Source: Gemmatimonadota bacterium
Lineage (GTDB): Bacteria > Gemmatimonadota > Gemmatimonadetes > Gemmatimonadales > GWC2-71-9
Assembly: GCA_003169895.1 (NCBI GenBank)
Contig: PNAE01000007.1
Coordinates: 399,603-463,602, forward strand
Direction: 5' to 3'
DNA length: 64,000 bases
Made by a program: the position numbers and the translations under genes. Under the pieces are notes generated by a model. The model was not told the DNA's origin and did not search any database. It saw only the letters and a program-made list of their open reading frames with translations. Below, piece by piece: positions 1 through 64,000 of this stretch. The first letter of the stretch is position 1, and the number at the start of each line of letters is the position of its first letter.

Positions 1-406
1 CGTCCTGGCCGAGGAGGTACGTCGCCTCGCAGATACCACCGCCGCCACGTCCGCCGCAATCGCCGAAGGCACGGCGGCGCTCGCGACCGAAGTTGCCGGT
101 GTGGGCTTCGCGCTCGAGGGCACGCGTCACGCGCTCGCCATCGCGATCCGCGAAGCGGAAGCTGGCGAGACCGCGGCGCAACGACTCTCGGATGCGGCGG
201 GCGAGCTCGAGGATGCCGTCCGATCGTTGCGTCCGGCGGTCGCCGAAGCGAGTGCCGTAGCCGCACGTCGCTCGGCGCGTGATCAACACCTGACCGCCGC
301 CATGGAGCGCTTCATGACCGAGCGTGCGGGATTGTCGCGTGCCCTCACGGTACATCGTGACGCCATGGACCGGCTTGCGCGAGCACTGGAGCAGTTGGGT
401 CGCTAG
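1..406 (+). CDS. methyl-accepting chemotaxis protein-like, C-terminal fragment
   Basis: The reading frame is already open at base 2 and ends at TAG 404-406, so only the last ~135 residues are visible. They are an Ala/Glu/Arg-rich continuous helix. The first visible residues, VLAEEVRRLADTTAATSAAI, match the conserved hairpin region of chemoreceptor signalling domains (consensus VxAxEVRxLAxxS). The remainder has the heptad spacing of the returning coiled coil. The protein would transmit a sensory signal to CheA/CheW, or be a soluble relative. Ligand domain and membrane segments lie outside the window. It converges with the helicase gene, with about 20 bp between them. Confidence 0.6.
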   Translation, partial: VLAEEVRRLADTTAATSAAIAEGTAALATEVAGVGFALEGTRHALAIAIREAEAGETAAQRLSDAAGELEDAVRSLRPAVAEASAVAARRSARDQHLTAAMERFMTERAGLSRALTVHRDAMDRLARALEQLGR

Positions 407-425
407 CAGCGAATCGGTTCCGGTG

Positions 426-3035
426 CTAACGCCGCGGGCGGCCCCTCGGGCCGCGACCCCGCCAACCACCCGAGCCCCGATGCTTTGCCGGGCGATGCCG
501 GCCCGCCTGGGGTTCGTTTGCTGACCCGTCGGCGTCGCGTTCCCCGAGCAGTTGCTGCAGAGCATCAAGCGTTTCCGCCTGGACCACGTCGCCTCGACGC
601 CGAACCGCGAATACCAGCGGACGGTCGAGAGCAGGCAACTCCGCGGGCTTGAGACGGCGGGCCTGGCCCTCGCGCAGGTAGACTCGTACGACCGATTGAC
701 CGTCGCGGTTTTCGTAAACGAGCGGGACCGCGTCGCCCCGCAGGTGCAGGCTCCGGGGCAATGCGTCGAGGTGCGCCCGCGCCTCGGGCGGTACCAACGC
801 GGCCACGTCGAACTGGACCGCGGTCCGCTGGACGTCGTCCCATGACCGCACGTCGTCGAGTTGGGCACGGATCAATGCACGCAACGATCCCGGGTCGACA
901 CCGGTCAAGGCGCCGCCGGACCGCCGCCAGTATTCATCGAGCGACTCGAGCGTGCGAGTAAGCCGTGCCTGTGATGGGTGATCCAGATTGCCGGCCAGCA
1001 ACGCGTCCGTCAGCGCAACCCGCGCGCCATCGAGGAACTCCGCCGGGATCTCACCACGCAGCGGCTCCGTCACGCGCTCGATCTCGAAGCCGAAGTATTG
1101 CAGGCGTCGTGATATCGCGAGTTCCTGGCGCTGCTTATGGCGAGTCAGGACGAGTGTGGCCGGGCCCTGCACAGCGTACCTGCGGATCAGATCGTATGGC
1201 AGCGTCGTACCATCGATGCTGGCGCGCGCGACACCGAAGCGATCGGCGAAATAGCGCAACGTCCCGGCGACCGCTCCCCAATCCCCGGCAACCGAAGTCT
1301 TGGCGATCCGCACTGCCTGCCCGTCCGCCGTCTGCTCGTCCAGCATGAGATCGAACGGCTGAATGCGCGCCATCAGGTCGACAAAACGGGCGCGGCGCTT
1401 GTGATCGGCATATGGCAGAACATCAGGCAGCTGCATGTCGAGCGCGCGGTACGCGGCCGCTAGCCCCAGCGCACCGTCCTCGATTGCCTTCACCAGGACG
1501 CCACGACGCGCGGCCCATTCGGCCAGCCGGGACTCATCGAACACGTGTCGGCGAAGGCCGTGAACCTCACCGATCGCGCCGCACCCGTTCACCGCTTCGA
1601 CGAGAAGGTTGTAGGCGGTGAGATGGTCGCTGCCGGCGACGAGAACGCCGTGCAGGTCGCGCTCCTCCCGGGTCATGCGATGCAGTGAATCGATTCCGCT
1701 GGCGCCCGCCACCACGGGCAGTTGCTCCGCGTCAGCATGCACCAGCAATTCGGCCCACGGCCGTTCGACCGGTAGCGCCTCCACTTCGCGGCCGTACCGC
1801 GTCAAGTGTCCATCCTCGATGAGGCCGCGTCGGGTGAGCCGCTCCACGGCACGCCGGTAGGCGTTGCGATCGAGCGGCACCGGCAACTCCAGGTCACCGG
1901 CATCAACGCCGAGTTCGGCGCACGTCAGCGCGACACGCTCCGCATCTCCAGCGAGCTGAAATTCCGGTGGCCCCGGCCGCAACGACGCAAAATCAAGTTC
2001 ACGGTCGGACAGAATCGCCACCTCGCCACCGGCAACGCGTCCATGTACGCGGCCCGCCATCTGCAGGATTTCGTTGGCGCCAAGATACAGCCGATGCAGT
2101 ACGTTGCGACCGTGCTCGACGACGTTGCCATATCGCGCATCATAGATCACGACCGTATCGAGGCCGGGCAGGTTCAGCGCCGACTGCCCCGCTGCGGTCA
2201 TGGCCAGCAGGTATGGCTTCGCGACGTCGCCCTCGAGGAAGGGCCGCAGCACGCGAATCGGCTCGCCGCCATGATAGAACGCGGTCGTCAAGCGCGGGAA
2301 TCGGGTGCGAAGCTCGGCCCCGAGTCGCTCGACCTCCGCTCGCGTGGGCAGAAACACCGCGACGCCCCGGCGGCCGCTGATGAACCGTCGCACCGTGTGA
2401 TCGTCCAGGAACTGGGCCGGCTGCTTCGCCAGCACGGTCACTTTTGCCTTGCGCGCCGGATCGAACGCGCTGGTCTCGAGCACCTCATCGCTGCCGAGGT
2501 AGTCGCGGTAGACCGTGGGATCGACCGTCGCCGACAGCCAGATGAATCGGCAGCCACTTCGCTTTCCGAGGGCGAGGCAGAGTTCGAGCTCGGCGGACGT
2601 CTGGTGAATCTCGTCGACGATGATGGTGTCGCGCCGGGTGATCAAGTCATCGGCGAGCCAGCGGCGCGCGATGCCGGTGGTGACGACGACGACGTTCCAG
2701 CGCGGCGTCTCGGGCGTGGCCTCGCGCTCCCGATTCACCACACCGACCACCAGCGGCTCAGCGAGAACCTCCTCGGCGATCAATCTGATGCCGAGTGTCT
2801 TGCCGGTGCCGGTGCCGGCAACGATACCGAAGCCCTTGCCGGCCCGCGTCCATTGGCGCACCGTGGTGCCGTGCTGCCGCTCCAGGAGCGTCTCGACATG
2901 CGTGTGCAAGGCAAGCTCGATGGTCTCGCATGCGGCTCGTGTTGGAGCGATGACGATGACGCGGCCGTGCGGATGGAGTGCGTGACGATACGCGTCGAGA
3001 TCCGGCGGGAGCAGATGGTCACGAGTCGGTTGCAC
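426..3035 (-). CDS. superfamily 2 DEAH-type helicase
   Basis: An 869-residue SF2 ATPase read from a GTG start. The motifs are clear: Walker A GTGTGKT (about 74-80), motif II DEIH (about 141-144), motif III SAT (about 168-170) and motif VI QMAGRVHGR (about 325-333). DEIH and QxxGRxxR place it with the DEAH (HrpA/HrpB-like) RNA helicases rather than the DEAD group. The ~500-residue C-terminal part is not recognised beyond helicase-associated character, and the last ~25 residues are Gly/Arg-rich, as in many RNA-binding tails. The likely role is ATP-driven remodelling of RNA or RNP; the substrate cannot be told from sequence. It is divergent from the SDR gene across about 80 bp. Confidence 0.75.
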   Translation of the reverse strand: MQPTRDHLLPPDLDAYRHALHPHGRVIVIAPTRAACETIELALHTHVETLLERQHGTTVRQWTRAGKGFGIVAGTGTGKTLGIRLIAEEVLAEPLVVGVVNREREATPETPRWNVVVVTTGIARRWLADDLITRRDTIIVDEIHQTSAELELCLALGKRSGCRFIWLSATVDPTVYRDYLGSDEVLETSAFDPARKAKVTVLAKQPAQFLDDHTVRRFISGRRGVAVFLPTRAEVERLGAELRTRFPRLTTAFYHGGEPIRVLRPFLEGDVAKPYLLAMTAAGQSALNLPGLDTVVIYDARYGNVVEHGRNVLHRLYLGANEILQMAGRVHGRVAGGEVAILSDRELDFASLRPGPPEFQLAGDAERVALTCAELGVDAGDLELPVPLDRNAYRRAVERLTRRGLIEDGHLTRYGREVEALPVERPWAELLVHADAEQLPVVAGASGIDSLHRMTREERDLHGVLVAGSDHLTAYNLLVEAVNGCGAIGEVHGLRRHVFDESRLAEWAARRGVLVKAIEDGALGLAAAYRALDMQLPDVLPYADHKRRARFVDLMARIQPFDLMLDEQTADGQAVRIAKTSVAGDWGAVAGTLRYFADRFGVARASIDGTTLPYDLIRRYAVQGPATLVLTRHKQRQELAISRRLQYFGFEIERVTEPLRGEIPAEFLDGARVALTDALLAGNLDHPSQARLTRTLESLDEYWRRSGGALTGVDPGSLRALIRAQLDDVRSWDDVQRTAVQFDVAALVPPEARAHLDALPRSLHLRGDAVPLVYENRDGQSVVRVYLREGQARRLKPAELPALDRPLVFAVRRRGDVVQAETLDALQQLLGERDADGSANEPQAGRHRPAKHRGSGGWRGRGPRGRPRR

Positions 3036-3115
3036 GGCAGAAAGTTAGTCGGCTTTTCGCAATTCCATTCTCGCTCCTATATTGCGCCGCGCAACATCGA
3101 TCGGGATTGGGAGGG

Positions 3116-4000
3116 ATGATGCGGGGCAGGGTCTGTCTGGTAACCGGAGCGAATCGCGGTATCGGTCGCGCCATCGCGGAAGGCCTGGCACGTCAAGGTG
3201 CGATCGTACTGATGGTGTGCCGTAACGGCGAACTCGGCGAGATCGCGAAGGCACAGATCATGGCTGCAACCGGAAACCACCAGCTCGAGTTGTTCATCGC
3301 CGACCTGTCGGTGCAGTCTCAGGTGCGACAGCTGGTGCGTGACGTCACGGCGCACCATGCCCGCCTGGACGTACTGATCAACAACGCCGGCGCTTTCCTT
3401 GCCCGCCGCACCATGACCGTGGACAACATCGAGGCTACGTTCGCGGTGAATCATCTCGCCTGCTTCATTCTCGTGAACGGGCTGGCCGACGTGTTGCAGG
3501 CAAGCGCCCCCGCGCGGGTGGTTGTCGTGGCCTCCGAGGCGCACCAGCGGGTGAGCGATTCCGAGGATTGGTTGAGTGTGCGTGAGTACAACGGCCGCAC
3601 CGCGTACAACCGGTCGAAGCTTGCGAACGTGATCTTCAGCTACGACCTGGCCCATCGGCTCGAGGCTACCGGTATCACGGTGAACTGCTGCCACCCGGGA
3701 GTGGTCGACACACCGGTCCTGCGTGGACTGTATGATCGCTGGTGGTCACGATGGATGTGGCCAATAGTTCGCCGCTTCACGATTACGCCGGAAGCGAGCG
3801 CCAGGACGGCGCTGTACCTTGCCGGTTCGCCGGACGTCGAAGGCGTCACCGGCAAGTATTTCAAGGACTCGCGGCCGGCTACGTCGTCATTGATCTCGCA
3901 CGATCCCGTCATTGGTGCGCGCCTGTGGAACCTGTCGCTGCGCTTGACCGGCGAACTGCCGCCGATCACCGTCGCCGGTGAAATCATCGCGGCCCACTGA
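3116..4000 (+). CDS. short-chain dehydrogenase/reductase (retinol dehydrogenase-like)
   Basis: A 294-residue classical SDR. The NAD(P)-binding motif TGANRGIG lies at residues 10-17, NNAG near residue 93, and the catalytic Tyr-Lys pair is YNRSK (Y164, K168). The C-terminal part (HPGVVDTPVLRG and following) resembles the retinol dehydrogenase/WWOX-like SDR group. Start: ATG 3116 and ATG 3119 are adjacent and in frame, immediately after GGGAGGG; the frame is open further upstream but that part has no SDR character. Substrate unknown. Because a pterin operon begins about 1 kb downstream, a pterin-type reductase is conceivable, but nothing in the sequence supports that over other SDR activities. 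Confidence 0.8.
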   Translation: MMRGRVCLVTGANRGIGRAIAEGLARQGAIVLMVCRNGELGEIAKAQIMAATGNHQLELFIADLSVQSQVRQLVRDVTAHHARLDVLINNAGAFLARRTMTVDNIEATFAVNHLACFILVNGLADVLQASAPARVVVVASEAHQRVSDSEDWLSVREYNGRTAYNRSKLANVIFSYDLAHRLEATGITVNCCHPGVVDTPVLRGLYDRWWSRWMWPIVRRFTITPEASARTALYLAGSPDVEGVTGKYFKDSRPATSSLISHDPVIGARLWNLSLRLTGELPPITVAGEIIAAH

Positions 4001-4023
4001 CGAGACCCGGTAACAGAACAACA

Positions 4024-4067
4024 ACCAGCAGAGAGACGGCTTCAGGCGGTGCCGCCTCCCTGCTGGT
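4024..4067. terminator. bidirectional hairpin terminator
   Basis: ACCAGCAG (4024-4031) pairs with CTGCTGGT (4060-4067), and the inner GGCGG-TG-CCGCC (4045-4056) forms a second stem. It lies between the convergent SDR gene and the gene ending at 4112. No strong T tract follows on either side, so this is a structural call. Confidence 0.5.
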
Positions 4068-4111
4068 CGCTTGGCGCTCAGTGCTCTATGACTGCAGATG
4101 CTTTCGCATCG

Positions 4112-4819
4112 TTATGGCCGCGGGCGGTTCCGACCATTGCCGCGGTCACCACCCTGTCGCCCATCACGTCCATTGGTCCGACCTTGCGGCGCAGGCTGGA
4201 CTTGGCGACCGCCATCTCGAGGCGCGGACTGAAACTGGCGCCCATCACGACCATTTTGAGGCGCGGACTGAAACTGGCGCCCATCGCGACCATTTTGAGG
4301 CGCGGCCTGGAACTGGCGCCCATCACGCCCGTTGCGCGGAATCGACTGGTACTGCCGGCCGTCGCGCGGCATCGCCTGGTACTGCCGACCGTCGCGCTGG
4401 ATTGGCCGATAGTCCCGCACATCGTTCCGATAGCCAAAGGCCCCACCGTAGTTGCCACCGGTGCGATAGTCGCGCCGCCAGATTTCGAACCCTCGGTCGC
4501 GCGGTGGGAGAAAGAACTCGTTCCGGTAGCTGTACACCACCACTGGCTCGGCGTACTCGACGACGGGATAGTCGTAGTAGTACCCGTCGTAGTAATACAG
4601 CGTGACAGGTGCCCACTGGTCGTAATAGCTGTCCCAGGCACCGAAGCGGGACGCGTCGTAGTCACGAACGATGATTTGGCGGCGCGAGGCACCGTAGGCA
4701 ACCGGGGCTCGGCGGCCGAGCGGAATATCAAGATGCAGGCGTGCCGATACCTGAGCTCCAGCCGGCGCAGCGCTGAGAGCGGCAAGAACGGGAACGGCAG
4801 CCAGGAATGGCATTCGCAT
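4112..4819 (-). CDS. secreted Tyr-rich protein with tandem 13-residue repeats
   Basis: Predicted 235 residues. The start chosen is ATG 4819, because GGAGG lies 5-6 bases upstream; an upstream in-frame ATG at 4831 lacks such a site. An N-terminal signal peptide (MRMPFLAAVPVLAALSAAPA, cleavage near AGAQ) is followed by a Tyr/Asp-rich section (YYYDGYYYDYP) and a basic, Gln/Arg/Gly-rich C-terminal half. That half contains NGRDGRQF(Q)xAPQ units of 13 residues, three nearly identical in a row, with further diverged DGRQ-containing segments around them. This looks like an extracytoplasmic low-complexity protein that binds surfaces or polymers. No enzyme motif is seen and no family is recognised. Confidence 0.65.
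   Translation of the reverse strand: MRMPFLAAVPVLAALSAAPAGAQVSARLHLDIPLGRRAPVAYGASRRQIIVRDYDASRFGAWDSYYDQWAPVTLYYYDGYYYDYPVVEYAEPVVVYSYRNEFFLPPRDRGFEIWRRDYRTGGNYGGAFGYRNDVRDYRPIQRDGRQYQAMPRDGRQYQSIPRNGRDGRQFQAAPQNGRDGRQFQSAPQNGRDGRQFQSAPRDGGRQVQPAPQGRTNGRDGRQGGDRGNGRNRPRP
4220..4336. repeat. 39-bp tandem repeat inside a coding region
   Basis: Three head-to-tail 39-bp units (4220-4258, 4259-4297, 4298-4336). The first two differ at one base; the third has several differences. The unit length is a multiple of three and encodes the 13-residue repeats of the secreted protein, so copy number can change without frameshift. Confidence 0.85.
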
Positions 4820-5051
4820 AACGACCTCCATTGAGACGTGTGACTTACGGCTCCTCAATGAGCGACCTCCGTGCCAACCCATAAGCCGTTGCTTGACAAT
4901 GACATGAACGATTGAGTGCTGGACTCGCGTGTCCCAACGCCGGGACACGGTTGCCGTGGGCGGAGATAACGGGAATCCATGAAACAACCGGGACCGCTGG
5001 GACAAGCGCTCCTTGTTATGTTCGTTGCTCCGACAAGTCCTGGGAGTATCG

Positions 5052-5555
5052 ATGGGCACTTTCCGCGTCACTGTCAGCAAGGACTATCTCGGCTTCGCGG
5101 CGGCTCATTTCCTCACTTTTCGCGGCCATGCCTGCGAGTCGTTGCATGGCCACAACTATCGCGTCGCCATGACGATTGAAGGTCCGGTCGATCCCGAATG
5201 CAATTTCGTGATCGATTTCGCGGTCGTAAAGCGGACGCTCCGCAAACAGGTTGAGTTACTTGATCATCGTGTCCTGCTGCCGACCAGAAATCCGAAGCTG
5301 AGCTACCGTGAGGCAGGCGACATGACGATGGTCGAGTATCTGGGAGCACTGACCTATCAGTTTCCCACCCGGGATTGCGTCATGCTTCCCATCACCAACT
5401 CGACCGCCGAGATGATCGCGGAATGGATGGCCAACACCGTGCGAGACGAGCTGCTGGCGACGGGGGCGGTCATCGAGTCGCTCGAGCTCGAGGTTGAAGA
5501 ATCCCCTGGCCAGTCGGCGATCTACGGTGAACGCCGCAGTGAAGACCGGCCTTAG
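5052..5555 (+). CDS. 6-pyruvoyltetrahydropterin synthase / QueD family, CExxHGH type
   Basis: 167 residues, start ATG 5052 with GGGAG five bases upstream. Zinc ligands are the His in AAHF and both His of HGH. The active-site loop is C-E-S-L-H-G-H, followed by LDH (catalytic Asp/His pair) and NSTAEMIAEW (conserved Glu). Plain QueD and eukaryotic PTPS carry CxxxHGH, and the folate-route PTPS-III enzymes carry ExxHGH. The combined CExxHGH is, from literature memory, the PTPS-I/III type able to serve both queuosine and folate routes. The product acts on 7,8-dihydroneopterin triphosphate or dihydroneopterin. It is first in an operon with a pterin dehydratase and PabB/PabA, which favours a folate role; BH4 or preQ0 synthesis remain possible. 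Confidence 0.85.
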   Translation: MGTFRVTVSKDYLGFAAAHFLTFRGHACESLHGHNYRVAMTIEGPVDPECNFVIDFAVVKRTLRKQVELLDHRVLLPTRNPKLSYREAGDMTMVEYLGALTYQFPTRDCVMLPITNSTAEMIAEWMANTVRDELLATGAVIESLELEVEESPGQSAIYGERRSEDRP

Positions 5556-5570
5556 CGAAGGATCTGATCC

Positions 5571-5924
5571 GTGAAAACACACGAACCGGTATACGACGGT
5601 ATGGCCCTCAGCGCGAAGCTCGTCGGCCTGGCGCACTGGTCACATCGGGACGGCTGGTTGCAGCGGGAATTCAAGACCGATGGCTGGCGCACCACGATGC
5701 TGGTGGTCAACGCGATTGCCTTCGTCGCCGAGGCAGCCAACCATCATCCCGATATGGAAGTCCACTGGGGAAGCGTGGTTGTGCGGTTGCAGACGCATTC
5801 CGCAGGCGGCGTGACCGACAAGGACCTCCAATTGGCGGACCGGATCGAGATTACGGTCATGTGGCGGCCCATGGGCAAGTTCCCTAGCCTCGAAGGGCAG
5901 CCGGGAGCATGGATCGCAAGCTGA
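5571..5924 (+). CDS. phhB: pterin-4a-carbinolamine dehydratase
   Basis: 117 residues from a GTG start at 5571, 15 bp after the PTPS-family gene. The family signature is clear: EAANHHPDMEVHWG, with the paired active-site His and Pro, followed by VVVRLQTHSAGGVTDKDLQLA. The enzyme dehydrates 4a-hydroxytetrahydropterin, regenerating pterin cofactor after aromatic amino-acid hydroxylation. In several bacteria members are found in folate or molybdopterin contexts without a hydroxylase. No phenylalanine hydroxylase gene is in the window. The last 16 bases overlap the start of pabB, implying translational coupling. Confidence 0.9.
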   Translation: MKTHEPVYDGMALSAKLVGLAHWSHRDGWLQREFKTDGWRTTMLVVNAIAFVAEAANHHPDMEVHWGSVVVRLQTHSAGGVTDKDLQLADRIEITVMWRPMGKFPSLEGQPGAWIAS

Positions 5925-7312
5925 ACCCAACCAGGGAGCTCCCCGATTCAGCGGCTGTAGCGATCCAGTTGGAGGGCAGCCGCGGGCCATTGGAGACCCT
6001 GGCTCACTTCACCGATCTGCCGCATGTCTGCCTGCTGCACAGCGCGGCGCTCGACCATCCGCTGAGCCGCTACAGCTTCCTGGCGGCCGACCCGGTAACC
6101 GTCATCACGGAGCGAGCGGAGGGATGGCCGTCGGCGCGCCAACGGGTGCGTGCCACCACGCGATCCGGTGCGCTGTCATTCCCCGGGTTGCCGCCGCTGC
6201 AGGGCGGGTGGATCGGGTGGTTCAGCTACGAGCTCGGCACGGCGTTCGACCGCACCGTTCGCCATCAATACGAGCCCGTCACCGTGCCGGACGTCGCGCT
6301 CGGGTTGTATGACTGGGTCATCGCCTGGGACCACGAAACGGCAGAAACCTGGCTCGTCAGCAGCGGTGTCGACTCATCAGGCATTCGCGATCGCGGGAGG
6401 GCGAGGCGGCGCGCCGACATGGCGCTCGAGCGCTGGTGCGCCGCTCCTGCCGGGATGCGCCTGTCGCAAGCCTGCCATCCTCCTGCGCAGTTGCAATCGG
6501 ATTTCACCGCCGATGCGTATCAGCGCGCGATAGCAGCAGGAATCGAGCACGTCCTGGCCGGTGACATCTTCCAGGTGAATCTGGCGCAGCGGTTCAGCGC
6601 CCCGTTTGCCGCGAGCCCGGTGTCGCTCTATCGGGAACTCTGCGAGCGTACCGCTGCGCCGATGGCAGCGTTCATTCAGCACGACGGCATTCACGTTCTG
6701 AGCGCATCGCCGGAGCGGTTTCTCCGGTTTGATCCTCGCACCAGGCACGTCGAGACGAGCCCAATCAAGGGAACCAGGCCGCGACACGCGGACGCGGCTG
6801 AGGACACGCGGCTCGCCCGGGAGTTGCAGGCCAGTGACAAGGACCGGGCCGAGAACGTGATGATCGTGGACCTGCAGCGAAATGACCTGGCCCGCGTGTG
6901 CCTGCCCGGCTCGGTCCGCGTACCAACACTCAACGCACTGGAGTCGCACCCCACCGTCCATCACCTGGTGTCGACCGTCACCGGCGAGCTGGGTCCCGAC
7001 CGCGACGCCCTGGACCTGCTGGCGGCAACTTTTCCCGGCGGCTCTATCACGGGAGCTCCGAAATTGCGCGCCATGGCCGTTATTGGGGAGCTCGAGCCCG
7101 TAGCCCGAGGCGTCTACTCGGGAGCAATCGGATGGATCGGACTTGATGGCGCGATGGACATCAACATCGCGATTCGCACGGTGACAATCGCGGACGGCAT
7201 GGCAACGTTCCACGCCGGCGGAGCAATCACAGCGCAGTCGGACCCGGCGGACGAGTATCGCGAGTCCCTGGACAAGGCACGCGCGCTGGTCGCCGCGATG
7301 ATCGCGGCATGA
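5909..7312 (+). CDS. pabB: aminodeoxychorismate synthase component I
   Basis: 467 residues of the chorismate-binding family. It has the N-terminal anthranilate-synthase-I-like domain followed by the catalytic half with ETSPIKGTRPRH, ENVMIVDLQRNDLARVC, FPGGSITGAPK and YSGAIGWIG. PIKGT is typical of PabB (Lys-bearing) enzymes, whereas TrpE has PIAGT; this favours p-aminobenzoate over anthranilate synthesis. It uses ammonia supplied by the amidotransferase encoded next. The gene overlaps phhB by 16 bases and pabA by the 4-base ATGA at 7309-7312, so the two subunits are translationally coupled. With the upstream pterin genes this gives both halves of the folate precursor. Confidence 0.9.
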   Translation: MDRKLNPTRELPDSAAVAIQLEGSRGPLETLAHFTDLPHVCLLHSAALDHPLSRYSFLAADPVTVITERAEGWPSARQRVRATTRSGALSFPGLPPLQGGWIGWFSYELGTAFDRTVRHQYEPVTVPDVALGLYDWVIAWDHETAETWLVSSGVDSSGIRDRGRARRRADMALERWCAAPAGMRLSQACHPPAQLQSDFTADAYQRAIAAGIEHVLAGDIFQVNLAQRFSAPFAASPVSLYRELCERTAAPMAAFIQHDGIHVLSASPERFLRFDPRTRHVETSPIKGTRPRHADAAEDTRLARELQASDKDRAENVMIVDLQRNDLARVCLPGSVRVPTLNALESHPTVHHLVSTVTGELGPDRDALDLLAATFPGGSITGAPKLRAMAVIGELEPVARGVYSGAIGWIGLDGAMDINIAIRTVTIADGMATFHAGGAITAQSDPADEYRESLDKARALVAAMIAA

Positions 7313-7965
7313 TCCTGTTGCTCGATCACGACGACTCATTCGTCTTCACGCTGGCCAGGTACGTGGCGGAACTCGGCGAGGAGCCGAACGTGGTCCGCGC
7401 CAGCACGACGAGCGTCGAAGCCATCACCGCGCGCCCGCCTGCCCGGATCATCCTGTCTCCGGGACCGGGTACACCGGATGACTGCTCGATTGCCGTCGGC
7501 GTCATCCGGGCCCTCGGCGCAACCGTGCCGATTCTCGGTGTGTGCCTCGGCCATCAGTGTGTTGCTGCCGCTTATGGCGCCCGCGTGGAACGCTCGCTGC
7601 ATCCACGACACGGCCGGACGTCGATCATCAATCATGACGGTCGCGGGATCTTCCTCGATGTGCCGGCCCGGTTCCGGGCTGCCCGTTACCATTCGCTTTC
7701 GGTCGCAGCGACGACGTTGCCGCCGGCGCTCACACTGACCGCCGTCGCGGATGACGGCGACGTCATGGGTGTCAGACACCGGGTGCATCCCGTCGAGGGC
7801 GTGCAGTTTCATCCAGAATCAGTGCTGACTGAGTGGGGTCATCGGATGCTCGCGAATTTTCTCGGCATCGCTGGTGCCGGCCTGGGAATGGAGGCCGATC
7901 AAGCCACGTTATGCTTCACGCCATGCCCTCCCTCCACGCCAGAGCCATTGCCACCCTCGTGTTGA
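7309..7965 (+). CDS. pabA: aminodeoxychorismate synthase amidotransferase (component II)
   Basis: 218-residue class I glutamine amidotransferase. The catalytic Cys is in GVCLGHQC and the His/Glu pair in GVQFHPESV; SPGPGTP marks the oxyanion region. The N-terminus (MILLLDHDDSFVFTLARYV) is typical of TrpG/PabA. It hydrolyses glutamine to feed ammonia to PabB. The protein is about 25 residues longer than usual at the C-terminus. That tail is read in a region that also encodes the start of the next gene (overlap about 55 bp) and is low in conservation features, so it may be a passive extension. Assignment to PabA rather than TrpG rests on the partner subunit. Confidence 0.88.
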   Translation: MILLLDHDDSFVFTLARYVAELGEEPNVVRASTTSVEAITARPPARIILSPGPGTPDDCSIAVGVIRALGATVPILGVCLGHQCVAAAYGARVERSLHPRHGRTSIINHDGRGIFLDVPARFRAARYHSLSVAATTLPPALTLTAVADDGDVMGVRHRVHPVEGVQFHPESVLTEWGHRMLANFLGIAGAGLGMEADQATLCFTPCPPSTPEPLPPSC

Positions 7966-8864
7966 CTGCCGCTGCAAGCACGTCGGCACTGCCCGCTGCT
8001 GGCCAGGTTGCCGACACCGGTGTTGGCCACGCAACGCAATTATTCGATACTGCGCGCCCACCGGTGACCGCCAGGCCGGTGCCGGTGTTACCCGGCGCGT
8101 TGTTCCCGGGGACACGCATCATCGCTTACTACGGCAACCCGATGTCGGCGCAGATGGGGATCCTCGGCGCATTACCGCCGGAACAGATGCTGGACAAACT
8201 CGCGGCAACTGCCAAGGAATGGGCGAAGGCGGACACTTCGCGCCAGGTTCGACCCGCACTGCAACTCATCGTCACCGTCGCGCAAGCTCGCCGGGGAATC
8301 GACGGGAAATACCGGGTCCGCCATCCCGATTCGCTCATTGCACGGGTCGCCGGGTGGGCGGAACAACGGAACTGGCTGATGTTCCTGGACGTACAGGTGG
8401 GCCAGAGTACGGTGCCGGCGGAACTCGCACGCCTGATTCCGTGGCTGCGCAAGCCGTGGGTCCACCTCGCGCTCGATCCCGAGTTTGCGATGAATGACGG
8501 CCGGATCCCCGGCAAGAAGTTCGGCACACTTGACGCCCGGGACGTGAACTACGCGATCGATCTGCTGGCGCGCCTGGTCGACGAGGGGCACCTCCCCCCA
8601 AAGGTGCTCGTGGTGCATCGCTTCACGGAAGACATGCTCACGAACTATCGCCTGATCAAGCAGGACCCGCGAGTTCAGGTAGTGGTCGACATGGATGGAT
8701 ACGGCGAGCCGATCTTGAAGCGACACATCTATGACCTGATCGTCGGGCGGCGCCCGGTCCAGTTCACCGGGTTCAAGCTGTTCTACAAGAACGACCACCC
8801 GATGATGACGCTCCGCGAGGTACTGGCGTTGCAACCCACGCCACTCTACATCCAGTACCAATGA
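7911..8864 (+). CDS. secreted protein of unknown function, possible TIM-barrel fold
   Basis: About 317 residues. The start is taken at ATG 7911, with ATG 7923 equally possible; upstream codons in this frame look like pabA sequence. It has a signal peptide (HARAIATLVLTAAASTSALP, cleavage near AAGQ), then a ~280-residue domain opening with TRIIAYYGNPMSAQMGILG. Alternating hydrophobic strands each end in acidic residues (MFLDVQ, VHLALDPEF, VVVDMDG), which suggests a (beta/alpha)8 barrel, perhaps glycosidase-like. I do not recognise the family. It overlaps pabA and shares an ATGA overlap with the cytochrome gene, so it is co-transcribed with both although a metabolic link is not obvious. Confidence 0.6.
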   Translation: MLHAMPSLHARAIATLVLTAAASTSALPAAGQVADTGVGHATQLFDTARPPVTARPVPVLPGALFPGTRIIAYYGNPMSAQMGILGALPPEQMLDKLAATAKEWAKADTSRQVRPALQLIVTVAQARRGIDGKYRVRHPDSLIARVAGWAEQRNWLMFLDVQVGQSTVPAELARLIPWLRKPWVHLALDPEFAMNDGRIPGKKFGTLDARDVNYAIDLLARLVDEGHLPPKVLVVHRFTEDMLTNYRLIKQDPRVQVVVDMDGYGEPILKRHIYDLIVGRRPVQFTGFKLFYKNDHPMMTLREVLALQPTPLYIQYQ

Positions 8865-9262
8865 CACTGTCGCGACGATGCCTGCTGCTGGGCTTGCTGG
8901 CCGGGGGGCCTGGATTCGTCTGCCGGGCGGCGGGTCAATCCGATCCGGGCGCAGACAGTACCGTTGCACGCGCAGCGCGCGGCCGGAGCCTGTTCGAGGG
9001 GAAGGGCCTCTGCTTCTCGTGCCATGGCAAGAACGGCGAAGGGCTGTTGGGGCCGAGCACCCGGCTCGCCAGCCGGCCATCGGGGCATACCAGACCAAGT
9101 GTTGCCGACGTGGCGGCGCTGATCAAGTCCGGGGTTGATAGTGCCCACTCAATCAGCGGACAGCTAATGCCGGCACGCGGCGGCTCTCGATTGAATGATG
9201 CCGAAGTCGAAGCAGTGGCAACGTACGTCCTCGAACTGGAGAAGGGCAGGAAACCTGAATGA
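8861..9262 (+). CDS. secreted c-type cytochrome, single heme
   Basis: 133 residues. An N-terminal signal segment (SRRCLLLGLLAGGPGFVC) is followed by one heme-binding site CFSCH (Cys51, Cys54, His55) and a likely distal Met at 103 in SGQLMPARGG. The fold is that of small class I cytochromes c (RGRSLFEGKGLCFSCHG...LNDAEVEAVATYVLEL). It would carry electrons in the periplasm. It overlaps the previous gene by ATGA (8861-8864) and ends the operon. The Arg-Arg near the start and the Cys at residue 7 and 21 do not make a clear lipobox. Confidence 0.85.
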   Translation: MTLSRRCLLLGLLAGGPGFVCRAAGQSDPGADSTVARAARGRSLFEGKGLCFSCHGKNGEGLLGPSTRLASRPSGHTRPSVADVAALIKSGVDSAHSISGQLMPARGGSRLNDAEVEAVATYVLELEKGRKPE

Positions 9263-9311
9263 CGAGGTGGAGTCATACCAGCTACTTCCATAGCTAAGCC
9301 ATTACATATAA

Positions 9312-9326
9312 AGTAGTTGCACTACT
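9312..9326. promoter_or_regulatory. 15-bp dyad upstream of unknown gene
   Basis: AGTAGT-TGC-ACTACT is a perfect 6-bp dyad ending 10 bases before ATG 9336, in a locally AT-rich stretch (TACATATAAAG) unlike its surroundings. It could be an operator, perhaps for the TrmB-like regulator encoded downstream. That link is inference. Confidence 0.35.
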
Positions 9327-9335
9327 CTTGGTGGA

Positions 9336-10571
9336 ATGCGTAGTATCGTTGGCAACCGCAGCAACAACGGCTGGTCTGGAGCGATCGAAGCGGCTAGATT
9401 GGTCGAGCCGGTGACTCGGCAGACTTCCGAACCTGTTCGCGAGGAGTCGCGCCTGGACCTTCCCACTGCATATCGCATCCCCGTGACCTGGCTGACCGAG
9501 CATGGCGGCCCTGCCGTTCGCTACCGGACGATGGCGGAATTGGCGCCCGAAGGGGCGTTTGACGCTCCGAGATTGAGTGAAGCACTGCGGGTGCTCGTGC
9601 TGTCGCCCGAGGTTTCGGCGATCACGACTCGCCAGGCAGATGACGGCCTCTGGGGTGACAACTTTCTGGCCTTCCAGCCGTCCGAGCGAGACGGCATCGA
9701 AGAAGTCGGGACGGTGGCGCAATATCGCCGGCTGGTCCAGCTCGGCGTACCGAGCACCACGCGGCCGTTCCGGCTGGCGAACCGGGTGCTCTTCCGCACA
9801 CTCTCGCGGGACGAAGATCCTCAGTTGCTTGGGGAGTTCGCCGATGCCGCTGCGCATGAGCGGCGGTTCACGGAAACGTTCCGCAACCTCGTGCGCGAAG
9901 GGGCGTGCGCGGCATTGGCGGAAGCGGGCCACGACGCCGATCCGAGATTGCGCGGCGCGGCGCACAAGGTCGTGAGTGCGATGTCGGCATTCCTGCGCTC
10001 ACCGCTGGCGGAAGAGCCGTTCATAAAGAAGGGCGGCGGCTTTCAGCTGCACCCCGAGGCGACGCCGCCGACGTGGTGGTCGCTGGCGATGCTATCCGCG
10101 ATGCCTTCGCTCCAGCGCGAACGGGCCGGGTTCCTGGAGCGGCTCGGCCAGTACCTCGCTCAGCCAGCGCCGACCCGGTCGTACATGGCGGCGATCGGCA
10201 ATCACACCATGAAGCCGTTCTACATCCTGCTGGGCGACCCCATTGAACTCGATCCGAAGGCGAAGGGCCTGCCCAAGGACATTCCGCTCGCGCTGCACTA
10301 CGTCGAGTTGCTAGCGGGAATTGGCGCCGAGCAATTGGCCGCAGCTCCCAATGCGTCACGCGGCTTCCTCCGCCTTCTCGAGGATCTCGATGCACACGGG
10401 ATCTGGCACCCGAAGAATCTGCGCTCGCAACCCAAGGCCAACACGCCGCTGACGCATCATTGCTGGCCTCTCGCGCCGGACGATGGGCAATTGGCGTCAC
10501 GCCAAGCCGACATCACCTTCCGTCTGGCATGCATCGCGAAGCGTCTCGGCTGGCAGCTCGAGTATTCGTGA
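9336..10571 (+). CDS. conserved protein of unknown function, possibly alpha/alpha toroid
   Basis: 411 residues, no signal peptide, no membrane segment. The section RIPVTWLTEHGGPAVRYRTMAEL, helical repeats and DGLWGDNFLAF, WWSLAMLSAMPSL and GIWHPKNLRS resemble proteins that databases often list as prenyltransferase-like or wrongly as NifH-like. Such proteins pair 'W-L-x-x-x-x-x-x-V-R-Y' with Gln/Trp repeats of an alpha/alpha toroid. This is family-level pattern recognition only; no catalytic residues can be named. It is followed one base after its stop by the TrmB-like regulator gene, suggesting an operon and a shared role. Confidence 0.5.
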   Translation: MRSIVGNRSNNGWSGAIEAARLVEPVTRQTSEPVREESRLDLPTAYRIPVTWLTEHGGPAVRYRTMAELAPEGAFDAPRLSEALRVLVLSPEVSAITTRQADDGLWGDNFLAFQPSERDGIEEVGTVAQYRRLVQLGVPSTTRPFRLANRVLFRTLSRDEDPQLLGEFADAAAHERRFTETFRNLVREGACAALAEAGHDADPRLRGAAHKVVSAMSAFLRSPLAEEPFIKKGGGFQLHPEATPPTWWSLAMLSAMPSLQRERAGFLERLGQYLAQPAPTRSYMAAIGNHTMKPFYILLGDPIELDPKAKGLPKDIPLALHYVELLAGIGAEQLAAAPNASRGFLRLLEDLDAHGIWHPKNLRSQPKANTPLTHHCWPLAPDDGQLASRQADITFRLACIAKRLGWQLEYS

Positions 10572-10572
10572 G

Positions 10573-11259
10573 ATGGTTGGGACCATTGACCTGACGCCAT
10601 TCGGCTTCACTCCGACCGAGAGCCTGATCTACGAAGTGCTCCTCCGGGGGGGGCCCGGCACCGGCTACACGATCGCACGGGGGGCTGGACTGGCCCGGGC
10701 CAACGTCTATGCCGCACTCGAAGGACTGGTAGGAAAGGGTGCGGCGCGCGTCGCAGGTGGCAGGCCGAAGCAGTTCCGTCCGGAGCCACCTAGCACGCTG
10801 CTGGCGCGGCTCAGTGACCGGCAAGGGGAGGCCATGGAGCAGATAAGCAGCGCACTTTCGGCCCTCGCGGCGCCGGACACCCCCACCCTCGTCGAGTTGG
10901 CGTCCCCTCGGGGTGCCGTGCAGGTCATGGGTCATGAGATTGCCCGGGCCGAACACACCGTCGAATTGATCGCACCGCCGGATGGGTGTCTTGCGCTCGC
11001 GCCTCAGTTGCGTCGTGCTGCGGCCACGGGTGTGGTACTCAACGTGGCGTCGACGGCGGCGGTGCCGCTCGGCGCGGTGGCGGTAGCCACCATTCCGATC
11101 GCCGATTGGCCGGGTGAACCCGTGCTGCTCGTTGTCGATTCGCGTGCCGCACTGATCGGCAGCCGCGACGGGGACCGATTCTCCGGGCACTGGGGGAGCG
11201 GTGCCGCGTTCGTCGCGGCGGCGCGGCGCGCGTGCGCGACATTGCGAGAGGGCCGGTGA
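10573..11259 (+). CDS. TrmB-family transcriptional regulator
   Basis: 228 residues from ATG 10573, one base after the previous stop. The N-terminal ~75 residues form a winged helix (FGFTPTESLIYEVLLRGGPGTGYTIARGAGLARANVYAALEGL) typical of TrmB regulators, followed by a helical linker and a C-terminal effector region with phospholipase-D-like topology (VIGSRDGDRFSGHWG). The frame is open upstream inside the preceding gene, but that stretch has no regulator character. Binding site and ligand are unknown; the dyad at 9312-9326 is one candidate target. Its stop overlaps the GTGA start of the signalling protein that follows. Confidence 0.75.
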   Translation: MVGTIDLTPFGFTPTESLIYEVLLRGGPGTGYTIARGAGLARANVYAALEGLVGKGAARVAGGRPKQFRPEPPSTLLARLSDRQGEAMEQISSALSALAAPDTPTLVELASPRGAVQVMGHEIARAEHTVELIAPPDGCLALAPQLRRAAATGVVLNVASTAAVPLGAVAVATIPIADWPGEPVLLVVDSRAALIGSRDGDRFSGHWGSGAAFVAAARRACATLREGR

Positions 11260-12866
11260 CCGGAATACCCGACGAATCAGACGACTCGATTGTCGAGCTC
11301 CGGCGCAATTACCTGCGCGACGCGCCCGAGCGTCTCACGGAGCTCCGCAAGGATCTCGCAGCGTTCCGCGCCGGAGAATCCGACGCGCTCGCATCACTCC
11401 GGCAACGGTTCCATCGCCTTGCCGGGTCGGGCGGGTCGTATGGATTCCCCGGCGTGACGGAAGTCGCTCGCCGGATGGAGCAGCGCATTCTCGCAACGCC
11501 GCCACCAACCCTGGACGATGCGGACCTGTTTGACCAGGCCATCCGGGACCTGCACATCGCGTTCGACAGTGTGGCGACGGACCTCGACATGCCGATGGTG
11601 CTGGGGCGGGTGCCTGGTTTCGGGTACCGCGCCTTGGTGGTCATGCGACCGACGCCGGTGCGCCAAGGCATCGCCGATGCCCTGAAGAAGGCAGGGTTCG
11701 AGGTCGAGATGCACGACGGCGATGTCGATCCGTGGGACATCCCGCCTTCACGGCGCCCAGATCTAGTGGTGATCGGCACTGACATCGGTGAGGACGCGCT
11801 GGTCGTGGCGCGCTATTGGGCGGCCGCTACGCCAGATCGTCCGCGCGCCGTGGTTCTGGCCGATCTAGGAGAACTCTTCGACCGGTTGCACTCCGCAGCT
11901 GCCGGGCTGGATGCGGTGTTCGGCCCGGCCGCGCTGCCCGGCGAGCTGGCGCAGTATGCCCGCAGCCTGGAACGGATCGGTGCGCCGCCGCCAAAAGTGA
12001 TCGTGGTAGAGGATGATCCGGCCCAGGCGCAGTTGATGTCCGCGTGGCTCGTCCAGCTCAACGCTCAGGTGACACTGTGCAGCAGCGCGCAACACGCGAC
12101 CGAAACGCTGTCTCGTGAATTTCCCGACCTGGTGCTGCTCGACATCGACCTGCCCGACGTAGACGGATATGCGATCGCCCGCTTGATGCGGCAGGACCCC
12201 AGGCTGGCCCTCGTACCGATCGTGTTTCTTACCGCGCGACATTCACTGGCCGATCAGATGGAAGGACTGCGAGCCGGCGGCGACGATTTCCTCGGCAAGC
12301 CGGTCGATCGCAGCCGTCTGCTGCAGGTTGTCCTCACCCGCGTGGAGCGCGGCCGGCGGATCCGGGAGCTGGCGCATCGCGACGGGCTGACCAACCTGCT
12401 CAACCATTCGACGTTGATGACCGAGCTCGAGCATGCCATCGCGTTCTCGGCACGCCATGGCGAACCGCTGTGTTTCCTGATGCTCGACCTCGACCACTTC
12501 AAGCGGATCAACGATTCCCACGGCCACCTCATCGGCGACCGCGTGCTGACGCATGTGGCGAGCGTCTTTCGGAAGGTCCTCCGCGACTCGGACTTGCTGG
12601 GTCGTTATGGTGGCGAAGAGTTCGGGATTATCCTGCGAAAGTGTGGCCCGGATGGTGGCCGGAAGGTCGCCGCGAAGGTTCGACAGGCGCTGACGAACGC
12701 ACCGCTGAAGTTGCCCGACGGCCCCGAAGTGTCAACGCGGGTCAGCATCGGCATTGCGACCTTCTCCGGGACAGGGCGGACATCGGCAACCGAGATAACA
12801 GCGGCGGCCGATCGGGCACTCTATGCCGCGAAGGCGAGTGGGCGGGACCGCGCGGAGATGGCATAA
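11256..12866 (+). CDS. HPt-receiver-GGDEF diguanylate cyclase
   Basis: 536 residues from GTG 11256, overlapping the TrmB-like stop as GTGA; an upstream GTG at 11232 is less likely. Domains in order: HPt with phosphorylatable His53 in RFHRLAGSGGSYGF; a degenerate receiver-like domain (~120-235); a canonical receiver (~245-365) with EDD, LLDID (Asp296) and a conserved Lys in LGKP; and a GGDEF domain with GGEEF (452-456) and an upstream RDSD inhibitory site (443-446). It should make c-di-GMP under phosphorelay control and be product-inhibited. No partner kinase is in the window, so phosphate probably arrives from an unlinked hybrid kinase. Confidence 0.88.
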   Translation: MTGIPDESDDSIVELRRNYLRDAPERLTELRKDLAAFRAGESDALASLRQRFHRLAGSGGSYGFPGVTEVARRMEQRILATPPPTLDDADLFDQAIRDLHIAFDSVATDLDMPMVLGRVPGFGYRALVVMRPTPVRQGIADALKKAGFEVEMHDGDVDPWDIPPSRRPDLVVIGTDIGEDALVVARYWAAATPDRPRAVVLADLGELFDRLHSAAAGLDAVFGPAALPGELAQYARSLERIGAPPPKVIVVEDDPAQAQLMSAWLVQLNAQVTLCSSAQHATETLSREFPDLVLLDIDLPDVDGYAIARLMRQDPRLALVPIVFLTARHSLADQMEGLRAGGDDFLGKPVDRSRLLQVVLTRVERGRRIRELAHRDGLTNLLNHSTLMTELEHAIAFSARHGEPLCFLMLDLDHFKRINDSHGHLIGDRVLTHVASVFRKVLRDSDLLGRYGGEEFGIILRKCGPDGGRKVAAKVRQALTNAPLKLPDGPEVSTRVSIGIATFSGTGRTSATEITAAADRALYAAKASGRDRAEMA

Positions 12867-12947
12867 GAGGTGAGAGGTGAGATGAGAGGTGAAGGGGGGT
12901 CTCCGATTCGCTCGGAACCCCCCCTTTGACCTCTCACCTTTCACCGC
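12867..12947. repeat. AGGTGAG heptamer repeats on both strands
   Basis: Between the convergent diguanylate cyclase and lon genes, AGGTGAG units run head to tail from about 12867, and the complementary CTCACCTTTCACC lies at about 12932-12945. The same heptamer recurs at 60991-61032 and, as TTCACCTTTCAC, at about 48825-48840. Confidence 0.6.
12884..12935. terminator. bidirectional terminator hairpin between convergent genes
   Basis: GAGAGGTGAAGGGGGG (12884-12899) pairs with CCCCCC..ACCTCTC (12918-12935, small bulge). The inner TCCGA-TTCGC-TCGGA (12902-12916) extends the stem. It lies between two convergent stops, as expected for a shared terminator. Confidence 0.65.
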
Positions 12948-12954
12948 TTGCTGT

Positions 12955-15483
12955 TCAGTGCCGGAAGTGCGTCGACAGAGCCACTACGTCCCGCGGGTTC
13001 TCGTCACCGAACAACAACTTGCCTTCCGAGTAGCGCGCGTCGCGCAGCGCCAATGCAAGTACTTCGCCGAGTTCCTCGACCGGGTGGATCTCCAGGCGCT
13101 TGCGCGCTTCCGCCGGCAGGTCATCGAGGTCGGGCTCGTTCTGTTTCGGGATGATGATGCGGGTGATGCCCGCCCGCAGCGCGCCAAGCAGCTTCTCCTT
13201 GACACCACCGATCGGCAGTACCCGGCCGCGCAGCGTCACCTCGCCCGTCATGGCGATGTCGTGTCTCACCTCACGGCCCGAGAGGGCAGACACCAGCGCC
13301 GTTGACATGGTAATGCCGGCGCTGGGACCATCCTTCGGAATGGCGCCCGCGGGCACGTGGATATGTACGTCGCGGTCGAACATCTCGTCCTTGATGTGGA
13401 GTGCCGCTGCGTGTGAGCGGGCGTAAGTCCACGCCGCACGCGCCGATTCCTTCATCACGTCGCCGAGCTGACCGGTGAGCACGAGCTCTCCCTTGCCACG
13501 CATGGTAGTTGCTTCGACGAACATGATGTCGCCGCCCATCGGCGTGTAGTACATGCCGGTGGCGAGGCCGACCTGATCGGTCCCGGTTTTTTCCTCGGGG
13601 TGCAGCTTGGGCCGTCCGAGCAATTCCCGCACGAGTGCCGGCGTTACTTCGACCCGCGCCGCATCACCGCCAGCGATGCGGCGGGCGACCTTGCGGGCGA
13701 CCTTGCCGATCTCGCGCTCCAGTTGGCGGACGCCCGCCTCACGCGTGTAACGCTGGACCAGCTCGAGCAACGCCGGACCGGCGAAACCGATCTGGTCCGG
13801 TGTCAGTGCATTCTCCTCGAGTTGGCGTGGAACCAGGTACTTCTCGGCAATCGCCACCTTCTCGACCTCGATGTAGCCCGAGAATTCGACAATCTCCATG
13901 CGGTCGAGCAGCGGACTGGGGATGTTCTGCAGCAAGTTCGCGGTCGCGATGAATAACACCTCGCTGAGGTCGAACGGAATGCCAAGATAGTGATCGGTGA
14001 ATGAATCATTCTGCGCCGGATCGAGCACCTCGAGCAGTGCCGCGGCCGGGTCGCCCTGGAACGAGACGCCGAGCTTGTCCACCTCGTCGAGCAGGAAGAC
14101 CGGATTCTTCGTGCCGGCCTGTTTCATTCCCATGATGATCCGGCCCGGCATTGCACCGACGTAGGTGCGACGATGGCCGCGGATGTCCGCTTCATCGCGG
14201 GCGCCGCCAAGCGAGATACGGACATACTTGCGTCCCATCGCTCGGGCGATGCTCTTGGCCACCGATGTCTTGCCGACGCCCGGCGGACCGACAAACAGCA
14301 GGATTGGCGAGTGCCTCCGCGCTTCGGCCACGTCCTCAATCGCCGGCGGGGGAACCTCCGCCGCGCCGGGGATCCCACCGGTGGCGGGAACCTCTCCAGC
14401 CACCTGCGACGCCGGCGTGTCCGGTATCTGGACATCGGCGTCCCGGTTCTTCTGCATCCGCATGGCGCGGACGGCCAGGAATTCCAGCGCCCGGTCCTTC
14501 ACATCGCCGAGCGCGTAGTGGTCCTGATCGAGGATCTTGGCGGCCTCGGCCATATCGAGCCGCTCGTCGGTACGATTGCTCCACGGCAGCTCGGCGACGT
14601 GCTCGAGGTAGGTACGGATGACCTGGGCCTCCATGGACTCGCGGCCGGTGCGGCGCAGGCGTGCCAATTCACGATCAACTTCCTTGCGTGCCTCGGCCGG
14701 CAGGTCAAGCTTGATGATCCGTTGCTCGAGTTCGTCCATCTCGCCGGCTTCATCCTCGTCACCGAGCTCACGACGAATAGTCTTCAACTGCTCGCGGAGA
14801 TAGACCTCCCGCTGCCGTTCGCCGAGCTCTTCCTGCACCTGATTCTTGATGTCTTCCTGCGCGTCAAGCACGGAGATCTGGCGCTGCACATGCACGAGCA
14901 CACGGCGCAGCCGATCATCGACCCCGAGCGTTTCGAGTAGCTCCTGGCGCTGTGTGGTATCGAGATCCAGGTACCCGGCCACGAGGTCGGAGAACCGACC
15001 CGGATCGTCGATACCGTTGAGCACCTGCTGCACCACTTCTTCCGGGAGTCCGGATTTCTGGCCCAGCTCCGCCGATCGGGCGCGCAGTTCCTTGTGGAGC
15101 GCGACGAAGGACGGGTCATTGACGTTGATTGGCGGCAAGTCGTCGAGGGGACGGACGACGGCAACCAGGTGCCCGTGCTCCTCGGTGACGTGCAGGGTCA
15201 TGGCGCGGCGCTCGCCGTGCAGCAGCAATTGCATGCCCGACATGCCGCGCTGCAACTGGCCGATCCGCGCGATCGTTCCCACTGCGTGGAGGCCATCGGG
15301 CGTAACGCCTTCAATGTTCTCACGTTGGGCGACGGCGAACACAAGCTTGTCGCTGGCCGCCAGTGCCGCCTCGATTGCCTTGATCGTCATCGGACGTCCC
15401 GCCCCGATGGGAGCGGTGACACCCGGGAAGAGCACGACATCCCGGAGAGGAAGCACCGGAATGGTCAGTCGATCAGTCGTCAT
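12955..15483 (-). CDS. lon: ATP-dependent protease Lon
   Basis: 842 residues, full length. The N-terminal substrate-binding LON domain (LTIPVLPLRDVVLFPG at 6-21) is followed by a coiled-coil region, an AAA+ domain with Walker A GPPGVGKT (399-406) and Walker B FLLDEVD (463-469), and a C-terminal Ser-Lys protease domain with catalytic Ser721 in KDGPSAGI and Lys762 in GGVKEKLLG. It degrades damaged and short-lived cytoplasmic proteins. Odd: a ~40-residue Pro/Ala/Gly-rich segment (about 350-388) is inserted just before Walker A. The last ~25 residues after the protease domain are variable. It is divergent from the kinase gene across about 290 bp holding no other gene. Confidence 0.97.
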   Translation of the reverse strand: MTTDRLTIPVLPLRDVVLFPGVTAPIGAGRPMTIKAIEAALAASDKLVFAVAQRENIEGVTPDGLHAVGTIARIGQLQRGMSGMQLLLHGERRAMTLHVTEEHGHLVAVVRPLDDLPPINVNDPSFVALHKELRARSAELGQKSGLPEEVVQQVLNGIDDPGRFSDLVAGYLDLDTTQRQELLETLGVDDRLRRVLVHVQRQISVLDAQEDIKNQVQEELGERQREVYLREQLKTIRRELGDEDEAGEMDELEQRIIKLDLPAEARKEVDRELARLRRTGRESMEAQVIRTYLEHVAELPWSNRTDERLDMAEAAKILDQDHYALGDVKDRALEFLAVRAMRMQKNRDADVQIPDTPASQVAGEVPATGGIPGAAEVPPPAIEDVAEARRHSPILLFVGPPGVGKTSVAKSIARAMGRKYVRISLGGARDEADIRGHRRTYVGAMPGRIIMGMKQAGTKNPVFLLDEVDKLGVSFQGDPAAALLEVLDPAQNDSFTDHYLGIPFDLSEVLFIATANLLQNIPSPLLDRMEIVEFSGYIEVEKVAIAEKYLVPRQLEENALTPDQIGFAGPALLELVQRYTREAGVRQLEREIGKVARKVARRIAGGDAARVEVTPALVRELLGRPKLHPEEKTGTDQVGLATGMYYTPMGGDIMFVEATTMRGKGELVLTGQLGDVMKESARAAWTYARSHAAALHIKDEMFDRDVHIHVPAGAIPKDGPSAGITMSTALVSALSGREVRHDIAMTGEVTLRGRVLPIGGVKEKLLGALRAGITRIIIPKQNEPDLDDLPAEARKRLEIHPVEELGEVLALALRDARYSEGKLLFGDENPRDVVALSTHFRH

Positions 15484-15774
15484 CTGGATATCTCCGTCCG
15501 CCGCTCACGATCAGCTGCCGGCGGGGGTGCCGGCAGCCCGCTGGTGAGAGGGTGAGCTAAACCCGGGCATCAGCCGTGCCAGCCGCACTGTATTCTCACC
15601 TGCCGCGCTGGCGGAAGGGAGACGCCAACCTCGCGCCAGAGGGGCACGAGAACCGAGTGGCGCGTTTCAACCCTGTCGTGAAGGCAGGTTCCCCGTGGCA
15701 CGTTGCTCGCCCACGCATGTCGGTGCAGATTCAAGGGTTAGTCCGTCAGGCGCCGTCCCCGATTCAGGATCCGC

Positions 15775-17739
15775 ATGAGCGATCCGTCTCACCACTCGCT
15801 GCCAGCGCTCCTGAAGGAGGCGCTCGGCGACGCATATACCATCGAAGGAGAGATCGGCCGCGGCGGGATGGGCGTGGTGTATCGCGCCCGGGACGAACGG
15901 CTGCAGCGCCGAGTGGCGATCAAGGTGCTTCCGCCCGAATTGGCCTTCTCGTCCGAAATCCGCCAGCGGTTCACCCGGGAAGCGCAGACCGCCGCCCGGC
16001 TGTCGCATCCGCACATCGTACCAATTCACGACGTGGGCGAGGGCAACGGCATCGTGTACTTCGTCATGGGCCTGATCGAGGGCGAATCACTCGCTGCCAG
16101 AATTCGGCGCCGCGGACGGGTACCGGCCGAAGAAACCCGCCGGATCATCCGGGAGACCGCCGACGCCCTGTCTGCCGCGCATGCCATGTCGGTCATCCAC
16201 CGGGACATCAAGCCAGACAACATCCTGCTCGAGGGCACGCGCGGGCGGGTGGTTGTCACCGACTTCGGAATCGCGAAGGCGATGTCGGCGACCAGCGGGG
16301 CGACCCTTACGAGTGCCGGGATGGCGATCGGGACGCCATCCTACATGTCGCCGGAACAGGCCGCCGGCGAGCGCGAGATCGATGGCAGGAGCGATCTCTA
16401 TTCCGTCGGGATCGTTGCATACCAGATGCTGTCCGGAAAGCTGCCGTTCAACGCGCCGACGGTGGCTGGCATCCTGATGAAGCAGATCACCGAAACAGCG
16501 CCGTTACTGCACGTGGACTATCCGGACGTCCCGGAGGACCTGTCGCTGGCGGTGGCGCGGTGCCTGGAAAAGGACCCGGTGAATCGCTGGCCATCCGCGG
16601 ACGCCCTTCGACGGGCTCTCGAGAGCCGGAACGTGGCGGGCTACCGCCCGACCGGCTTGGGATGGAAAGCACAGACCCGGGAATCTGCGCCGCCGATACG
16701 ACCGTCGCCAACCCGCGGCACCCGCGTGCTCACCGAACGTCCGGCGCCCGTGCGGCCGAACTCTCCCGTGCGGCCGACGCGGCCTGGCGAACGAGCACCG
16801 GCCGGCGGCTATCCTGCGCGCCGCGACGGCGGGTTTGCCTCCAGGGCAGACGCCCGCGCCGCCGAGCGTCAGGCGCGTCGCGACACGAAGTCCTTGCGGC
16901 GGGACCGGAAGGAAGAACCGCTTCCCGACACCGGCGAACCGATTGTCGTGGTGCGTGCCCGCCGTCAGTTTGCGCAGTGGGCGGCGATCAACGGCGGGCT
17001 GTTCCTGGTCAACATGACTTTCGCCGGCGGTCCGCAACACCCGTGGTTCCTGATCCCCGCAGCGGCCATGGGGATGGGGCTCATGAAGCGCTACTCAGAC
17101 CTGTGGCAGGCCGGGTACTCGTGGCGGGACGTGCTGCATCGTCCGGATGCGCCGGACGCGGTCGGGTCTGGCGAAAAGAAGCTCAAGATCAAGGGCGTGA
17201 AGCAGATCGCCGAGCCCAGGGCTGCCGAGTTCGGCAGCTACCAGGAGCGGATGAAGCAGGTGTACAAGGATCGGGGGATGATCCTGTCGCTGATGAGCCA
17301 GCTCAGCCCGACCGACAAGGAAATGCTGCCCGACATAGTCGACACAACCGAAGGCCTGTATGCCCGCGCCGCCCAGCTCGCCGAGACGCTCAACTCCATG
17401 GACGGTCTCGGCATCAACGACACCCCGCGCATCGAGGCGCGGCTGGCGGAGCTGCGACAGCGCGCACCGGGTGAAGAACGGGACCGCCAGCTTTCGCTGC
17501 TGGAGCAGCAGCTCGTGCGGTGCCATGAACTGAGCGCGCAGCGTACCCAGTTCGCCGATCGGTTCGAGAGCTGCGTGCTGGCGATGCAGAACGTTCGGCT
17601 GGACCTGATGCGGCTGAAACAAAGCGGCGTTGGTGCGGTACTGAGCGGACTGACGATGGCGACGCAACAGGCGCGGGCACTGAGCCGCGATGTGGACCAC
17701 GCGATCGGCGCGGCGGTGGAGTTGAAGGAAACGATGTGA
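15775..17739 (+). CDS. Ser/Thr protein kinase with 2TM membrane module
   Basis: 654 residues. The N-terminal ~285 residues are a complete Hanks-type kinase: GRGGMG loop (29-34), Lys50, HRD (142-144), DFG (163-165), SPE (192-194). A ~110-residue Pro/Arg-rich linker follows. Two hydrophobic segments joined by a short PQHPWFLIP turn (about 403-437) match the bacterial 2TM domain. The C-terminal ~200 residues are charged helices, likely coiled coil (KQIAEPRAAEFGSYQERMKQ and beyond). Usual PknB-type kinases have one membrane helix and an outside sensor; here kinase and coiled coil would both be cytoplasmic, with two helices as anchor. It converges on the E1 gene with 17 bp between stops. Confidence 0.88.
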   Translation: MSDPSHHSLPALLKEALGDAYTIEGEIGRGGMGVVYRARDERLQRRVAIKVLPPELAFSSEIRQRFTREAQTAARLSHPHIVPIHDVGEGNGIVYFVMGLIEGESLAARIRRRGRVPAEETRRIIRETADALSAAHAMSVIHRDIKPDNILLEGTRGRVVVTDFGIAKAMSATSGATLTSAGMAIGTPSYMSPEQAAGEREIDGRSDLYSVGIVAYQMLSGKLPFNAPTVAGILMKQITETAPLLHVDYPDVPEDLSLAVARCLEKDPVNRWPSADALRRALESRNVAGYRPTGLGWKAQTRESAPPIRPSPTRGTRVLTERPAPVRPNSPVRPTRPGERAPAGGYPARRDGGFASRADARAAERQARRDTKSLRRDRKEEPLPDTGEPIVVVRARRQFAQWAAINGGLFLVNMTFAGGPQHPWFLIPAAAMGMGLMKRYSDLWQAGYSWRDVLHRPDAPDAVGSGEKKLKIKGVKQIAEPRAAEFGSYQERMKQVYKDRGMILSLMSQLSPTDKEMLPDIVDTTEGLYARAAQLAETLNSMDGLGINDTPRIEARLAELRQRAPGEERDRQLSLLEQQLVRCHELSAQRTQFADRFESCVLAMQNVRLDLMRLKQSGVGAVLSGLTMATQQARALSRDVDHAIGAAVELKETM

Positions 17740-17756
17740 AGCGTTAGGACCGCCGC

Positions 17757-19874
17757 TCAGTATGCCAGGATCTCCGTCATTGCCCGCTGCAGGCTGTCGA
17801 CCTGGGGCAAGATGGCCATTTCCAGGTCCGGCGCATAGGCGACAAAGGTGTCCGCGGCGGCGACGCGCCGTACCGGGGCATCCAGCCACTCGAACATGTC
17901 GCTGGCAATGCGGGCGGAAATCTCCGAGCCGTAGCCCCACGACAGCGAATCTTCGTACGCGACGATGACGCGATTGGTCTTGCGCACCGACGTTGCGATC
18001 GTGTCCCAATCGACCGGGTTGAGCGACCGGAGGTCGATGACCTCCACGGTCCGACCGCTCGCCTCCGCGATGTTCTTCGCCGCCTGAACTGCCCGTTGCA
18101 CCACTGCACCATAGCTGATCACCGTCACGGCAGTTCCCGGGTGCACGACGTTCGCCTTGCCGAACGGGATCATGAAATTGGGACCGGGATACCTGGCCTT
18201 GTTGTATGTCTGGCGATAGAGGTGCTTGTGCTCGAGGAAGAGGACCGGGTCCTCGCAGCGGATGGCCGTACGCAGCAGTCCATTGGCGTCGAGCGCGGTC
18301 GCCGGGCAAACGACGCGCAAACCCGGGACCCCAGTGAAGATCGCAGCCCCGGTCTGCGAGTGGTACACCGCGCCGCCCTTGAGGTAGCCGCCGTAGGTGA
18401 CGCGAACGACGACGGGCGCGGCGTTGGCGTTGTTGGACCGCCACCGCATGACCGCGAGTTCATCGCGCAACTGCATGTAGGCGGGCCAGATATAATCGAA
18501 GAACTGAATCTCGACGACGGGCTTCATGCCGCGCGTGGCGAGACCAATGGCGCGGCCCACGATGTTGGCTTCGGCGAGGGGAGTGTTGAACACGCGAGTC
18601 CCGCCGAACTTTTTCTGCAGGCCCCAGGTGACCTTGAACACGCCGCCCTTCCCCTTCACATCGGGGAGGTTGGCCTCCCGCGATGCGTCGGCGACGTCCT
18701 CACCGAAGAGCAATATCCGCGGGTCGCGAGCCATCTCGTCGCGCAGGCAGGCGTTGAGCAGGTCGACCATCGTGGTGGGCTCACCGTCGAATTGCGGATC
18801 GTCCTCGGTATCGAACTGTTCGGCAGTGGGGTCGACGTCCGGCGAATAGACATATCGATACAGCGTGTCGACGGTGGGCTGCGGCGATGCGAGCGCGATT
18901 CCAACGGCGACATCGATCTCTTCGTTGACCTGGTTCGAAATGATCTCGAGTTCGGCGTCGGTGGCGACACCCTGCTCGAGCAGGTGCGCTGGGAAGGTCG
19001 TGAGCGGGTCGCGGGCGGCATCGGCTTGCCGTTCGGAGGGCGGCCGGTACTGAATTTCGTCGTCGGTATCCGAATGCGAATACGGGCGGATGACATGCGC
19101 ATGTACCAGTGCCGGCCCCTTGCGCTGGCGCGCGTAATCATGCGCCTTGAGCATCACGTCATACGAGGCGACCGGATCACAACCATCGACTTCCTGGACC
19201 AGCATATTCGGGAACGACCGGACGAGCTTTGAAATCGATCCGCCGGCGGTATTGACCTCGACGGGGACGGAAATGGCGTAGCCATTGTCCTCGATGAGGA
19301 ACACCACCGGCAACTTGAGGTTGCAGGCAGTGTTGAGCGCTTCCCAGAATTCGCCTTCACTGGTCGTGCCATCGCCGGCCGTGCAGAGCACGACTTCGTC
19401 ACCCGGGGACAGGTCGCGGGTTCGTTCGTCGGCAGCTGACCGCAGCCAGGTTTCGGCTGCGCCGACCGATTGCAGGAACTGGGTCCCAGTGGGACTGGAC
19501 GTATTGACGATGTTGAGATCCTTATTGCCCCAATGCGACGGCATCTGCCGTCCGCCGGAATTGGTGTCGTCGGCCGAGGCGACCGCCGAGAGCAATTGCT
19601 CGGTCGCCGTCATGCCGAGACCGAGACAGAGCGCACGATCCCGGTAATAGAGGTAGAACCAGTCGTGGCCGGGACGGAAGACCTTCGCTGCAGCCACCGT
19701 CACCGCCTCGTGACCGGCGCTGGAGATCTGGAAAAAGGTGCGCTGCTGGCGCTTGAGCTGGATTTCCTTGTCGTCGAGCCGGCGCGACAGGAGCATCAGC
19801 CGGTAGAACTCCAGCAGGTCCGCCTTTTCCAGGCGGCTGGCGGGTCGGGTGCGGGGTTGGGTGCGCGTGGCCAT
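17757..19874 (-). CDS. 2-oxoacid dehydrogenase E1, fused alpha and beta subunits
   Basis: 705 residues. The first ~340 are the alpha subunit ([17 protein letters not shown]; thiamine-diphosphate motif [14 protein letters not shown]...EDNGYAI). The rest is the beta subunit ([49 protein letters not shown]-like segment). In most bacteria these are two genes. The alpha part resembles branched-chain 2-oxoacid (BCKDH) more than pyruvate E1, but substrate cannot be fixed. It decarboxylates the 2-oxoacid and transfers the acyl group to E2 lipoate. No E2 or E3 gene is adjacent; they must be elsewhere. Confidence 0.88.
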
Positions 19875-19937
19875 GGGATGAAAGATGGGGCCACATGGTA
19901 AGGGAGAAAAGGCACCGTAGCCCGCTCGCCGACCGAC

Positions 19938-21605
19938 TCAGTTGCCGAACACGACCTTGCCACCCACTACCGTGGCCCTGACCTTCGTGGTCCTGATGGA
20001 ATCGGCCGGAATGGTCCGAATGTCTCGACCGAGAATCACGAGGTCCGCCAGCATTCCTTGCGCAAGCGTGCCGCGCCGCTGATCGGCGAACACGCCGTAG
20101 GCATTCCCGGCGGTGTATGCGCGGAGGGCCTCGACGACGCTGATCTTCTGCTCGGGAATCCAGCCGTCCGGATGTTTACCGTCGAGGGTTTCGCGCGTAA
20201 CTGCCGCCCAGATGCCGAGCAACGGGTCCAGTGGCGCCACGGTCCAGTCAGAGCCGAACTGCAGGTGCGCGTGACTATCGAGCAACGACCGGAAGGCATA
20301 GGTCCCGGCGATCTGCTGCGGCCGGATCCGCTTCCAGGCCCAGCGTCCGTCGTCAGCAGCGTGATACGGCTGCATCGACGCGATCACGCCCAGTGCGGCG
20401 AACCGAGGAACATCCTGCTGGCGGAGGTGTTGCGCGTGCTCGATACGGAAGCGGCGATCGCGCGGGCCATGGGCTTTCGCGACCGAATCATAGATGTCGA
20501 GCAGCAGCGCGTTGGCGCGATCGCCGATGGCGTGCACCACGACCTGCAGGCCGGCGGAGTCGGCGTCGCCAATCCAGCGCCGGAGCGAGTCCTCGGGGGT
20601 GACGAACAGCCCAGCGGAAGTGGTGTCATCGAGGTAATGATCGAAAAAGAGCGCGGTCGTCGAGCCGAGGGAACCATCCACGAAACCCTTGACGCCGGCC
20701 AACCTGAGCCAGTCGTCTCCGGGACCGTCGGCACGCAGCGTGTCGGCGACCCGGCGCCAGTCCTGAATCGCGGGGTAGAGCGACACGCGGACCGTCTGCG
20801 CCCCGCGAGCATGAGCCCGCTTGAACGCGGCGACCTCGGACCATGGCGACGACACGGCCGATACCGCGACGACGCCCTTGCTGTTGGCGAACTGCATGGC
20901 AGCTGCGACGGCAGCATCCGCCTGCTCCGGTGTTGGCGGCGGGATCACCGCGAACACCGGATCCATGGCGTTGTCCTTGAGCACGCCGGTGAGCTCGCCC
21001 GCCGCGTCGCGGACGATGGTCCCGCCGACGATCGCCGGCGTCGCCCGGGACAGCTTTGCCAAGCCGAGTGCCAGGGAGTTCGCGAGCCCCATGTGCCCGT
21101 CGAGCCGCTGCACGAAGACTGGGTTATTGGGCGTGACCGAATCGATCCATGCCTTCTGCGGCAGCGGGGCCCCGGGCCAGCGCTCGTGATCCCAGGTTCC
21201 GCCGAGGATCCATTCGCCCGGCTTGAGTCGGGCGGCATATGCCTTGATGCGCCCGATGAACTCTGCCGGGGTTGCCGCGTCACGCAGGTCGACGTAACCG
21301 AGCTGCGCACCACCGTCGGAGAAGTGAGTGTGACCGTCGGCGAAGCCGGGAACGACCAGGCCATTACCTGCGTGGAGCACGCGGGTGTCCGGGCCAATCA
21401 GTTCCGCTATCCGGGCGCTGTCGCCCGTCGCAACGATCGTATCTCCGCGAGCAGCGAGCGCACGGACTTCGGGATTGCCCGCGTCGCCAGTCCAGATCGT
21501 GCCGTACACCACGAGACTGGCGGGAGCAGTGTGCTCGCCCGAGGCGAGCGCAGCGAGCGGCAGTGTCATGAGGAGAGCCCGGAGACGGGGCGCGACGCGG
21601 TTCAT
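19938..21605 (-). CDS. secreted YtcJ-like metal-dependent amidohydrolase
   Basis: 555 residues from ATG 21605; the frame continues upstream but without family character. A signal peptide (RALLMTLPLAALASG) precedes the amidohydrolase family domain. The metal site HTH is in PGFADGHTHFSDGG, and further ligand residues lie in VVHAIGDRAN and FRIEHAQHL, and GSDW. This is the YtcJ/N-substituted-formamide-deformylase group, which hydrolyses C-N bonds; substrate unknown. Its start overlaps the stop of the small upstream gene (ATGA at 21602-21605). It is probably exported to the periplasm. Confidence 0.8.
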   Translation of the reverse strand: MNRVAPRLRALLMTLPLAALASGEHTAPASLVVYGTIWTGDAGNPEVRALAARGDTIVATGDSARIAELIGPDTRVLHAGNGLVVPGFADGHTHFSDGGAQLGYVDLRDAATPAEFIGRIKAYAARLKPGEWILGGTWDHERWPGAPLPQKAWIDSVTPNNPVFVQRLDGHMGLANSLALGLAKLSRATPAIVGGTIVRDAAGELTGVLKDNAMDPVFAVIPPPTPEQADAAVAAAMQFANSKGVVAVSAVSSPWSEVAAFKRAHARGAQTVRVSLYPAIQDWRRVADTLRADGPGDDWLRLAGVKGFVDGSLGSTTALFFDHYLDDTTSAGLFVTPEDSLRRWIGDADSAGLQVVVHAIGDRANALLLDIYDSVAKAHGPRDRRFRIEHAQHLRQQDVPRFAALGVIASMQPYHAADDGRWAWKRIRPQQIAGTYAFRSLLDSHAHLQFGSDWTVAPLDPLLGIWAAVTRETLDGKHPDGWIPEQKISVVEALRAYTAGNAYGVFADQRRGTLAQGMLADLVILGRDIRTIPADSIRTTKVRATVVGGKVVFGN

Positions 21606-21850
21606 CGCCCCGTCAGGCGGCGCAATGCCTGGAGCTGTTGCAAGGCGCTCTTGCCTGAATCGGCTGGCGCGGCGGGAGTGACGGCAAAGAGATCCCGGAT
21701 ATCGAGCAGAATTTCGAGCATCAGCTGGTCGCGCATGTAGGCGTTGTCGAGATCGACCATGCGGGCCTTGTCGTCGACGACACGCGCCCGATCGAAGGAT
21801 TCGCGATAGATCTGCTCCAGATTGCCGAGAATCCGGTCGCGGGAACGCAT
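21602..21850 (-). CDS. small helical protein of unknown function
   Basis: 82 residues from ATG 21850 (MRSRDRILGNLEQIYRES...). It is predominantly helical and charged, with the central stretch RMVDLDNAYMRDQLMLEILLDIRDLF, and no signal peptide or membrane segment. It overlaps the amidohydrolase start by 4 bases, so the two are translationally coupled. The frame extends 30 codons upstream over the divergent mazG region, but that part lacks a ribosome binding site. I do not recognise the family. Confidence 0.5.
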   Translation of the reverse strand: MRSRDRILGNLEQIYRESFDRARVVDDKARMVDLDNAYMRDQLMLEILLDIRDLFAVTPAAPADSGKSALQQLQALRRLTGR

Positions 21851-21887
21851 GAGAGGTCCGGGTGGGGAGGAGGTTAATATAGACCCC

Positions 21888-22214
21888 ATGTCCCTCACCG
21901 ACTCCCAGCGCCGCGTGGACGTCTGGATCTCCCAGTTCAAGGAGGGCTACTTCCATCCGTTGACAAACATGGCCCGATTGAGCGAGGAAGTCGGTGAACT
22001 GGCACGGGAGGTCAATCACCGCTTCGGCGAGAAGACCAAGAAGCCGGAGGAAGACCCGGGCGACCTGGCGATGGAAATGGCGGATATCCTGTTCGTGCTC
22101 ATCTGCATGGCGAACCGGGAGCGGATCGACTTGCAGCAAGCATTCGACGCGATGATGACCAAAGTGGAGCACCGAGATGCGGAACGCTGGACACGCAAGA
22201 ATCAGCTGGACTGA
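21888..22214 (+). CDS. MazG-like nucleotide pyrophosphohydrolase
   Basis: 108 residues from ATG 21888. The MazG/RS21-C6-type all-alpha NTP-PPase signature is present: EEVGELAREVNHRF (ExxE metal ligands) and, 30 residues on, DLAMEMADILFVLICMAN (ExxD/DxxD). It hydrolyses (d)NTPs to NMP and PPi, usually as house cleaning of non-canonical nucleotides. It is a single short domain, unlike the tandem MazG of E. coli. A GGAGGAGG run sits 14-20 bases upstream, rather far. The last 38 bases overlap the start of the downstream lipoprotein gene in another frame. Confidence 0.82.
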   Translation: MSLTDSQRRVDVWISQFKEGYFHPLTNMARLSEEVGELAREVNHRFGEKTKKPEEDPGDLAMEMADILFVLICMANRERIDLQQAFDAMMTKVEHRDAERWTRKNQLD

Positions 22215-23502
22215 ATCGCTCGGCGGCGCGACCCTCGCCGTCGTGATGCTGCTGGGCGGCGCCGCGTGCGCCAAGCCGCAGGCCGCGGCACCGGGTGAAG
22301 TCGATGCGCTGGTCGCAAGAGGCGACACGGTCGGCCTGGCACACCTGGCCGAGCGGCAGTGCAGCGCCCAACCGAGCAGCGCAAGGCAGACCTGCTACGA
22401 AGACTATTTCGTCCACCTGGCCGGCAGCGATCGGGTGCACGTGGCGCTGGGCGCGCTAGCAGCACTGGCGGCGGAGCATGCCGATATTCAGCGCGACGGC
22501 CACGGCTACACGCACATCATCGGTATCAGGGCGTGGCATCCGGGCGCGGACGTGGCGGCGATCTTCCGCAGCTGCACGGGCCTGTTCCAGTCTGGCTGCT
22601 ACCACGGCGTAATCCAGGCGTACCTGACCCAGGGTGGCAGCGTCGACTCGGCACGGGCGGTCGCGCTGTGCAATGAGATCGCACCCGGCGAATCCGATCG
22701 CTGGCTTCGCTTCCAATGTGTCCACGGCCTCGGCCACGGGTTCGAGATGGCGTGGAACTGGGAACTTCCGCACGCCCTCAAGGGCTGCAACTGGCTGCAC
22801 AGCATGTGGGATCGGTACTCATGTTACGGCGGCGTGTTCATGGAGAACGCGGTCGCCTCGATGCCAGGTGGACATCACGCAGCTGCGCACGCGCTTTCCG
22901 CCTCGATGCCGATGGGTGATTCGTCGATGGCCGGGCACGACATGGCGGGGATGGGACACGACCACGCGCCCGATCCGACGAAGATCACCTTCAAGATGCG
23001 CGACTCGGCAGACGCGCTCTATCCGTGTTCGATCGTCGATACCACGTATCAATTCGCTTGCTATCAGCTGCAAGGTGGACTGATCCTCAACCGGGTGCAC
23101 GGAAACTTCGCGAAAGCCGCAGCAGAGTGTGACAAGGCGCCGCCGCTCGGGCGTTCGCAGTGCTACGTGAGCCTGGGAACGAACGCGAGCGGCATGACGC
23201 TGCAGAACACCAAGAAGTCAATCGAGGACTGTTCGCACGGTGATCCGGGGTACCAACCGTTCTGCTTCTCCGGAGCGGTAAAGAACTACATCGACGTCAC
23301 CGCGCGCGCCGAAGACGGCATCGCGTTCTGCAAGGCAGTGCCACCGGGACTGAACCGCGGCCCGTGCTACGCTGCCGTGGGTGAAGAGGTCGCGGTGCTG
23401 CACTCGAGTGACGCGGCAGCACGCACGCTGGCCTGCACCAAGGCGGCGCCTGAAGGTGAGGCCGAATGCCGGCGGGGTGCCGGGGTGTTGCCGGGGCAGT
23501 AA
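22177..23502 (+). CDS. Cys- and His-rich lipoprotein with internal CY/CF repeats
   Basis: 441 residues. The N-terminus ends in a lipobox (LLGGAAC), so a lipid-anchored envelope protein is likely. The mature part contains about twenty Cys and repeated short motifs of the type C-[YF]-x-x-G/x: CYEDYF, GCYHGVIQ, CVHGLGHGF, CYGGVFMEN, CYQLQGGL, CYVSLG, CFSGAVKNY, CYAAVGEE. A His/Met-rich loop (HDMAGMGHDHAP) could bind metal. Whether the Cys pair in disulfides or bind heme/metal cannot be decided; only standard CxxCH is absent. I do not recognise a named family. Overlap with the mazG-like gene suggests co-transcription. Confidence 0.65.
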   Translation: MRNAGHARISWTESLGGATLAVVMLLGGAACAKPQAAAPGEVDALVARGDTVGLAHLAERQCSAQPSSARQTCYEDYFVHLAGSDRVHVALGALAALAAEHADIQRDGHGYTHIIGIRAWHPGADVAAIFRSCTGLFQSGCYHGVIQAYLTQGGSVDSARAVALCNEIAPGESDRWLRFQCVHGLGHGFEMAWNWELPHALKGCNWLHSMWDRYSCYGGVFMENAVASMPGGHHAAAHALSASMPMGDSSMAGHDMAGMGHDHAPDPTKITFKMRDSADALYPCSIVDTTYQFACYQLQGGLILNRVHGNFAKAAAECDKAPPLGRSQCYVSLGTNASGMTLQNTKKSIEDCSHGDPGYQPFCFSGAVKNYIDVTARAEDGIAFCKAVPPGLNRGPCYAAVGEEVAVLHSSDAAARTLACTKAAPEGEAECRRGAGVLPGQ

Positions 23503-23763
23503 CAGTGGGTACAGCGACAAGAAGGTCGACTCGGCCGCCCGACTTTCTTCCGAGACACTGCAGCGTAAAGTCTAGCGACGAAGGGTGTCTTTGTTGGGTA
23601 AGCCTACGCCGGCAATAATGTGTGGGGCCGGTGGGCGTTTGGAGGAGTGGGTGTCCTCGAAATGTCCCACGGCCCTTTGTCGCGAGCGCAACGATGCCGA
23701 CCTGCAACGATCGCCGTGTCTGCGAACGGAGTGAACCCATTGGCCGATGCCCTGACGTCCTTG

Positions 23764-24885
23764 ATGAGGGGCCACTGGCTTCGATCGACAGTCACGCTGT
23801 TTCTGCTGGGCTGCGGGCACACCGATTCGTTCGTGTCGCCGGCTTCGACCCTTGGTCCGTCTTCGGCGGGGCCTGATGTATTGCTTACGTTCACTGCCGG
23901 CCAGAACTATTGGCCCTCGTGGACGGAGGATGGCGCCGGAATTCTATATGCCTTTGTCGACGATTCCCAGGCTCTGCTGAACGGTAGCCATCGATGCATG
24001 GGCCTGCTTCCTGCCGAGGGCGGCACACGGCTCTGGGAGTGGTGTGACAACCGAGCGGTGATGAGAGACTCCCTGACCAGTTTTCCAGCCTTCGCTTTGG
24101 GAGCCGATGGGCGCCTGCTGTACGTCGAGTCGGCTGGTGTCCGGTCGCTGGCACTCGTTCCGAGCGAGACCACGCTTTGGCTGGCGGATAGCGCTTACCC
24201 CTTTCGGCGCCGTGCCGTGACGACCCTTCCAGTTATCATCGGTGACAGCACCATCTCATGGTTCGCGGACCTCGAGTGGACGGGACCCAGCACGTTTATC
24301 GGGCTGGGACAGCGGTATGTCCCGGCAGCGTGCATCTGCCCCAGGGGCCTCGACAGCGTGTTCTATGGCGAGATGGTGGTACACGGCACCATCAGTTCCC
24401 AAGCCACGTCCCTGCTCCCCGTAGATGGAACGGCCGGTGCGACGAGTTACGCCATGGCAGAGAACGGGTCGACAATTGTATTTACCCAACGCAACACCAC
24501 CAATTTGCTCAAGGTCCCGGCGGTTGGCGGAGCGCCAGTCATTGCCGCCGTCGTGACGTCAGCGTCTGGCGTCCAACTGTTAGGCGTGTCGTGCAAGGGC
24601 TCGATGTGTATCGTCGCCGTGGGCCCGGTAACACTTTGGGCGGCGGCTGCACCTGGACCGGCCACGGATCCAAGCATCAACTTGGGGACCGCAGAGCTGC
24701 GTCTCGTGTCGCTAACGACCGGCGAGTCCCTCCCGCTGCTGTCCCGAACCTCCGGATTGCTCTCAAGTCCTCTAATCTCGCGCACGTCCGGGGACGTCGT
24801 CGTGCAACTTGGCCAGATGATGGGTCATCTCCAGACTTTCGACGCACCATCTGATCTGCACTTGTACAAGGCGTTGCTACCCTGA
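23764..24885 (+). CDS. lipoprotein with beta-propeller-like repeats
   Basis: About 373 residues from ATG 23764, which precedes a short signal segment ending in a lipobox (TLFLLGC). Earlier in-frame ATGs (for example 23620) lead into unconvincing sequence. The body has repeated short beta motifs such as YWPSWTEDGAGILYAFVDD, FALGADGRLLYVESA and YAMAENGSTIVFTQRN, in the style of TolB/WD40-like propellers. This suggests an exported, surface-associated propeller. No enzyme residues are seen. The gene stands alone between the Cys-rich lipoprotein and the accessory island. Confidence 0.55.
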   Translation: MRGHWLRSTVTLFLLGCGHTDSFVSPASTLGPSSAGPDVLLTFTAGQNYWPSWTEDGAGILYAFVDDSQALLNGSHRCMGLLPAEGGTRLWEWCDNRAVMRDSLTSFPAFALGADGRLLYVESAGVRSLALVPSETTLWLADSAYPFRRRAVTTLPVIIGDSTISWFADLEWTGPSTFIGLGQRYVPAACICPRGLDSVFYGEMVVHGTISSQATSLLPVDGTAGATSYAMAENGSTIVFTQRNTTNLLKVPAVGGAPVIAAVVTSASGVQLLGVSCKGSMCIVAVGPVTLWAAAAPGPATDPSINLGTAELRLVSLTTGESLPLLSRTSGLLSSPLISRTSGDVVVQLGQMMGHLQTFDAPSDLHLYKALLP

Positions 24886-24969
24886 ATATGGGCAACACTT
24901 ACGACCTATGGATCAGTTGCGGGTACTCTAGCAGGTAAAGACGGCTGATTGTTTGATAATGCACTCACC

Positions 24970-25243
24970 CTACTCTGTCGTGCCAAAACCGTTCGGATTC
25001 CTTCCAGAAATGAGTTCAGCCAACTCCTTGTCGAGCTCGATGATTTCAGCGAGCGATGCGAGGACTTGGTTCGATGTATCTCCCCGGAAGTCCACAGGGA
25101 GTTGTTTGTTGCCGCCGGCGGAGGAGGAGGGCGTCGGCGGCCTTGTCGGGGACCGTCCGATCCGCCTTGTGTGCTCGGAGGCGTTGGCGCTCGGCGGCAA
25201 CATCGTAGCTGTATCTGACGGTCGGCTTGGGGAAGACGGGCAT
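24970..25243 (-). pseudogene. broken gene remnant (frameshift and likely internal deletion)
   Basis: A plausible start at ATG 25243 reads MPVFPKPTVRYSYDVAAERQ..., ending as ADALLLRRRQQ. Beyond that the frame loses coding character, while a second frame carries FRGDTSNQVLASLAEIIELD...SGRNPNGFGTTE and stops at 24970. Two coding-like pieces in different frames, only ~90 residues in all, indicate a decayed gene. The N-terminal sequence reminds me of endonuclease/exonuclease/phosphatase-family proteins, but I cannot verify that from this sequence. Confidence 0.35.
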
Positions 25244-25380
25244 GGGAAACTCGCCGAGAGAGAAAGCGGGGCTATCGGCCACCGTACCGAGCGAGTGCGA
25301 CGCGGACAACGCTCATTCCTGGTGAGAACGGCTGGAAGCCCGACGCCAAGCGCAGCAGCCCCTGGCTCCCAGCTCTTCGC

Positions 25381-26061
25381 TCACGCGGGTACCGGGGTGC
25401 CACTTGGCGTCGACGTGACGGCCTGATGGCGGAACGGACCCGCCACGTTACGTGCACTCTCCCACGCGATCAGGAGATCCGAATCGCCCGGCAGGGTAGC
25501 GCGGTAGAACGTGCCCAGAACGTCGATATCCCTCACGCACCCCCGCACGAGGATCATGAGATCGGCGCGCGCGGCGACGTGATCACTGCGACCGCTGTGC
25601 GCGGTCGCCGTTGCCGCGTCCAGCTGGTCGGTCGCCTGGGTGAGGTCCTCGATCAACGTGTCGCCGAGTCCCAGGGAGATGAAGAGATCCTTCTGGGGAA
25701 CGGCGGCCGCGAGTAGCGACCGCGCGGCGAGGAGAAAGGGCTTGTTCGGCATGTTTGACCGCGGCATGAGAAACTGGCCCTTCAAGTCCGGATGATCCTT
25801 CGCCGCCAGGTCGGCGATCCGGACGAGACGGCGGAGTTGGTTGCTCCGGATCGACTGCCGGAGGTTCCGGCGGCGGGCGATGGCGGCGCGCTCGCCCGTC
25901 TGTCCTTCGCTCTCCCGCATGGCGATCGCGTCTGCCTCGGTGACGGTGGTGTCCAGACGCTTAACCACAGTGGCAAAGCTGGCGTCAGCGACCGGGTGTG
26001 CGGTGGCGAAGTCCCGCGCACGTGCGGCCATCGACAGTTTCCTGCGAATGACTGCCTGCAT
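25381..26061 (-). CDS. orphan protein of unknown function
   Basis: 226 residues. The start at 26061 is supported by AGGAG seven bases upstream. It is a soluble, largely helical protein with no signal peptide: MQAVIRRKLSMAARARDFA, then long Arg/Ala/Leu-rich helices and a Ser/Asp-containing C-terminal half (HSGRSDHVAARADLMILVRG). No catalytic motif is visible. I recall similar short-range, strain-variable ORFs in Gemmatimonadota but cannot name a family. Located between a decayed gene and an IS remnant, it behaves like a passenger of a variable region. Confidence 0.5.
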   Translation of the reverse strand: MQAVIRRKLSMAARARDFATAHPVADASFATVVKRLDTTVTEADAIAMRESEGQTGERAAIARRRNLRQSIRSNQLRRLVRIADLAAKDHPDLKGQFLMPRSNMPNKPFLLAARSLLAAAVPQKDLFISLGLGDTLIEDLTQATDQLDAATATAHSGRSDHVAARADLMILVRGCVRDIDVLGTFYRATLPGDSDLLIAWESARNVAGPFRHQAVTSTPSGTPVPA

Positions 26062-27671
26062 ACGACGCTCCTTTCATGAAGCTTCAGTCGGCTCGGTCGT
26101 TGGGGCACCGTGCCACGTGTCTCTCGGATGATCGCAATCGACCGACACCCCAACTGTCGACTGATTGGGGCGGGAGCAAGGCGAGGGATGTGCCAACGTT
26201 GCAACGTGTGGTGCCGTACGGGTGATTTCTCTGAGCGTCGATCAGATCAGCAATACGCGGCAAAGCCTTGTGCGGCGCGCGTTGTAGCGGACAGGCGCCG
26301 GTGACATGGTCGCCCGGTTGGCGCGGCGCGGCACGCGAGACATCACGCAGCAGCGGTACGCTTCGGGACGCAGCGTCATGAGCGGAGCGTCCAGATTTTC
26401 GGACAATGGTGTCGCAAGCAAGTGTGTCGAGGGCGAAGCGAAGGAAGCGAATGTGGAAAGTGTCGAAGCGAAAAGGGTGTGAAGCTTGCGATTTCGGAAC
26501 CGAAGGTGGTGAACGGCGCGACGAAGGTCCGTCGCGAATGGGTCAAGGAGGCGATCGCCGCGACGATGTTGTCGATGGTCCAGTGGAAGGTGGTGAATTC
26601 CGTACGGATTCGGGCGAGCGCCGGGACGAAGGTCGTGATTTTCCGACGGAGCTCCTGAACTCCCGGCGAAGGAGGCGAACCGAGAACGCGTGGTGGCAAT
26701 CATCCGGCGATCGGATGCGATTTCAGTAGTAAGGAGGCGAACGAACTGGGGAAGGACGTGAATTTGTCTTGAAGGTCGTGATCGCGGACCGGTTGCTTGC
26801 TGCACGAGAGAAGATGGGGGCGAACTTAGCAGTCGTGAACCGTGAGTGCCAATCGAAGTAGGCGAGCGGACTAGTGTTCCATGTGATTCGGCAGGGGAAG
26901 GTGGCGCGCAAAGAAAAGTTGGACAGTGAGCTTGGGCTGAAGGTCGCGAAAAAAAAGATGTTCACACGATGCAAAAACGATCCACACGATGTAGGCGCGA
27001 ATACGGGCGATTTGATGTCGAAGGCAGTTATTGCGGGAACGCGGCCGCGAGCAACGCGTCGCCCGGCGTGACGGAAAGACCGTTCGGGAGGTGGCCGCCG
27101 CGGGCGTGGCGGTAGTGGGCGCTCCGGCCGGGGGCCTGTCAGAAACTTTGTGTATGAGCCCTATCCTACAGACGGAGGTAGGCGATGGCTCGACGCAAGA
27201 AAGTGGTGGACCCGCAGGCCGCCGCTGCGTGATCGCTCGCAGCGGCGCGCAAAGGAGAACCGGGCGTGAGCACAGTGGCTCGCCCCCAGTTTTCTTGCAC
27301 CGGTCTCAGGCGTCGTCCCTACCCGCCCCCTCGCTCCCGCCCGACAGGCAAATCCAGATCGGTCGGCGCCAATCCCTGACAATCGTGGCCTTGCGACGGG
27401 GTATCTGGAACCGCTGTTGCCTGGCGGAGCCTGTCGTCCGTCCGACGGGTGAGAGAAAGTCTGGCGAGGCGACGTGATCGCTGGCGGGAAGGAGCACGAG
27501 GGAGCCGGGGGCGAGCCGAGTGGCGCGCCTCCGGTCTCTTGTTATTGACGGTTTGACGCGCCCAGGCATCTCGTCGAAGAACTGAAGATGCCGGAGCCGT
27601 TCCGAGTGTAGATGGCGGTACCGATTCACGCGTCGGCCTTGCTCCTCTGCGACGGTCGGGTATTCTGGGTG
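26062..27671. other. 1.6-kb stretch without a convincing gene
   Basis: No ORF here has a ribosome binding site plus recognisable protein character. From about 26400 to 26950 the + strand is strongly purine-rich, with repeated short motifs (GAAGGTGGTGAA at about 26505 and 26586; AAGGAGGCGA at several places), and both strands give only low-complexity ORFs. At 27135-27232 lies one end of an IS256-type element with a truncated transposase start. The last 400 bp before the DUF3800 gene are GC-rich with no feature seen. Confidence 0.5.
27135..27232 (+). mobile_element. solo end of an IS256-type insertion sequence with truncated transposase start
   Basis: CCTGTCAGAAACTTTGTGTA (27135-27154) resembles terminal repeats of mutator/IS256-family elements. 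Thirty bases on, GACGGAGGTAGGCG precedes ATG 27185, which opens MARRKKVVDPQAAAA and then stops at TGA 27230-27232. MARRKK... is a common start for IS256-type transposases. The rest of the element and the opposite end were not found in the window, so this is a decayed remnant. Confidence 0.45.
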
Positions 27672-28484
27672 ATGCTGAAGCAGGTGCCAGCGGTTTGCCT
27701 GTATTTCGTAGACGAAGCTGGTGACTTGACGGTCTTCGGGCGTCGCGGTCGAATACTCGTTGGCCAGCCCGGCGTTTCCCTCGCGTTCATGATTGGCATC
27801 TGCGAAATACCCGATCCCGCAGCGGTTGCGACGGCGCTGACCGAGCTCCGCGCCGCCATCTCGACCGACCCGTACTACAAAGGTGTTCCATCGATACAGC
27901 CCGGAGGCCGCAAAACCGGACTGTCGTTCCACGCGAAAGACGATCTACCTGAAGTGCGCCGGGAGGTTTATCGCCTCATCCCCTCATTCAAGCCCAAGAT
28001 CATCGTCGCCGTCCGGCGCAAGCCCGCGCTCGTTGCGCTCGGCAATGGAGGTACAAGGATCACCGAGCAGAGTATCTACGACGACACCATTTCACGGACG
28101 GGAAAGACGCTGATGCATCGGGCCGACAGGATTCGCGTCGTGGTGGCCAAACGCGGAACCACGACCAGCAACGCGGCGATCATGGCGGCTCTGAAGAAAG
28201 GGCGGGATGATTTCAATCGAAAATGGAAGACAAGTCACAACCAGCCGATCGACATCGTGGTGGGTGCGCCATCAGATCACCCCGGGCTCCAGGTGACCGA
28301 TTACCTGCTCTGGGCGCTGCAGCGCATGCTTGTCAGGCGGGAGGAGCGGTACTTCGCGGCCGTGGCCGACCACTTCTCTCTCGTGCACGATGTCGATGAC
28401 GTGAGGGCCAAGGCATACGGCCGGTTCTACACCCGGAAGGCCCCGATGACCCTCCAAGAGCTACTGCCTCTCGCCGCGGGCTAG
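27672..28484 (+). CDS. DUF3800 domain protein
   Basis: 270 residues from ATG 27672, chosen because the family's conserved acidic start motif follows directly (LYFVDEAGDLTVFG); an in-frame ATG at 27612 is possible. DUF3800 proteins share an N-terminal D-E-x-G-D motif and a C-terminal helical segment that includes GLQVTDYLLWALQR and the trailing FSLVHDVDD seen here. The fold is regarded as RNase H-like and members are frequent in phage-defence and mobile contexts. No activity is proven for this one. It precedes a methyltransferase/restriction pair on the same strand, separated by a hairpin and ~170 bp. Confidence 0.75.
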   Translation: MLKQVPAVCLYFVDEAGDLTVFGRRGRILVGQPGVSLAFMIGICEIPDPAAVATALTELRAAISTDPYYKGVPSIQPGGRKTGLSFHAKDDLPEVRREVYRLIPSFKPKIIVAVRRKPALVALGNGGTRITEQSIYDDTISRTGKTLMHRADRIRVVVAKRGTTTSNAAIMAALKKGRDDFNRKWKTSHNQPIDIVVGAPSDHPGLQVTDYLLWALQRMLVRREERYFAAVADHFSLVHDVDDVRAKAYGRFYTRKAPMTLQELLPLAAG

Positions 28485-28500
28485 GCTCACTTTCGTGAGC
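28485..28500 (+). terminator. short hairpin after DUF3800 gene
   Basis: GCTCAC-TTTC-GTGAGC immediately follows the TAG stop. The stem is only 6 bp and there is no T tract, so it may terminate weakly or protect the 3' end. Confidence 0.35.
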
Positions 28501-28657
28501 TCACGGCTTGAAGCCGGCTTTCACCCGTGGCGAGAGGCAGTAGGTAGTCGTACGTTAGCGACCGGGCCCGCACCGGTCAAGTTTCGGCGGAAAGCCCTAA
28601 CTTACCAACAAGCCTGCGAGCGCCGGCTTATGCACATGCCTCCGGAGCCCACCCCGC

Positions 28658-30643
28658 ATGACCGAACTGATCTGGGACGGCAAGTACGACGACAAGGGCC
28701 GCAAGGTGGCCCCGCCGCGGATCGCGCTGCCGTTCCAGACGGTGGAGACTGTCAACGAATCCGCCGCCGCACGAGACCTCAACCACGAACTCTTCTCCAC
28801 CGGCCAGGCCACCGAATGGCGAAACCGCCTCATCTGGGGCGACAAGAAGTACGTGCTGCCGTCGCTGCTCGATGAGTTCGCGGGGAGGGTCAATCTCATC
28901 TACATCGATCCACCGTTCGCGACGGGCGGCGACTTTTCGTTCACGGCAAATGTGCCGACTGATCCCGATGACGACGATGAAGAGAGTGGCGTCAGTTTCA
29001 CGAAGCAGCCGAGCGTAATTGAGCAGAAGGCGTATCGGGATACATGGGGACGAGGACTTGATGGCTACCTCGCTTGGTTTTACGAATCGCTCTTGTCTCT
29101 ACGCGAGCTTCTTTCGGACACGGGCAGTATCTATGTCCACCTCGACTTCAACGTTTGCCACTACGCGAAGGGCATACTCGACGAAGTGTTTGGTCCTGAC
29201 CGCTTCCGCAATGAAATCGTTTGGAAGCGCACCTCGGCGCATGCGAACGTGTCACAACGGTATGGCAACGTCCACGACGTCATCTATTACTACACGAAGA
29301 CTGACCGGTTCTCATGGAATCCGCAGTTTGCTGCGTATAGTGACGAGTACCTCGAGACATTCTTCGATCAATTGGAACCCAGCGGCCGCCGCTATGCTCG
29401 CCGCGACCTGACCGCCGGGATGGACCGAGCGTCCAAGGGGCAGCTGTATCGGTGGAAGGGCATCACACCTCCGTCGAGTCGGTGCTGGGCGATGACGAAG
29501 GAGAACATGGATCAACTCGAAGCGGCAGGAAAGATTCACTGGCCGAAGAAGGCCGGAGGCATGCCGCGCCTCAAACTCTACCCCGAAGACTTGCCCGGCG
29601 TCCCGGTGCAGGATCTTTGGACCGATATCTCCCCAATGCACAACTTGGCATCCGAGCGGCTAGGGTACCCTACACAGAAGCCCGAAGCTCTCTTGGAACG
29701 CATCATTAAGGCGTCGTCCAACGACGGCGACTTGGTCCTCGATTCATTCTGCGGATCCGGCACCACGGCTGCCGTTGCTGAAAAGCTCGGCCGTCGGTGG
29801 ATCATGTGCGACCTCGGCCGCTTCGCCATCCACACGGCACGAAAGCGGTTCCTCGGCATACCTGGCGTCAAGCCGTTCGTGGTACAGAATCTCGGCAAGT
29901 ACGAGCGACAGGCGTGGCAAGCCGCAGAATTTGGGGAGGGCGCCGAACAAGCCGTGGCCGCGTACCGTCGCTTTGTGCTGGAGTTGTATCACGCCGAGCC
30001 GGTGTCGGGCTACCTCTGGCTGCACGGCAGCAAGAGCGGACGGATGGTGCATGTGGGTGGCGTGGACGCCCCAGTGACAATGGCCGATGTCACCGCGATG
30101 GCGGCCGAGTTCAAGAAGGCGATCGGAAAGGGGAAGGACGCCCCCACGCGGAGCGGTATCGACGTCCTCGGCTGGGACTTCGCCTTCGAGCTCAACGAGA
30201 CTGCCAAGCAACAGGCGGCACTCGCCGGCATCAACCTGCGACTCATCCGCATTCCGCGCGAATTGCTCGAGAAGAAGGCCGTGGAGCAGGGGGACATCAA
30301 GTTCTTCGAACTCGCGGCACTCAGCGTCAAGGTGGCCAAAAAGGCGCGAGCCGTCACACTGGAGCTCACTGACTTCATCATCCCTCTCGACGACGTGCCG
30401 GAGGATGTGCAGAAAGCGGTAACGCACTGGGAGCAATGGATCGACTACTGGGCGGTGGACTGGAACAACTCCGACGACACCTTTCACAACGAGTGGCAGA
30501 CCTATCGCACGCGGAAGGAGACGAGCCTGGATCGCGAAACCAGCCACCGATACGAGGAGCCCGGGACGTACCGCGTGGTGGTGAAAGTGATCGACATTCT
30601 CGGCAACGACACCACCAAGCTCCTGACGGTGGAGATCAGGTAG
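28658..30643 (+). CDS. adenine-specific DNA methyltransferase, type III Mod-like
   Basis: 661 residues, start ATG 28658. The catalytic motif DPPF (about 84-87) precedes the AdoMet-binding motif SFCGSGTT (about 362-369), the circular order of beta-class N6-adenine methyltransferases typical of type III Mod. Between them lies the target-recognition region. The C-terminal ~250 residues hold alternating acidic segments and end in a beta-rich VVVKVIDILGNDTTKLLTVE tail that I do not recognise as standard Mod. It methylates the recognition sequence, protecting host DNA from the restriction subunit encoded next. Its TAG stop shares one base with the GTG start of the partner gene (TAGTG), tight coupling expected for Mod-Res. 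Confidence 0.88.
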   Translation: MTELIWDGKYDDKGRKVAPPRIALPFQTVETVNESAAARDLNHELFSTGQATEWRNRLIWGDKKYVLPSLLDEFAGRVNLIYIDPPFATGGDFSFTANVPTDPDDDDEESGVSFTKQPSVIEQKAYRDTWGRGLDGYLAWFYESLLSLRELLSDTGSIYVHLDFNVCHYAKGILDEVFGPDRFRNEIVWKRTSAHANVSQRYGNVHDVIYYYTKTDRFSWNPQFAAYSDEYLETFFDQLEPSGRRYARRDLTAGMDRASKGQLYRWKGITPPSSRCWAMTKENMDQLEAAGKIHWPKKAGGMPRLKLYPEDLPGVPVQDLWTDISPMHNLASERLGYPTQKPEALLERIIKASSNDGDLVLDSFCGSGTTAAVAEKLGRRWIMCDLGRFAIHTARKRFLGIPGVKPFVVQNLGKYERQAWQAAEFGEGAEQAVAAYRRFVLELYHAEPVSGYLWLHGSKSGRMVHVGGVDAPVTMADVTAMAAEFKKAIGKGKDAPTRSGIDVLGWDFAFELNETAKQQAALAGINLRLIRIPRELLEKKAVEQGDIKFFELAALSVKVAKKARAVTLELTDFIIPLDDVPEDVQKAVTHWEQWIDYWAVDWNNSDDTFHNEWQTYRTRKETSLDRETSHRYEEPGTYRVVVKVIDILGNDTTKLLTVEIR

Positions 30644-33213
30644 TGGCGCCCTCGAAGAAGAAGGCCGGTAACCAGGTCGATCTCCTCGAGGCGCGCGGCA
30701 CGACTGCGCCGGCCGTGCCGTTGATTCGGGAGGCGGTGCAGAAATGGCGTGAGGGCAACTACCGGGGTATCAGCGACACCACCCGCACGCTGCTGACGTG
30801 GTGGTTTCCACGCGATGGCCACCGACTCGGCCGGGGTACCGGTCGAAGCTTCCGATACCATCCGTTCCAGCGTGAAGCGATGGAGACGCTGATCTATCTC
30901 TATGAAGTAGAGGAAGTCCGGCGGCAGAAAACCCTATTGGAGACCTTCGTCCGGCGGCCCGACATCCAGCTGCTTCAGCACGACGAGTTTGCGCGCTACT
31001 GCCTCAAGATGGCCACCGGCAGCGGCAAGACGAAGGTGATCGCGCTCGCCATCGCGTGGCAATATCTCAACGCGGTCGCGGAAAGCCGGGACGACTTCGC
31101 TCGCACCTTCCTGCTCTTGGCACCCAACGTGATCGTCTACGAACGGCTCCGGGCCGACTTCGCTGGCGGCCTGATTTTCCGGACCGACCCGGTGATCCCG
31201 CCCGAGCTGAAGCTGTACTGGGACTTCGACTGCTACCTGCGAGGCGAGGGTGAACGCGCTTCATCCACCGGAGCACTGTACCTCACCAATATCCAGCAGC
31301 TCCACGACCGCATAGAAGACGACGACGAGCCCGATCCGATGACGGTGGTCCTCGGCTCCAAGCCGCCGACCGCTCGTGAAGAGACGATCGGTTTCGCTGA
31401 CCGGATCGTGGCGCGGGGTGGCATGGCCATGGTGGTGAATGATGAGGCGCACCACACCCACGACGAAAAGCTCAAGTGGAACGAAATCATCCGTGACCTC
31501 CACCAGCGTTTGAGCGGCGCCGGTGGGGGCATCGCGCAACTCGACGTGACCGCCACCCCGCGGTACGGCAAGGGTGGCGAGCTCTTTACCTGGACGGTGT
31601 TCGACTATCCGCTCAGGCAGGCGATCATCGACGGCATCGTGAAGCGGCCGATGAAGGGCGTGACGGTAGGCATCAAGGATGCGCCTTCCGATATCGCGAG
31701 CGTGAAGTACAAGGCCTATCTGACGGCCGGTGTGGAACGATGGCGGGAATACCGGGAGCAGTTGGCGCCCTTGGGCAAGAAGCCAGTGCTCTTCGTGATG
31801 ATGAACGAGACCAACGACGCCGATGACGTGGCCGATTTCCTCCGCACCAAGTACCCGGAGGAATTCGTCGGCGAACGCCTGCTGGTGATTCACACGAACC
31901 GCAGCGGCGATGTCACGAAGGGCGATGAGGAGGGAGCGCGCAAGGCTGCACGTGAGGTGGACCATACCGACAGCCCGGTCAATGCCATTGTCAGCGTGTT
32001 GATGCTCCGGGAGGGCTGGGACGTCCAGAACGTGACGGTCATCGTGGGCCTCCGTCCCTACTCGTCCAAGGCGAACATCCTGCCTGAACAGACACTTGGC
32101 CGCGGCCTCCGGCTGATGTTCCACGGTCAGGGGAACGGCTACGTGGAGCGGGTCGACGTGATCGGCACAGCGAAGTTCATGGAGCTGGTGGAACAGTTGG
32201 AGAAGGATGAGGATCTCAAGCTGGAGCAGTTCGAGCTGGGGAAGGATCACCTGGAGATCCGGACGATCCAGCCCGATCCGGCGAAGGCCGCAAAGGACAT
32301 CGAGATCCCGACGCTTACGCCGATCCTGGTCCGCAAGAAGACGTTGGCCGAAGAGATCGGCGCACTCGACGTAGCTCAATTTCAGTGCAGTCCCCTGCCG
32401 ATGAAGGCAGGATCGGAGGAGGCGAAGAACTTCCGCTACGAGGGGTACGACGTCATCACGATGGAGAAACTGGTCGATCGCAGCTACACGATGCCCGATC
32501 CGCAGACTGCGGGCGAGGTGATCAGCTATTACGCCAAGCGGATCGCGCAGGACGTGAAACTGCCGTCACAGTTCGCGGCACTCGCCCCGAAGGTGCGGGA
32601 ATTCCTGGCGACACGAGCGTTTGGCAAGCCGGTCTCCTTGGACAGTCCGGAGATGATCCAGGCGATTTCGAGCAACGTGGCGCGCTTTGTCACGCTCGAC
32701 CTTTTCGTCAAGGCACTCCGCGCCCTGGTCGTCGAAGAGCAGGTTCCCAAGCTCGTGTCGTCGCGGCGAGTGAGCGAAACGCCGGCATTCCCCTACTCCA
32801 GGCCGCACGCGTTCACCGCCTCCAAGACCATCTTCAACTTGGCCGCCGGGGACAACAAGTTCGAAGAACAGTTCGCACGCTTTCTTCAGAACGCCGACGA
32901 TGTGGAGGCGTTCGCCAAGCTTCCGCCACAGTTCGGGTTCGCGATCGAGTACACCGACAGCGCGGCGAGCCTGCGGTACTACGAGCCGGACTTCGTGGCT
33001 GTGCTCACGGACGGGTCGCGCCAGCTGATCGAGACCAAGGGGCGCGAGGATCCCGATGTGGCGCACAAAGACCGCGCGGCGCGGCTATGGTGCGAGAACG
33101 CCAGCCAGCTCACGGGTGAGGTGTGGCGGTATCTCAAGGTGCCGCAGGGTGGGTTTGAGAAGCTGCAGCCGACGGGGTTTGCCGATTTGAGGGTGTTCGA
33201 AGTGATGGAGTGA
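30643..33213 (+). CDS. type III restriction endonuclease Res-like subunit
   Basis: 856 residues from GTG 30643. An SF2 helicase core carries Walker A ATGSGKT (124-130), motif II DEAHH (267-271) and motif VI QTLGRGLR (483-490). Near the C-terminus EPDF (Asp783) and LIETKG (Glu797, Lys799) form a PD-(D/E)xK nuclease site. This is the arrangement of type III Res proteins, which translocate or slide along DNA and cut away from the recognition site. A longer frame upstream in the Mod gene is an overlap artefact. Both nuclease and helicase residues are intact, so the pair looks functional. Confidence 0.88.
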   Translation: MAPSKKKAGNQVDLLEARGTTAPAVPLIREAVQKWREGNYRGISDTTRTLLTWWFPRDGHRLGRGTGRSFRYHPFQREAMETLIYLYEVEEVRRQKTLLETFVRRPDIQLLQHDEFARYCLKMATGSGKTKVIALAIAWQYLNAVAESRDDFARTFLLLAPNVIVYERLRADFAGGLIFRTDPVIPPELKLYWDFDCYLRGEGERASSTGALYLTNIQQLHDRIEDDDEPDPMTVVLGSKPPTAREETIGFADRIVARGGMAMVVNDEAHHTHDEKLKWNEIIRDLHQRLSGAGGGIAQLDVTATPRYGKGGELFTWTVFDYPLRQAIIDGIVKRPMKGVTVGIKDAPSDIASVKYKAYLTAGVERWREYREQLAPLGKKPVLFVMMNETNDADDVADFLRTKYPEEFVGERLLVIHTNRSGDVTKGDEEGARKAAREVDHTDSPVNAIVSVLMLREGWDVQNVTVIVGLRPYSSKANILPEQTLGRGLRLMFHGQGNGYVERVDVIGTAKFMELVEQLEKDEDLKLEQFELGKDHLEIRTIQPDPAKAAKDIEIPTLTPILVRKKTLAEEIGALDVAQFQCSPLPMKAGSEEAKNFRYEGYDVITMEKLVDRSYTMPDPQTAGEVISYYAKRIAQDVKLPSQFAALAPKVREFLATRAFGKPVSLDSPEMIQAISSNVARFVTLDLFVKALRALVVEEQVPKLVSSRRVSETPAFPYSRPHAFTASKTIFNLAAGDNKFEEQFARFLQNADDVEAFAKLPPQFGFAIEYTDSAASLRYYEPDFVAVLTDGSRQLIETKGREDPDVAHKDRAARLWCENASQLTGEVWRYLKVPQGGFEKLQPTGFADLRVFEVME

Positions 33214-33301
33214 AATCGCCCGCGAGGCAATCCCACCGGGCTCGCGCACAAGGCGCCGCACGTCCAGTCCATTCGTCGAAACGGAGGTGCAGCGATCAGC
33301 A

Positions 33302-33460
33302 CTACTTGCTGATACTTCCCGACGAGAACGACATCATCGGCGCCGATGTCACATACGAGTATGCCGACTCCGGGACGTGATATCCCGGGTGACGATCGAT
33401 GATGACGGTCGAAACGATGACGACGACCAAAGCACCGGTCACAACATGGGTGACGTTCAT
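33302..33460 (-). CDS. 52-residue single-pass membrane peptide
   Basis: Start ATG 33460 with AGGAG seven bases upstream, stop TAG at 33302-33304. Sequence begins MNVTHVVTGALVVVIVSTVI: one hydrophobic helix (about 5-21) followed by a ~30-residue polar tail rich in Ser and Tyr. Such small membrane proteins occur as toxins or as modulators of larger complexes. Function is unknown. It lies just after the restriction gene on the opposite strand, so a toxin or immunity role is possible but unsupported. Confidence 0.5.
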   Translation of the reverse strand: MNVTHVVTGALVVVIVSTVIIDRHPGYHVPESAYSYVTSAPMMSFSSGSISK

Positions 33461-33788
33461 GGATTGCTCCTTGGTTGAGGGTTGTGGGTGACGAGGCTGT
33501 CGACCCTATATGTAAGTATCAGGCAACAAGCCCAAACGTCGCATTTCGGCGGGGCCGCCCGAGGAGCCGGAGACGACGACGGGCACCATGACTCGTCCGT
33601 TCCTGGCCCGATAACGCGCCCCCGACAGGAGGTGTTGACCGCCCATCTGCTGGCTAACCGTTCCACAGCCGTTCGACCCAACGCCGCGCACGCCAAGGAT
33701 CAAGTCGCCCGCCGTCGCCGTAGCTCTCGCCAGGAATGACGCGGCCGCCGGTGATGCGGCTCGTCCCGCTCCGCGATCAGCGGCCAAG

Positions 33789-33812
33789 ACGCGACGAATG
33801 CACTCCCTGAAG
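33789..33812 (-). repeat. left arm of inverted repeat
   Basis: A 24-bp perfect match, in inverted orientation, to 34100-34123. Similarity extends on both sides for roughly 58 bp at about 85-90% identity by eye. It lies inside the decayed copy described for 33461-34083. Confidence 0.85.
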
Positions 33813-33940
33813 CCTCCACTCGACCAACCGGCGCTTTCCGTCTCGTCTGTAACCGGCGGCCGTCATCGGCACACTGCATCAGCACAATCCGTTTTGCTGT
33901 CATTCCAGCATACCACCGAACAACAGCCGTAAGTCGTTTC

Positions 33941-33971
33941 GTAACTGACTGTTACAGAATCTGTTACAGAA
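33941..33971 (+). promoter_or_regulatory. GTTAC operator-like repeats
   Basis: GTAAC-TGACT-GTTAC (33941-33955) is a perfect 5-bp dyad, and CTGTTACAGAA occurs twice head to tail (33949-33959 and 33961-33971). The clustering just upstream of a promoter suggests regulator binding. The binding protein is unknown. Confidence 0.45.
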
Positions 33972-33999
33972 CTTTATCCTAATGAATGCGAATTGGCAC

Positions 34000-34028
34000 T
34001 TGACAGCATTGTGATATGCTAGCATCAT
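34000..34028 (+). promoter_or_regulatory. sigma-70-type promoter
   Basis: TTGACA at 34000-34005, a 17-bp spacer, and CATCAT (34023-34028, four of six consensus bases). It is oriented toward the gene starting at 34084, about 55 bp downstream. Confidence 0.5.
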
Positions 34029-34083
34029 TCAAGACACTTGTATGCGGCACGACGCGATGCTACGTTTAAGATGGAGGCATCCA

Positions 34084-34668
34084 ATGGAAAGCGTGGACAC
34101 TTCAGGGAGTGCATTCGTCGCGTTCTGGCCGCTGATGGCGGAGCAAGGCGAGCTGAACAAGAACACCGCAGGATCGTTCCGGGCCGCCGCAAAAGCGGTC
34201 CTGGAAGTCGACTCAGGTTGGGAGCAGATCGACGTGCGGACGCTGGACGTCGAGCGGCTGTTGCACCGCTTCGCGAACAAAGCAGCGACGCAGATGAAAA
34301 GCGAGAGCATCAGGACATATCAGAATCGCTTCCGGCAGGCGCTCGAATCCTTTCTCAAATTCGCTGACAATCCGGCGACATGGCGGTCACCCGCGCAAAG
34401 TGGGGGCCCAAAGCCTGACGCCAGCCGCGGCACCAAGAAGGGCGCGGCCAAAAGGGCGACACCGAACGCGAGCGAGACTGAGCGAGACAGCACAGTGTCC
34501 ACGGCATTCCCCGTCGCCAGTGGCCCGGGGATGATCGAGTATCCGTTCGCCCTGCGCGGCGGCTCGATGATCGTGCGGATGAAGCTGCCGGTGGACCTGA
34601 CAGGCGAGGAGGTTGATCGGTTGTATGGCTTCCTCAAGGCCGTGGCGGTGGCGGGCCCGATGACGTAG
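34084..34668 (+). CDS. small protein with integrase-like N-terminal helices, unknown function
   Basis: 194 residues from ATG 34084, supported by GGAGG six bases upstream; a longer frame from 34042 lacks a site. The first ~90 residues (ELNKNTAGSFRAAAKAVLEVD...SIRTYQNRFRQALESFLKF) resemble the SAM-like core-binding helices of tyrosine recombinases but no catalytic domain follows. A Lys/Ser/Thr-rich linker (~95-140) leads to a C-terminal YPFALRGGSMIVRMKLPVDLTGEEVDRLYGFLKA segment typical of small DNA-associated proteins of mobile regions. Possible role: DNA-binding regulator or accessory of the island. The upstream repeats and inverted copy point to self-regulation or recombination. Confidence 0.55.
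   Translation: MESVDTSGSAFVAFWPLMAEQGELNKNTAGSFRAAAKAVLEVDSGWEQIDVRTLDVERLLHRFANKAATQMKSESIRTYQNRFRQALESFLKFADNPATWRSPAQSGGPKPDASRGTKKGAAKRATPNASETERDSTVSTAFPVASGPGMIEYPFALRGGSMIVRMKLPVDLTGEEVDRLYGFLKAVAVAGPMT
34100..34123 (+). repeat. right arm of inverted repeat
   Basis: Perfect inverted match of 24 bp to 33789-33812. It falls within codons for SGSAFVAF of the gene starting at 34084. Confidence 0.85.
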
Positions 34669-34685
34669 TACCGGAGGCAAACGAA

Positions 34686-34715
34686 AACGGCGACCCCAAT
34701 TCGGGAATCGCCGTT
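34686..34715 (+). terminator. intrinsic-like terminator
   Basis: AACGGCGA (34686-34693) pairs with TCGCCGTT (34708-34715), with CCC/GGG inside. ATTCGCAAATC follows. It lies 17 bp after the stop of the preceding gene. Confidence 0.6.
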
Positions 34716-34857
34716 ATTCGCAAATCAATAAACCAGACGGGTGGTGCCAGGCAATCCAGTCGTTGATCCCGCTCCAACGGGACGGCGGCAACCAGCCTGG
34801 TTACCACCTGCTCTCATTCTATACCAGCACCGTCGGCGGCGCCACGCCCAGCGAGAG

Positions 34858-35091
34858 CTAAAGATCATCAACAGACATCCCCACAACCTCACCGTCGATC
34901 ACTCGCCGACCAAGCTCGACGCATCCCTTTATCGCTTCCTCCTCACTCGGCCACGAGTTCTTCGCCGTCACCAGCTTAAAGCTGCCGCCCCGTTGAATGT
35001 GGACGGTCGTGCTCCATGATTCATCGTCGCGGTGCTGGCGCGGCTTGGGGTGAATCACGAAGCCCTTGTAAGGAACCTCAGAGTCGTCCAT
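34858..35091 (-). CDS. 77-residue conserved small protein
   Basis: Start ATG 35091 with GGAGG four to five bases upstream; the frame extends upstream without coding character. The protein reads MDDSEVPYKGFVIHPKPRQH...WSTTVHIQRGG...SWPSEEEAIKGCVELGRRVIDGEVVGMSVDDL. It has two-layer alpha/beta character: a beta hairpin followed by a helix. I know proteins of this pattern (YxGFxIxPxP...TxxxIxR...EEAxxxCxxxGRxxIDG) as widespread short, uncharacterised proteins. Cytoplasmic, no membrane segment. It lies on the border of the accessory island. Confidence 0.6.
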   Translation of the reverse strand: MDDSEVPYKGFVIHPKPRQHRDDESWSTTVHIQRGGSFKLVTAKNSWPSEEEAIKGCVELGRRVIDGEVVGMSVDDL

Positions 35092-35152
35092 CAATCCTCC
35101 GGTCAGGTGCTTAGTTCGTTGATCGCTTCCGCACATGATTGTCCAGTTCAGC

Positions 35153-36061
35153 CTACTGCCACGCCTCCGGAAGCTCGGCAAGCTCGGCGAACAGGGTCAG
35201 GTAGGTGTCGTAGCGCGTTGGCGGCACGGTGCCACCTTCTACCAGTGCGCGCACGGCGCAGCCCGGTTCGGTTCGATGAGTGCAATCATCGAACTTGCAT
35301 TGACCGACTGCCGGCCGGAATTCCGGGAAGCACTCATCGAGATGCGCGCGATCGATGGCCCACATGCCAACCTCCGAGAAACCCGGCGTGTCAACGACAA
35401 ATCCGCCGATCGCCAGCGGTACCATGATCGCGGACACCGTCGTGTGGGTGCCGCGACGGAGCTTGGCGGAGACCGCGCCGATCAGGAGACCGAGTCCGGG
35501 CTCGAGCGCGTTCATCAACGATGACTTTCCCGCGCCACTCGGACCGGTGAACACCGACTCCTTCCCGCTGAGCGCGTCGCGCAGCGCTTCCAGGCCTTCC
35601 CCGCGGTTCGCGGCCGTGAGCAGGATGTGGTAGCCTGAGGCCGCGAGGTGGGCGATTACGCCGGTGGCGGGTGCCAAGTCGACCTTGTTGATCACGACGA
35701 GCGCGGGGATGTCATTCGCCTCGGCAACGACGAGGAGCCGGTCGAGCAATTGCGGGAGCGGTGTGGGCTCCGCGGCGGCGATGACGACGACGACCTGGTC
35801 GACGTTGGCCGCAACGGGGCGCGTCCCGCGGCCGCCGGGAACGCGGCGTTCGAGCAGCGAAGTGCGCGGCTCGACCGCTTCGATGCCGAGGACGTCTTCG
35901 GTCATCGTGGCCGGATCGAATCGCACCCGGTCGCCAGCCACGGCGCGGTCCCGTTGGCGCTTGGCCTTGCCGCGCAGGATGGCCTGCCGTTCGACCCCGT
36001 CGACCAGGACGCGGTAGGCGCCACCCTCGCGTGCCAGTACGACACCAATGAGCGCCGTCAC
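35153..36061 (-). CDS. rsgA: ribosome small subunit-dependent GTPase A
   Basis: 302 residues. An OB-fold N-terminus is followed by a circularly permuted GTPase domain: NKVD (G4), GPSGAGKSSLMNAL (G1), TTVS and DTPGFSE (G3). A C-terminal zinc-binding region has the expected Cys/His (CKFDDCTHRTEPGCAV). RsgA assists late 30S maturation. It overlaps the upstream small gene by ATGA (36058-36061) and is last in a three-gene operon with proline dehydrogenase. Confidence 0.95.
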   Translation of the reverse strand: MTALIGVVLAREGGAYRVLVDGVERQAILRGKAKRQRDRAVAGDRVRFDPATMTEDVLGIEAVEPRTSLLERRVPGGRGTRPVAANVDQVVVVIAAAEPTPLPQLLDRLLVVAEANDIPALVVINKVDLAPATGVIAHLAASGYHILLTAANRGEGLEALRDALSGKESVFTGPSGAGKSSLMNALEPGLGLLIGAVSAKLRRGTHTTVSAIMVPLAIGGFVVDTPGFSEVGMWAIDRAHLDECFPEFRPAVGQCKFDDCTHRTEPGCAVRALVEGGTVPPTRYDTYLTLFAELAELPEAWQ

Positions 36062-36375
36062 GCTTCATCCGCGCGGCCAGCGGCGATCAACTCGTCGAGC
36101 AGTGCCTTGACGTCGTAGAGCGACAGCGCGCCGAGGCGTTCGCGGGCGTCGTCTTCGGTGCGGCCCCAGACGAGATAATCGGATTCGTGGTGGCCGTCGG
36201 GCGCGTCGCCGGCGGCGGTCCAGCGTACGAAGAGGAGTGCCCCGCCGAACCGGCCGCGCGCATCGGGTTCGTCATCGATCCAGAGCGCCACGGAGTAGGG
36301 CAGGCCATCACTCCCGGTGAACGCTGCTGCACGTTCGTGCTTCAGCATGTAGCCACCAAGGGTGAATTCGGTCAC
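36058..36375 (-). CDS. 105-residue protein of unknown function
   Basis: GTG 36375 start overlaps the proline dehydrogenase stop as GTGA, and the gene ends in an ATGA overlap with rsgA. The longer frame upstream lies within proline dehydrogenase and is not used. The sequence (VTEFTLGGYMLKHERAAAFTGSDGLPYSVALWIDDEPDARGRFGGALLFVRW...) is a compact mixed alpha/beta domain. The conserved phrases SVALWIDD, GALLFVRW and YLVWGRTEDDARERLGALSLYDVKALLDELI may mark a family that I cannot name. It is cytoplasmic. Confidence 0.6.
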   Translation of the reverse strand: MTEFTLGGYMLKHERAAAFTGSDGLPYSVALWIDDEPDARGRFGGALLFVRWTAAGDAPDGHHESDYLVWGRTEDDARERLGALSLYDVKALLDELIAAGRADEA

Positions 36376-37304
36376 GCCCGGCGGAATCCTTCCTTGATCA
36401 CGTTGCCGAAGATGAAGACGATATTCGCCGGGCGTTCCGCCAGCCGGCGCATGAGGTAGGGATACCACTGCGTCCCGAACGGGATATAGACCCGCAGGCG
36501 ATAGCCTTCGCGGGCGAGCTGTTCCTGGAGATCCCGGCGGACGCCATACAGCATCTGGAACTCGAATCGGTCGCGTGGAATGGTGTGTTGCGCGGCAAAC
36601 TGCTTGGCGTGAGCGATGATGGCTTCATCGTGGGTGGCAATGCCGGGGTAGTTGCCGCTCTGCAGCAACCGCTCCATGAGAAGGACATAATGCGAATCGA
36701 CATCCTTCTTGTCGGGGAATGCGATCTCGGGCTTTTCGAGATAGGCGCCCTTGCAGAGTCGCACCCGCGCGCCAAGGCGTATCAGGCCGGCGATGTCGTC
36801 GGTGGAACGGCGGAGCGCGGCCTGGATCACCATGCCGGTGTGGGCGCCGTACTCGCCGACGAGCCGGTGCTCGAAGAAATCCAGCGTGCGCTGGGTGTAT
36901 GGTGAGCCCTCCATGTCCAGCCGGACGAACCCGTCGAACCCCTTGGCGAGGCCGAGAATCGCCCGGACGTTGCGCTCACACAAGTCGGGGTCGATGTCGA
37001 GCCCCATTTGAGTGAGCTTGACGGAGACGTTGACTTCGACGCCCGCGGCCTTCATGGCGTGCAGCATCGCGAGGTAGGTGTCGCGCGCCTGCTCGGCCTC
37101 GGCAGGACTGGCGACGCTCTCGCCCAGCATGTCGAGGGATGCCGTTATGCCCCGCGCCCGCAGCGCACTCGCAGCGGCAACAGCGTCCTCGATCGATTCG
37201 CCGGCGACAAAACGGGAAGCGAACTTCCTGGCCAGGCGGTTGCGCCGCGCAAAGTTGAAGATCGATTGGCGCGTCGAGAGCCAGAACAGAAACGATCGCA
37301 TCAT
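36372..37304 (-). CDS. putA: proline dehydrogenase
   Basis: 310 residues of the monofunctional PRODH barrel. The family phrases GVEVNVSVKLTQMGLDID, VRLDMEGSPYTQRTLDFF, GMVIQAALRRSTDD, VRLCKGAYLEKP and FGTQWYPYLMRRLAERPANI carry the FAD and proline-binding residues (for example the RR of LMRRLAERPAN). It oxidises proline to pyrroline-5-carboxylate and donates electrons to quinone. It lacks the aldehyde dehydrogenase domain of E. coli PutA, so P5C dehydrogenase must be encoded elsewhere. It is divergent from the APC permease across ~220 bp. Confidence 0.93.
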   Translation of the reverse strand: MMRSFLFWLSTRQSIFNFARRNRLARKFASRFVAGESIEDAVAAASALRARGITASLDMLGESVASPAEAEQARDTYLAMLHAMKAAGVEVNVSVKLTQMGLDIDPDLCERNVRAILGLAKGFDGFVRLDMEGSPYTQRTLDFFEHRLVGEYGAHTGMVIQAALRRSTDDIAGLIRLGARVRLCKGAYLEKPEIAFPDKKDVDSHYVLLMERLLQSGNYPGIATHDEAIIAHAKQFAAQHTIPRDRFEFQMLYGVRRDLQEQLAREGYRLRVYIPFGTQWYPYLMRRLAERPANIVFIFGNVIKEGFRRA

Positions 37305-37523
37305 CGTAGGTCAGATCCCGGAGAGTTGGGCGAGCGAACGGAAAACTAGTGCTTGCGCTCTGCGGGGGGAAACGCGATGCTCCGTGGCGAAGCTCGGCCG
37401 GTTGCGCCACCATTTGGCGGGCGGAGGCTACCTTATCGTTCCAGGCCCGTGCACCGCGGCCAGCCACTCCACCACGCGGATCGAGAGAAGACTCAAGATG
37501 GCTACCGCAGCGTGCCGCCGCGA

Positions 37524-38852
37524 ATGAGCGCATCGCCCAACCCGCCTGGATACGCACGGCGCCTGGGACTGTTCTCCGCCACGATGCTGGTAATCGGCGG
37601 CATCATCGGGTCCGGGATCTTCCGCAATCCGGCCGAGGTCGCGCGAATCGTGAACACCCCTGCGCTGACGAACGTGGCATGGGGGCTGGGTGCGGTGATC
37701 GCGCTGATCGGGGCGTTCGTGTTCGCCGAGCTGGGGCGGCGACGGCCGCTCGCGGGCGGCGGCTATGCCTACCTGCGCGAGGCGTTCGGGCCGCTGGCCG
37801 GGTTCATGTATGCGTGGGCGCTGCTGCTCGTGATGTCGACCGGTGCGATCGCAGCGGTCGCCATGACATTCGCCGGGTATGCCGCGTCGCTGATGGGGTG
37901 GCCGGAGTCGATCCAGCCGATCGTCGCCATTGGTTCGGTCGTCTTCCTCACTGTGCTCAACATCTTCGGCGTGCGGCCCGCGGCGTGGACACAGAATATC
38001 TTCACGGTCCTGAAGCTGGCGGCAATCGCGGCACTGATCGTGGCTGCCTTCGTCGCGCCGTCGGGCGCGCATGCCGAAGCCGCCACGACCGTGGCTCACG
38101 GCGGCCTCGTGCTTGCCATCGGTGCGGCGCTGGTGCCAGTCCTTTTTGCGTTCGGCGGCTGGCAGCAGACAAACTTTGTCGCCGAGGAGATCGTGAATCC
38201 GGAGCGAAACCTGCCGAGGGCGCTGATCATTGGTGTGGTCGTCGTGGTGGCGGCGTATCTGCTGGTCAACGTCGCGTACCTGCGGACCCTCGGTATGGCG
38301 GGCCTGGCGGCAAGCACTGCACCGGCGGCCGAAACGATGGCAGCCGTGGCGGGAGACGCCGGACGGCGGATCATCGCCGCCGGGATCGTCGCCTCCACCT
38401 TCGGCTTCCTCAACGTCGTGATCCTGGTGACACCTCGGGTGTATCAGGCGATGGCGCGCGACGGATTGTTTTTCGCGTCGTTCGCAAAGCTCCATTCGCG
38501 GTGGCGCACGCCCATTGCTGCGATCCTGCTGCAGGGGGCCTGGGCGACCGTACTGCTGTTCTCGAAGAAATATGGCGAGCTGCTCGACTACGTGGTGTTC
38601 GGTGACTGGATCTTTTTCGGCTTGACGGCAGCGGCGCTCTTCATGCTCCGAAAGCGTGACGGTGACCGTCCGATCCCGTTCAAGGTCCCACTGCACCCCG
38701 TGACGACGTGCGTCTTCATTCTCGCGGCAGCCTATGTCGTAATCGGCTCGATCTGGGCACATCCCGGCAACGCAGTTCGCGGCACCGGGCTACTATTGCT
38801 CGGCGTGCCGATCTTCCTTTTCTGGCGACACAACAGCGTCACTCGGGGCTGA
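37524..38852 (+). CDS. APC-family amino-acid permease
   Basis: 442 residues from ATG 37524; the frame continues upstream over the divergent region but only this start opens with the family pattern (GLFSATMLVIGGIIGSGIF). About 12 hydrophobic segments are visible, with conserved GSGIF in helix 1 and FAFGGWQQTNFVAEEI-type helix 6 region (LFAFGGWQQTNFVAEEIVNPERN). It imports amino acids by proton symport. The tryptophanase gene begins immediately at its stop, so tryptophan or another aromatic amino acid is a plausible cargo. Confidence 0.85.
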   Translation: MSASPNPPGYARRLGLFSATMLVIGGIIGSGIFRNPAEVARIVNTPALTNVAWGLGAVIALIGAFVFAELGRRRPLAGGGYAYLREAFGPLAGFMYAWALLLVMSTGAIAAVAMTFAGYAASLMGWPESIQPIVAIGSVVFLTVLNIFGVRPAAWTQNIFTVLKLAAIAALIVAAFVAPSGAHAEAATTVAHGGLVLAIGAALVPVLFAFGGWQQTNFVAEEIVNPERNLPRALIIGVVVVVAAYLLVNVAYLRTLGMAGLAASTAPAAETMAAVAGDAGRRIIAAGIVASTFGFLNVVILVTPRVYQAMARDGLFFASFAKLHSRWRTPIAAILLQGAWATVLLFSKKYGELLDYVVFGDWIFFGLTAAALFMLRKRDGDRPIPFKVPLHPVTTCVFILAAAYVVIGSIWAHPGNAVRGTGLLLLGVPIFLFWRHNSVTRG

Positions 38853-40250
38853 ATGTTCACACCGCGAACGATCATCGAGCCTTTCCGGATCAAGAGTGTC
38901 GAACCAATCCGGCAAACCACGCTTGCCGAACGGTCCGACGCGCTCAAGGCAGCGCACTACAACCTGTTCCTGGTCCGCGCGCGTGACGTACTGATCGACC
39001 TGCTGACCGACTCGGGTACCGGCGCGATGTCGTCGCGCCAGTGGGCCGGGATGATGCGGGGGGACGAATCGTACGCCGGCGCCGACTCGTTCTACCGGTT
39101 CGAAGCCGCGGTTCAGAAGATCACCCGGCTCAAGCATGTGATGCCGACGCACCAGGGGCGCGCCGCCGAGCGGATCCTGTTCACCGCGATGGTCAACCCC
39201 GGCGACGTGGTGCCAAACAACACGCACTTCGACACCACTCGTGCAAACATCGAAGCGCGTGGAGCGACGGCGTTGGACATTCCGATCGCCGCAGGACTCA
39301 ATCCCGGACAGGACCATCCGTTCAAGGGCAACATGGATCTCGAGGCGCTCGAACAAGTGCTGACATCCGAGGCCGGACGGGTCCCCCTGGTGATGATGAC
39401 CGTTACGAACAACTCGGGAGGCGGCCAACCGGTGTCGCTGGACAACCTGCGTGGCGCCAGCGCGATCTGCCGGTTGCACCAGGTGCCCCTATTCCTCGAT
39501 GCTTGCCGGTTCGCCGAAAACTCCTGGTTCATCAAGCAGCGCGAGCCGGGCTACGAGCACCAGCGCCCGATCGAGATCGCCCAGGCCATGTTCGCCGAGG
39601 TGGATGGCGCGACGATGAGTGCCAAGAAGGACGGCATGGCGAACATCGGCGGGTTTCTCGCGATGAACGACGATGCCCTGGCGCGCCGGTGCCGTGACAA
39701 CCTGATCCTCACCGAAGGGTTTGTGACATACGGCGGACTCGCTGGGTATGACCTGGAGGCGATCGCCATCGGCCTCGAGGAGGCGCTCGACGAAGACTAC
39801 TTGCGGTACCGGATTCGTTCGGTAGCATACTTGGCGGATCGTCTGGCGACAGCGGGGGTTCCGATGGTGACCCCGCCGGGTGGCCATGCGCTGTACATCA
39901 ACGCCCGGCAAATGCTGCCGCAGATCCCCCAGACCGAGTATCCGGCGTGGGCACTCTCCTGCGCCCTGTACCTGGTGGGTGGCGTGCGTTCGGCAGAGAT
40001 CGGAACGATGATGTTCGGGCGGCAGCCCGATGGCACTGAGAAGCCTGCGGCGATGGAACTGGTGCGTCTGGCTTTTCCGCGGCGCGTGTATACGCAAAGC
40101 CACGTGGATTATCTCGCGGAAGTGCTGCTCTATGTATACGAGCGCCGTGATACGATTCGCGGCATGAGGATCGTCGAGCAGCCGCCGACGTTGCGACACT
40201 TCACGGCGAAGCTGGCGCCCGCGCATGGCGAGGTGATCCCGACCGGGTAG
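38853..40250 (+). CDS. tnaA: tryptophanase
   Basis: 465-residue beta-eliminating lyase. The ATG directly follows the permease stop. The pyridoxal-phosphate lysine is in ATMSAKKDGMANIGG. Tryptophanase and tyrosine phenol-lyase are close paralogues: where Citrobacter tyrosine phenol-lyase has GVRSMERG, with the Arg that holds the phenol, this protein has GVRSAEIG as in tryptophanases (E. coli GIRAVEIG). That supports tryptophan to indole, pyruvate and ammonia. No tnaC-like leader peptide with a diagnostic Trp was seen upstream of the permease. With the permease it forms a tnaA-permease operon of unusual order. Confidence 0.87.
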   Translation: MFTPRTIIEPFRIKSVEPIRQTTLAERSDALKAAHYNLFLVRARDVLIDLLTDSGTGAMSSRQWAGMMRGDESYAGADSFYRFEAAVQKITRLKHVMPTHQGRAAERILFTAMVNPGDVVPNNTHFDTTRANIEARGATALDIPIAAGLNPGQDHPFKGNMDLEALEQVLTSEAGRVPLVMMTVTNNSGGGQPVSLDNLRGASAICRLHQVPLFLDACRFAENSWFIKQREPGYEHQRPIEIAQAMFAEVDGATMSAKKDGMANIGGFLAMNDDALARRCRDNLILTEGFVTYGGLAGYDLEAIAIGLEEALDEDYLRYRIRSVAYLADRLATAGVPMVTPPGGHALYINARQMLPQIPQTEYPAWALSCALYLVGGVRSAEIGTMMFGRQPDGTEKPAAMELVRLAFPRRVYTQSHVDYLAEVLLYVYERRDTIRGMRIVEQPPTLRHFTAKLAPAHGEVIPTG

Positions 40251-40356
40251 CTCGAGCGGTGCAAGCCCACGCGAGCCGGGTATGATCGCGCAATGGGCCA
40301 CAGTGGGGTCGCCGAGGAAGCGTCGAGGCGGAACGGACACTATGGACGGAGGAGTC

Positions 40357-42207
40357 ATGCGATCAGTACTGGTTGCGACGTTCACGATCGGCGCATTCGG
40401 GGGGGCGGTGTCCGCGCAGACCACCGCTCCAGCTGGGACATACAGCTACGCCAAACTCATCGACACCCTGGTGCCGATGCGCGACGGCGTGCGATTGCAC
40501 ACCACAGTGTGGCTGCCGCAGGGATACGGCGGGGCGCTGGCGATCGTGCTCAAGCGCACACCGTACGGGATCGACGGTGCCGGCGCGAACTTCACCTCTC
40601 CGGCCTCATCGCTTCGGGAGCTGGCGAGTGATGGTTATGCGTTTGCATTCCAGGATATTCGCGGCAAGTACAAGAGCGAAGGAGCGTTCGTGATGCAGCG
40701 GCCTCCGCGAGACCGCCGCGACCCCAAGGCGATCGACGAGGGAACCGACGCGTGGGACACGATGGAGTGGTTGACGCGGCGCGTGCCCAACAACAACGGC
40801 CGAGTCGGCATGCTTGGCGTGTCATATGACGGATGGTTGGTGGTACAAGCGTTGATGGACCCGCATCCGGCGTTCAAGGCCGCTTCGCCGCAGGCTTCCC
40901 CGGCCGATATGTGGATGGGTGACGACTTCCATCACCAGGGCGCGTTCCGGCTTTCGTACGGGTTCGAGTATGCCTATGAGATGGAACACGCCCAGGGCTT
41001 CGACACCGGATTTCCCTTCGATCGCGCCGACACGTACAGTTGGTACCTCTCCCTCGGCCCGCTGTCCCGGGTGAAGGACGAGGTGTTCAACGGACGCATC
41101 CCCACATGGAACGACTACGTCGCGCACCCTGATTATGACGAATTCTGGAAGAAGCAGGCGGCGGTGCCGTACCTCGATCATCCGGTAACCGTGCCGACGC
41201 TCAACGTGGCCGGGTGGTGGGACCAGGAGGACTTCTACGGCCCGGTCACCATCTACCGCGAGATGGAGAAGCACGACACCAACAACCTGAACTTCCTGGT
41301 GGTCGGCCCGTGGAATCATGGCGGCTGGGGTGGCACGGGGAAGAGTCTGGGCGCCGTCGATTTCAGCTCGAATACAGCAGACTGGTATCGCGCCGAGGTC
41401 CAGCGGCCGTTCTTCGCCTGCTACCTCAAAGGCGCGGTGAATGGGTGCCGGCCGGCAGAAGCGACATTGTTTCGCGGCGGCGAGAACCAGTGGGTAACGA
41501 GCGCGAGCTTCCCACGTCGTGACGGCGTGGTGGCGACGCCGATCTATCCAGCTACGAACGGCGCACTTTCGTTCACTCGACCGGGCGCGTCAGCCGGGGC
41601 TGACTCGTTCGTCTCCGACCCGGCGAACCCGGTACCATACCGCAAGCGTCCGATCCAGCCGACCTATGGGCCCGGCTCCCAATGGCGGACCTGGTTGGTG
41701 GAGGATCAGCGGTTCGTCGAACACCGCCCGGACGTGCTGAGTTGGCAGACTGGTCCGCTCGACAAGGCGGTGACCATCAGCGGCGAGATCAGCGCGACGC
41801 TGTTCGCCTCGACCACCGGCAGCGATGCCGACTGGATCGTCAAGCTGATCGACGTCTATCCCGATTCGCTCGGACCGACAATGGGCGGCTTTGAGCTCAT
41901 GGTGGCGAACGACGTCCTCCGCGGCCGGTACATCAATTCGTTCTCGAAACCGCGTGCGCTGGTACCGGGGAAGGTGGAAAAGTTTGCCGTCGACTTGCAT
42001 ACCCAGGAGTACACTTTCCAGCGGGGCCACCGGATCATGGTACAGGTGCAGAGCACGTGGTTCCCGATCATCGACCGGAATCCACAGCGGTTCGTGGCGA
42101 ACATCTTCGCGGCCACAGCCGCCGATTTCCAGAAGGCGACACATGTGATCCAGCGATCGGCGCAGTATCCGACGCACTTGACGCTGCCGGTGTTGGCGGG
42201 GCCGTGA
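40357..42207 (+). CDS. secreted CocE/NonD-type X-Pro dipeptidyl-peptidase-like hydrolase
   Basis: 616 residues from ATG 40357 with GGAGGA four to nine bases upstream. A signal peptide (RSVLVATFTIGAFGGAVSAQ) leads to an alpha/beta-hydrolase core with the nucleophile elbow GVSYDGW, then a C-terminal beta-sandwich typical of PepX_C (SGEISATLFASTTGSDADWIVKLIDV). This is the family of cocaine esterase, glutaryl-7-ACA acylase and alpha-amino-acid ester hydrolases. It acts on ester or amide bonds outside the cytoplasm; the exact substrate is unknown. It follows the tryptophanase gene at ~100 bp. Confidence 0.85.
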   Translation: MRSVLVATFTIGAFGGAVSAQTTAPAGTYSYAKLIDTLVPMRDGVRLHTTVWLPQGYGGALAIVLKRTPYGIDGAGANFTSPASSLRELASDGYAFAFQDIRGKYKSEGAFVMQRPPRDRRDPKAIDEGTDAWDTMEWLTRRVPNNNGRVGMLGVSYDGWLVVQALMDPHPAFKAASPQASPADMWMGDDFHHQGAFRLSYGFEYAYEMEHAQGFDTGFPFDRADTYSWYLSLGPLSRVKDEVFNGRIPTWNDYVAHPDYDEFWKKQAAVPYLDHPVTVPTLNVAGWWDQEDFYGPVTIYREMEKHDTNNLNFLVVGPWNHGGWGGTGKSLGAVDFSSNTADWYRAEVQRPFFACYLKGAVNGCRPAEATLFRGGENQWVTSASFPRRDGVVATPIYPATNGALSFTRPGASAGADSFVSDPANPVPYRKRPIQPTYGPGSQWRTWLVEDQRFVEHRPDVLSWQTGPLDKAVTISGEISATLFASTTGSDADWIVKLIDVYPDSLGPTMGGFELMVANDVLRGRYINSFSKPRALVPGKVEKFAVDLHTQEYTFQRGHRIMVQVQSTWFPIIDRNPQRFVANIFAATAADFQKATHVIQRSAQYPTHLTLPVLAGP

Positions 42208-42228
42208 GACACGAGCCGAAACGGCAGC

Positions 42229-42324
42229 CATGAGCCGTAACAGCGGCCATGCGTCATGAGCTCCCAACAGTACGCTCGGCGATGAACCCCGGAGTTCTGG
42301 TCGAGTCTGCTTTACGGGCTCATG
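42229..42324. repeat. inverted repeat with GAGCCAT heptamers
   Basis: CATGAGCCGTAA (42229-42240) faces TTACGGGCTCATG (42312-42324). On the complementary strand the right arm reads GAGCCATGAGCCATGAGCCC, a tandem 7-mer. It lies in the 270-bp gap between the CocE-type hydrolase and the ankyrin protein gene. Confidence 0.6.
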
Positions 42325-42476
42325 GCTCATGGCTCTTGGCCTACCGCCTGGGTCCAAGGACTAGCGAAAACGCCCGGGCTTCGCCTGATTTGTGACAGCC
42401 GCGCCCCCTCGATTGCGATCGAGGCGCCCGTCGACCGGGCTGGTCATGACGTGCGGCTCCCTTTTATCCGGCTCGA

Positions 42477-43046
42477 ATGCTCGAAGAATTGCTCGAAGCC
42501 TGCCGGCGGAACGACTTGCAGCGGGTACAGTCGCTCGTCACCGCCGACCCCACATTGCTGACCCGCCAAGCTGCCACCGGCGAGACGCCACTGCTCACGA
42601 CGTTGTATCACCGGAGCGTGGAGACGAAGTCTTGGCTGATGGCGCAGCGGTGGCCGCGGACCGTGTTCGAAGCGGCCGCGATCGATGATGTCGATCGGTT
42701 GAGAGAGATCCTCGCTCTCAACCGAACAGCAGCCGATACCTATTCCGTTGACGGCTGGACCCCATTGCACCTCGCGGCCTTTTTCGGCTCAGCAGGAGCC
42801 GCCGACCTCCTTCTCTCTCACGGCGCCGATCACCGGCGCATTGCCAGGAACACCGTGGCCAACACACCGCTGCATGCGGCGCTCGCCGCCAAGCATCTCC
42901 CGCTCGTGAAACGACTCCTCGACGCGGGCGCCAATCCTCGGATTGAATGCGAGGGATACACCCCGCTGGCGATCGCAGAGGCCGGCGGTTTCGAGCCCGG
43001 CGCGGCGCTGGTGCGGGCCGCGCTGGCGCGCGAGGTGATGCAGTGA
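42477..43046 (+). CDS. cytoplasmic ankyrin-repeat protein
   Basis: 189 residues, start ATG 42477. No signal peptide. Four to five ankyrin repeats are recognisable, best in DGWTPLHLAAFFGSAGAADLLLSHGAD, NTPLHAALAAKHLPLVKRLLDAGAN and GYTPLAIAEAGGFEPGAALVRAAL. Its role is protein-protein contact, partner unknown. Its TGA stop overlaps the GTG start of rho (GTGA at 43043-43046), a tight and unusual coupling to the transcription terminator gene. Confidence 0.85.
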   Translation: MLEELLEACRRNDLQRVQSLVTADPTLLTRQAATGETPLLTTLYHRSVETKSWLMAQRWPRTVFEAAAIDDVDRLREILALNRTAADTYSVDGWTPLHLAAFFGSAGAADLLLSHGADHRRIARNTVANTPLHAALAAKHLPLVKRLLDAGANPRIECEGYTPLAIAEAGGFEPGAALVRAALAREVMQ

Positions 43047-44335
43047 ACCAACCTGGCGGCGGAAACGGAAACGGCGGCGGAAACGGTAACGGCGGTGGCG
43101 GCGGACGTCCACATCGCCGGCGCGGTGGGCGAGGGCGGGGGCGCAGACCGGGCGGCGGTCCGGGCAACAACGGCAACGGCAGGGCCGGAGAAGGTGGCAC
43201 GGCGTTGCAGGTGCCGCACGCGCCGGCCGACAACGGAGAGCGAGTTGCCGTCGAAGGGGTGCTTGAGCTCTCGGACCGGAGCGGCGGGTTTCTTCGCGTG
43301 CGCGGCTCGAGTTATCTGGCCAGCACCGGCGATGTGCACGTGCAGCCCGGGGTGATTGCGAAGTACGGCCTGCGCGCCGGAGACGAGATCGCCGGCATGG
43401 CCTATCCACCGCGTGGGGGCCGCGGACCAGCACTCGACACGGTGACCACGATCTTTGGCCGTGACCCGGCGGAGTGCGCGGGCCGACCGGACTTCAGCCG
43501 CCTGCCGGCCACTCACCCGACGCAGGTCCTGCGGCTGACGGCACCGGGCGGGGTGCCCCGCGGCGGCGACATCACCGCCGCGATCATCGACCTGCTGTTT
43601 CCACTGGGCAAAGGCCAGCGCGCCCTAGTGGTGGCTCCCGCCAAGGCCGGCAAGACGACGTTGCTCACCGCCATCGCTCGCGGGATCATCGCCAATCAGC
43701 CCGAAGCGACCGTGTACATCCTGCTCGCCGACGAACGGCCGGAGGAAGTCACCGAGATGGAGATGGCGAATGCGGGCGAAGTGATCGCGTCGAGCTTCGA
43801 TCACGGTGCCGAGCGTCATGTCGCCGTGGCGGAGATGACACTCGAACGCGCGCGGCGCCGCGTCGAACTCGGCGAGGATGTGGTGATCATCCTCGATTCG
43901 CTGACCCGGCTCGCCCGGGCCTACAACAATATCGACAAGGGGTCGGGCCGGACGCTGTCAGGCGGGATTGGCGCCGAGGCGCTGGAACGGCCGAAGCGAT
44001 TCTTCGGCAGCGCGCGCGCGGTAGACCCGCGAGTCGGCAAGGGATCACTGACGATCATCGCGACCGCGCTCAAGGACACCGGATCCAAGGCCGACGAGGT
44101 GATCTTCGAGGAGTTCAAGGGGACCGGCAACGCCGAGATCGTGCTGAGCCGCGAGCTCGCCGATCGGCGCGTATTTCCGGCGATCGACGTGGCGGCAAGT
44201 GGGACGCGCCGTGAGGAACTGCTGCTGGATCCGATGTCCCTGAAGCGGGCGCACGAGCTGCGCGCAGCGACGGCGGGATTGCCGACCGTCAAGCAGGTCG
44301 AGGTGGTGCGGGAGCTGTTGCTGCGGGGCTTGTAG
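43043..44335 (+). CDS. rho: transcription termination factor Rho
   Basis: 430 residues from GTG 43043. The first ~50 residues are low complexity: repeated Gly/Asn (GGGNGNGGGNGNGGGGG) then Arg-rich (RPHRRRGGRGRGRRPGG), in place of the usual N-terminal helical Rho_N domain. The OB-fold RNA-binding domain follows (VEGVLELSDRSGGFLR). The ATPase core is intact: APAKAGKTTLLTAIA (Walker A), ILLADERPEEVTEM, DVVIILDSLTRLARAYN, and the SGGIGAEALERPKRFFGSARAV Q/R-loop. Rho loads on C-rich nascent RNA and unwinds the hybrid to stop transcription. The charged, disordered head may add nonspecific RNA binding. Confidence 0.95.
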   Translation: MNQPGGGNGNGGGNGNGGGGGRPHRRRGGRGRGRRPGGGPGNNGNGRAGEGGTALQVPHAPADNGERVAVEGVLELSDRSGGFLRVRGSSYLASTGDVHVQPGVIAKYGLRAGDEIAGMAYPPRGGRGPALDTVTTIFGRDPAECAGRPDFSRLPATHPTQVLRLTAPGGVPRGGDITAAIIDLLFPLGKGQRALVVAPAKAGKTTLLTAIARGIIANQPEATVYILLADERPEEVTEMEMANAGEVIASSFDHGAERHVAVAEMTLERARRRVELGEDVVIILDSLTRLARAYNNIDKGSGRTLSGGIGAEALERPKRFFGSARAVDPRVGKGSLTIIATALKDTGSKADEVIFEEFKGTGNAEIVLSRELADRRVFPAIDVAASGTRREELLLDPMSLKRAHELRAATAGLPTVKQVEVVRELLLRGL

Positions 44336-44342
44336 CGTGGGC

Positions 44343-45419
44343 TCACGCCAGGAACTCGTGCAATAACGAATGGAAGTGATGCACGCCGTTTTCGCGCGTA
44401 GGTGAATACCGTCCGCGATCGTAGGAACGCGATCGCAGATTCTTCTGAACCCGCTCGCAGATCTCGATGTCTTCCGCCTGGATCTCGTCGCTGAAGGCCA
44501 TGAGCCGCGTCCAGGTGGGGTCAGCCGCCGCATCGGCTGGCGGTTGGTGAGCATACCATTCGAACACCACTTCACAGCTGTCGGGACCGCGGGCCACGAC
44601 CGTGTTGGTCTGCATCTGCCCCTGATAGATGTTGAGCATCACATTGGGGAAGATCCAGTAGTACTGGGCCTCGTCGTCAGGCGAGGTGGATTGGTACTGG
44701 CGGTTCCCGCCGCGGCCGGAGCGGATTGGCGCGTGCTGCAGCGAGTAATAGCGATGCAGCTCCACGCGATACTGATCGTAATCGAGTTCCTTGTGCAGCG
44801 TCGGATGGACGACCGGGATGTGATACCCTTCCAGGTAGTTATCGACGTAGACCTTCCAGTTGCAGGCGATTGTCCATGACTTCCTGCCGACGTACCGCAT
44901 CGTAGTCACGGAGAACCGCTCGCTTCGCCGGTCAATGTCCTCGAAAAACCGTTCCAGCGGCGGCGCCTTGAGGTCGAGATTGGCGAACACCAGCGGTCCC
45001 CATGCCGCCACTTGCACGGGAAGCAGATGCATCGATTCCCGAGTGAAGTCGCAGGCGTCTTCCATTTCCGGGGCGCGCAGCAACGAGCCATCGAGTCGAT
45101 AGGTCCAGCCGTGGTAGCGGCATTGCAGCGTCTGCCGCGTGCCGCATCCTTCGGCGACCGGTCCCGCACGGTGCAGGCAGATGTTGTGGAAGCCGCGGAG
45201 TGTCTCGCCATCACGCACGACCGCGATGGCCTCGGGACCGATCTCGGCGGTGAAGTATTGGCCGGTCGCGGAAACCTGATCCACGCGGCCCACCAGTTGC
45301 CAAGTCCGCCCGAAGACCTTGTCTTCTTCGAGGACGGAATACGCCGGATCGACGTAAAGCCGCGACGGAATCGTGGCGGCCCGGCGGATGTCAGGATCGA
45401 AGGAGAAGATCAAAGCCAC
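44343..45419 (-). CDS. Rieske-type ring-hydroxylating oxygenase alpha subunit
   Basis: 358 residues. The Rieske [2Fe-2S] site is C-L-H ... C-R-Y-H (CLHRAGPVAEGCGTR, CRYHGW), and the mononuclear iron site lies in NWKVYVDNYLEGYHIPVVHP (two His) with a later Asp in the C-terminal half. The order matches choline/glycine-betaine and carnitine monooxygenase-type oxygenases (GbcA/CntA-like) as much as aromatic dioxygenases. Electrons would come from a separate reductase, not encoded nearby. The 8-bp gap to rho is convergent. Confidence 0.85.
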   Translation of the reverse strand: MALIFSFDPDIRRAATIPSRLYVDPAYSVLEEDKVFGRTWQLVGRVDQVSATGQYFTAEIGPEAIAVVRDGETLRGFHNICLHRAGPVAEGCGTRQTLQCRYHGWTYRLDGSLLRAPEMEDACDFTRESMHLLPVQVAAWGPLVFANLDLKAPPLERFFEDIDRRSERFSVTTMRYVGRKSWTIACNWKVYVDNYLEGYHIPVVHPTLHKELDYDQYRVELHRYYSLQHAPIRSGRGGNRQYQSTSPDDEAQYYWIFPNVMLNIYQGQMQTNTVVARGPDSCEVVFEWYAHQPPADAAADPTWTRLMAFSDEIQAEDIEICERVQKNLRSRSYDRGRYSPTRENGVHHFHSLLHEFLA

Positions 45420-45424
45420 CGCCG

Positions 45425-45649
45425 TTACGGCGCGCGTGCCGCTGAGTCAATGCGAGCCCGTTCGGCGGCGGCGGAATCGCTGACGCGCAATGCGCCGCGA
45501 ACACCGGCGGCACCGGGGAGCCTGGTCGCGCCGATGACGCTGTCATGCTGCCGCTGCGTCAGCGGGGCGCGCTGGGTTGGAGAGGTTGCTGCGTTGCTGC
45601 AGGACGCCAACATGCATGCGGCGCCGAACAGTGCCGGGAACCGGCGCAT
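45425..45649 (-). CDS. small predicted lipoprotein
   Basis: 74 residues from ATG 45649; GGAG lies six bases upstream, while the longer frame upstream is noise. A short signal segment ends in the lipobox MLASC. The mature region (~55 residues) is Arg/Ala/Ser-rich with no known motif. The lipoprotein could sit in the inner or outer membrane. It lies just before the Rieske oxygenase gene and may share its transcript; relation is unknown. Confidence 0.5.
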   Translation of the reverse strand: MRRFPALFGAACMLASCSNAATSPTQRAPLTQRQHDSVIGATRLPGAAGVRGALRVSDSAAAERARIDSAARAP

Positions 45650-45678
45650 GAACGCTCCGTCGGATGAGCCGGGCGCGG

Positions 45679-45852
45679 TCAGAATTCCCGGCGCTTCATT
45701 TCTTTGAACAGGTGCTTGGTGTCCTCGTCGGTTTCCGACTCCGGCGTCCGGGTGGCCTGCAGGGTCGGATCGACAAAGCGGCCGCGTTTCGACTTTTGCA
45801 ATGGCTTGCCGGAAACCTTCCGGATCAATGCTTCGAGCTTCTTCTCTTTCAT
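45679..45852 (-). CDS. 57-residue basic small protein
   Basis: ATG 45852 to TGA at 45679-45681. Highly charged: MKEKKLEALIRKVSGKPLQK, then SKRGRFVDPTLQATRT and an acidic-basic tail ending TKHLFKEMKRREF. It has no membrane segment or Cys. The ribosome binding site is weak (GGGGAC). Charge pattern suggests nucleic-acid or ribosome association, but function is unknown. Below usual length cut-offs and easily missed. Confidence 0.45.
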   Translation of the reverse strand: MKEKKLEALIRKVSGKPLQKSKRGRFVDPTLQATRTPESETDEDTKHLFKEMKRREF

Positions 45853-45952
45853 CCCAAGTCCCCATCAGGAGGATACCGTAACGTGATTGAGCGGCGGGAC
45901 TGGAGCAAGGGCCGGCCGGGACAGGTTACCGAGGGCCGGGCTCCAACGGTCA

Positions 45953-46609
45953 TCATGATCCCCCACGCTTGATGTCTGGCGCGTTCATCTCCCGCACGCC
46001 GGCGCGCGGCGGGTTTTCGACCGCGAAGACGAGAGCGCGAATCATCTGCCGCAGCGTGACCGGCCCGAGCCGCCCGGCACTGTCGCGTGTCGCGGGAAGC
46101 AACCGCAACAGGGTGAACACCGGCAGCAACGGATATGGCCACCAGTGGCCAGGACCGAGTACGTAAAACGGCCGCAGGAAGGTTGCCGGCATTCCGCTGG
46201 AACGGATGAGGGCTTCCCCTTCCCGCCGCACGTCGATGTACGCCTGCATTATCGGCGCCGGGTATGCCACGCTCAAATAGACAAAGTGACTGACCCACGC
46301 GTGCCTTGCCGCCGTCACCGCTGCCTGCACCGACACGAGATCGACGTCGCGAAACTGCTGGGCCTTTGCCGGACTGGGATGCGGCGTCCCGACCAGGTGG
46401 ACAAAGGTGTCACTTGGAGCGACTGCTGTCGCGAACGTCGCGTCGTCCAGGGCGTTACCCGTCACGACCGCGGACCCGGCTGGGAGATGACGTTCCGAGC
46501 CAGGCCGAGCGAGCGCCCGTACTGTGTGACCGCGAGCGAGCAGCTGGCTGATCAAGGGGCGGCCGAGGTATCCGGTGCCGCCAGTGACGAAGATGTTGCG
46601 TACTGTCAT
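45953..46609 (-). CDS. NAD(P)-dependent epimerase/NmrA-like protein
   Basis: 218 residues from ATG 46609, overlapping the previous stop (ATGA at 46606-46609). The Rossmann signature is TGGTGYLG near the start. The segments VHLVGTPHPS, VSHFVYLSV and ATFLRPFYVLGPG are typical of atypical extended SDRs such as NmrA/HSCARG and NAD-dependent epimerase relatives. The usual catalytic YxxxK is not obvious, so it may bind cofactor as a redox sensor. It is second in an operon after the FAD oxidoreductase. Confidence 0.75.
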   Translation of the reverse strand: MTVRNIFVTGGTGYLGRPLISQLLARGHTVRALARPGSERHLPAGSAVVTGNALDDATFATAVAPSDTFVHLVGTPHPSPAKAQQFRDVDLVSVQAAVTAARHAWVSHFVYLSVAYPAPIMQAYIDVRREGEALIRSSGMPATFLRPFYVLGPGHWWPYPLLPVFTLLRLLPATRDSAGRLGPVTLRQMIRALVFAVENPPRAGVREMNAPDIKRGGS

Positions 46610-47727
46610 GCCGAATTCCAGAGTTCGTTGAGCAGCTCCGATCGGCCCCGACTGGCGAGTTGCGCGACGCCGCGTCCGCACAGTGCGCCAAGAACGTTGC
46701 CGGTGCCGCTGTAACCGCCGATGGCCCAGACATCGGGCCGCACCTGTTCGACAACCGGCCAGCCAGTCGTGGAATAGCCGACGACGCCGGCCCACCGATG
46801 GGTGACTGGTGCCGTCACATGCAGCTGATCGCGGAGCACTCGCTCGAGATCCCGCTGCATGGTGTCAGTGACGGCGGGCAAGTCGCTCCATTCCGCATCA
46901 CCAGCGCGATCGCGAAGCCCACCGAGTACGATCCGGCGATCGGGAAGTTGCTGCCAGTACTCGTAGCCCCATCGCTGATACACCGGACGCGGCAGGTCGA
47001 GCTCGGTGGCGGGCGCCGTCGCGAGCATCTGCAATCGCGCGGTCCGGACGCGGCCGTCGAGTTCGGGAAGCACGTGCTCGAGACGACCATCAACGGCAAC
47101 GATCACGCAGCTACACTGCACGCTGCCCCGCTCCGTGCGCACCATCGCACCGCGGGTGTCGATGGCCGCCGACTGCTCGAACAGGCGTGCACCGCCGGCG
47201 ACTGCACGGAGCGCGAGCAGCCGGCAACGCTGCAGCGGATTGAACGCGCCATCGGTCGGCACCAGGATGCCGCGCCCCTCGGGACCGTCGTATGCCTCGG
47301 CCGGAAGGCCGTCGGCGCGCATCATGTCGGCCTGGGCGCCGCAGTCAGCGAGTTCGGCGGCGTCATCTGCGATACGCAGCGACCCGACGCGGCGGATTGC
47401 TTCCGGTGTCTCGGCAGTCATTCGGTCCATTTCTGCCATGGTACGCCGGTACACCGCACGGACCCGCGCACGGCCGAACTTTGCCGCGGCACGATGATAG
47501 AACGACGGCAGTCCGGCCAGCAGGAAACCCCCGTTGCGGCCCGCCGCACCGCCACCGACGGCGGCCGCGTCGAGCCCGACGACGTTGCGGTTCATCAGGA
47601 GCAACTCGAGGATGCATGCGAGCCCGGACCCACCGAGACCAATCACGCAGACATCGGCGTCGACATCACCCTCAAGCGAATGCAGCGGCACCCACCGACC
47701 GTCCTCCCAGACCGGCGTGTCACTCAT
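46606..47727 (-). CDS. FAD-dependent oxidoreductase (DAO family)
   Basis: 373 residues from ATG 47727. The dinucleotide-binding motif is DVCVIGLGGSGLACILELLL with GxGxSG, followed by GRNGGFLLAG and, near the C-terminus, WAIGGYSGTGNVLGA (FAD/closing segment of DAO proteins). This group includes glycine/D-amino-acid oxidases and gamma-glutamylputrescine oxidase; it likely oxidises an amine or amino acid. The substrate is unknown. It heads an operon with the epimerase-like gene and is divergent from the aldo/keto reductase gene across ~96 bp. Confidence 0.82.
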   Translation of the reverse strand: MSDTPVWEDGRWVPLHSLEGDVDADVCVIGLGGSGLACILELLLMNRNVVGLDAAAVGGGAAGRNGGFLLAGLPSFYHRAAAKFGRARVRAVYRRTMAEMDRMTAETPEAIRRVGSLRIADDAAELADCGAQADMMRADGLPAEAYDGPEGRGILVPTDGAFNPLQRCRLLALRAVAGGARLFEQSAAIDTRGAMVRTERGSVQCSCVIVAVDGRLEHVLPELDGRVRTARLQMLATAPATELDLPRPVYQRWGYEYWQQLPDRRIVLGGLRDRAGDAEWSDLPAVTDTMQRDLERVLRDQLHVTAPVTHRWAGVVGYSTTGWPVVEQVRPDVWAIGGYSGTGNVLGALCGRGVAQLASRGRSELLNELWNSA

Positions 47728-47823
47728 GACGGGGCCGCCGCCGGTATTCCGGCGCAGGCCAATCCGAGGTACACTAGACCCCATCGCCGCATGCAACACC
47801 TCTTCCGGGGAAACAGGATCATC

Positions 47824-48807
47824 ATGCAATACACGCAACTCGGCAAGACCGGCCTGACGGTTTCGCGCATCTGCCTCGGCTGCATGAGCTTCGGCGATCC
47901 CAAGTGGCGCGCCTACGTGATGGGTCGCGCCGAGTCGCGGCCGTTCTTCGTCAAGGCGCTCGAGGCGGGGATCAACTTCTTCGACACTGCCGATATGTAT
48001 TCCCTCGGCGCTAGTGAGGAGGTCACCGGCTACTGGTTGCGCGAGCTGGCGAATCGCGATGAGATCGTGATCACGAGCAAAGTGCACTTCCCGATGAGCG
48101 ACCGGCCGAACATGGGAGGATTGTCACGGAAACACATCGTTCAGGCGTGCGACGCGTCGCTGCGAAGGCTCGGCATCGAGACCATCGACCTCTACCAGAT
48201 CCACCGCTTTGATCCGAAGACGCCGATCGAGGAAACGCTCGCCGCGCTCGACCTGCTCATACATCAGGGCAAGGTGCGATATATCGGCGCCAGTGCCGGC
48301 TACGCCTGGCAGTTCGCGCACGCGCTGCACGCCTCGGACCGCAATGGATGGGCGCGCTTCGTCTCGATGCAGAACCATTACAACCTGATCTACCGTGAAG
48401 AAGAGCGTGAAATGATTCCGTTCTGCGTTGCGGAAGGGATTGGCGTGATCCCGTTTTCCCCATTGGCTCGGGGCATCCTGGCCCGCGCCCAACTTCCCTG
48501 GGAACAAGGCGCCCAGCGGACCGCCCGGTCGGGGAGTGACAACTACGTGACGGAACGCTATGACTCGCCGAACGATCCCGAGGTTCTCGCGGCGTTGCGA
48601 GACGTTGCCAAGGCACGGGGAGACAGTCCCGCGGAGGTCGCAATGGCGTGGCTGCTGGCGAAGCCAGGTGTCACTGCGCCCATTGTCGGCGCAACGAAGC
48701 TGGAGCATCTGGACGCTGCGATCGGTGCCCTTGATCTGCAACTCGGCGCAGACGAGGTCGCCGCGCTGGAGGCCCCGTATCGGCCGCACGCGGTGCGCGG
48801 GCACTGA
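47824..48807 (+). CDS. aldo/keto reductase
   Basis: 327 residues from ATG 47824. The (beta/alpha)8 AKR fold is clear: FFDTADMYSLGASEEVTG (catalytic Asp and Tyr), VITSKVHF (Lys), DLYQIHRFDPKTPIEET (His), GASAGYAWQF and a late AMAWLLAKPGVTAPIVGATK (cofactor-binding). It reduces aldehydes or ketones with NADPH. Residues for the catalytic tetrad are all present. The best guess at subgroup is YghZ/AKR14-like, based on this pattern. Confidence 0.85.
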   Translation: MQYTQLGKTGLTVSRICLGCMSFGDPKWRAYVMGRAESRPFFVKALEAGINFFDTADMYSLGASEEVTGYWLRELANRDEIVITSKVHFPMSDRPNMGGLSRKHIVQACDASLRRLGIETIDLYQIHRFDPKTPIEETLAALDLLIHQGKVRYIGASAGYAWQFAHALHASDRNGWARFVSMQNHYNLIYREEEREMIPFCVAEGIGVIPFSPLARGILARAQLPWEQGAQRTARSGSDNYVTERYDSPNDPEVLAALRDVAKARGDSPAEVAMAWLLAKPGVTAPIVGATKLEHLDAAIGALDLQLGADEVAALEAPYRPHAVRGH

Positions 48808-48836
48808 AACACGGTAGGCGGTTCACCTTTCACCTT

Positions 48837-49661
48837 TCACGTATCAGATCTCACGCCGCTCGCAACGACAAACTCACCCGGCACGCGATAGCCATCGCCA
48901 TGCTTCCATTCGGCGATCGAGTCGAGATACTCCCGGTGCACCTCGTCCTTCGTCGCGTCATCGAAGCGTGAATACGCCAGCGCCACTGGCCCGCCGGCGA
49001 ATGCCGCACCACAGGCATCCTCGGGCGAGTCGTAGTCGAGCGTCGCCGCGATGCGATCAACCTGGATGTCGCCAAACCCGGCTTGTTGCATGCTGATGCG
49101 CAGCGCGTCGCCGCCGCCGAGCTGAAAGAACAACGGGCAGACCTCTGAGCGTACCCGCCGGTCCACGATCGGGAAGATTTCCGCCCAACCGCAGCGAGCC
49201 CGGGCTCCCCACACGGCAACCACGCAGCGACCGCCCGGTCGCAGCGCCGCGTGCATCGCGCGCAACACTGCCATCGGATCGGTGACATACATCAAGCCGA
49301 GGGCGCAGAGAGCGACGTCGAATGGCTTGTCCGGCGTAGCGGTCTCTTCGGCGGCGAGGCGTTCGGCCCGCACTTGCGGCAGTCCGCGCCGCTCGGCCTC
49401 GAGCGTGACCACCTTCACCATCTCGTCGGAAATGTCCATCGCAAGGACGAACCCGGTCGGACCGACCGCATCCGCCGCCGGGAATGTCACCAACCCGGTG
49501 CCGCACGCCACGTCCAATACGCGCTCACCGCGCTGGATGTCGGCCAGCGCGAGCAGGCGCTGCTGCGCCGGCGCGAGCTGGCGCTCCCAATAGTGCTGGT
49601 ACACGGCCGCGGCACGATCCCAGCCGTAGCGTTGCACCCGGAGTTGCAGTCGAGCGTCCAT
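48837..49661 (-). CDS. class I SAM-dependent methyltransferase
   Basis: 274 residues. Motif I is VLDVACGTGLVTFPA; motif II/post I AMDISDEMV and the post-motif FDVALCALGLMYVTD and LRPGGRCVVAVWG complete the SAM-binding fold. The C-terminal half resembles UbiE/Methyltransf_11-type proteins, which methylate small molecules. The substrate cannot be inferred. It follows the OsmC-like gene with only 2 bp between stop and start, so the pair is likely co-transcribed. Confidence 0.82.
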   Translation of the reverse strand: MDARLQLRVQRYGWDRAAAVYQHYWERQLAPAQQRLLALADIQRGERVLDVACGTGLVTFPAADAVGPTGFVLAMDISDEMVKVVTLEAERRGLPQVRAERLAAEETATPDKPFDVALCALGLMYVTDPMAVLRAMHAALRPGGRCVVAVWGARARCGWAEIFPIVDRRVRSEVCPLFFQLGGGDALRISMQQAGFGDIQVDRIAATLDYDSPEDACGAAFAGGPVALAYSRFDDATKDEVHREYLDSIAEWKHGDGYRVPGEFVVASGVRSDT

Positions 49662-49663
49662 CG

Positions 49664-50185
49664 CTATGCCCCGCCGCCGGGAAAGCGAACCGTTCGTTGG
49701 ACGTCATTCGAATCGGCGAAGATGTCTCGGTAGGGGCTGTACTTGTCCGCGGTGTCGAGCACTCGCAGAACATCCTCGCGTGACGCGGGGCTGTCCACGG
49801 TCACGGTGTAGCGCACCTGGGTATAGCCGGGACGCACGTCGTCGGACACGCCGAGCTCGCCGCGGCTGTCATAATCAGCGGCGACCTCGACCTCGAGGGA
49901 ATGCAACGGCACGCCGAGACGGGCAGCCCACATGCCGTAGCCAATCGCCAGGCACGAACCCAGCGCGCCGCGACCGAGCGTGCCCGGACCAGGGCCGGCG
50001 TTGTTGCCGCCGGATTTCTCTCCCATGCCCACGGTCAATCGCCACGCGCCGTCTTCAACCTCGCATTCGAGACCTGGGCGCAGTCGGACGACGGTGCGGC
50101 CGGTATGCTGGGCGAGCGAAGGACGCAACGTCACCGCCTTGGCGTTCCGCTCGAGGATTTCGCGAAGCCGATCCTGGTCGTCCAT
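49664..50185 (-). CDS. OsmC-family protein with single conserved Cys
   Basis: 173 residues from ATG 50185; GGAGG lies seven bases upstream, whereas an earlier in-frame ATG lacks support. The first OsmC cysteine is in GALGSCLAIGYGMWAARLG. In classical OsmC/Ohr the second, resolving Cys lies in a segment like AEKYCPVHRTL; here it is ADKYSPYRDIFAD, with Ser. That argues against Ohr-style two-Cys thiol peroxidase chemistry. It may still bind or detoxify small molecules. It is the first gene of a two-gene operon with the methyltransferase. Confidence 0.8.
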   Translation of the reverse strand: MDDQDRLREILERNAKAVTLRPSLAQHTGRTVVRLRPGLECEVEDGAWRLTVGMGEKSGGNNAGPGPGTLGRGALGSCLAIGYGMWAARLGVPLHSLEVEVAADYDSRGELGVSDDVRPGYTQVRYTVTVDSPASREDVLRVLDTADKYSPYRDIFADSNDVQRTVRFPGGGA

Positions 50186-50284
50186 GGCATTGCCTCCATT
50201 CAACTGTCATTCGGCGTGATTATGCGGCCGTAACTGGGCCGTGGCAAGCAGCAGCGCCGCGAGAGAAAAAACACGGGCGGTCGC

Positions 50285-51220
50285 TCATGTCTTCCGCCGG
50301 GACTTTTCCCGGTGCTCCTCCAGCAGCGCAATGAGATCCGTGTGGTTGATACGGTGCGCAATGTCGAGCGCGCTGTCACCGGCCTCGTCGCGTCGCGTCG
50401 GATCGGCGCCCGCGTCAAGGAGCATGCGGGCAAAGTCGGTTTCGCCCTCCCGAACGGCCCAGATGAGCGCCGTCTGCCCACGGTCATCGACATGATCGAC
50501 TCGGGCGCCGGCGCGAATGAGCCGCCGGCCGATCGCCACGTAGCCATCCTCTGCCGCGGCCATCAATGGCGTTTCATGCCAGTGCCCCGACACCTCAGCG
50601 TCCGGGTTAGCGCTCGCCCCGAGCAAGTCGGCCACCGCCGCCTCGTCTCCGAAGCGTGCTGCCAACACTAGCGCGACGTAGCCGGTGCGATTGGGAATGC
50701 CGGCCGCGCGTCGCAACGACGCTGCGACGTCGTCGCGCCGATTGAGCACGGCGCAAATAAGACCGAGTGAGGCGATCTCACCATCGAGCACGCGGTGCCA
50801 ATCGGGAACGGTGTTTCCGGAGCCTGACAGCGCATCGAACCAGGCGATCGCTTGGGGATTGGCACCGGCATCGCGTGCCGCCTGACGGACGAGCAGCACG
50901 GCCAGCTCCCGGTGCCCCTCCTCAACCGCGTAATCGAACGGCCGGCTGCCAGCTGAATCGGCCAGGTCGGAGCTGGCGCCGGCATAGAGCAGCGCCTCGG
51001 CAGCCGCGATCCGTCCATGGCGCGCGGCTTCGGTGAGCGGACGAGTGCCATCGGGCGCGATCGTGTCGGGCGAGACGCCGGCGTCGAGCAGTTGACGAAC
51101 AACATCCGCGGAATCGCCGCGGACCGCCGCGACGAGCAACGCAGCACGATCAACTGGCCGCGCAGCCTTCGGCTGGGTGCAGGCACCCACGCACAGCAAC
51201 AGGAGGAGCCACTTCACCAT
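50285..51220 (-). CDS. ankyrin-repeat lipoprotein
   Basis: 311 residues from ATG 51220 (an upstream frame is noise). The signal segment ends in a lipobox (LLLLLCVGAC), so it is envelope-anchored. Ankyrin repeats follow: AALLVAAVRGDSADVVRQLLDAGVSPD, TRPLTEAARHGRIAAAEALLYAG, HETPLMAAAEDGYVAIGRRLIRAGARVD, GQTALIWAVREGETDFARMLLDAGADP. Seven or so repeats in two blocks flank a ~80-residue insert. The function is protein binding at the cell envelope; partner unknown. It is divergent from the dipeptidase gene across ~190 bp. Confidence 0.82.
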   Translation of the reverse strand: MVKWLLLLLCVGACTQPKAARPVDRAALLVAAVRGDSADVVRQLLDAGVSPDTIAPDGTRPLTEAARHGRIAAAEALLYAGASSDLADSAGSRPFDYAVEEGHRELAVLLVRQAARDAGANPQAIAWFDALSGSGNTVPDWHRVLDGEIASLGLICAVLNRRDDVAASLRRAAGIPNRTGYVALVLAARFGDEAAVADLLGASANPDAEVSGHWHETPLMAAAEDGYVAIGRRLIRAGARVDHVDDRGQTALIWAVREGETDFARMLLDAGADPTRRDEAGDSALDIAHRINHTDLIALLEEHREKSRRKT

Positions 51221-51412
51221 CCGGTAACCACCGTAACAGAATCGGCAGGGAGCGTCACTGGTGCCGCGATCGGGGGATCTCAGGGTCGGAGTATCGCCGC
51301 ACGCCCGGTGATCTGGCAAGCGTGGACCGGTGGCCGCCGGCCATGCTTTCGCACCGCGTGTCCGGACGGGTTAGTATTGGAGACCACCCGCACATATTCC
51401 CGGAGAGTCATC

Positions 51413-52831
51413 ATGCGCCGTCTTGCGGTGTTCGCCGCCTTGGGCGCGTTCGCTCTGTCGAGCGCCCCGAACCCTGTTTCGTGCCAGATGTCCGACGCTG
51501 AACTCACGGCGAAGGCCCAAGCGATTCACAAGCGGACGCTAACCCTGGACACTCACGTCGATATCTCGCCCAGCAATTTCCAGCTTGGCCAGCTCAACTA
51601 CGGCCAGCGGCTGAGCACGCAGGTCGATCTCACCAAGATGGAGGGCGGCGGGCTCGACGCGGTCTTCTTCTCGATCTTCGTGGGACAGCCGGCGAACGGC
51701 GCCGGGCAGGACAGCGCCGGGTATGCCAGCGCGTACGCAACGGACACCGCGAAGTTCAACGCCGTGCATCGGCTGGCCGAACAGATCGCCCCGGACCGGA
51801 TTGGTATCGCGCGAACGGCCGAGGACGCGCGGCGCCTGTTCAAGGAAGGGAAGAAGATCGCCTTCATGGGGGTCGAGAACGGCTATGGCATCGGCACCGA
51901 CATCACCCGCGTCAAGGAGTTCTACGACCGCGGCGCCCGATACATGTCACTCGCGCACAACAACCCGAGTCAACTCTCCGATTCCAACACTGGTGAAGGC
52001 GACGGCTTCTGGGAGTGGCATGGCTTGAGCCCACTCGGCAAGCAAGTCATCGCCGAGATGAACAAGTGGGGCATCATGATCGACATCTCGCACCCGTCGC
52101 GTGAGTCGATGGCACAATCCCTCGAGCTGACCCGGGCCCCGATCATCGCATCGCATTCAGCCGTCCGTGCCTTGTGCGACGTGTCGCGCAACCTGGCCGA
52201 CGATCAACTCAAGGCGCTGGCAAGAAATGGTGGCGTGATCCAGGTCGTGGCGTTCCGCGGCTACATCAAGTGTGACCCGAAGGGCGATGCCGCGCGGACG
52301 AAGGCGCTCGCTGATCTCCGAGCCGAGTATGGCATCGTCGCCGCGACCGGCGGCCGCGGAAGAGGTGCCGGAGGCGGCGGTCGTGGACCAACGTCGGATG
52401 CGAACCGCTGCGCCCCGATCGGCGGCGGGACGGCGGGGGCCGGCACGAACGCCGCCGTGGATTCGCAGCTGGCGGCGATGCCGGAGGCGCGGCGCAACGA
52501 GTATGAAGCGAAGTTGCAGTCCATCAACGACAGATATCCGCAGCAAGCGGTCGCGAACGTCGAGGATCTGGTGAACCACATCGACTACGCGGTCAAGTTG
52601 ATCGGCATCGATCACGTCGGGATCAGTTCGGACTTTGACGGTGGCGGGGGGGTGGAAGGCTACAACTGCGCGCTCGACGCGATCAACGTGACGAAGGAAC
52701 TGGTACGCCGCGGCTACACCGAAAAGCAGATCGGGCAAATCTGGAGCGGCAACCTGCTCCGCGTGCTGGAAGAAGTGGAGAAGGTCGCGAGGCAGATCCA
52801 GAAGGAACAGGGAACCAGAACGGGCACCTAA
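51413..52831 (+). CDS. secreted membrane-type (renal) dipeptidase
   Basis: 472 residues from ATG 51413; CGGAGAG lies about six bases upstream. A signal peptide (RRLAVFAALGAFALSSAPNP, ending near VSCQ) leads to the M19 peptidase fold. Zinc ligands appear as DTHVD, VENGY (Glu), ISHPS (His), SHSAVRAL (His) and SDFDG (Asp). It hydrolyses dipeptides, commonly with D-residues, or beta-lactams in relatives. Odd: a ~40-residue Gly/Ala/Arg-rich insertion (GGRGRGAGGGGRGPTSDANR and on) sits between the fourth and fifth ligand. Convergent with the next gene. Confidence 0.87.
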   Translation: MRRLAVFAALGAFALSSAPNPVSCQMSDAELTAKAQAIHKRTLTLDTHVDISPSNFQLGQLNYGQRLSTQVDLTKMEGGGLDAVFFSIFVGQPANGAGQDSAGYASAYATDTAKFNAVHRLAEQIAPDRIGIARTAEDARRLFKEGKKIAFMGVENGYGIGTDITRVKEFYDRGARYMSLAHNNPSQLSDSNTGEGDGFWEWHGLSPLGKQVIAEMNKWGIMIDISHPSRESMAQSLELTRAPIIASHSAVRALCDVSRNLADDQLKALARNGGVIQVVAFRGYIKCDPKGDAARTKALADLRAEYGIVAATGGRGRGAGGGGRGPTSDANRCAPIGGGTAGAGTNAAVDSQLAAMPEARRNEYEAKLQSINDRYPQQAVANVEDLVNHIDYAVKLIGIDHVGISSDFDGGGGVEGYNCALDAINVTKELVRRGYTEKQIGQIWSGNLLRVLEEVEKVARQIQKEQGTRTGT

Positions 52832-52880
52832 GAGTCCCTCGCACATGCGCTGGCCGGGTCGCGGCGAACCAGCCTGACCT

Positions 52881-55064
52881 TCACCGACCCGTAACCACCA
52901 TGATCGAGTAGGGCGGTAGCGTCAGTTTCCCCGCCTTCGCGATCGTGCCATGAACCGGCGGCAGGCTGCGCACCGGGTGCCCGCTCGCCGCGTCTTCATG
53001 AAACTCATACTGCGCGCTTGAGTACTGCCACGTCTCGACCGATCCGCGCAACGCGCGCCCGCGGGCACCACTCGTGGCGGCGATGCGCAGGTCGACCACG
53101 CGTTCGCGACCCGGATCGCGATTCACCAGCAGGAGCGACCAGCGATGGTCCGGTCGTCGCAGCGCAAACGCGCTCAGGAGCGTGTCGACGGCGGCGGTGC
53201 CGGCGCGTTCGACCCGCACCGGATACATCGCGTGCACGCCGCCTGCGGAATCCGCCCAGGCGTGTGTCAGCATCCAGATGCCGTAGTACCTCGGCATCCG
53301 ATATTGTGCTTGGCCGAGGCTGTCGGCGAGGAACATGATCAGGTTGCCCCAATGGTCGCAGTCCCGCTCGTGCGCGAGATCTCCCGGTTCGTAGCCAAAG
53401 TAAAAGGACTTCGATCCGCCGTGAGCGAAGAAATTCGCGACCAGATCGGCGTCGAACAGAGCCGCGGGCAGCATGACCTCGGCCAGCGACAGATGCGCCG
53501 AGTAACCGTATTCGGTCATGATGCGGGGGATGGAATCCGGCAGGCCCGCCGCACGCAACCGGGCAAGGTCGCTGCTGAGCATCCCCGGCGCGGCCGCGAG
53601 GTTGGCAGCGGGATCGTCGCAGACATCGTCGAATGGATACCACTCGAAAGAGAAGAACCGGAGGTCGCCGATCCGGTGTCGGGCGTCGAGATAATCGAGG
53701 AATCGCCCGATCCAGCTGTCACGCTTGCCGGGTGACGCACGATCCGGCCAAAGAGTGAGCGGGTCGTTCAGCAGGTTCTGCCAGCTAGGACCGCCGAGGC
53801 GGGCGTGCGGATCGTCCGCATGGAGCGCCGCGGCGAACTGAACGTAGAGCGCGCCGTAATCCTCTGGCGTGACGCGCTGCCCATCGGGTTCTTCTCCCAG
53901 TTCGATGCCTGCGATCGGATAGTGACGTGCGCGCAGGAATCGCAGCTCCGCGGCGGAGTTCTCGGGGGTATCGAACAACAGCCCGGTTGGAACCAGCATT
54001 GGCAGGCGATGGGTGAGACCGCTCTTCATCACCAGGTCGAAGCCAGGCTGGGCGGTGTTTACGTCGCGGTCGATCTCGCGGTGCCAGGGATCCGTTGAGG
54101 ACACCAGCATCACGCTCTGTAGCGACGGCGCCGCGCCATGCCGGACGAGATCATGGAACCGGCCGGACGCGTCGCGATCGCCGACGAAAATCTCGCGCAG
54201 CGCAAACCCGAGACTGTCGCGCGAATCCCCGTTGCCACCGAGCGCGGTGTGCGAGCTCTCGAACATGAGCAGGCGCAGGAACCTCGTGGTCACCGGCGTG
54301 CGAGTCAGCCGCAGCTCCGCAGTGCCGCCGTCTGACGACGGCACCGTGCCATTCTCGAAGCGCCGCCAGGCACCGGCGGGGTTGTCATCGATCGGCTGAC
54401 TCTGATCACCGTCCCAGTATTCCACCAGGTATCGCCGGGGGTATGGCGCGCCCCAAAGCAGCCGGATATCGCGAACCGGGACTGCCGCCCCCAGATCGAT
54501 CGCGAACCATTGGGGATGCTCGGCTTCTGGATCGCCGGTAAATCGCGGATCGAGGTACGGATTGGTCTTCCAGAACGTTGCCGTGTCGCCATCATCGACC
54601 CTGGAATAGCCGTCATTGCCGGCATCATCGATGGTTCGACCGCGGCGAGGGAGTCGGTAGCCATAAGTCAATTCGATCGGCGTGCTGGCGCGATCATTCG
54701 AAATCCAATACCCCTGGTGATGCACCGGGTCGCTCCAGCGGCCTTCTGGATTCCAGTGCCAGGTCTCGATTCCCAATTCGGTGCGCAGCCGGTAGGTAAT
54801 CGGGCCCAGCCCGGCCGAGTTCATTGCCGCGATGTTGTGCGGCGTGTAGATCGTGGCGGCCTCGCTCGAGTCGTGACCGTCGAGCGCGCCGCCCCAGTCG
54901 CGCTCCGGACGAAATACCGCCAGGCGCCGGTCGCCGAGCACGGTGATGTTAATATGAGAACTTGGTATCGAATTTGTCTGGGCTGCCAATTTGGATAAGC
55001 AGGCGGGCGCTGGCAGCAGGATGATTGTGGCGATTGTCGTTGACCGGATCGTCCCATAACGCAT
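52881..55064 (-). CDS. secreted discoidin-domain glycosidase-like protein
   Basis: 727 residues from ATG 55064; GGAGG lies nine bases upstream. After a signal peptide (TIATIILLPAPACLSKLAAQ), a ~130-residue F5/8 type C (discoidin) carbohydrate-binding domain is recognisable (HPQWFAIDLGAAVPVRDIRLLWG...RFLRLLMFESS). The following ~300 residues look like a clan GH-A (beta/alpha)8 barrel: IELGEEPDG may carry the acid/base Glu and PRIMTEYGYS the nucleophile Glu. A C-terminal beta domain follows. It probably acts on polysaccharide outside the cell. The GH family is not identified; relationship to GH39/GH51/GH79 is only structural impression. Confidence 0.7.
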   Translation of the reverse strand: MRYGTIRSTTIATIILLPAPACLSKLAAQTNSIPSSHINITVLGDRRLAVFRPERDWGGALDGHDSSEAATIYTPHNIAAMNSAGLGPITYRLRTELGIETWHWNPEGRWSDPVHHQGYWISNDRASTPIELTYGYRLPRRGRTIDDAGNDGYSRVDDGDTATFWKTNPYLDPRFTGDPEAEHPQWFAIDLGAAVPVRDIRLLWGAPYPRRYLVEYWDGDQSQPIDDNPAGAWRRFENGTVPSSDGGTAELRLTRTPVTTRFLRLLMFESSHTALGGNGDSRDSLGFALREIFVGDRDASGRFHDLVRHGAAPSLQSVMLVSSTDPWHREIDRDVNTAQPGFDLVMKSGLTHRLPMLVPTGLLFDTPENSAAELRFLRARHYPIAGIELGEEPDGQRVTPEDYGALYVQFAAALHADDPHARLGGPSWQNLLNDPLTLWPDRASPGKRDSWIGRFLDYLDARHRIGDLRFFSFEWYPFDDVCDDPAANLAAAPGMLSSDLARLRAAGLPDSIPRIMTEYGYSAHLSLAEVMLPAALFDADLVANFFAHGGSKSFYFGYEPGDLAHERDCDHWGNLIMFLADSLGQAQYRMPRYYGIWMLTHAWADSAGGVHAMYPVRVERAGTAAVDTLLSAFALRRPDHRWSLLLVNRDPGRERVVDLRIAATSGARGRALRGSVETWQYSSAQYEFHEDAASGHPVRSLPPVHGTIAKAGKLTLPPYSIMVVTGR

Positions 55065-55211
55065 GAGCGGTGGCCTCCCGGCAGAAACATGGGCCACCGC
55101 ACCCGCAGATGCACTCCGCGCCGACCGCTTGCGTTTCTGCGGGCGCTCAGGTCGACACCAATGCCAGCCCCCTGCGGGAAGGGGCGGCCATCTCTAGCAC
55201 AGGAGCAACCG

Positions 55212-55538
55212 ATGTCGCCAGGGAAGAGGATCCACCGGGCCTGGCTCGGTGTTGCGGCGCTCGCCGTGGTCGCGACCGCTTGCGGACCGGGATTCGCGCC
55301 GGCCGGCGTGGAGGTCGTAGTGCGGCGGCCTCCGCCAGAGCGGGTGGAAGTTTTCGGCACGGCGCCAGGGTCGGGATTTGTCTGGATTCGCGGCCACTAC
55401 GCCTGGCAGGGTGGAGACTACGTGTGGGTCGCTGGGCGCTGGGAAGCGCCGCCGCAACGACAGTACCGGCAATGGGTCGCCGGGCACTGGGCGCATACGC
55501 GAGGTGGCTGGTACTGGGTAGAGGGGCACTGGCGTTAG
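55212..55538 (+). CDS. YXWGXW-repeat lipoprotein
   Basis: 108 residues from ATG 55212, preceded by AGGAG seven bases upstream. A signal segment ends in a lipobox (LAVVATAC). The mature region repeats Trp/Gly/His motifs with ~18-residue spacing: FVWIRGHYAWQGGDYVWVAGRW, QWVAGHWAHTRGGWYWVEGHW. This is the YXWGXW (PF12779-type) repeat found in small envelope lipoproteins. Its function is not known. It is convergent with the oxidoreductase gene. Confidence 0.8.
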   Translation: MSPGKRIHRAWLGVAALAVVATACGPGFAPAGVEVVVRRPPPERVEVFGTAPGSGFVWIRGHYAWQGGDYVWVAGRWEAPPQRQYRQWVAGHWAHTRGGWYWVEGHWR

Positions 55539-55594
55539 CCGCAGCCCCTGAAGCGGCGTGATGACCGATGGGGGAAGTTGTTGCGCCGCCTCGC

Positions 55595-56575
55595 CTACCC
55601 TGTTCGCTCCGGTCGATCGGCCTGATCGAGGACCACCATGTTGGCGATCGAATCCGAGAGGGGCACCGGCACGTCAGCGCCGGTCAGCACCGCGCCGGCA
55701 AACCGGTCCGCTTGGGCGCGATACTGATCGCACGGCTCAATGACAATCTCGTCCATGGTGCCCTGGTGATGGAGCCGAATGACAGTCGGCCGGTCGCCCG
55801 GCGGGTTGAACGGGAGTTCCAGATCAATCCGGCCAACTGACCCGATAATGCTGACGGCCTGATGCGGAGCGAGTTGCGTCGCGCAGGTGACGGTGGCGGT
55901 GCCGCGACCAAAGTCGAGCACTGCGGACGTCAGGCGGTCGGTTCCGAACACGGGATCGAGCTCCCGCCGCACGTCCACCGCGACCGGCTCGGCGCCGAAC
56001 AGGTACCGCGCGACTGACACTCCGTAACAGCCGATGTCCAACCACGCGCCACCGCCCATCGCGGCCACGTTGCGAATGTCGGCCGGGTCGGCGTTGTCAT
56101 AACTGAAGATCGTGTGCACGGTACCCAGCTCGCCGACGGCACCATCAACCACCAGCTGCCGCACGCGCGTCCAGCGCGGATGACAGCGATACATGAACGC
56201 TTCCATCACGACAAGCGCTGGATGCGCGCGCGCCGCTCCGAGCAACGTGCGCGCCTCCGCTGCATCCAGGCCAATGGGCTTCTCGCAGAGTACATGCTTC
56301 CCGGCCTCGAGCGCGCGTACCGACCATGGGACATGGAGATGGTTCGGCAGCGGGATGTATACGGCGTCGACCGCGGCGGCGTCGAGTAGCTCCTGGTACG
56401 AACCGAATGCACGCGCGATCCCGGTTGCATCGGCGACACGTTGCGCGCGCGCGAGGTCGCGCGAACCAATCGCGACGACCTCGGCGGTCGGGGATGCCTG
56501 CAGCGCCGGGATCATCCGCCGGATGGCAATCGATGCGGTGCCGAGCACCCCCCAACGCAATGGTGGGGAGTTCAT
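55595..56575 (-). CDS. Gfo/Idh/MocA-family oxidoreductase
   Basis: 326 residues. The N-terminal Rossmann domain starts WGVLGTASIAIRRMIPALQ and contains AIGSRD, IPLPNHLHVPW and the conserved KHVLCEKPIGLDAAEAR with the catalytic Lys of EKP. The C-terminal alpha/beta dimerisation domain includes GGGAWLDIGCYGVSVARYLFG, with the usual Asp-x-x-x-x-His replaced by DIGCY. It uses NAD(P) to oxidise or reduce a sugar or cyclitol. It starts immediately after the membrane protein gene and shares an operon with the downstream fad genes only in direction. Confidence 0.85.
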   Translation of the reverse strand: MNSPPLRWGVLGTASIAIRRMIPALQASPTAEVVAIGSRDLARAQRVADATGIARAFGSYQELLDAAAVDAVYIPLPNHLHVPWSVRALEAGKHVLCEKPIGLDAAEARTLLGAARAHPALVVMEAFMYRCHPRWTRVRQLVVDGAVGELGTVHTIFSYDNADPADIRNVAAMGGGAWLDIGCYGVSVARYLFGAEPVAVDVRRELDPVFGTDRLTSAVLDFGRGTATVTCATQLAPHQAVSIIGSVGRIDLELPFNPPGDRPTVIRLHHQGTMDEIVIEPCDQYRAQADRFAGAVLTGADVPVPLSDSIANMVVLDQADRPERTG

Positions 56576-57469
56576 CTACCCACCCCGCACCGCTGCCTGA
56601 ATCCATCCGAGGCTCGCCAGCACCACGACGGCTCTTGCCCATCGCGGCCAGCTGGCCCACAACGTGGCGACGCTGACCACGAGAGCCAGCACGGCGAGAA
56701 CGACGAGCGGCATCACCGCGACGAGATCCGGCTCCGACGCTCCGTGAACGAGGAGCGCGCGGCCCGCGAGACCGATCCCGAGTGCGGCTACAAGCAATCC
56801 CGCCACGGGATATACGCGGCGCGCAACGGTATTCTCGGCGGGCGGGCGGGTGACCCGCCGCCACGCGGCGACGATCACGGCGAGCGTCACGATCACGACG
56901 CCGGCGACGACGACAAACCACAGCGCCGGCCGGGTGATGGTCGGCGCCATCTGATCGCCGACGATCGTTGCCGCCGCATGCCAAGCGCGATCGAGATCGC
57001 CGCGCCACGCATACACGACGCCATGGGGCCACGCTCCGCCAAACAGGTGCGCCAGCACGAGGACGATGATTGTCGGCGCGAGCGCGAGCCCCACGCGCTG
57101 CCACCGGCCGCGCACTCGCTGCAGCAGCGCCCAGGCAGCGGCGGCCAGCGGCAGGCCGATCCCTTCCGTCGCGACGAATAGCCCGCCGGTCGCGCCGAGG
57201 GTCCCGTAGGCCAGTGAGAACCGCGGCGCATGCACCATTGCGGCGAGCATCAGCAGCGTGATGGTGAGCAGCGGGGGACCAGTGAGCGAACTGCGATGCA
57301 GCGGGATGAACCCGGGCAGGCACACCATCAGTACCACGGCGATGGGGCCCGCGAGCGCGCCAGCGGCGGCGTCGGCGATAAGCAGCATGACGGCGGCGCT
57401 GAGGCCCGCACAGAGCGCTGGCAGGATCGGACCGAGATTCGCCGAGGCGGAGTCTTGGAGACCGACCAC
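56576..57469 (-). CDS. polytopic membrane protein of unknown function
   Basis: 297 residues from GTG 57469, with about eight hydrophobic helices and no recognised family. The frame is open and hydrophobic upstream for 30 codons (AARRRAFLAFVLVAGLVWWQ) up to CTG 57559, which overlaps the FadJ stop as CTGA with GGGGGA before it. That stretch reads like a natural first helix, so the true start may be CTG, or a base error hides an ATG. Residues such as GPPLLTITLLMLAAMVHAPRF and repeated TM helices with few charges suggest a transporter or glycosyltransferase-like (PMT/GT-C) membrane protein, not proven. It is followed directly by the Gfo/Idh/MocA gene. Confidence 0.55.
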   Translation of the reverse strand: MVGLQDSASANLGPILPALCAGLSAAVMLLIADAAAGALAGPIAVVLMVCLPGFIPLHRSSLTGPPLLTITLLMLAAMVHAPRFSLAYGTLGATGGLFVATEGIGLPLAAAAWALLQRVRGRWQRVGLALAPTIIVLVLAHLFGGAWPHGVVYAWRGDLDRAWHAAATIVGDQMAPTITRPALWFVVVAGVVIVTLAVIVAAWRRVTRPPAENTVARRVYPVAGLLVAALGIGLAGRALLVHGASEPDLVAVMPLVVLAVLALVVSVATLWASWPRWARAVVVLASLGWIQAAVRGG

Positions 57470-57555
57470 AAGGAAGAAGCCGCTGGTCCGCGCCTGCCAC
57501 CATACCAGGCCGGCGACGAGAACGAACGCGAGGAAGGCCCGCCGACGCGCAGCGC

Positions 57556-59688
57556 TCAGCGTTCCCCCGGGGTGGGATACCAGCGCTGGCCGGTGCGCGC
57601 CATCTCGTCGAGTACCGGCGCGGGCTCGAATCGCGGTCCGTGCATCGCCGCGAGCTTCTCAAGCCTGGCAACCGCCTCGGCGGCGCCGATGGTATCGAGC
57701 TCGCGCAGCGGCCCGCCGCGGAATGCCGGGAATCCGATGCCGAACAATGCGCCGACGTCGCCGTCGCGCGGTGTGCGCACGACGCCTTCACTCATCGCTC
57801 GAGCGGCCTCGTTGAGCATGGCGAAGACCAGCCGGTCCTCCACCATTTGCCGGTCGGCATCGCCCAGCGGACGTACACCGAGCAGGTGGAAGACCGTGCT
57901 GTCGGCACCAGTCTTGTGACCGTCCTTGTAGAAGTAGAATCCGCGCGCGTTTTTGCGCCCGAGCCGGCCATCGGCACGCATCACGCCAATCACGCGCGAT
58001 GGACGAAGGCGGTCGCCCAGCGCCTGATGCATCACCTTGCCCGCCTTCTCGCCAATGTCGAGGCCGACTTCGTCCATCAGCGCCACGGGCCCCACCGGAA
58101 ACCCCCAGCGGGTCATGGCGGTGTCGATCGTCTCGATCGGCACGCCCGCTTCGAGCAGGAAGCCGGCTTCGTTGAGATAGGGGAGCAGGATGCGATTGAC
58201 CCAGAATCCGGGTGAGTCGGCGACGACGATCACCGTCTTGCCCATCCGTCGCCCGAATTGGACCGTGGTCACGATCGCATCCGCGGAGGTCTGGTCCGTC
58301 GGGATGACCTCGACGAGCGGCATCTTCTCCACCGGGGAGAAGAAGTGCATGCCGAGGATCCGCTCCGGATGATGCGCGCCCGAGGCGACTTCGTGAATCG
58401 GCAGCGTCGAGGTGTTGGTCGCGATGACGGTGGTAGCAGAGATGGCCGTCTCTACGTCCGAGATCACCTGGCGCTTGACCCCCAGTTCCTCGAACACCGC
58501 CTCGATCACAATGTCCGCACCGCCGAACCCGTCGAACCCACCTGAGCCCGACAGATAGGCGCGCTTGCGGACGTATTCATGGGGCGTGAGCCGGTGCCTG
58601 GACAGCTGGGCCGTGAGAATGTCGGTGGCCGCCTTGAGCCCCTTGCCGACCTTGGTGAGATCGGCGTCCTTCATCCTCACTTCGACGCCCGCCTGCATCA
58701 CCGCCGTGCCGGCGATGCCAGATCCCATGAAACCCGAGCCGACAACGCCCACGCGACGAACCGGTCGCGCGTGGCCGTAACCAGCGGGCACGCCATCGTC
58801 CTTCTTGAGTTCAGTCGTGGCGAAGAAGACCTCGACCAGGCGGCGCGACACATCGGTCATCGCCAGCTCGCCGAACGCCTGCGCCTCGGCCTCCAGCCCG
58901 CGGACCATGCCGTGTTCGAGCGATGTGCGAACCACGTCGATCGCGCGCAGTGGCGCCGGGTAATGGCCGCCGGTCCGCTTCTCGACCTGTTGCCTCGCGC
59001 CGCGATACACCAGCATCCGGCCGATCAGGTTGCCGTCGAACAGCAATGAGCCGCCGCGGCGCCGCCGCGGTCCGGCCCCGCGCCCCAGCCGCTCGGCGGC
59101 GGCGATTGCGATATCCAGCAGGATCGCTTCCGGCACCACTTCGTCGACGAGGCCGAGCGCCAGAGCTTTCCGGCTTCGTTCGTTGCGCGCCGTGAGGATC
59201 AGGTCGAGTGCTGCCCGCGCACCGATAAGTCGCGGCAGCCGGTTCGATCCGCCAGCGCCCGGAATGAGACCCAGCTGTACTTCCGGGAAGCCGAGCACCG
59301 TCTTGGGGTGATCGCTCGCGATGCGATAGCGGCAGGCGAGGGCCAGCTCGAGGCCGCCGCCCAGGCAGGCGCCATGAATTGCAGCGATGACCGGCTTGGG
59401 CGAATCGGCAACACGCTGCATCAGCAGCTGGCCGTCCTTCGACAGCCGTGCGGCCTCCTCGACCGATCGCAATACCGCGAACTCTTCGATGTCGGCGCCG
59501 GCGATGAAGATGTCCGGCTTGCCCGATCGAAGGACGATCGCCTTGACGAGCTCATCGGTCTCGAGCCGCTGGAGCAGGTCTTCGAGCTCCCAGCGCGTGG
59601 CGTTGCTGATCTTGTTGACTGCATTATGCGGCGCGTCGAGGGTCACGACGGCGACGCCACCCTGGCGCTGCGTTGTAAACGCACTCAT
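57556..59688 (-). CDS. fadJ: fatty-acid oxidation multifunctional enzyme (enoyl-CoA hydratase/3-hydroxyacyl-CoA dehydrogenase)
   Basis: 710 residues. The N-terminal crotonase domain shows the oxyanion hole (FIAGADIEEF) and catalytic Glu regions (HGACLGGGLELALACRYR, PEVQLGLIPGAGG). Residues ~305-700 are the NAD-binding (VGVVGSGFMGSGIAG) and dimerisation parts of hydroxyacyl-CoA dehydrogenase (HFFSPVEKMPLVEVI, with the catalytic His). It hydrates enoyl-CoA and oxidises the product. Its start overlaps the thiolase stop (ATGA at 59685-59688), the classic FadI-FadJ pairing. Confidence 0.93.
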   Translation of the reverse strand: MSAFTTQRQGGVAVVTLDAPHNAVNKISNATRWELEDLLQRLETDELVKAIVLRSGKPDIFIAGADIEEFAVLRSVEEAARLSKDGQLLMQRVADSPKPVIAAIHGACLGGGLELALACRYRIASDHPKTVLGFPEVQLGLIPGAGGSNRLPRLIGARAALDLILTARNERSRKALALGLVDEVVPEAILLDIAIAAAERLGRGAGPRRRRGGSLLFDGNLIGRMLVYRGARQQVEKRTGGHYPAPLRAIDVVRTSLEHGMVRGLEAEAQAFGELAMTDVSRRLVEVFFATTELKKDDGVPAGYGHARPVRRVGVVGSGFMGSGIAGTAVMQAGVEVRMKDADLTKVGKGLKAATDILTAQLSRHRLTPHEYVRKRAYLSGSGGFDGFGGADIVIEAVFEELGVKRQVISDVETAISATTVIATNTSTLPIHEVASGAHHPERILGMHFFSPVEKMPLVEVIPTDQTSADAIVTTVQFGRRMGKTVIVVADSPGFWVNRILLPYLNEAGFLLEAGVPIETIDTAMTRWGFPVGPVALMDEVGLDIGEKAGKVMHQALGDRLRPSRVIGVMRADGRLGRKNARGFYFYKDGHKTGADSTVFHLLGVRPLGDADRQMVEDRLVFAMLNEAARAMSEGVVRTPRDGDVGALFGIGFPAFRGGPLRELDTIGAAEAVARLEKLAAMHGPRFEPAPVLDEMARTGQRWYPTPGER

Positions 59689-60983
59689 GCGACGGACTCC
59701 AGCACCAGGGCGAACCCCATGCCGCCCTGGGCGCAGATCGAGATCAACCCGAACTGCACGCCGCGCCGGGCCATTTCATTCGAGAGGGTCGTCACCAGCC
59801 GCGATCCGGTCGCGCCGAACGGGTGTCCGACGGCGATCGACCCGCCCATCACGTTAGTGCGATTCCAATCGACCTCGCCAACCGGGCCGGGCAGGCCGAG
59901 GCGCTTGGACCATACCGACGAGCTCCATGCCTGGATGTTCGACAGCACCTGTGCCGCGAACGCTTCGTGGATCTCGACCAGGCCGAGTTGCTGCCAGGTG
60001 ATCCCGGCCCGCTTCAGCGCCACCGGTACGGCATAGGCGGGCCCCATGAGGAGCTGCCAGCCCGGATCGACCGCGGCAACCGCGTAGCTCCGGATCGCCG
60101 CCAGCGGGCGATAGCCGAGGGCACGCGCCTTCTCCTCCGCCATGACCAGCGTTGTTGATGCTCCATCGGTGAGCGGCGATGCGTTCCCGGCCGTGACGCT
60201 GCCGTAGCGACGATCGAACACCGGCTTGAGCTTGGCGAGCGCATCGAGCGACGTCTCAGGGCGAATGAGGTTGTCGGTGATGACGACCTGATCCATGTTC
60301 GGCCCACCGAACCAGGGCGCGATCTCCGCGGTCATCCGACCGTCGTTGGTCGCGGCGGCGGCGCGTTGGTGGCTCATCAACGCGAGCTCGTCCTGGGCTT
60401 CGCGCGAGATGTGATTTTCCTTCGCCATTTTTTCCGCGGACTGTCCCATCGATTCGCCGGTGCTTGGTTCGGCGATAGCAGGCGACACCGGTTTCAGGTC
60501 ACGAAGTCGAAGCTGGGCGAACAGGCCCAACCGCTCGCGCAATGACTTCGCGCGGCTCGCCGCCGCAAGCACCTGCGCCACCTTGCGCGTGTGCAGGATC
60601 GGCACGTCGGAGAGGGTGTCGACGCCGCCGGCGAGGACCACGTCGGCGTGGCCAGCCATGATCTGGTCGGCGGCGTTGCAAATTGCCTGCGCGCCGGAGG
60701 CACACGCCCGATTCAGCGTGTACGCCGGAATGGTGCGCGGCAGCTGCGGCAGCAGCGAGACCTCGCGGGCGATGTTGAACACAAGCGGCGAGGAGATCAC
60801 CTGCCCCATGATCACCTCGTCGACTTCAGTCCCCGACAACTCGGTCCGGTACAGCAGCTCACGGGTGCAGTGGCGCGCCAGGTCAGCGGCCGTCGCATCG
60901 CGCAAGGTGGTGCCAGCCTTGGCGAATGGAGTGCGCAATCCGGCGACGATGACCGCCCGGCGGCCGGGTGGTGGGGTGAGCAT
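59685..60983 (-). CDS. fadI: 3-ketoacyl-CoA thiolase
   Basis: 432 residues from ATG 60983; the longer frame upstream falls into AGGTAAG repeats. The nucleophile Cys is in LNRACASGAQAICNA, the His in VEIHEAFAAQ and the second catalytic Cys in SICAQGGMGFA. It cleaves 3-ketoacyl-CoA to acetyl-CoA, completing beta-oxidation with FadJ. FadI versus FadA is chosen from the partner being FadJ-like and the length; this is not certain. Confidence 0.9.
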   Translation of the reverse strand: MLTPPPGRRAVIVAGLRTPFAKAGTTLRDATAADLARHCTRELLYRTELSGTEVDEVIMGQVISSPLVFNIAREVSLLPQLPRTIPAYTLNRACASGAQAICNAADQIMAGHADVVLAGGVDTLSDVPILHTRKVAQVLAAASRAKSLRERLGLFAQLRLRDLKPVSPAIAEPSTGESMGQSAEKMAKENHISREAQDELALMSHQRAAAATNDGRMTAEIAPWFGGPNMDQVVITDNLIRPETSLDALAKLKPVFDRRYGSVTAGNASPLTDGASTTLVMAEEKARALGYRPLAAIRSYAVAAVDPGWQLLMGPAYAVPVALKRAGITWQQLGLVEIHEAFAAQVLSNIQAWSSSVWSKRLGLPGPVGEVDWNRTNVMGGSIAVGHPFGATGSRLVTTLSNEMARRGVQFGLISICAQGGMGFALVLESVA

Positions 60984-60990
60984 CCGGGAA

Positions 60991-61032
60991 AGGTAAGAGG
61001 TGAGAGGTAAGAGGTGAGAGTTGAGGGGTGCG
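60991..61032. repeat. AGGTRAG heptamer tandem array
   Basis: AGGTAAG, AGGTGAG, AGGTAAG, AGGTGAG, then two diverged units, 7 bp apart, between the divergent thiolase and Kgd-like genes. This is the same heptamer family as at 12867-12947. Confidence 0.75.
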
Positions 61033-61126
61033 AGGGAACATCTCGGGTCGCTGTTGTCAGGTATGAGGCAGGCCGCGCTGGATGAAAACGTTATCTTTCC
61101 CCAGCTACCAAATAGCGGAGTTCCGA

Positions 61127-64000
61127 GTGGTTCCAGACGATCCTGAATTGCCTGCCGTCGCGCTTCCGGCGGAGGCGATGTATGAGGCCTTACTCGAAGA
61201 ACAAGCACCGGTCCCGTATGAATCCCGGAACGCCCCACCGGCAAGGGCCGGCGACGGCGCAAATGGTGCCGCTCCGGCTCCGACGATGGCCGTTCCTTCG
61301 AACGCCGTACTGCTCAAGGGCCCGGCACTCAAGCTCGCGCAGAACATGGATGCCTCGCTCGCCATTCCGGTGGCCACCACGTTCCGGGACATTCCGGTCC
61401 GCGCGCTCGAAGCGCATCGCGTCGAGCTCAACACGCAACTGAAGAGTGTCGGCCGCAGTGAAAAGCTGTCGTTCACGCATCTGATCGCATGGGCGCTGGT
61501 TCAGGGCGCCAAGCAGTTTCCGATGATGGGAACCAGCGTGCTCAAGAGCGGGGCAGACACGTTCAAGCTCGTGCCCGAGCACGTCAATTTTGGCCTCGCC
61601 GTCGACGTCGAGCGCAAGGATGGGTCGCGCGGCCTGATGGTTCCGGTGCTCAAGCGCGCAGACACGCTGAGCTTCGCCGAGTTCCTTGGGAACTACGAAG
61701 CCCTGGTGGACAAGGCGCGCCATCACAAACTGATGCCGGACGACTTTGCCGGTGCCACCATGACGCTGACCAATCCGGGCGGGCTCGGCACCGTCGCGTC
61801 CGTGCCGCGGCTGATGCCGGGCCAGGGCAGCATCATTGCGACCGGCGCAATCGCGTATCCGCCGGAGTTCTCGGCGATGGATCCAGACGCGATCGCGCGG
61901 CTCGGACTCGCCAAGATCATGACGATGACCAGCACGTATGACCATCGCGTGATTCAAGGGGCCGAGTCGGGAAGTTTCCTGCGCTTGGTGGACCAGCTGC
62001 TGCAGGGTGAGCACGGTTTTTATGACGGGGTGTACGGAGCACTCGGACTCTCCGTGCGCGCAGGCACCGGCGGAACACCGCCGACGAACCGTCCGGTGGC
62101 AGAGCCGGTGTCAGGCGCGGCGGCAGTCGGTGCAGGCGCCGGCGGCACGCCAGTACGCGCCGCCGATATCGCCGCGGGCATGGGGCTGGTCAAGGCGATT
62201 CGCACTCATGGGCACCTCGCCGCGCATCTCGATCCGCTGGGCGCGCTGCCGCCCGGCGATCCTTCGCTCGACCCCGCCACGCTGGGCCTGACGCCGGAGA
62301 TCATGGCGGCGATCCCGGCCGACATACTGCGCATCGGCGTTCCGGGCGCGACACTCGCCGAGGCGCTGCCGAACCTGCAGCAGACGTATTGTGGCTCGAT
62401 CGCCTATGAAGTGGAGCATCTTGCATCCCACGAGCGGCGCCGGTGGCTGCGCGAGCAGATCGAATCCGGGGTGTACCGCGCTCCGCTCGCGCCCGACGAG
62501 GCGAAGCGCGTGCTGGAGCGATTGACCGCGGTCGAGGGAATGGAACGGTTCCTCGACAAGGCCTATCTCGGCGCCAAGCGTTTTTCAATCGAAGGCGTCG
62601 ACATCATGGTCCCGATGCTCGATCTCGTGATCGAAGCGGCAGGCGAGGCCGGCGTGCGTGACCTGGTGCTCGGCATGGCACATCGTGGCCGGCTGAATGT
62701 GTTGGCGCATATCGTCGGGCGGCCGTACGACGTGATTCTCGCGGAGTTCGAGGGCAACAAGGGCGATGCCACGCCGGACGGTGGCACCGGCGACGTCAAG
62801 TACCATCATGGCGCCGAGGGCGCGTTCCTCACCCGCAGCGGCCGCGCCGTCACCGTGACCCTGCTGCCGAATCCAAGCCACCTTGAATTTGTCGATCCGG
62901 TCGTGACCGGCCGGGCGCGCGCCGAACAAACCGACCGTCACGATCGCACGGCCAAGCTCGATCCCAACGCCGCGCTACCGCTCACGATTCACGGCGACGC
63001 GGCGTTTCCCGGACAGGGTGTCGTCGCCGAGACACTCAACCTCAGCAATCTCGCGGGCTACACCACCGGTGGCACGCTGCACCTCATCGCCAACAACCAG
63101 GTCGGCTTCACCACCGATCCGCGCGAGGGTCGGTCGACCCGGTATTCGTCCGACCTGGCCAAGGGATTCGACATCCCCATCGTCCACGTCAACGCCGATG
63201 ACCCCGCGGCGTGCCTGGCGGCGGTGCGGCTTGCGATGGCATATCGCACGAAGTTCCACGGCGACGCGCTTATCGACCTGGTCGGATACCGGCGGCACGG
63301 CCACAACGAGGGTGACGAAGCCAGCTTCACCCAGCCGTTGATGGCGGCGAAGATCAAGGCCCAGCCGACGCTGCGACAGCAGTACGCCGCGAGCCTCGAA
63401 CGATCAGGCGTCATCGCCGCGGGCGAAGCCGACGCGATGGTGGAGCAGCTTTACCAGCGCCTGCTGGAGATCCAGACCAGGTTTCGCGCATCCCACGCCG
63501 AACAGGAAGCGGCGTCGGTGGTGCCGGCGGCGATCGTCACCAATGCGGATTTTGTAACCGGCGTCGCCGCCGAAATGCTTGCGGCGCTCAACGAGCAGTT
63601 GCTCACCTGGCCCGCCGATTTCAACGTCCATCCCAAGGTGAGCACACAACTGCTGCGGCGGCGTGGCGCCCTGACGACGGCGGGCGGCATCGACTGGGGT
63701 CACGCCGAAGCGCTGGCCCTGGGGTCACTGCTGGTGGAGGACGTTCCGGTCCGATTGACGGGGCAAGATGTGGCTCGCGGCACGTTTTCGCACCGTCACG
63801 CCGTGCTGCACGACGTCAAGGACGGGCGCACGTATGCGCCGTTGCAACAGTTGCCCGATGCCAAGGCGACACTTGAAGTGCACAACTCGCCGCTGTCGGA
63901 GTTGGCGACGATCGGGTTCGAGTACGGCTACGCGACCGCGGCACCCGATACGTTGGTGCTGTGGGAAGCGCAGTACGGTGATTTCGTCAACGGTGCCCAG
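61127..64000 (+). CDS. kgd: multifunctional 2-oxoglutarate dehydrogenase E2-E1 (Kgd-like), truncated by window
   Basis: The gene runs beyond base 64000, ~958 codons visible. GTG 61127 has GGAG six bases upstream; ATG 61082 or 61178 are alternatives. After a ~50-residue Pro/Ala linker the E2 acyltransferase core appears (residues ~75-290; LSFTHLIAWALVQGAKQFP, MTLTNPGGLGTVASVPRLMP, TSTYDHRVIQGAESG with the catalytic His). This is followed by the SucA-type E1 (MAHRGRLNVLA, GDAAFPGQGVVAE, NNQVGFTTDP for thiamine diphosphate). The same E2-before-E1 fusion is known from Mycobacterium Kgd and corynebacterial OdhA. It oxidises 2-oxoglutarate to succinyl-CoA or semialdehyde. There is no N-terminal lipoyl domain, so lipoate must come from another E2. 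Confidence 0.93.
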   Translation, partial: MVPDDPELPAVALPAEAMYEALLEEQAPVPYESRNAPPARAGDGANGAAPAPTMAVPSNAVLLKGPALKLAQNMDASLAIPVATTFRDIPVRALEAHRVELNTQLKSVGRSEKLSFTHLIAWALVQGAKQFPMMGTSVLKSGADTFKLVPEHVNFGLAVDVERKDGSRGLMVPVLKRADTLSFAEFLGNYEALVDKARHHKLMPDDFAGATMTLTNPGGLGTVASVPRLMPGQGSIIATGAIAYPPEFSAMDPDAIARLGLAKIMTMTSTYDHRVIQGAESGSFLRLVDQLLQGEHGFYDGVYGALGLSVRAGTGGTPPTNRPVAEPVSGAAAVGAGAGGTPVRAADIAAGMGLVKAIRTHGHLAAHLDPLGALPPGDPSLDPATLGLTPEIMAAIPADILRIGVPGATLAEALPNLQQTYCGSIAYEVEHLASHERRRWLREQIESGVYRAPLAPDEAKRVLERLTAVEGMERFLDKAYLGAKRFSIEGVDIMVPMLDLVIEAAGEAGVRDLVLGMAHRGRLNVLAHIVGRPYDVILAEFEGNKGDATPDGGTGDVKYHHGAEGAFLTRSGRAVTVTLLPNPSHLEFVDPVVTGRARAEQTDRHDRTAKLDPNAALPLTIHGDAAFPGQGVVAETLNLSNLAGYTTGGTLHLIANNQVGFTTDPREGRSTRYSSDLAKGFDIPIVHVNADDPAACLAAVRLAMAYRTKFHGDALIDLVGYRRHGHNEGDEASFTQPLMAAKIKAQPTLRQQYAASLERSGVIAAGEADAMVEQLYQRLLEIQTRFRASHAEQEAASVVPAAIVTNADFVTGVAAEMLAALNEQLLTWPADFNVHPKVSTQLLRRRGALTTAGGIDWGHAEALALGSLLVEDVPVRLTGQDVARGTFSHRHAVLHDVKDGRTYAPLQQLPDAKATLEVHNSPLSELATIGFEYGYATAAPDTLVLWEAQYGDFVNGAQ

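Follow-up and report, generated by a model that had tools for sequence, protein, structure and literature searches.

A Plasmodium-type PTPS-III encoded with PCD, PabB and PabA as the probable replacement of FolB in Gemmatimonadota

That a PTPS-III enzyme can take the place of FolB is already known. The PTPS of Plasmodium falciparum has been shown biochemically to convert DHNTP to 6HMDP, and mutation has shown that it needs Glu38 of its motif for this reaction (PMC2229834). Bacterial PTPS-III proteins with the motif ExxHGH stand in for FolB, and proteins with CExxHGH can serve both folate and queuosine (PMC5041015, PMC3223725). In the Gemmatimonadota, an H4MPT (tetrahydromethanopterin) island has also been reported, where THMPT biosynthesis lies beside methanol dehydrogenase (PMC5103831).

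The PTPS described here resembles each of these systems and differs from each of them. With Plasmodium PTPS-III (structures 1y13 and 2a0s) it has in common the fold, an insert of about 35 residues, the Glu of ExxHGH and the absence of FolB from the genome; however, the bacterial loop has a Cys before the Glu and is one residue longer than that of the parasite, identity is about 32%, and the bacterial gene shares its operon with PCD and PabBA. The bacterial PTPS-III and PTPS-I/III proteins (COG0720) share with it the CExxHGH signature and the proposed replacement of FolB, whereas here the enzyme has PCD and the pABA genes as operon partners and is tied, in relatives, to the synthesis of H4MPT. 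QueD (PTPS-I; E. coli 4ntk) has CxxxHGH and the T-fold as well, but it lacks the insert, and our protein falls below the QueD cut-off and is encoded outside a queCE cluster. As for the H4MPT island, orthologs of all four genes occur in the islands of many relatives, while the genus studied here lacks Mch and has the compact four-gene core only.

The window, i.e. the whole stretch of 64,000 nucleotides that we analysed, comes from a Gemmatimonadota MAG of 3.42 Mb (13 contigs, 98% complete). It contains the following genes:

5052..5555, + strand: PTPS-I/III (COG0720), the proposed FolB replacement, 167 aa; Pfam PTPS, 84.1 bits, 9.8e-24
5571..5924, + strand: PCD/PhhB, pterin-4a-carbinolamine dehydratase, GTG start; Pfam Pterin_4a, 87.5 bits, 6.7e-25; NF002017 above its cut-off
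5909..7312, + strand: PabB, aminodeoxychorismate synthase component I; Chorismate_bind, 290 bits; TIGR00553, 349.7 against a cut-off of 328.4
7309..7965, + strand: PabA, glutamine amidotransferase component; GATase, 167 bits, 5.1e-49; TIGR00566 above its cut-off

The four genes point in the same direction and their names agree in Pfam and NCBIfam. PCD and PabB overlap by 16 bp (5909-5924), PabB and PabA by 4 bp (ATGA, 7309-7312), so that the chain described in the initial annotation is borne out by coordinates and domain models alike; the genes are presumably co-transcribed. The order PTPS-PCD-PabB-PabA is kept in 8 of the 9 other members of the genus; in the ninth (G005), an assembly of 250 contigs, no match to the long PTPS, as we call the window type with its insert, was found. 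PabB is not a mislabelled TrpE, since a distinct TrpE gene, the second chorismate-binding gene of the genome, is present (C8:1164402; best model trpE_most, 498 bits) and the TIGR00553 cut-off is passed; the best PDB matches of PabB are the PabB structures 1k0e and 8rp2. No Rfam match to a riboswitch appeared at E up to 1 over positions 4000-8200. Divergent from the operon (4112-4831, - strand) lies a gene whose product is predicted to be secreted and has a NGRDGRQFQSAPQ-like repetitive tail.

The active-site loop of the PTPS reads C28-E29-S30-L31-H32-G33-H34, just as had been noted from the sequence. It is not a chance string, because the C, the E and HGH are identical in 80 of 80 loci from public genomes and in all 14 rows of our alignment. 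The loop contains both the PTPS-III motif ExxHGH, starting at E29, and the PTPS-I (QueD) motif CxxxHGH, starting at C28; the PTPS-II (biopterin) motif CxxxxxHGH is absent, residue 26 being His. Judged by published signatures (PMC5041015), this is the sequence of a PTPS-I/III type. The score against the QueD equivalog model TIGR03367 is 72.5 bits, below the cut-off of 89.25. The closest solved relatives in profile searches are the two Plasmodium structures (109-114 bits, the next match reaching 55), and an AF2 model (pLDDT 89.4) gives Z 20.6 to 2a0s/1y13 against 13 to QueD. In both sequence and fold, Plasmodium PTPS is thus well ahead of QueD and of human PTPS. The insert, between the DH pair and the C-terminal helix, is common only to Plasmodium among the COG0720 proteins compared. 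A tree built without the insert and motif columns still joins the window PTPS to Plasmodium, with support of 90/90, which is under the strict threshold, and in our opinion this grouping is suggestive rather than firm. Taking alignment, predicted model and tree together, the protein is a Plasmodium-type PTPS-III and does not fall outside the PTPS-I/III group. The bacterial and apicomplexan enzymes with this insert may have a common origin.

We propose, with a probability of about 0.88, that the operon supplies the pterin as well as the pABA part of dihydropteroate, the former by a PTPS-III-type bypass in place of FolB. The PTPS would cut the side chain of 7,8-dihydroneopterin triphosphate, with Glu29 acting in a Zn/His active site, and would yield 6-hydroxymethyl-7,8-dihydropterin directly, bypassing FolB. 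PabB and PabA would make aminodeoxychorismate, the precursor of pABA, and FolK and FolP, whose genes lie at other sites of the genome, would join pterin to pABA. We infer the conversion of DHNTP to 6-hydroxymethyldihydropterin by this PTPS, as we do the presence of FolE in the genome.

The initial annotation suggested that PTPS replaces FolB, and the genomes agree with it. FolB (PF02152) was found neither in the window genome nor in any of the 9 other genus members, although 12 relatives and 10 of 14 control genomes gave a match in the same search. FolK (between trpA and panB) and FolP (C13:148725, 247 bits, distinct from MetH) are both encoded, which is the pattern by which a PTPS-III is recognized: FolB missing while its downstream partners are there. 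The long PTPS occurs without FolB in 15 of the 31 genomes of the order, and FolB without the long PTPS in 12; 4 have neither and none has both. Restricted to the 26 genomes with FolK, the figures are 12 with the window-type PTPS only, 12 with FolB only, 0 with both and 2 with neither; Fisher's test gives p 1e-5 if kinship is ignored, and since the genomes are phylogenetically non-independent these counts are inflated by it. Counting by genus gives 7, 7, 0 and 3 (p 0.0098). The two FolK-encoding genomes where neither enzyme was found, G005 and G016 (420 contigs), are both fragmented. Two others, G019 and G025, lack FolB, FolK and FolP together with the long PTPS. Both are nearly complete (G025 is a single contig), with a MetH-sized match only and no separate FolP; with FolK and FolP missing too, they do not seem to have the usual route to folate. 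Among 50 further genomes, which were reached through their window-type PTPS loci and for which completeness figures are not given, 46 give no FolB match above the cut-off, and in 4 the two coexist. One exception to the exclusion is locus L185, from a MAG titled Candidatus Sulfopaludibacter, whose genome combines a PTPS-PCD pair with two FolB genes. Another observation concerns G015, whose short PTPS (L058:6484-7185) reads CERMHGH and whose genome has FolB and no true QueC; given this case, the CExxHGH string alone is no predictor of FolB replacement.

The most direct view of the replacement is offered by the folK locus. In G014 and G079 an MCP/GAF gene, folB, folK, panB and panC stand in a row. 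In G013 and G016 only a few bases separate the homologous MCP/GAF gene from folK-panB-panC, and folB is gone. This clean gap is direct evidence of folB loss, and in G013 it occurs in a genome with a long PTPS. A tblastn search of the folK loci, the PTPS paralog loci and the window with the FolB of two relatives returned trivial matches only, and no FolB remnant.

The retained cysteine raises the question of queuosine. The window genome has QueC (250 bits) adjoining QueE (TIGR04508, 345 bits) at C8:1798035, with no queD among the called neighbours of the pair, and three PTPS paralogs, one of them the window enzyme. Paralog A (C12:61705) overlaps an SDR gene and carries CxxxxxHGH, the PTPS-II motif; it looks like an enzyme of biopterin synthesis. 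Paralog C (L041:6520-6918; C8:1107531), one gene away from a moeA-like gene, has no Cys or Glu at the known catalytic places (HRYACDGPAADHGH), and its relatives likewise lack the catalytic Cys. Thus QueC and QueE are present and no separate canonical QueD is: no PTPS of the genome other than the window enzyme has a clean QueD motif. Because of this, a second role as QueD, acting through Cys28, is plausible. We give an even chance to the proposal that one enzyme serves folate and queuosine, which would extend the bypass reading and not exclude it. The invariance of the CE motif speaks for it, and bifunctional PTPS-I/III enzymes have a precedent (PMC5041015; protein A5I019 in PMC12506659). However, G019 and G021 have QueC, and the PTPS paralogs read there carry CxxxxxHGH only, so a paralog of that kind may act as QueD in this order; moreover, the cysteine is retained in G017, where no convincing QueC exists (22.3 bits, against about 250 for a true QueC).

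The second question is what PCD does. The initial annotation had called it an unexplained partner, which is only partly so: it is the only PCD found in a genome that encodes PhhA (on C4, beside an HPPD-like gene), although PhhA does not explain its fixed place beside PTPS. The protein has a Pterin_4a domain with E-x3-HHP-x5-W-x9-H, including the canonical HHP catalytic stretch expected of a PCD (COG2154), and its sequence matches solved PCD/DCoH proteins. Most likely, at roughly even odds, it regenerates the tetrahydropterin cofactor, for PhhA in the window genome, and takes no part in the folate steps. PCD accompanies PhhA in 17 of 18 PhhA-encoding genomes of the order. An explanation of PCD simply by PhhA is not cleanly supported, however, since 11 of the 31 order genomes have PCD without PhhA; support of PhhA is a fair but incomplete account. 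These same 11 genomes could be turned into an argument that PCD works within the PTPS-III route itself, e.g. on a hydrated pterin intermediate, and the PTPS-PCD adjacency does persist at loci with no neighbouring PabB match (L154, L169, L178, L185). We consider this unlikely. G017 has PTPS-PabB-PabA with neither PCD nor PhhA found in its genome, and at L136 PabB follows PTPS directly, so the route can do without PCD. We also know of no bypass step that needs a dehydratase.

It might further be argued that the enzyme is mainly a QueD, that folate is obtained otherwise and that the neighbourhood of pabBA is incidental. The invariant CxxxHGH cysteine, the QueC-QueE pair with no queD beside it and the lack of CxxxHGH in both other paralogs would fit this, as would G014, which lacks the window-type enzyme and has FolB, a separate CDRLHGH PTPS and QueC. 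We find this very improbable, given that G017 has the enzyme without a convincing QueC, that the protein misses the QueD cut-off, that its gene sits with pabBA and not with queCE, and that the FolB-less genomes would be left unexplained.

To return to the bypass of FolB, its partners have a wider setting in the phylum. In many Gemmatimonadota, orthologs of PTPS, PCD, PabB and PabA are embedded in an island that also encodes Mch, an MptN-like ligase and a CitG-like protein. Its further members are 4-HFC-P synthase, an MfnF-like protein, an amino-acid kinase, a DHPS-like protein, DUF447 and formylmethanofuran dehydrogenase subunit C, together with the beginning of a beta-RFAP synthase gene. This is an island for the synthesis and use of H4MPT and methanofuran. 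At L118, L144, L153 and L161 such islands contain PTPS, SDR, PCD, PabB and PabA genes. The arrangement suggests that bacterial H4MPT islands have their own dedicated pterin and pABA supply; in a limited literature search we found no paper that had already placed these four genes in the island. Nor did a literature search joining carbinolamine dehydratase, aminodeoxychorismate and operon return a paper. The impression that the coupling of the four genes is unusual is right by comparison with textbook operons, but the coupling is common across the Gemmatimonadota, being part of the H4MPT island in those members that make H4MPT.

Of the 50 PTPS-carrying genomes, 27 have Mch and 23 are Mch-negative. 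The compact arrangement, defined as PCD no more than 700 bp from PTPS, occurs in 17 of the 23 Mch-negative genomes and in none of the 27 others. Although pABA is the substrate of beta-RFAP synthase and orthologous genes do sit in the island of Mch-encoding relatives, the idea that the operon supplies pterin and pABA for H4MPT instead of folate is hardly tenable in view of this distribution and of the absence of Mch, the one marker tested, from the window genome and all of its genus.

The association of the FolB bypass with the island nevertheless invites a historical scenario, which we offer tentatively and rate at somewhat below an even chance. A PTPS-III within the H4MPT island, or shared with it, would also have given the pterin of folate; FolB would have become redundant and been lost from the folK-panB site; and lineages that later lost H4MPT could not have dropped PTPS-PCD-PabB-PabA, leaving the compact folate operon. 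In the family of the window genome, G012, G013 and G018 have Mch. In a concatenated tree the compact operons of Mch-negative genomes do not form a single group, and one set of them is nested among Mch-encoding genomes. At least 2 changes between H4MPT island and compact operon are needed on this tree, and 6 on a poorly resolved PTPS-only tree; the root is not fixed, hence we treat the history of H4MPT loss as a hypothesis. On its simplest reading, the core of pterin and pABA genes would persist after the loss of H4MPT, since a genome without folB needs it for folate. Three genomes (G063, G069, G079) have Mch and have kept FolB, adjoining folK and panB in each, which under this hypothesis is as expected of an intermediate state.

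What is new here is that a Plasmodium-like insert occurs together with a retained Cys, that the gene shares an operon with those of PCD and PabBA, and that the enzyme is connected to the H4MPT island. For biology, this would supply a missing step of folate synthesis in much of a large and mostly uncultured phylum, where such a PTPS gene would tend to be annotated as QueD or as biopterin synthase. It connects the synthesis of folate with that of tetrahydromethanopterin through a single pterin enzyme, and one PTPS may serve folate, H4MPT and queuosine. The bacterial homologue of the malaria PTPS, alike in its insert and with an extra Cys, should be useful for learning how Cys and Glu decide the product. 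The relatives provide natural before-and-after genomes in which the takeover of one pathway's step by another can be tested.
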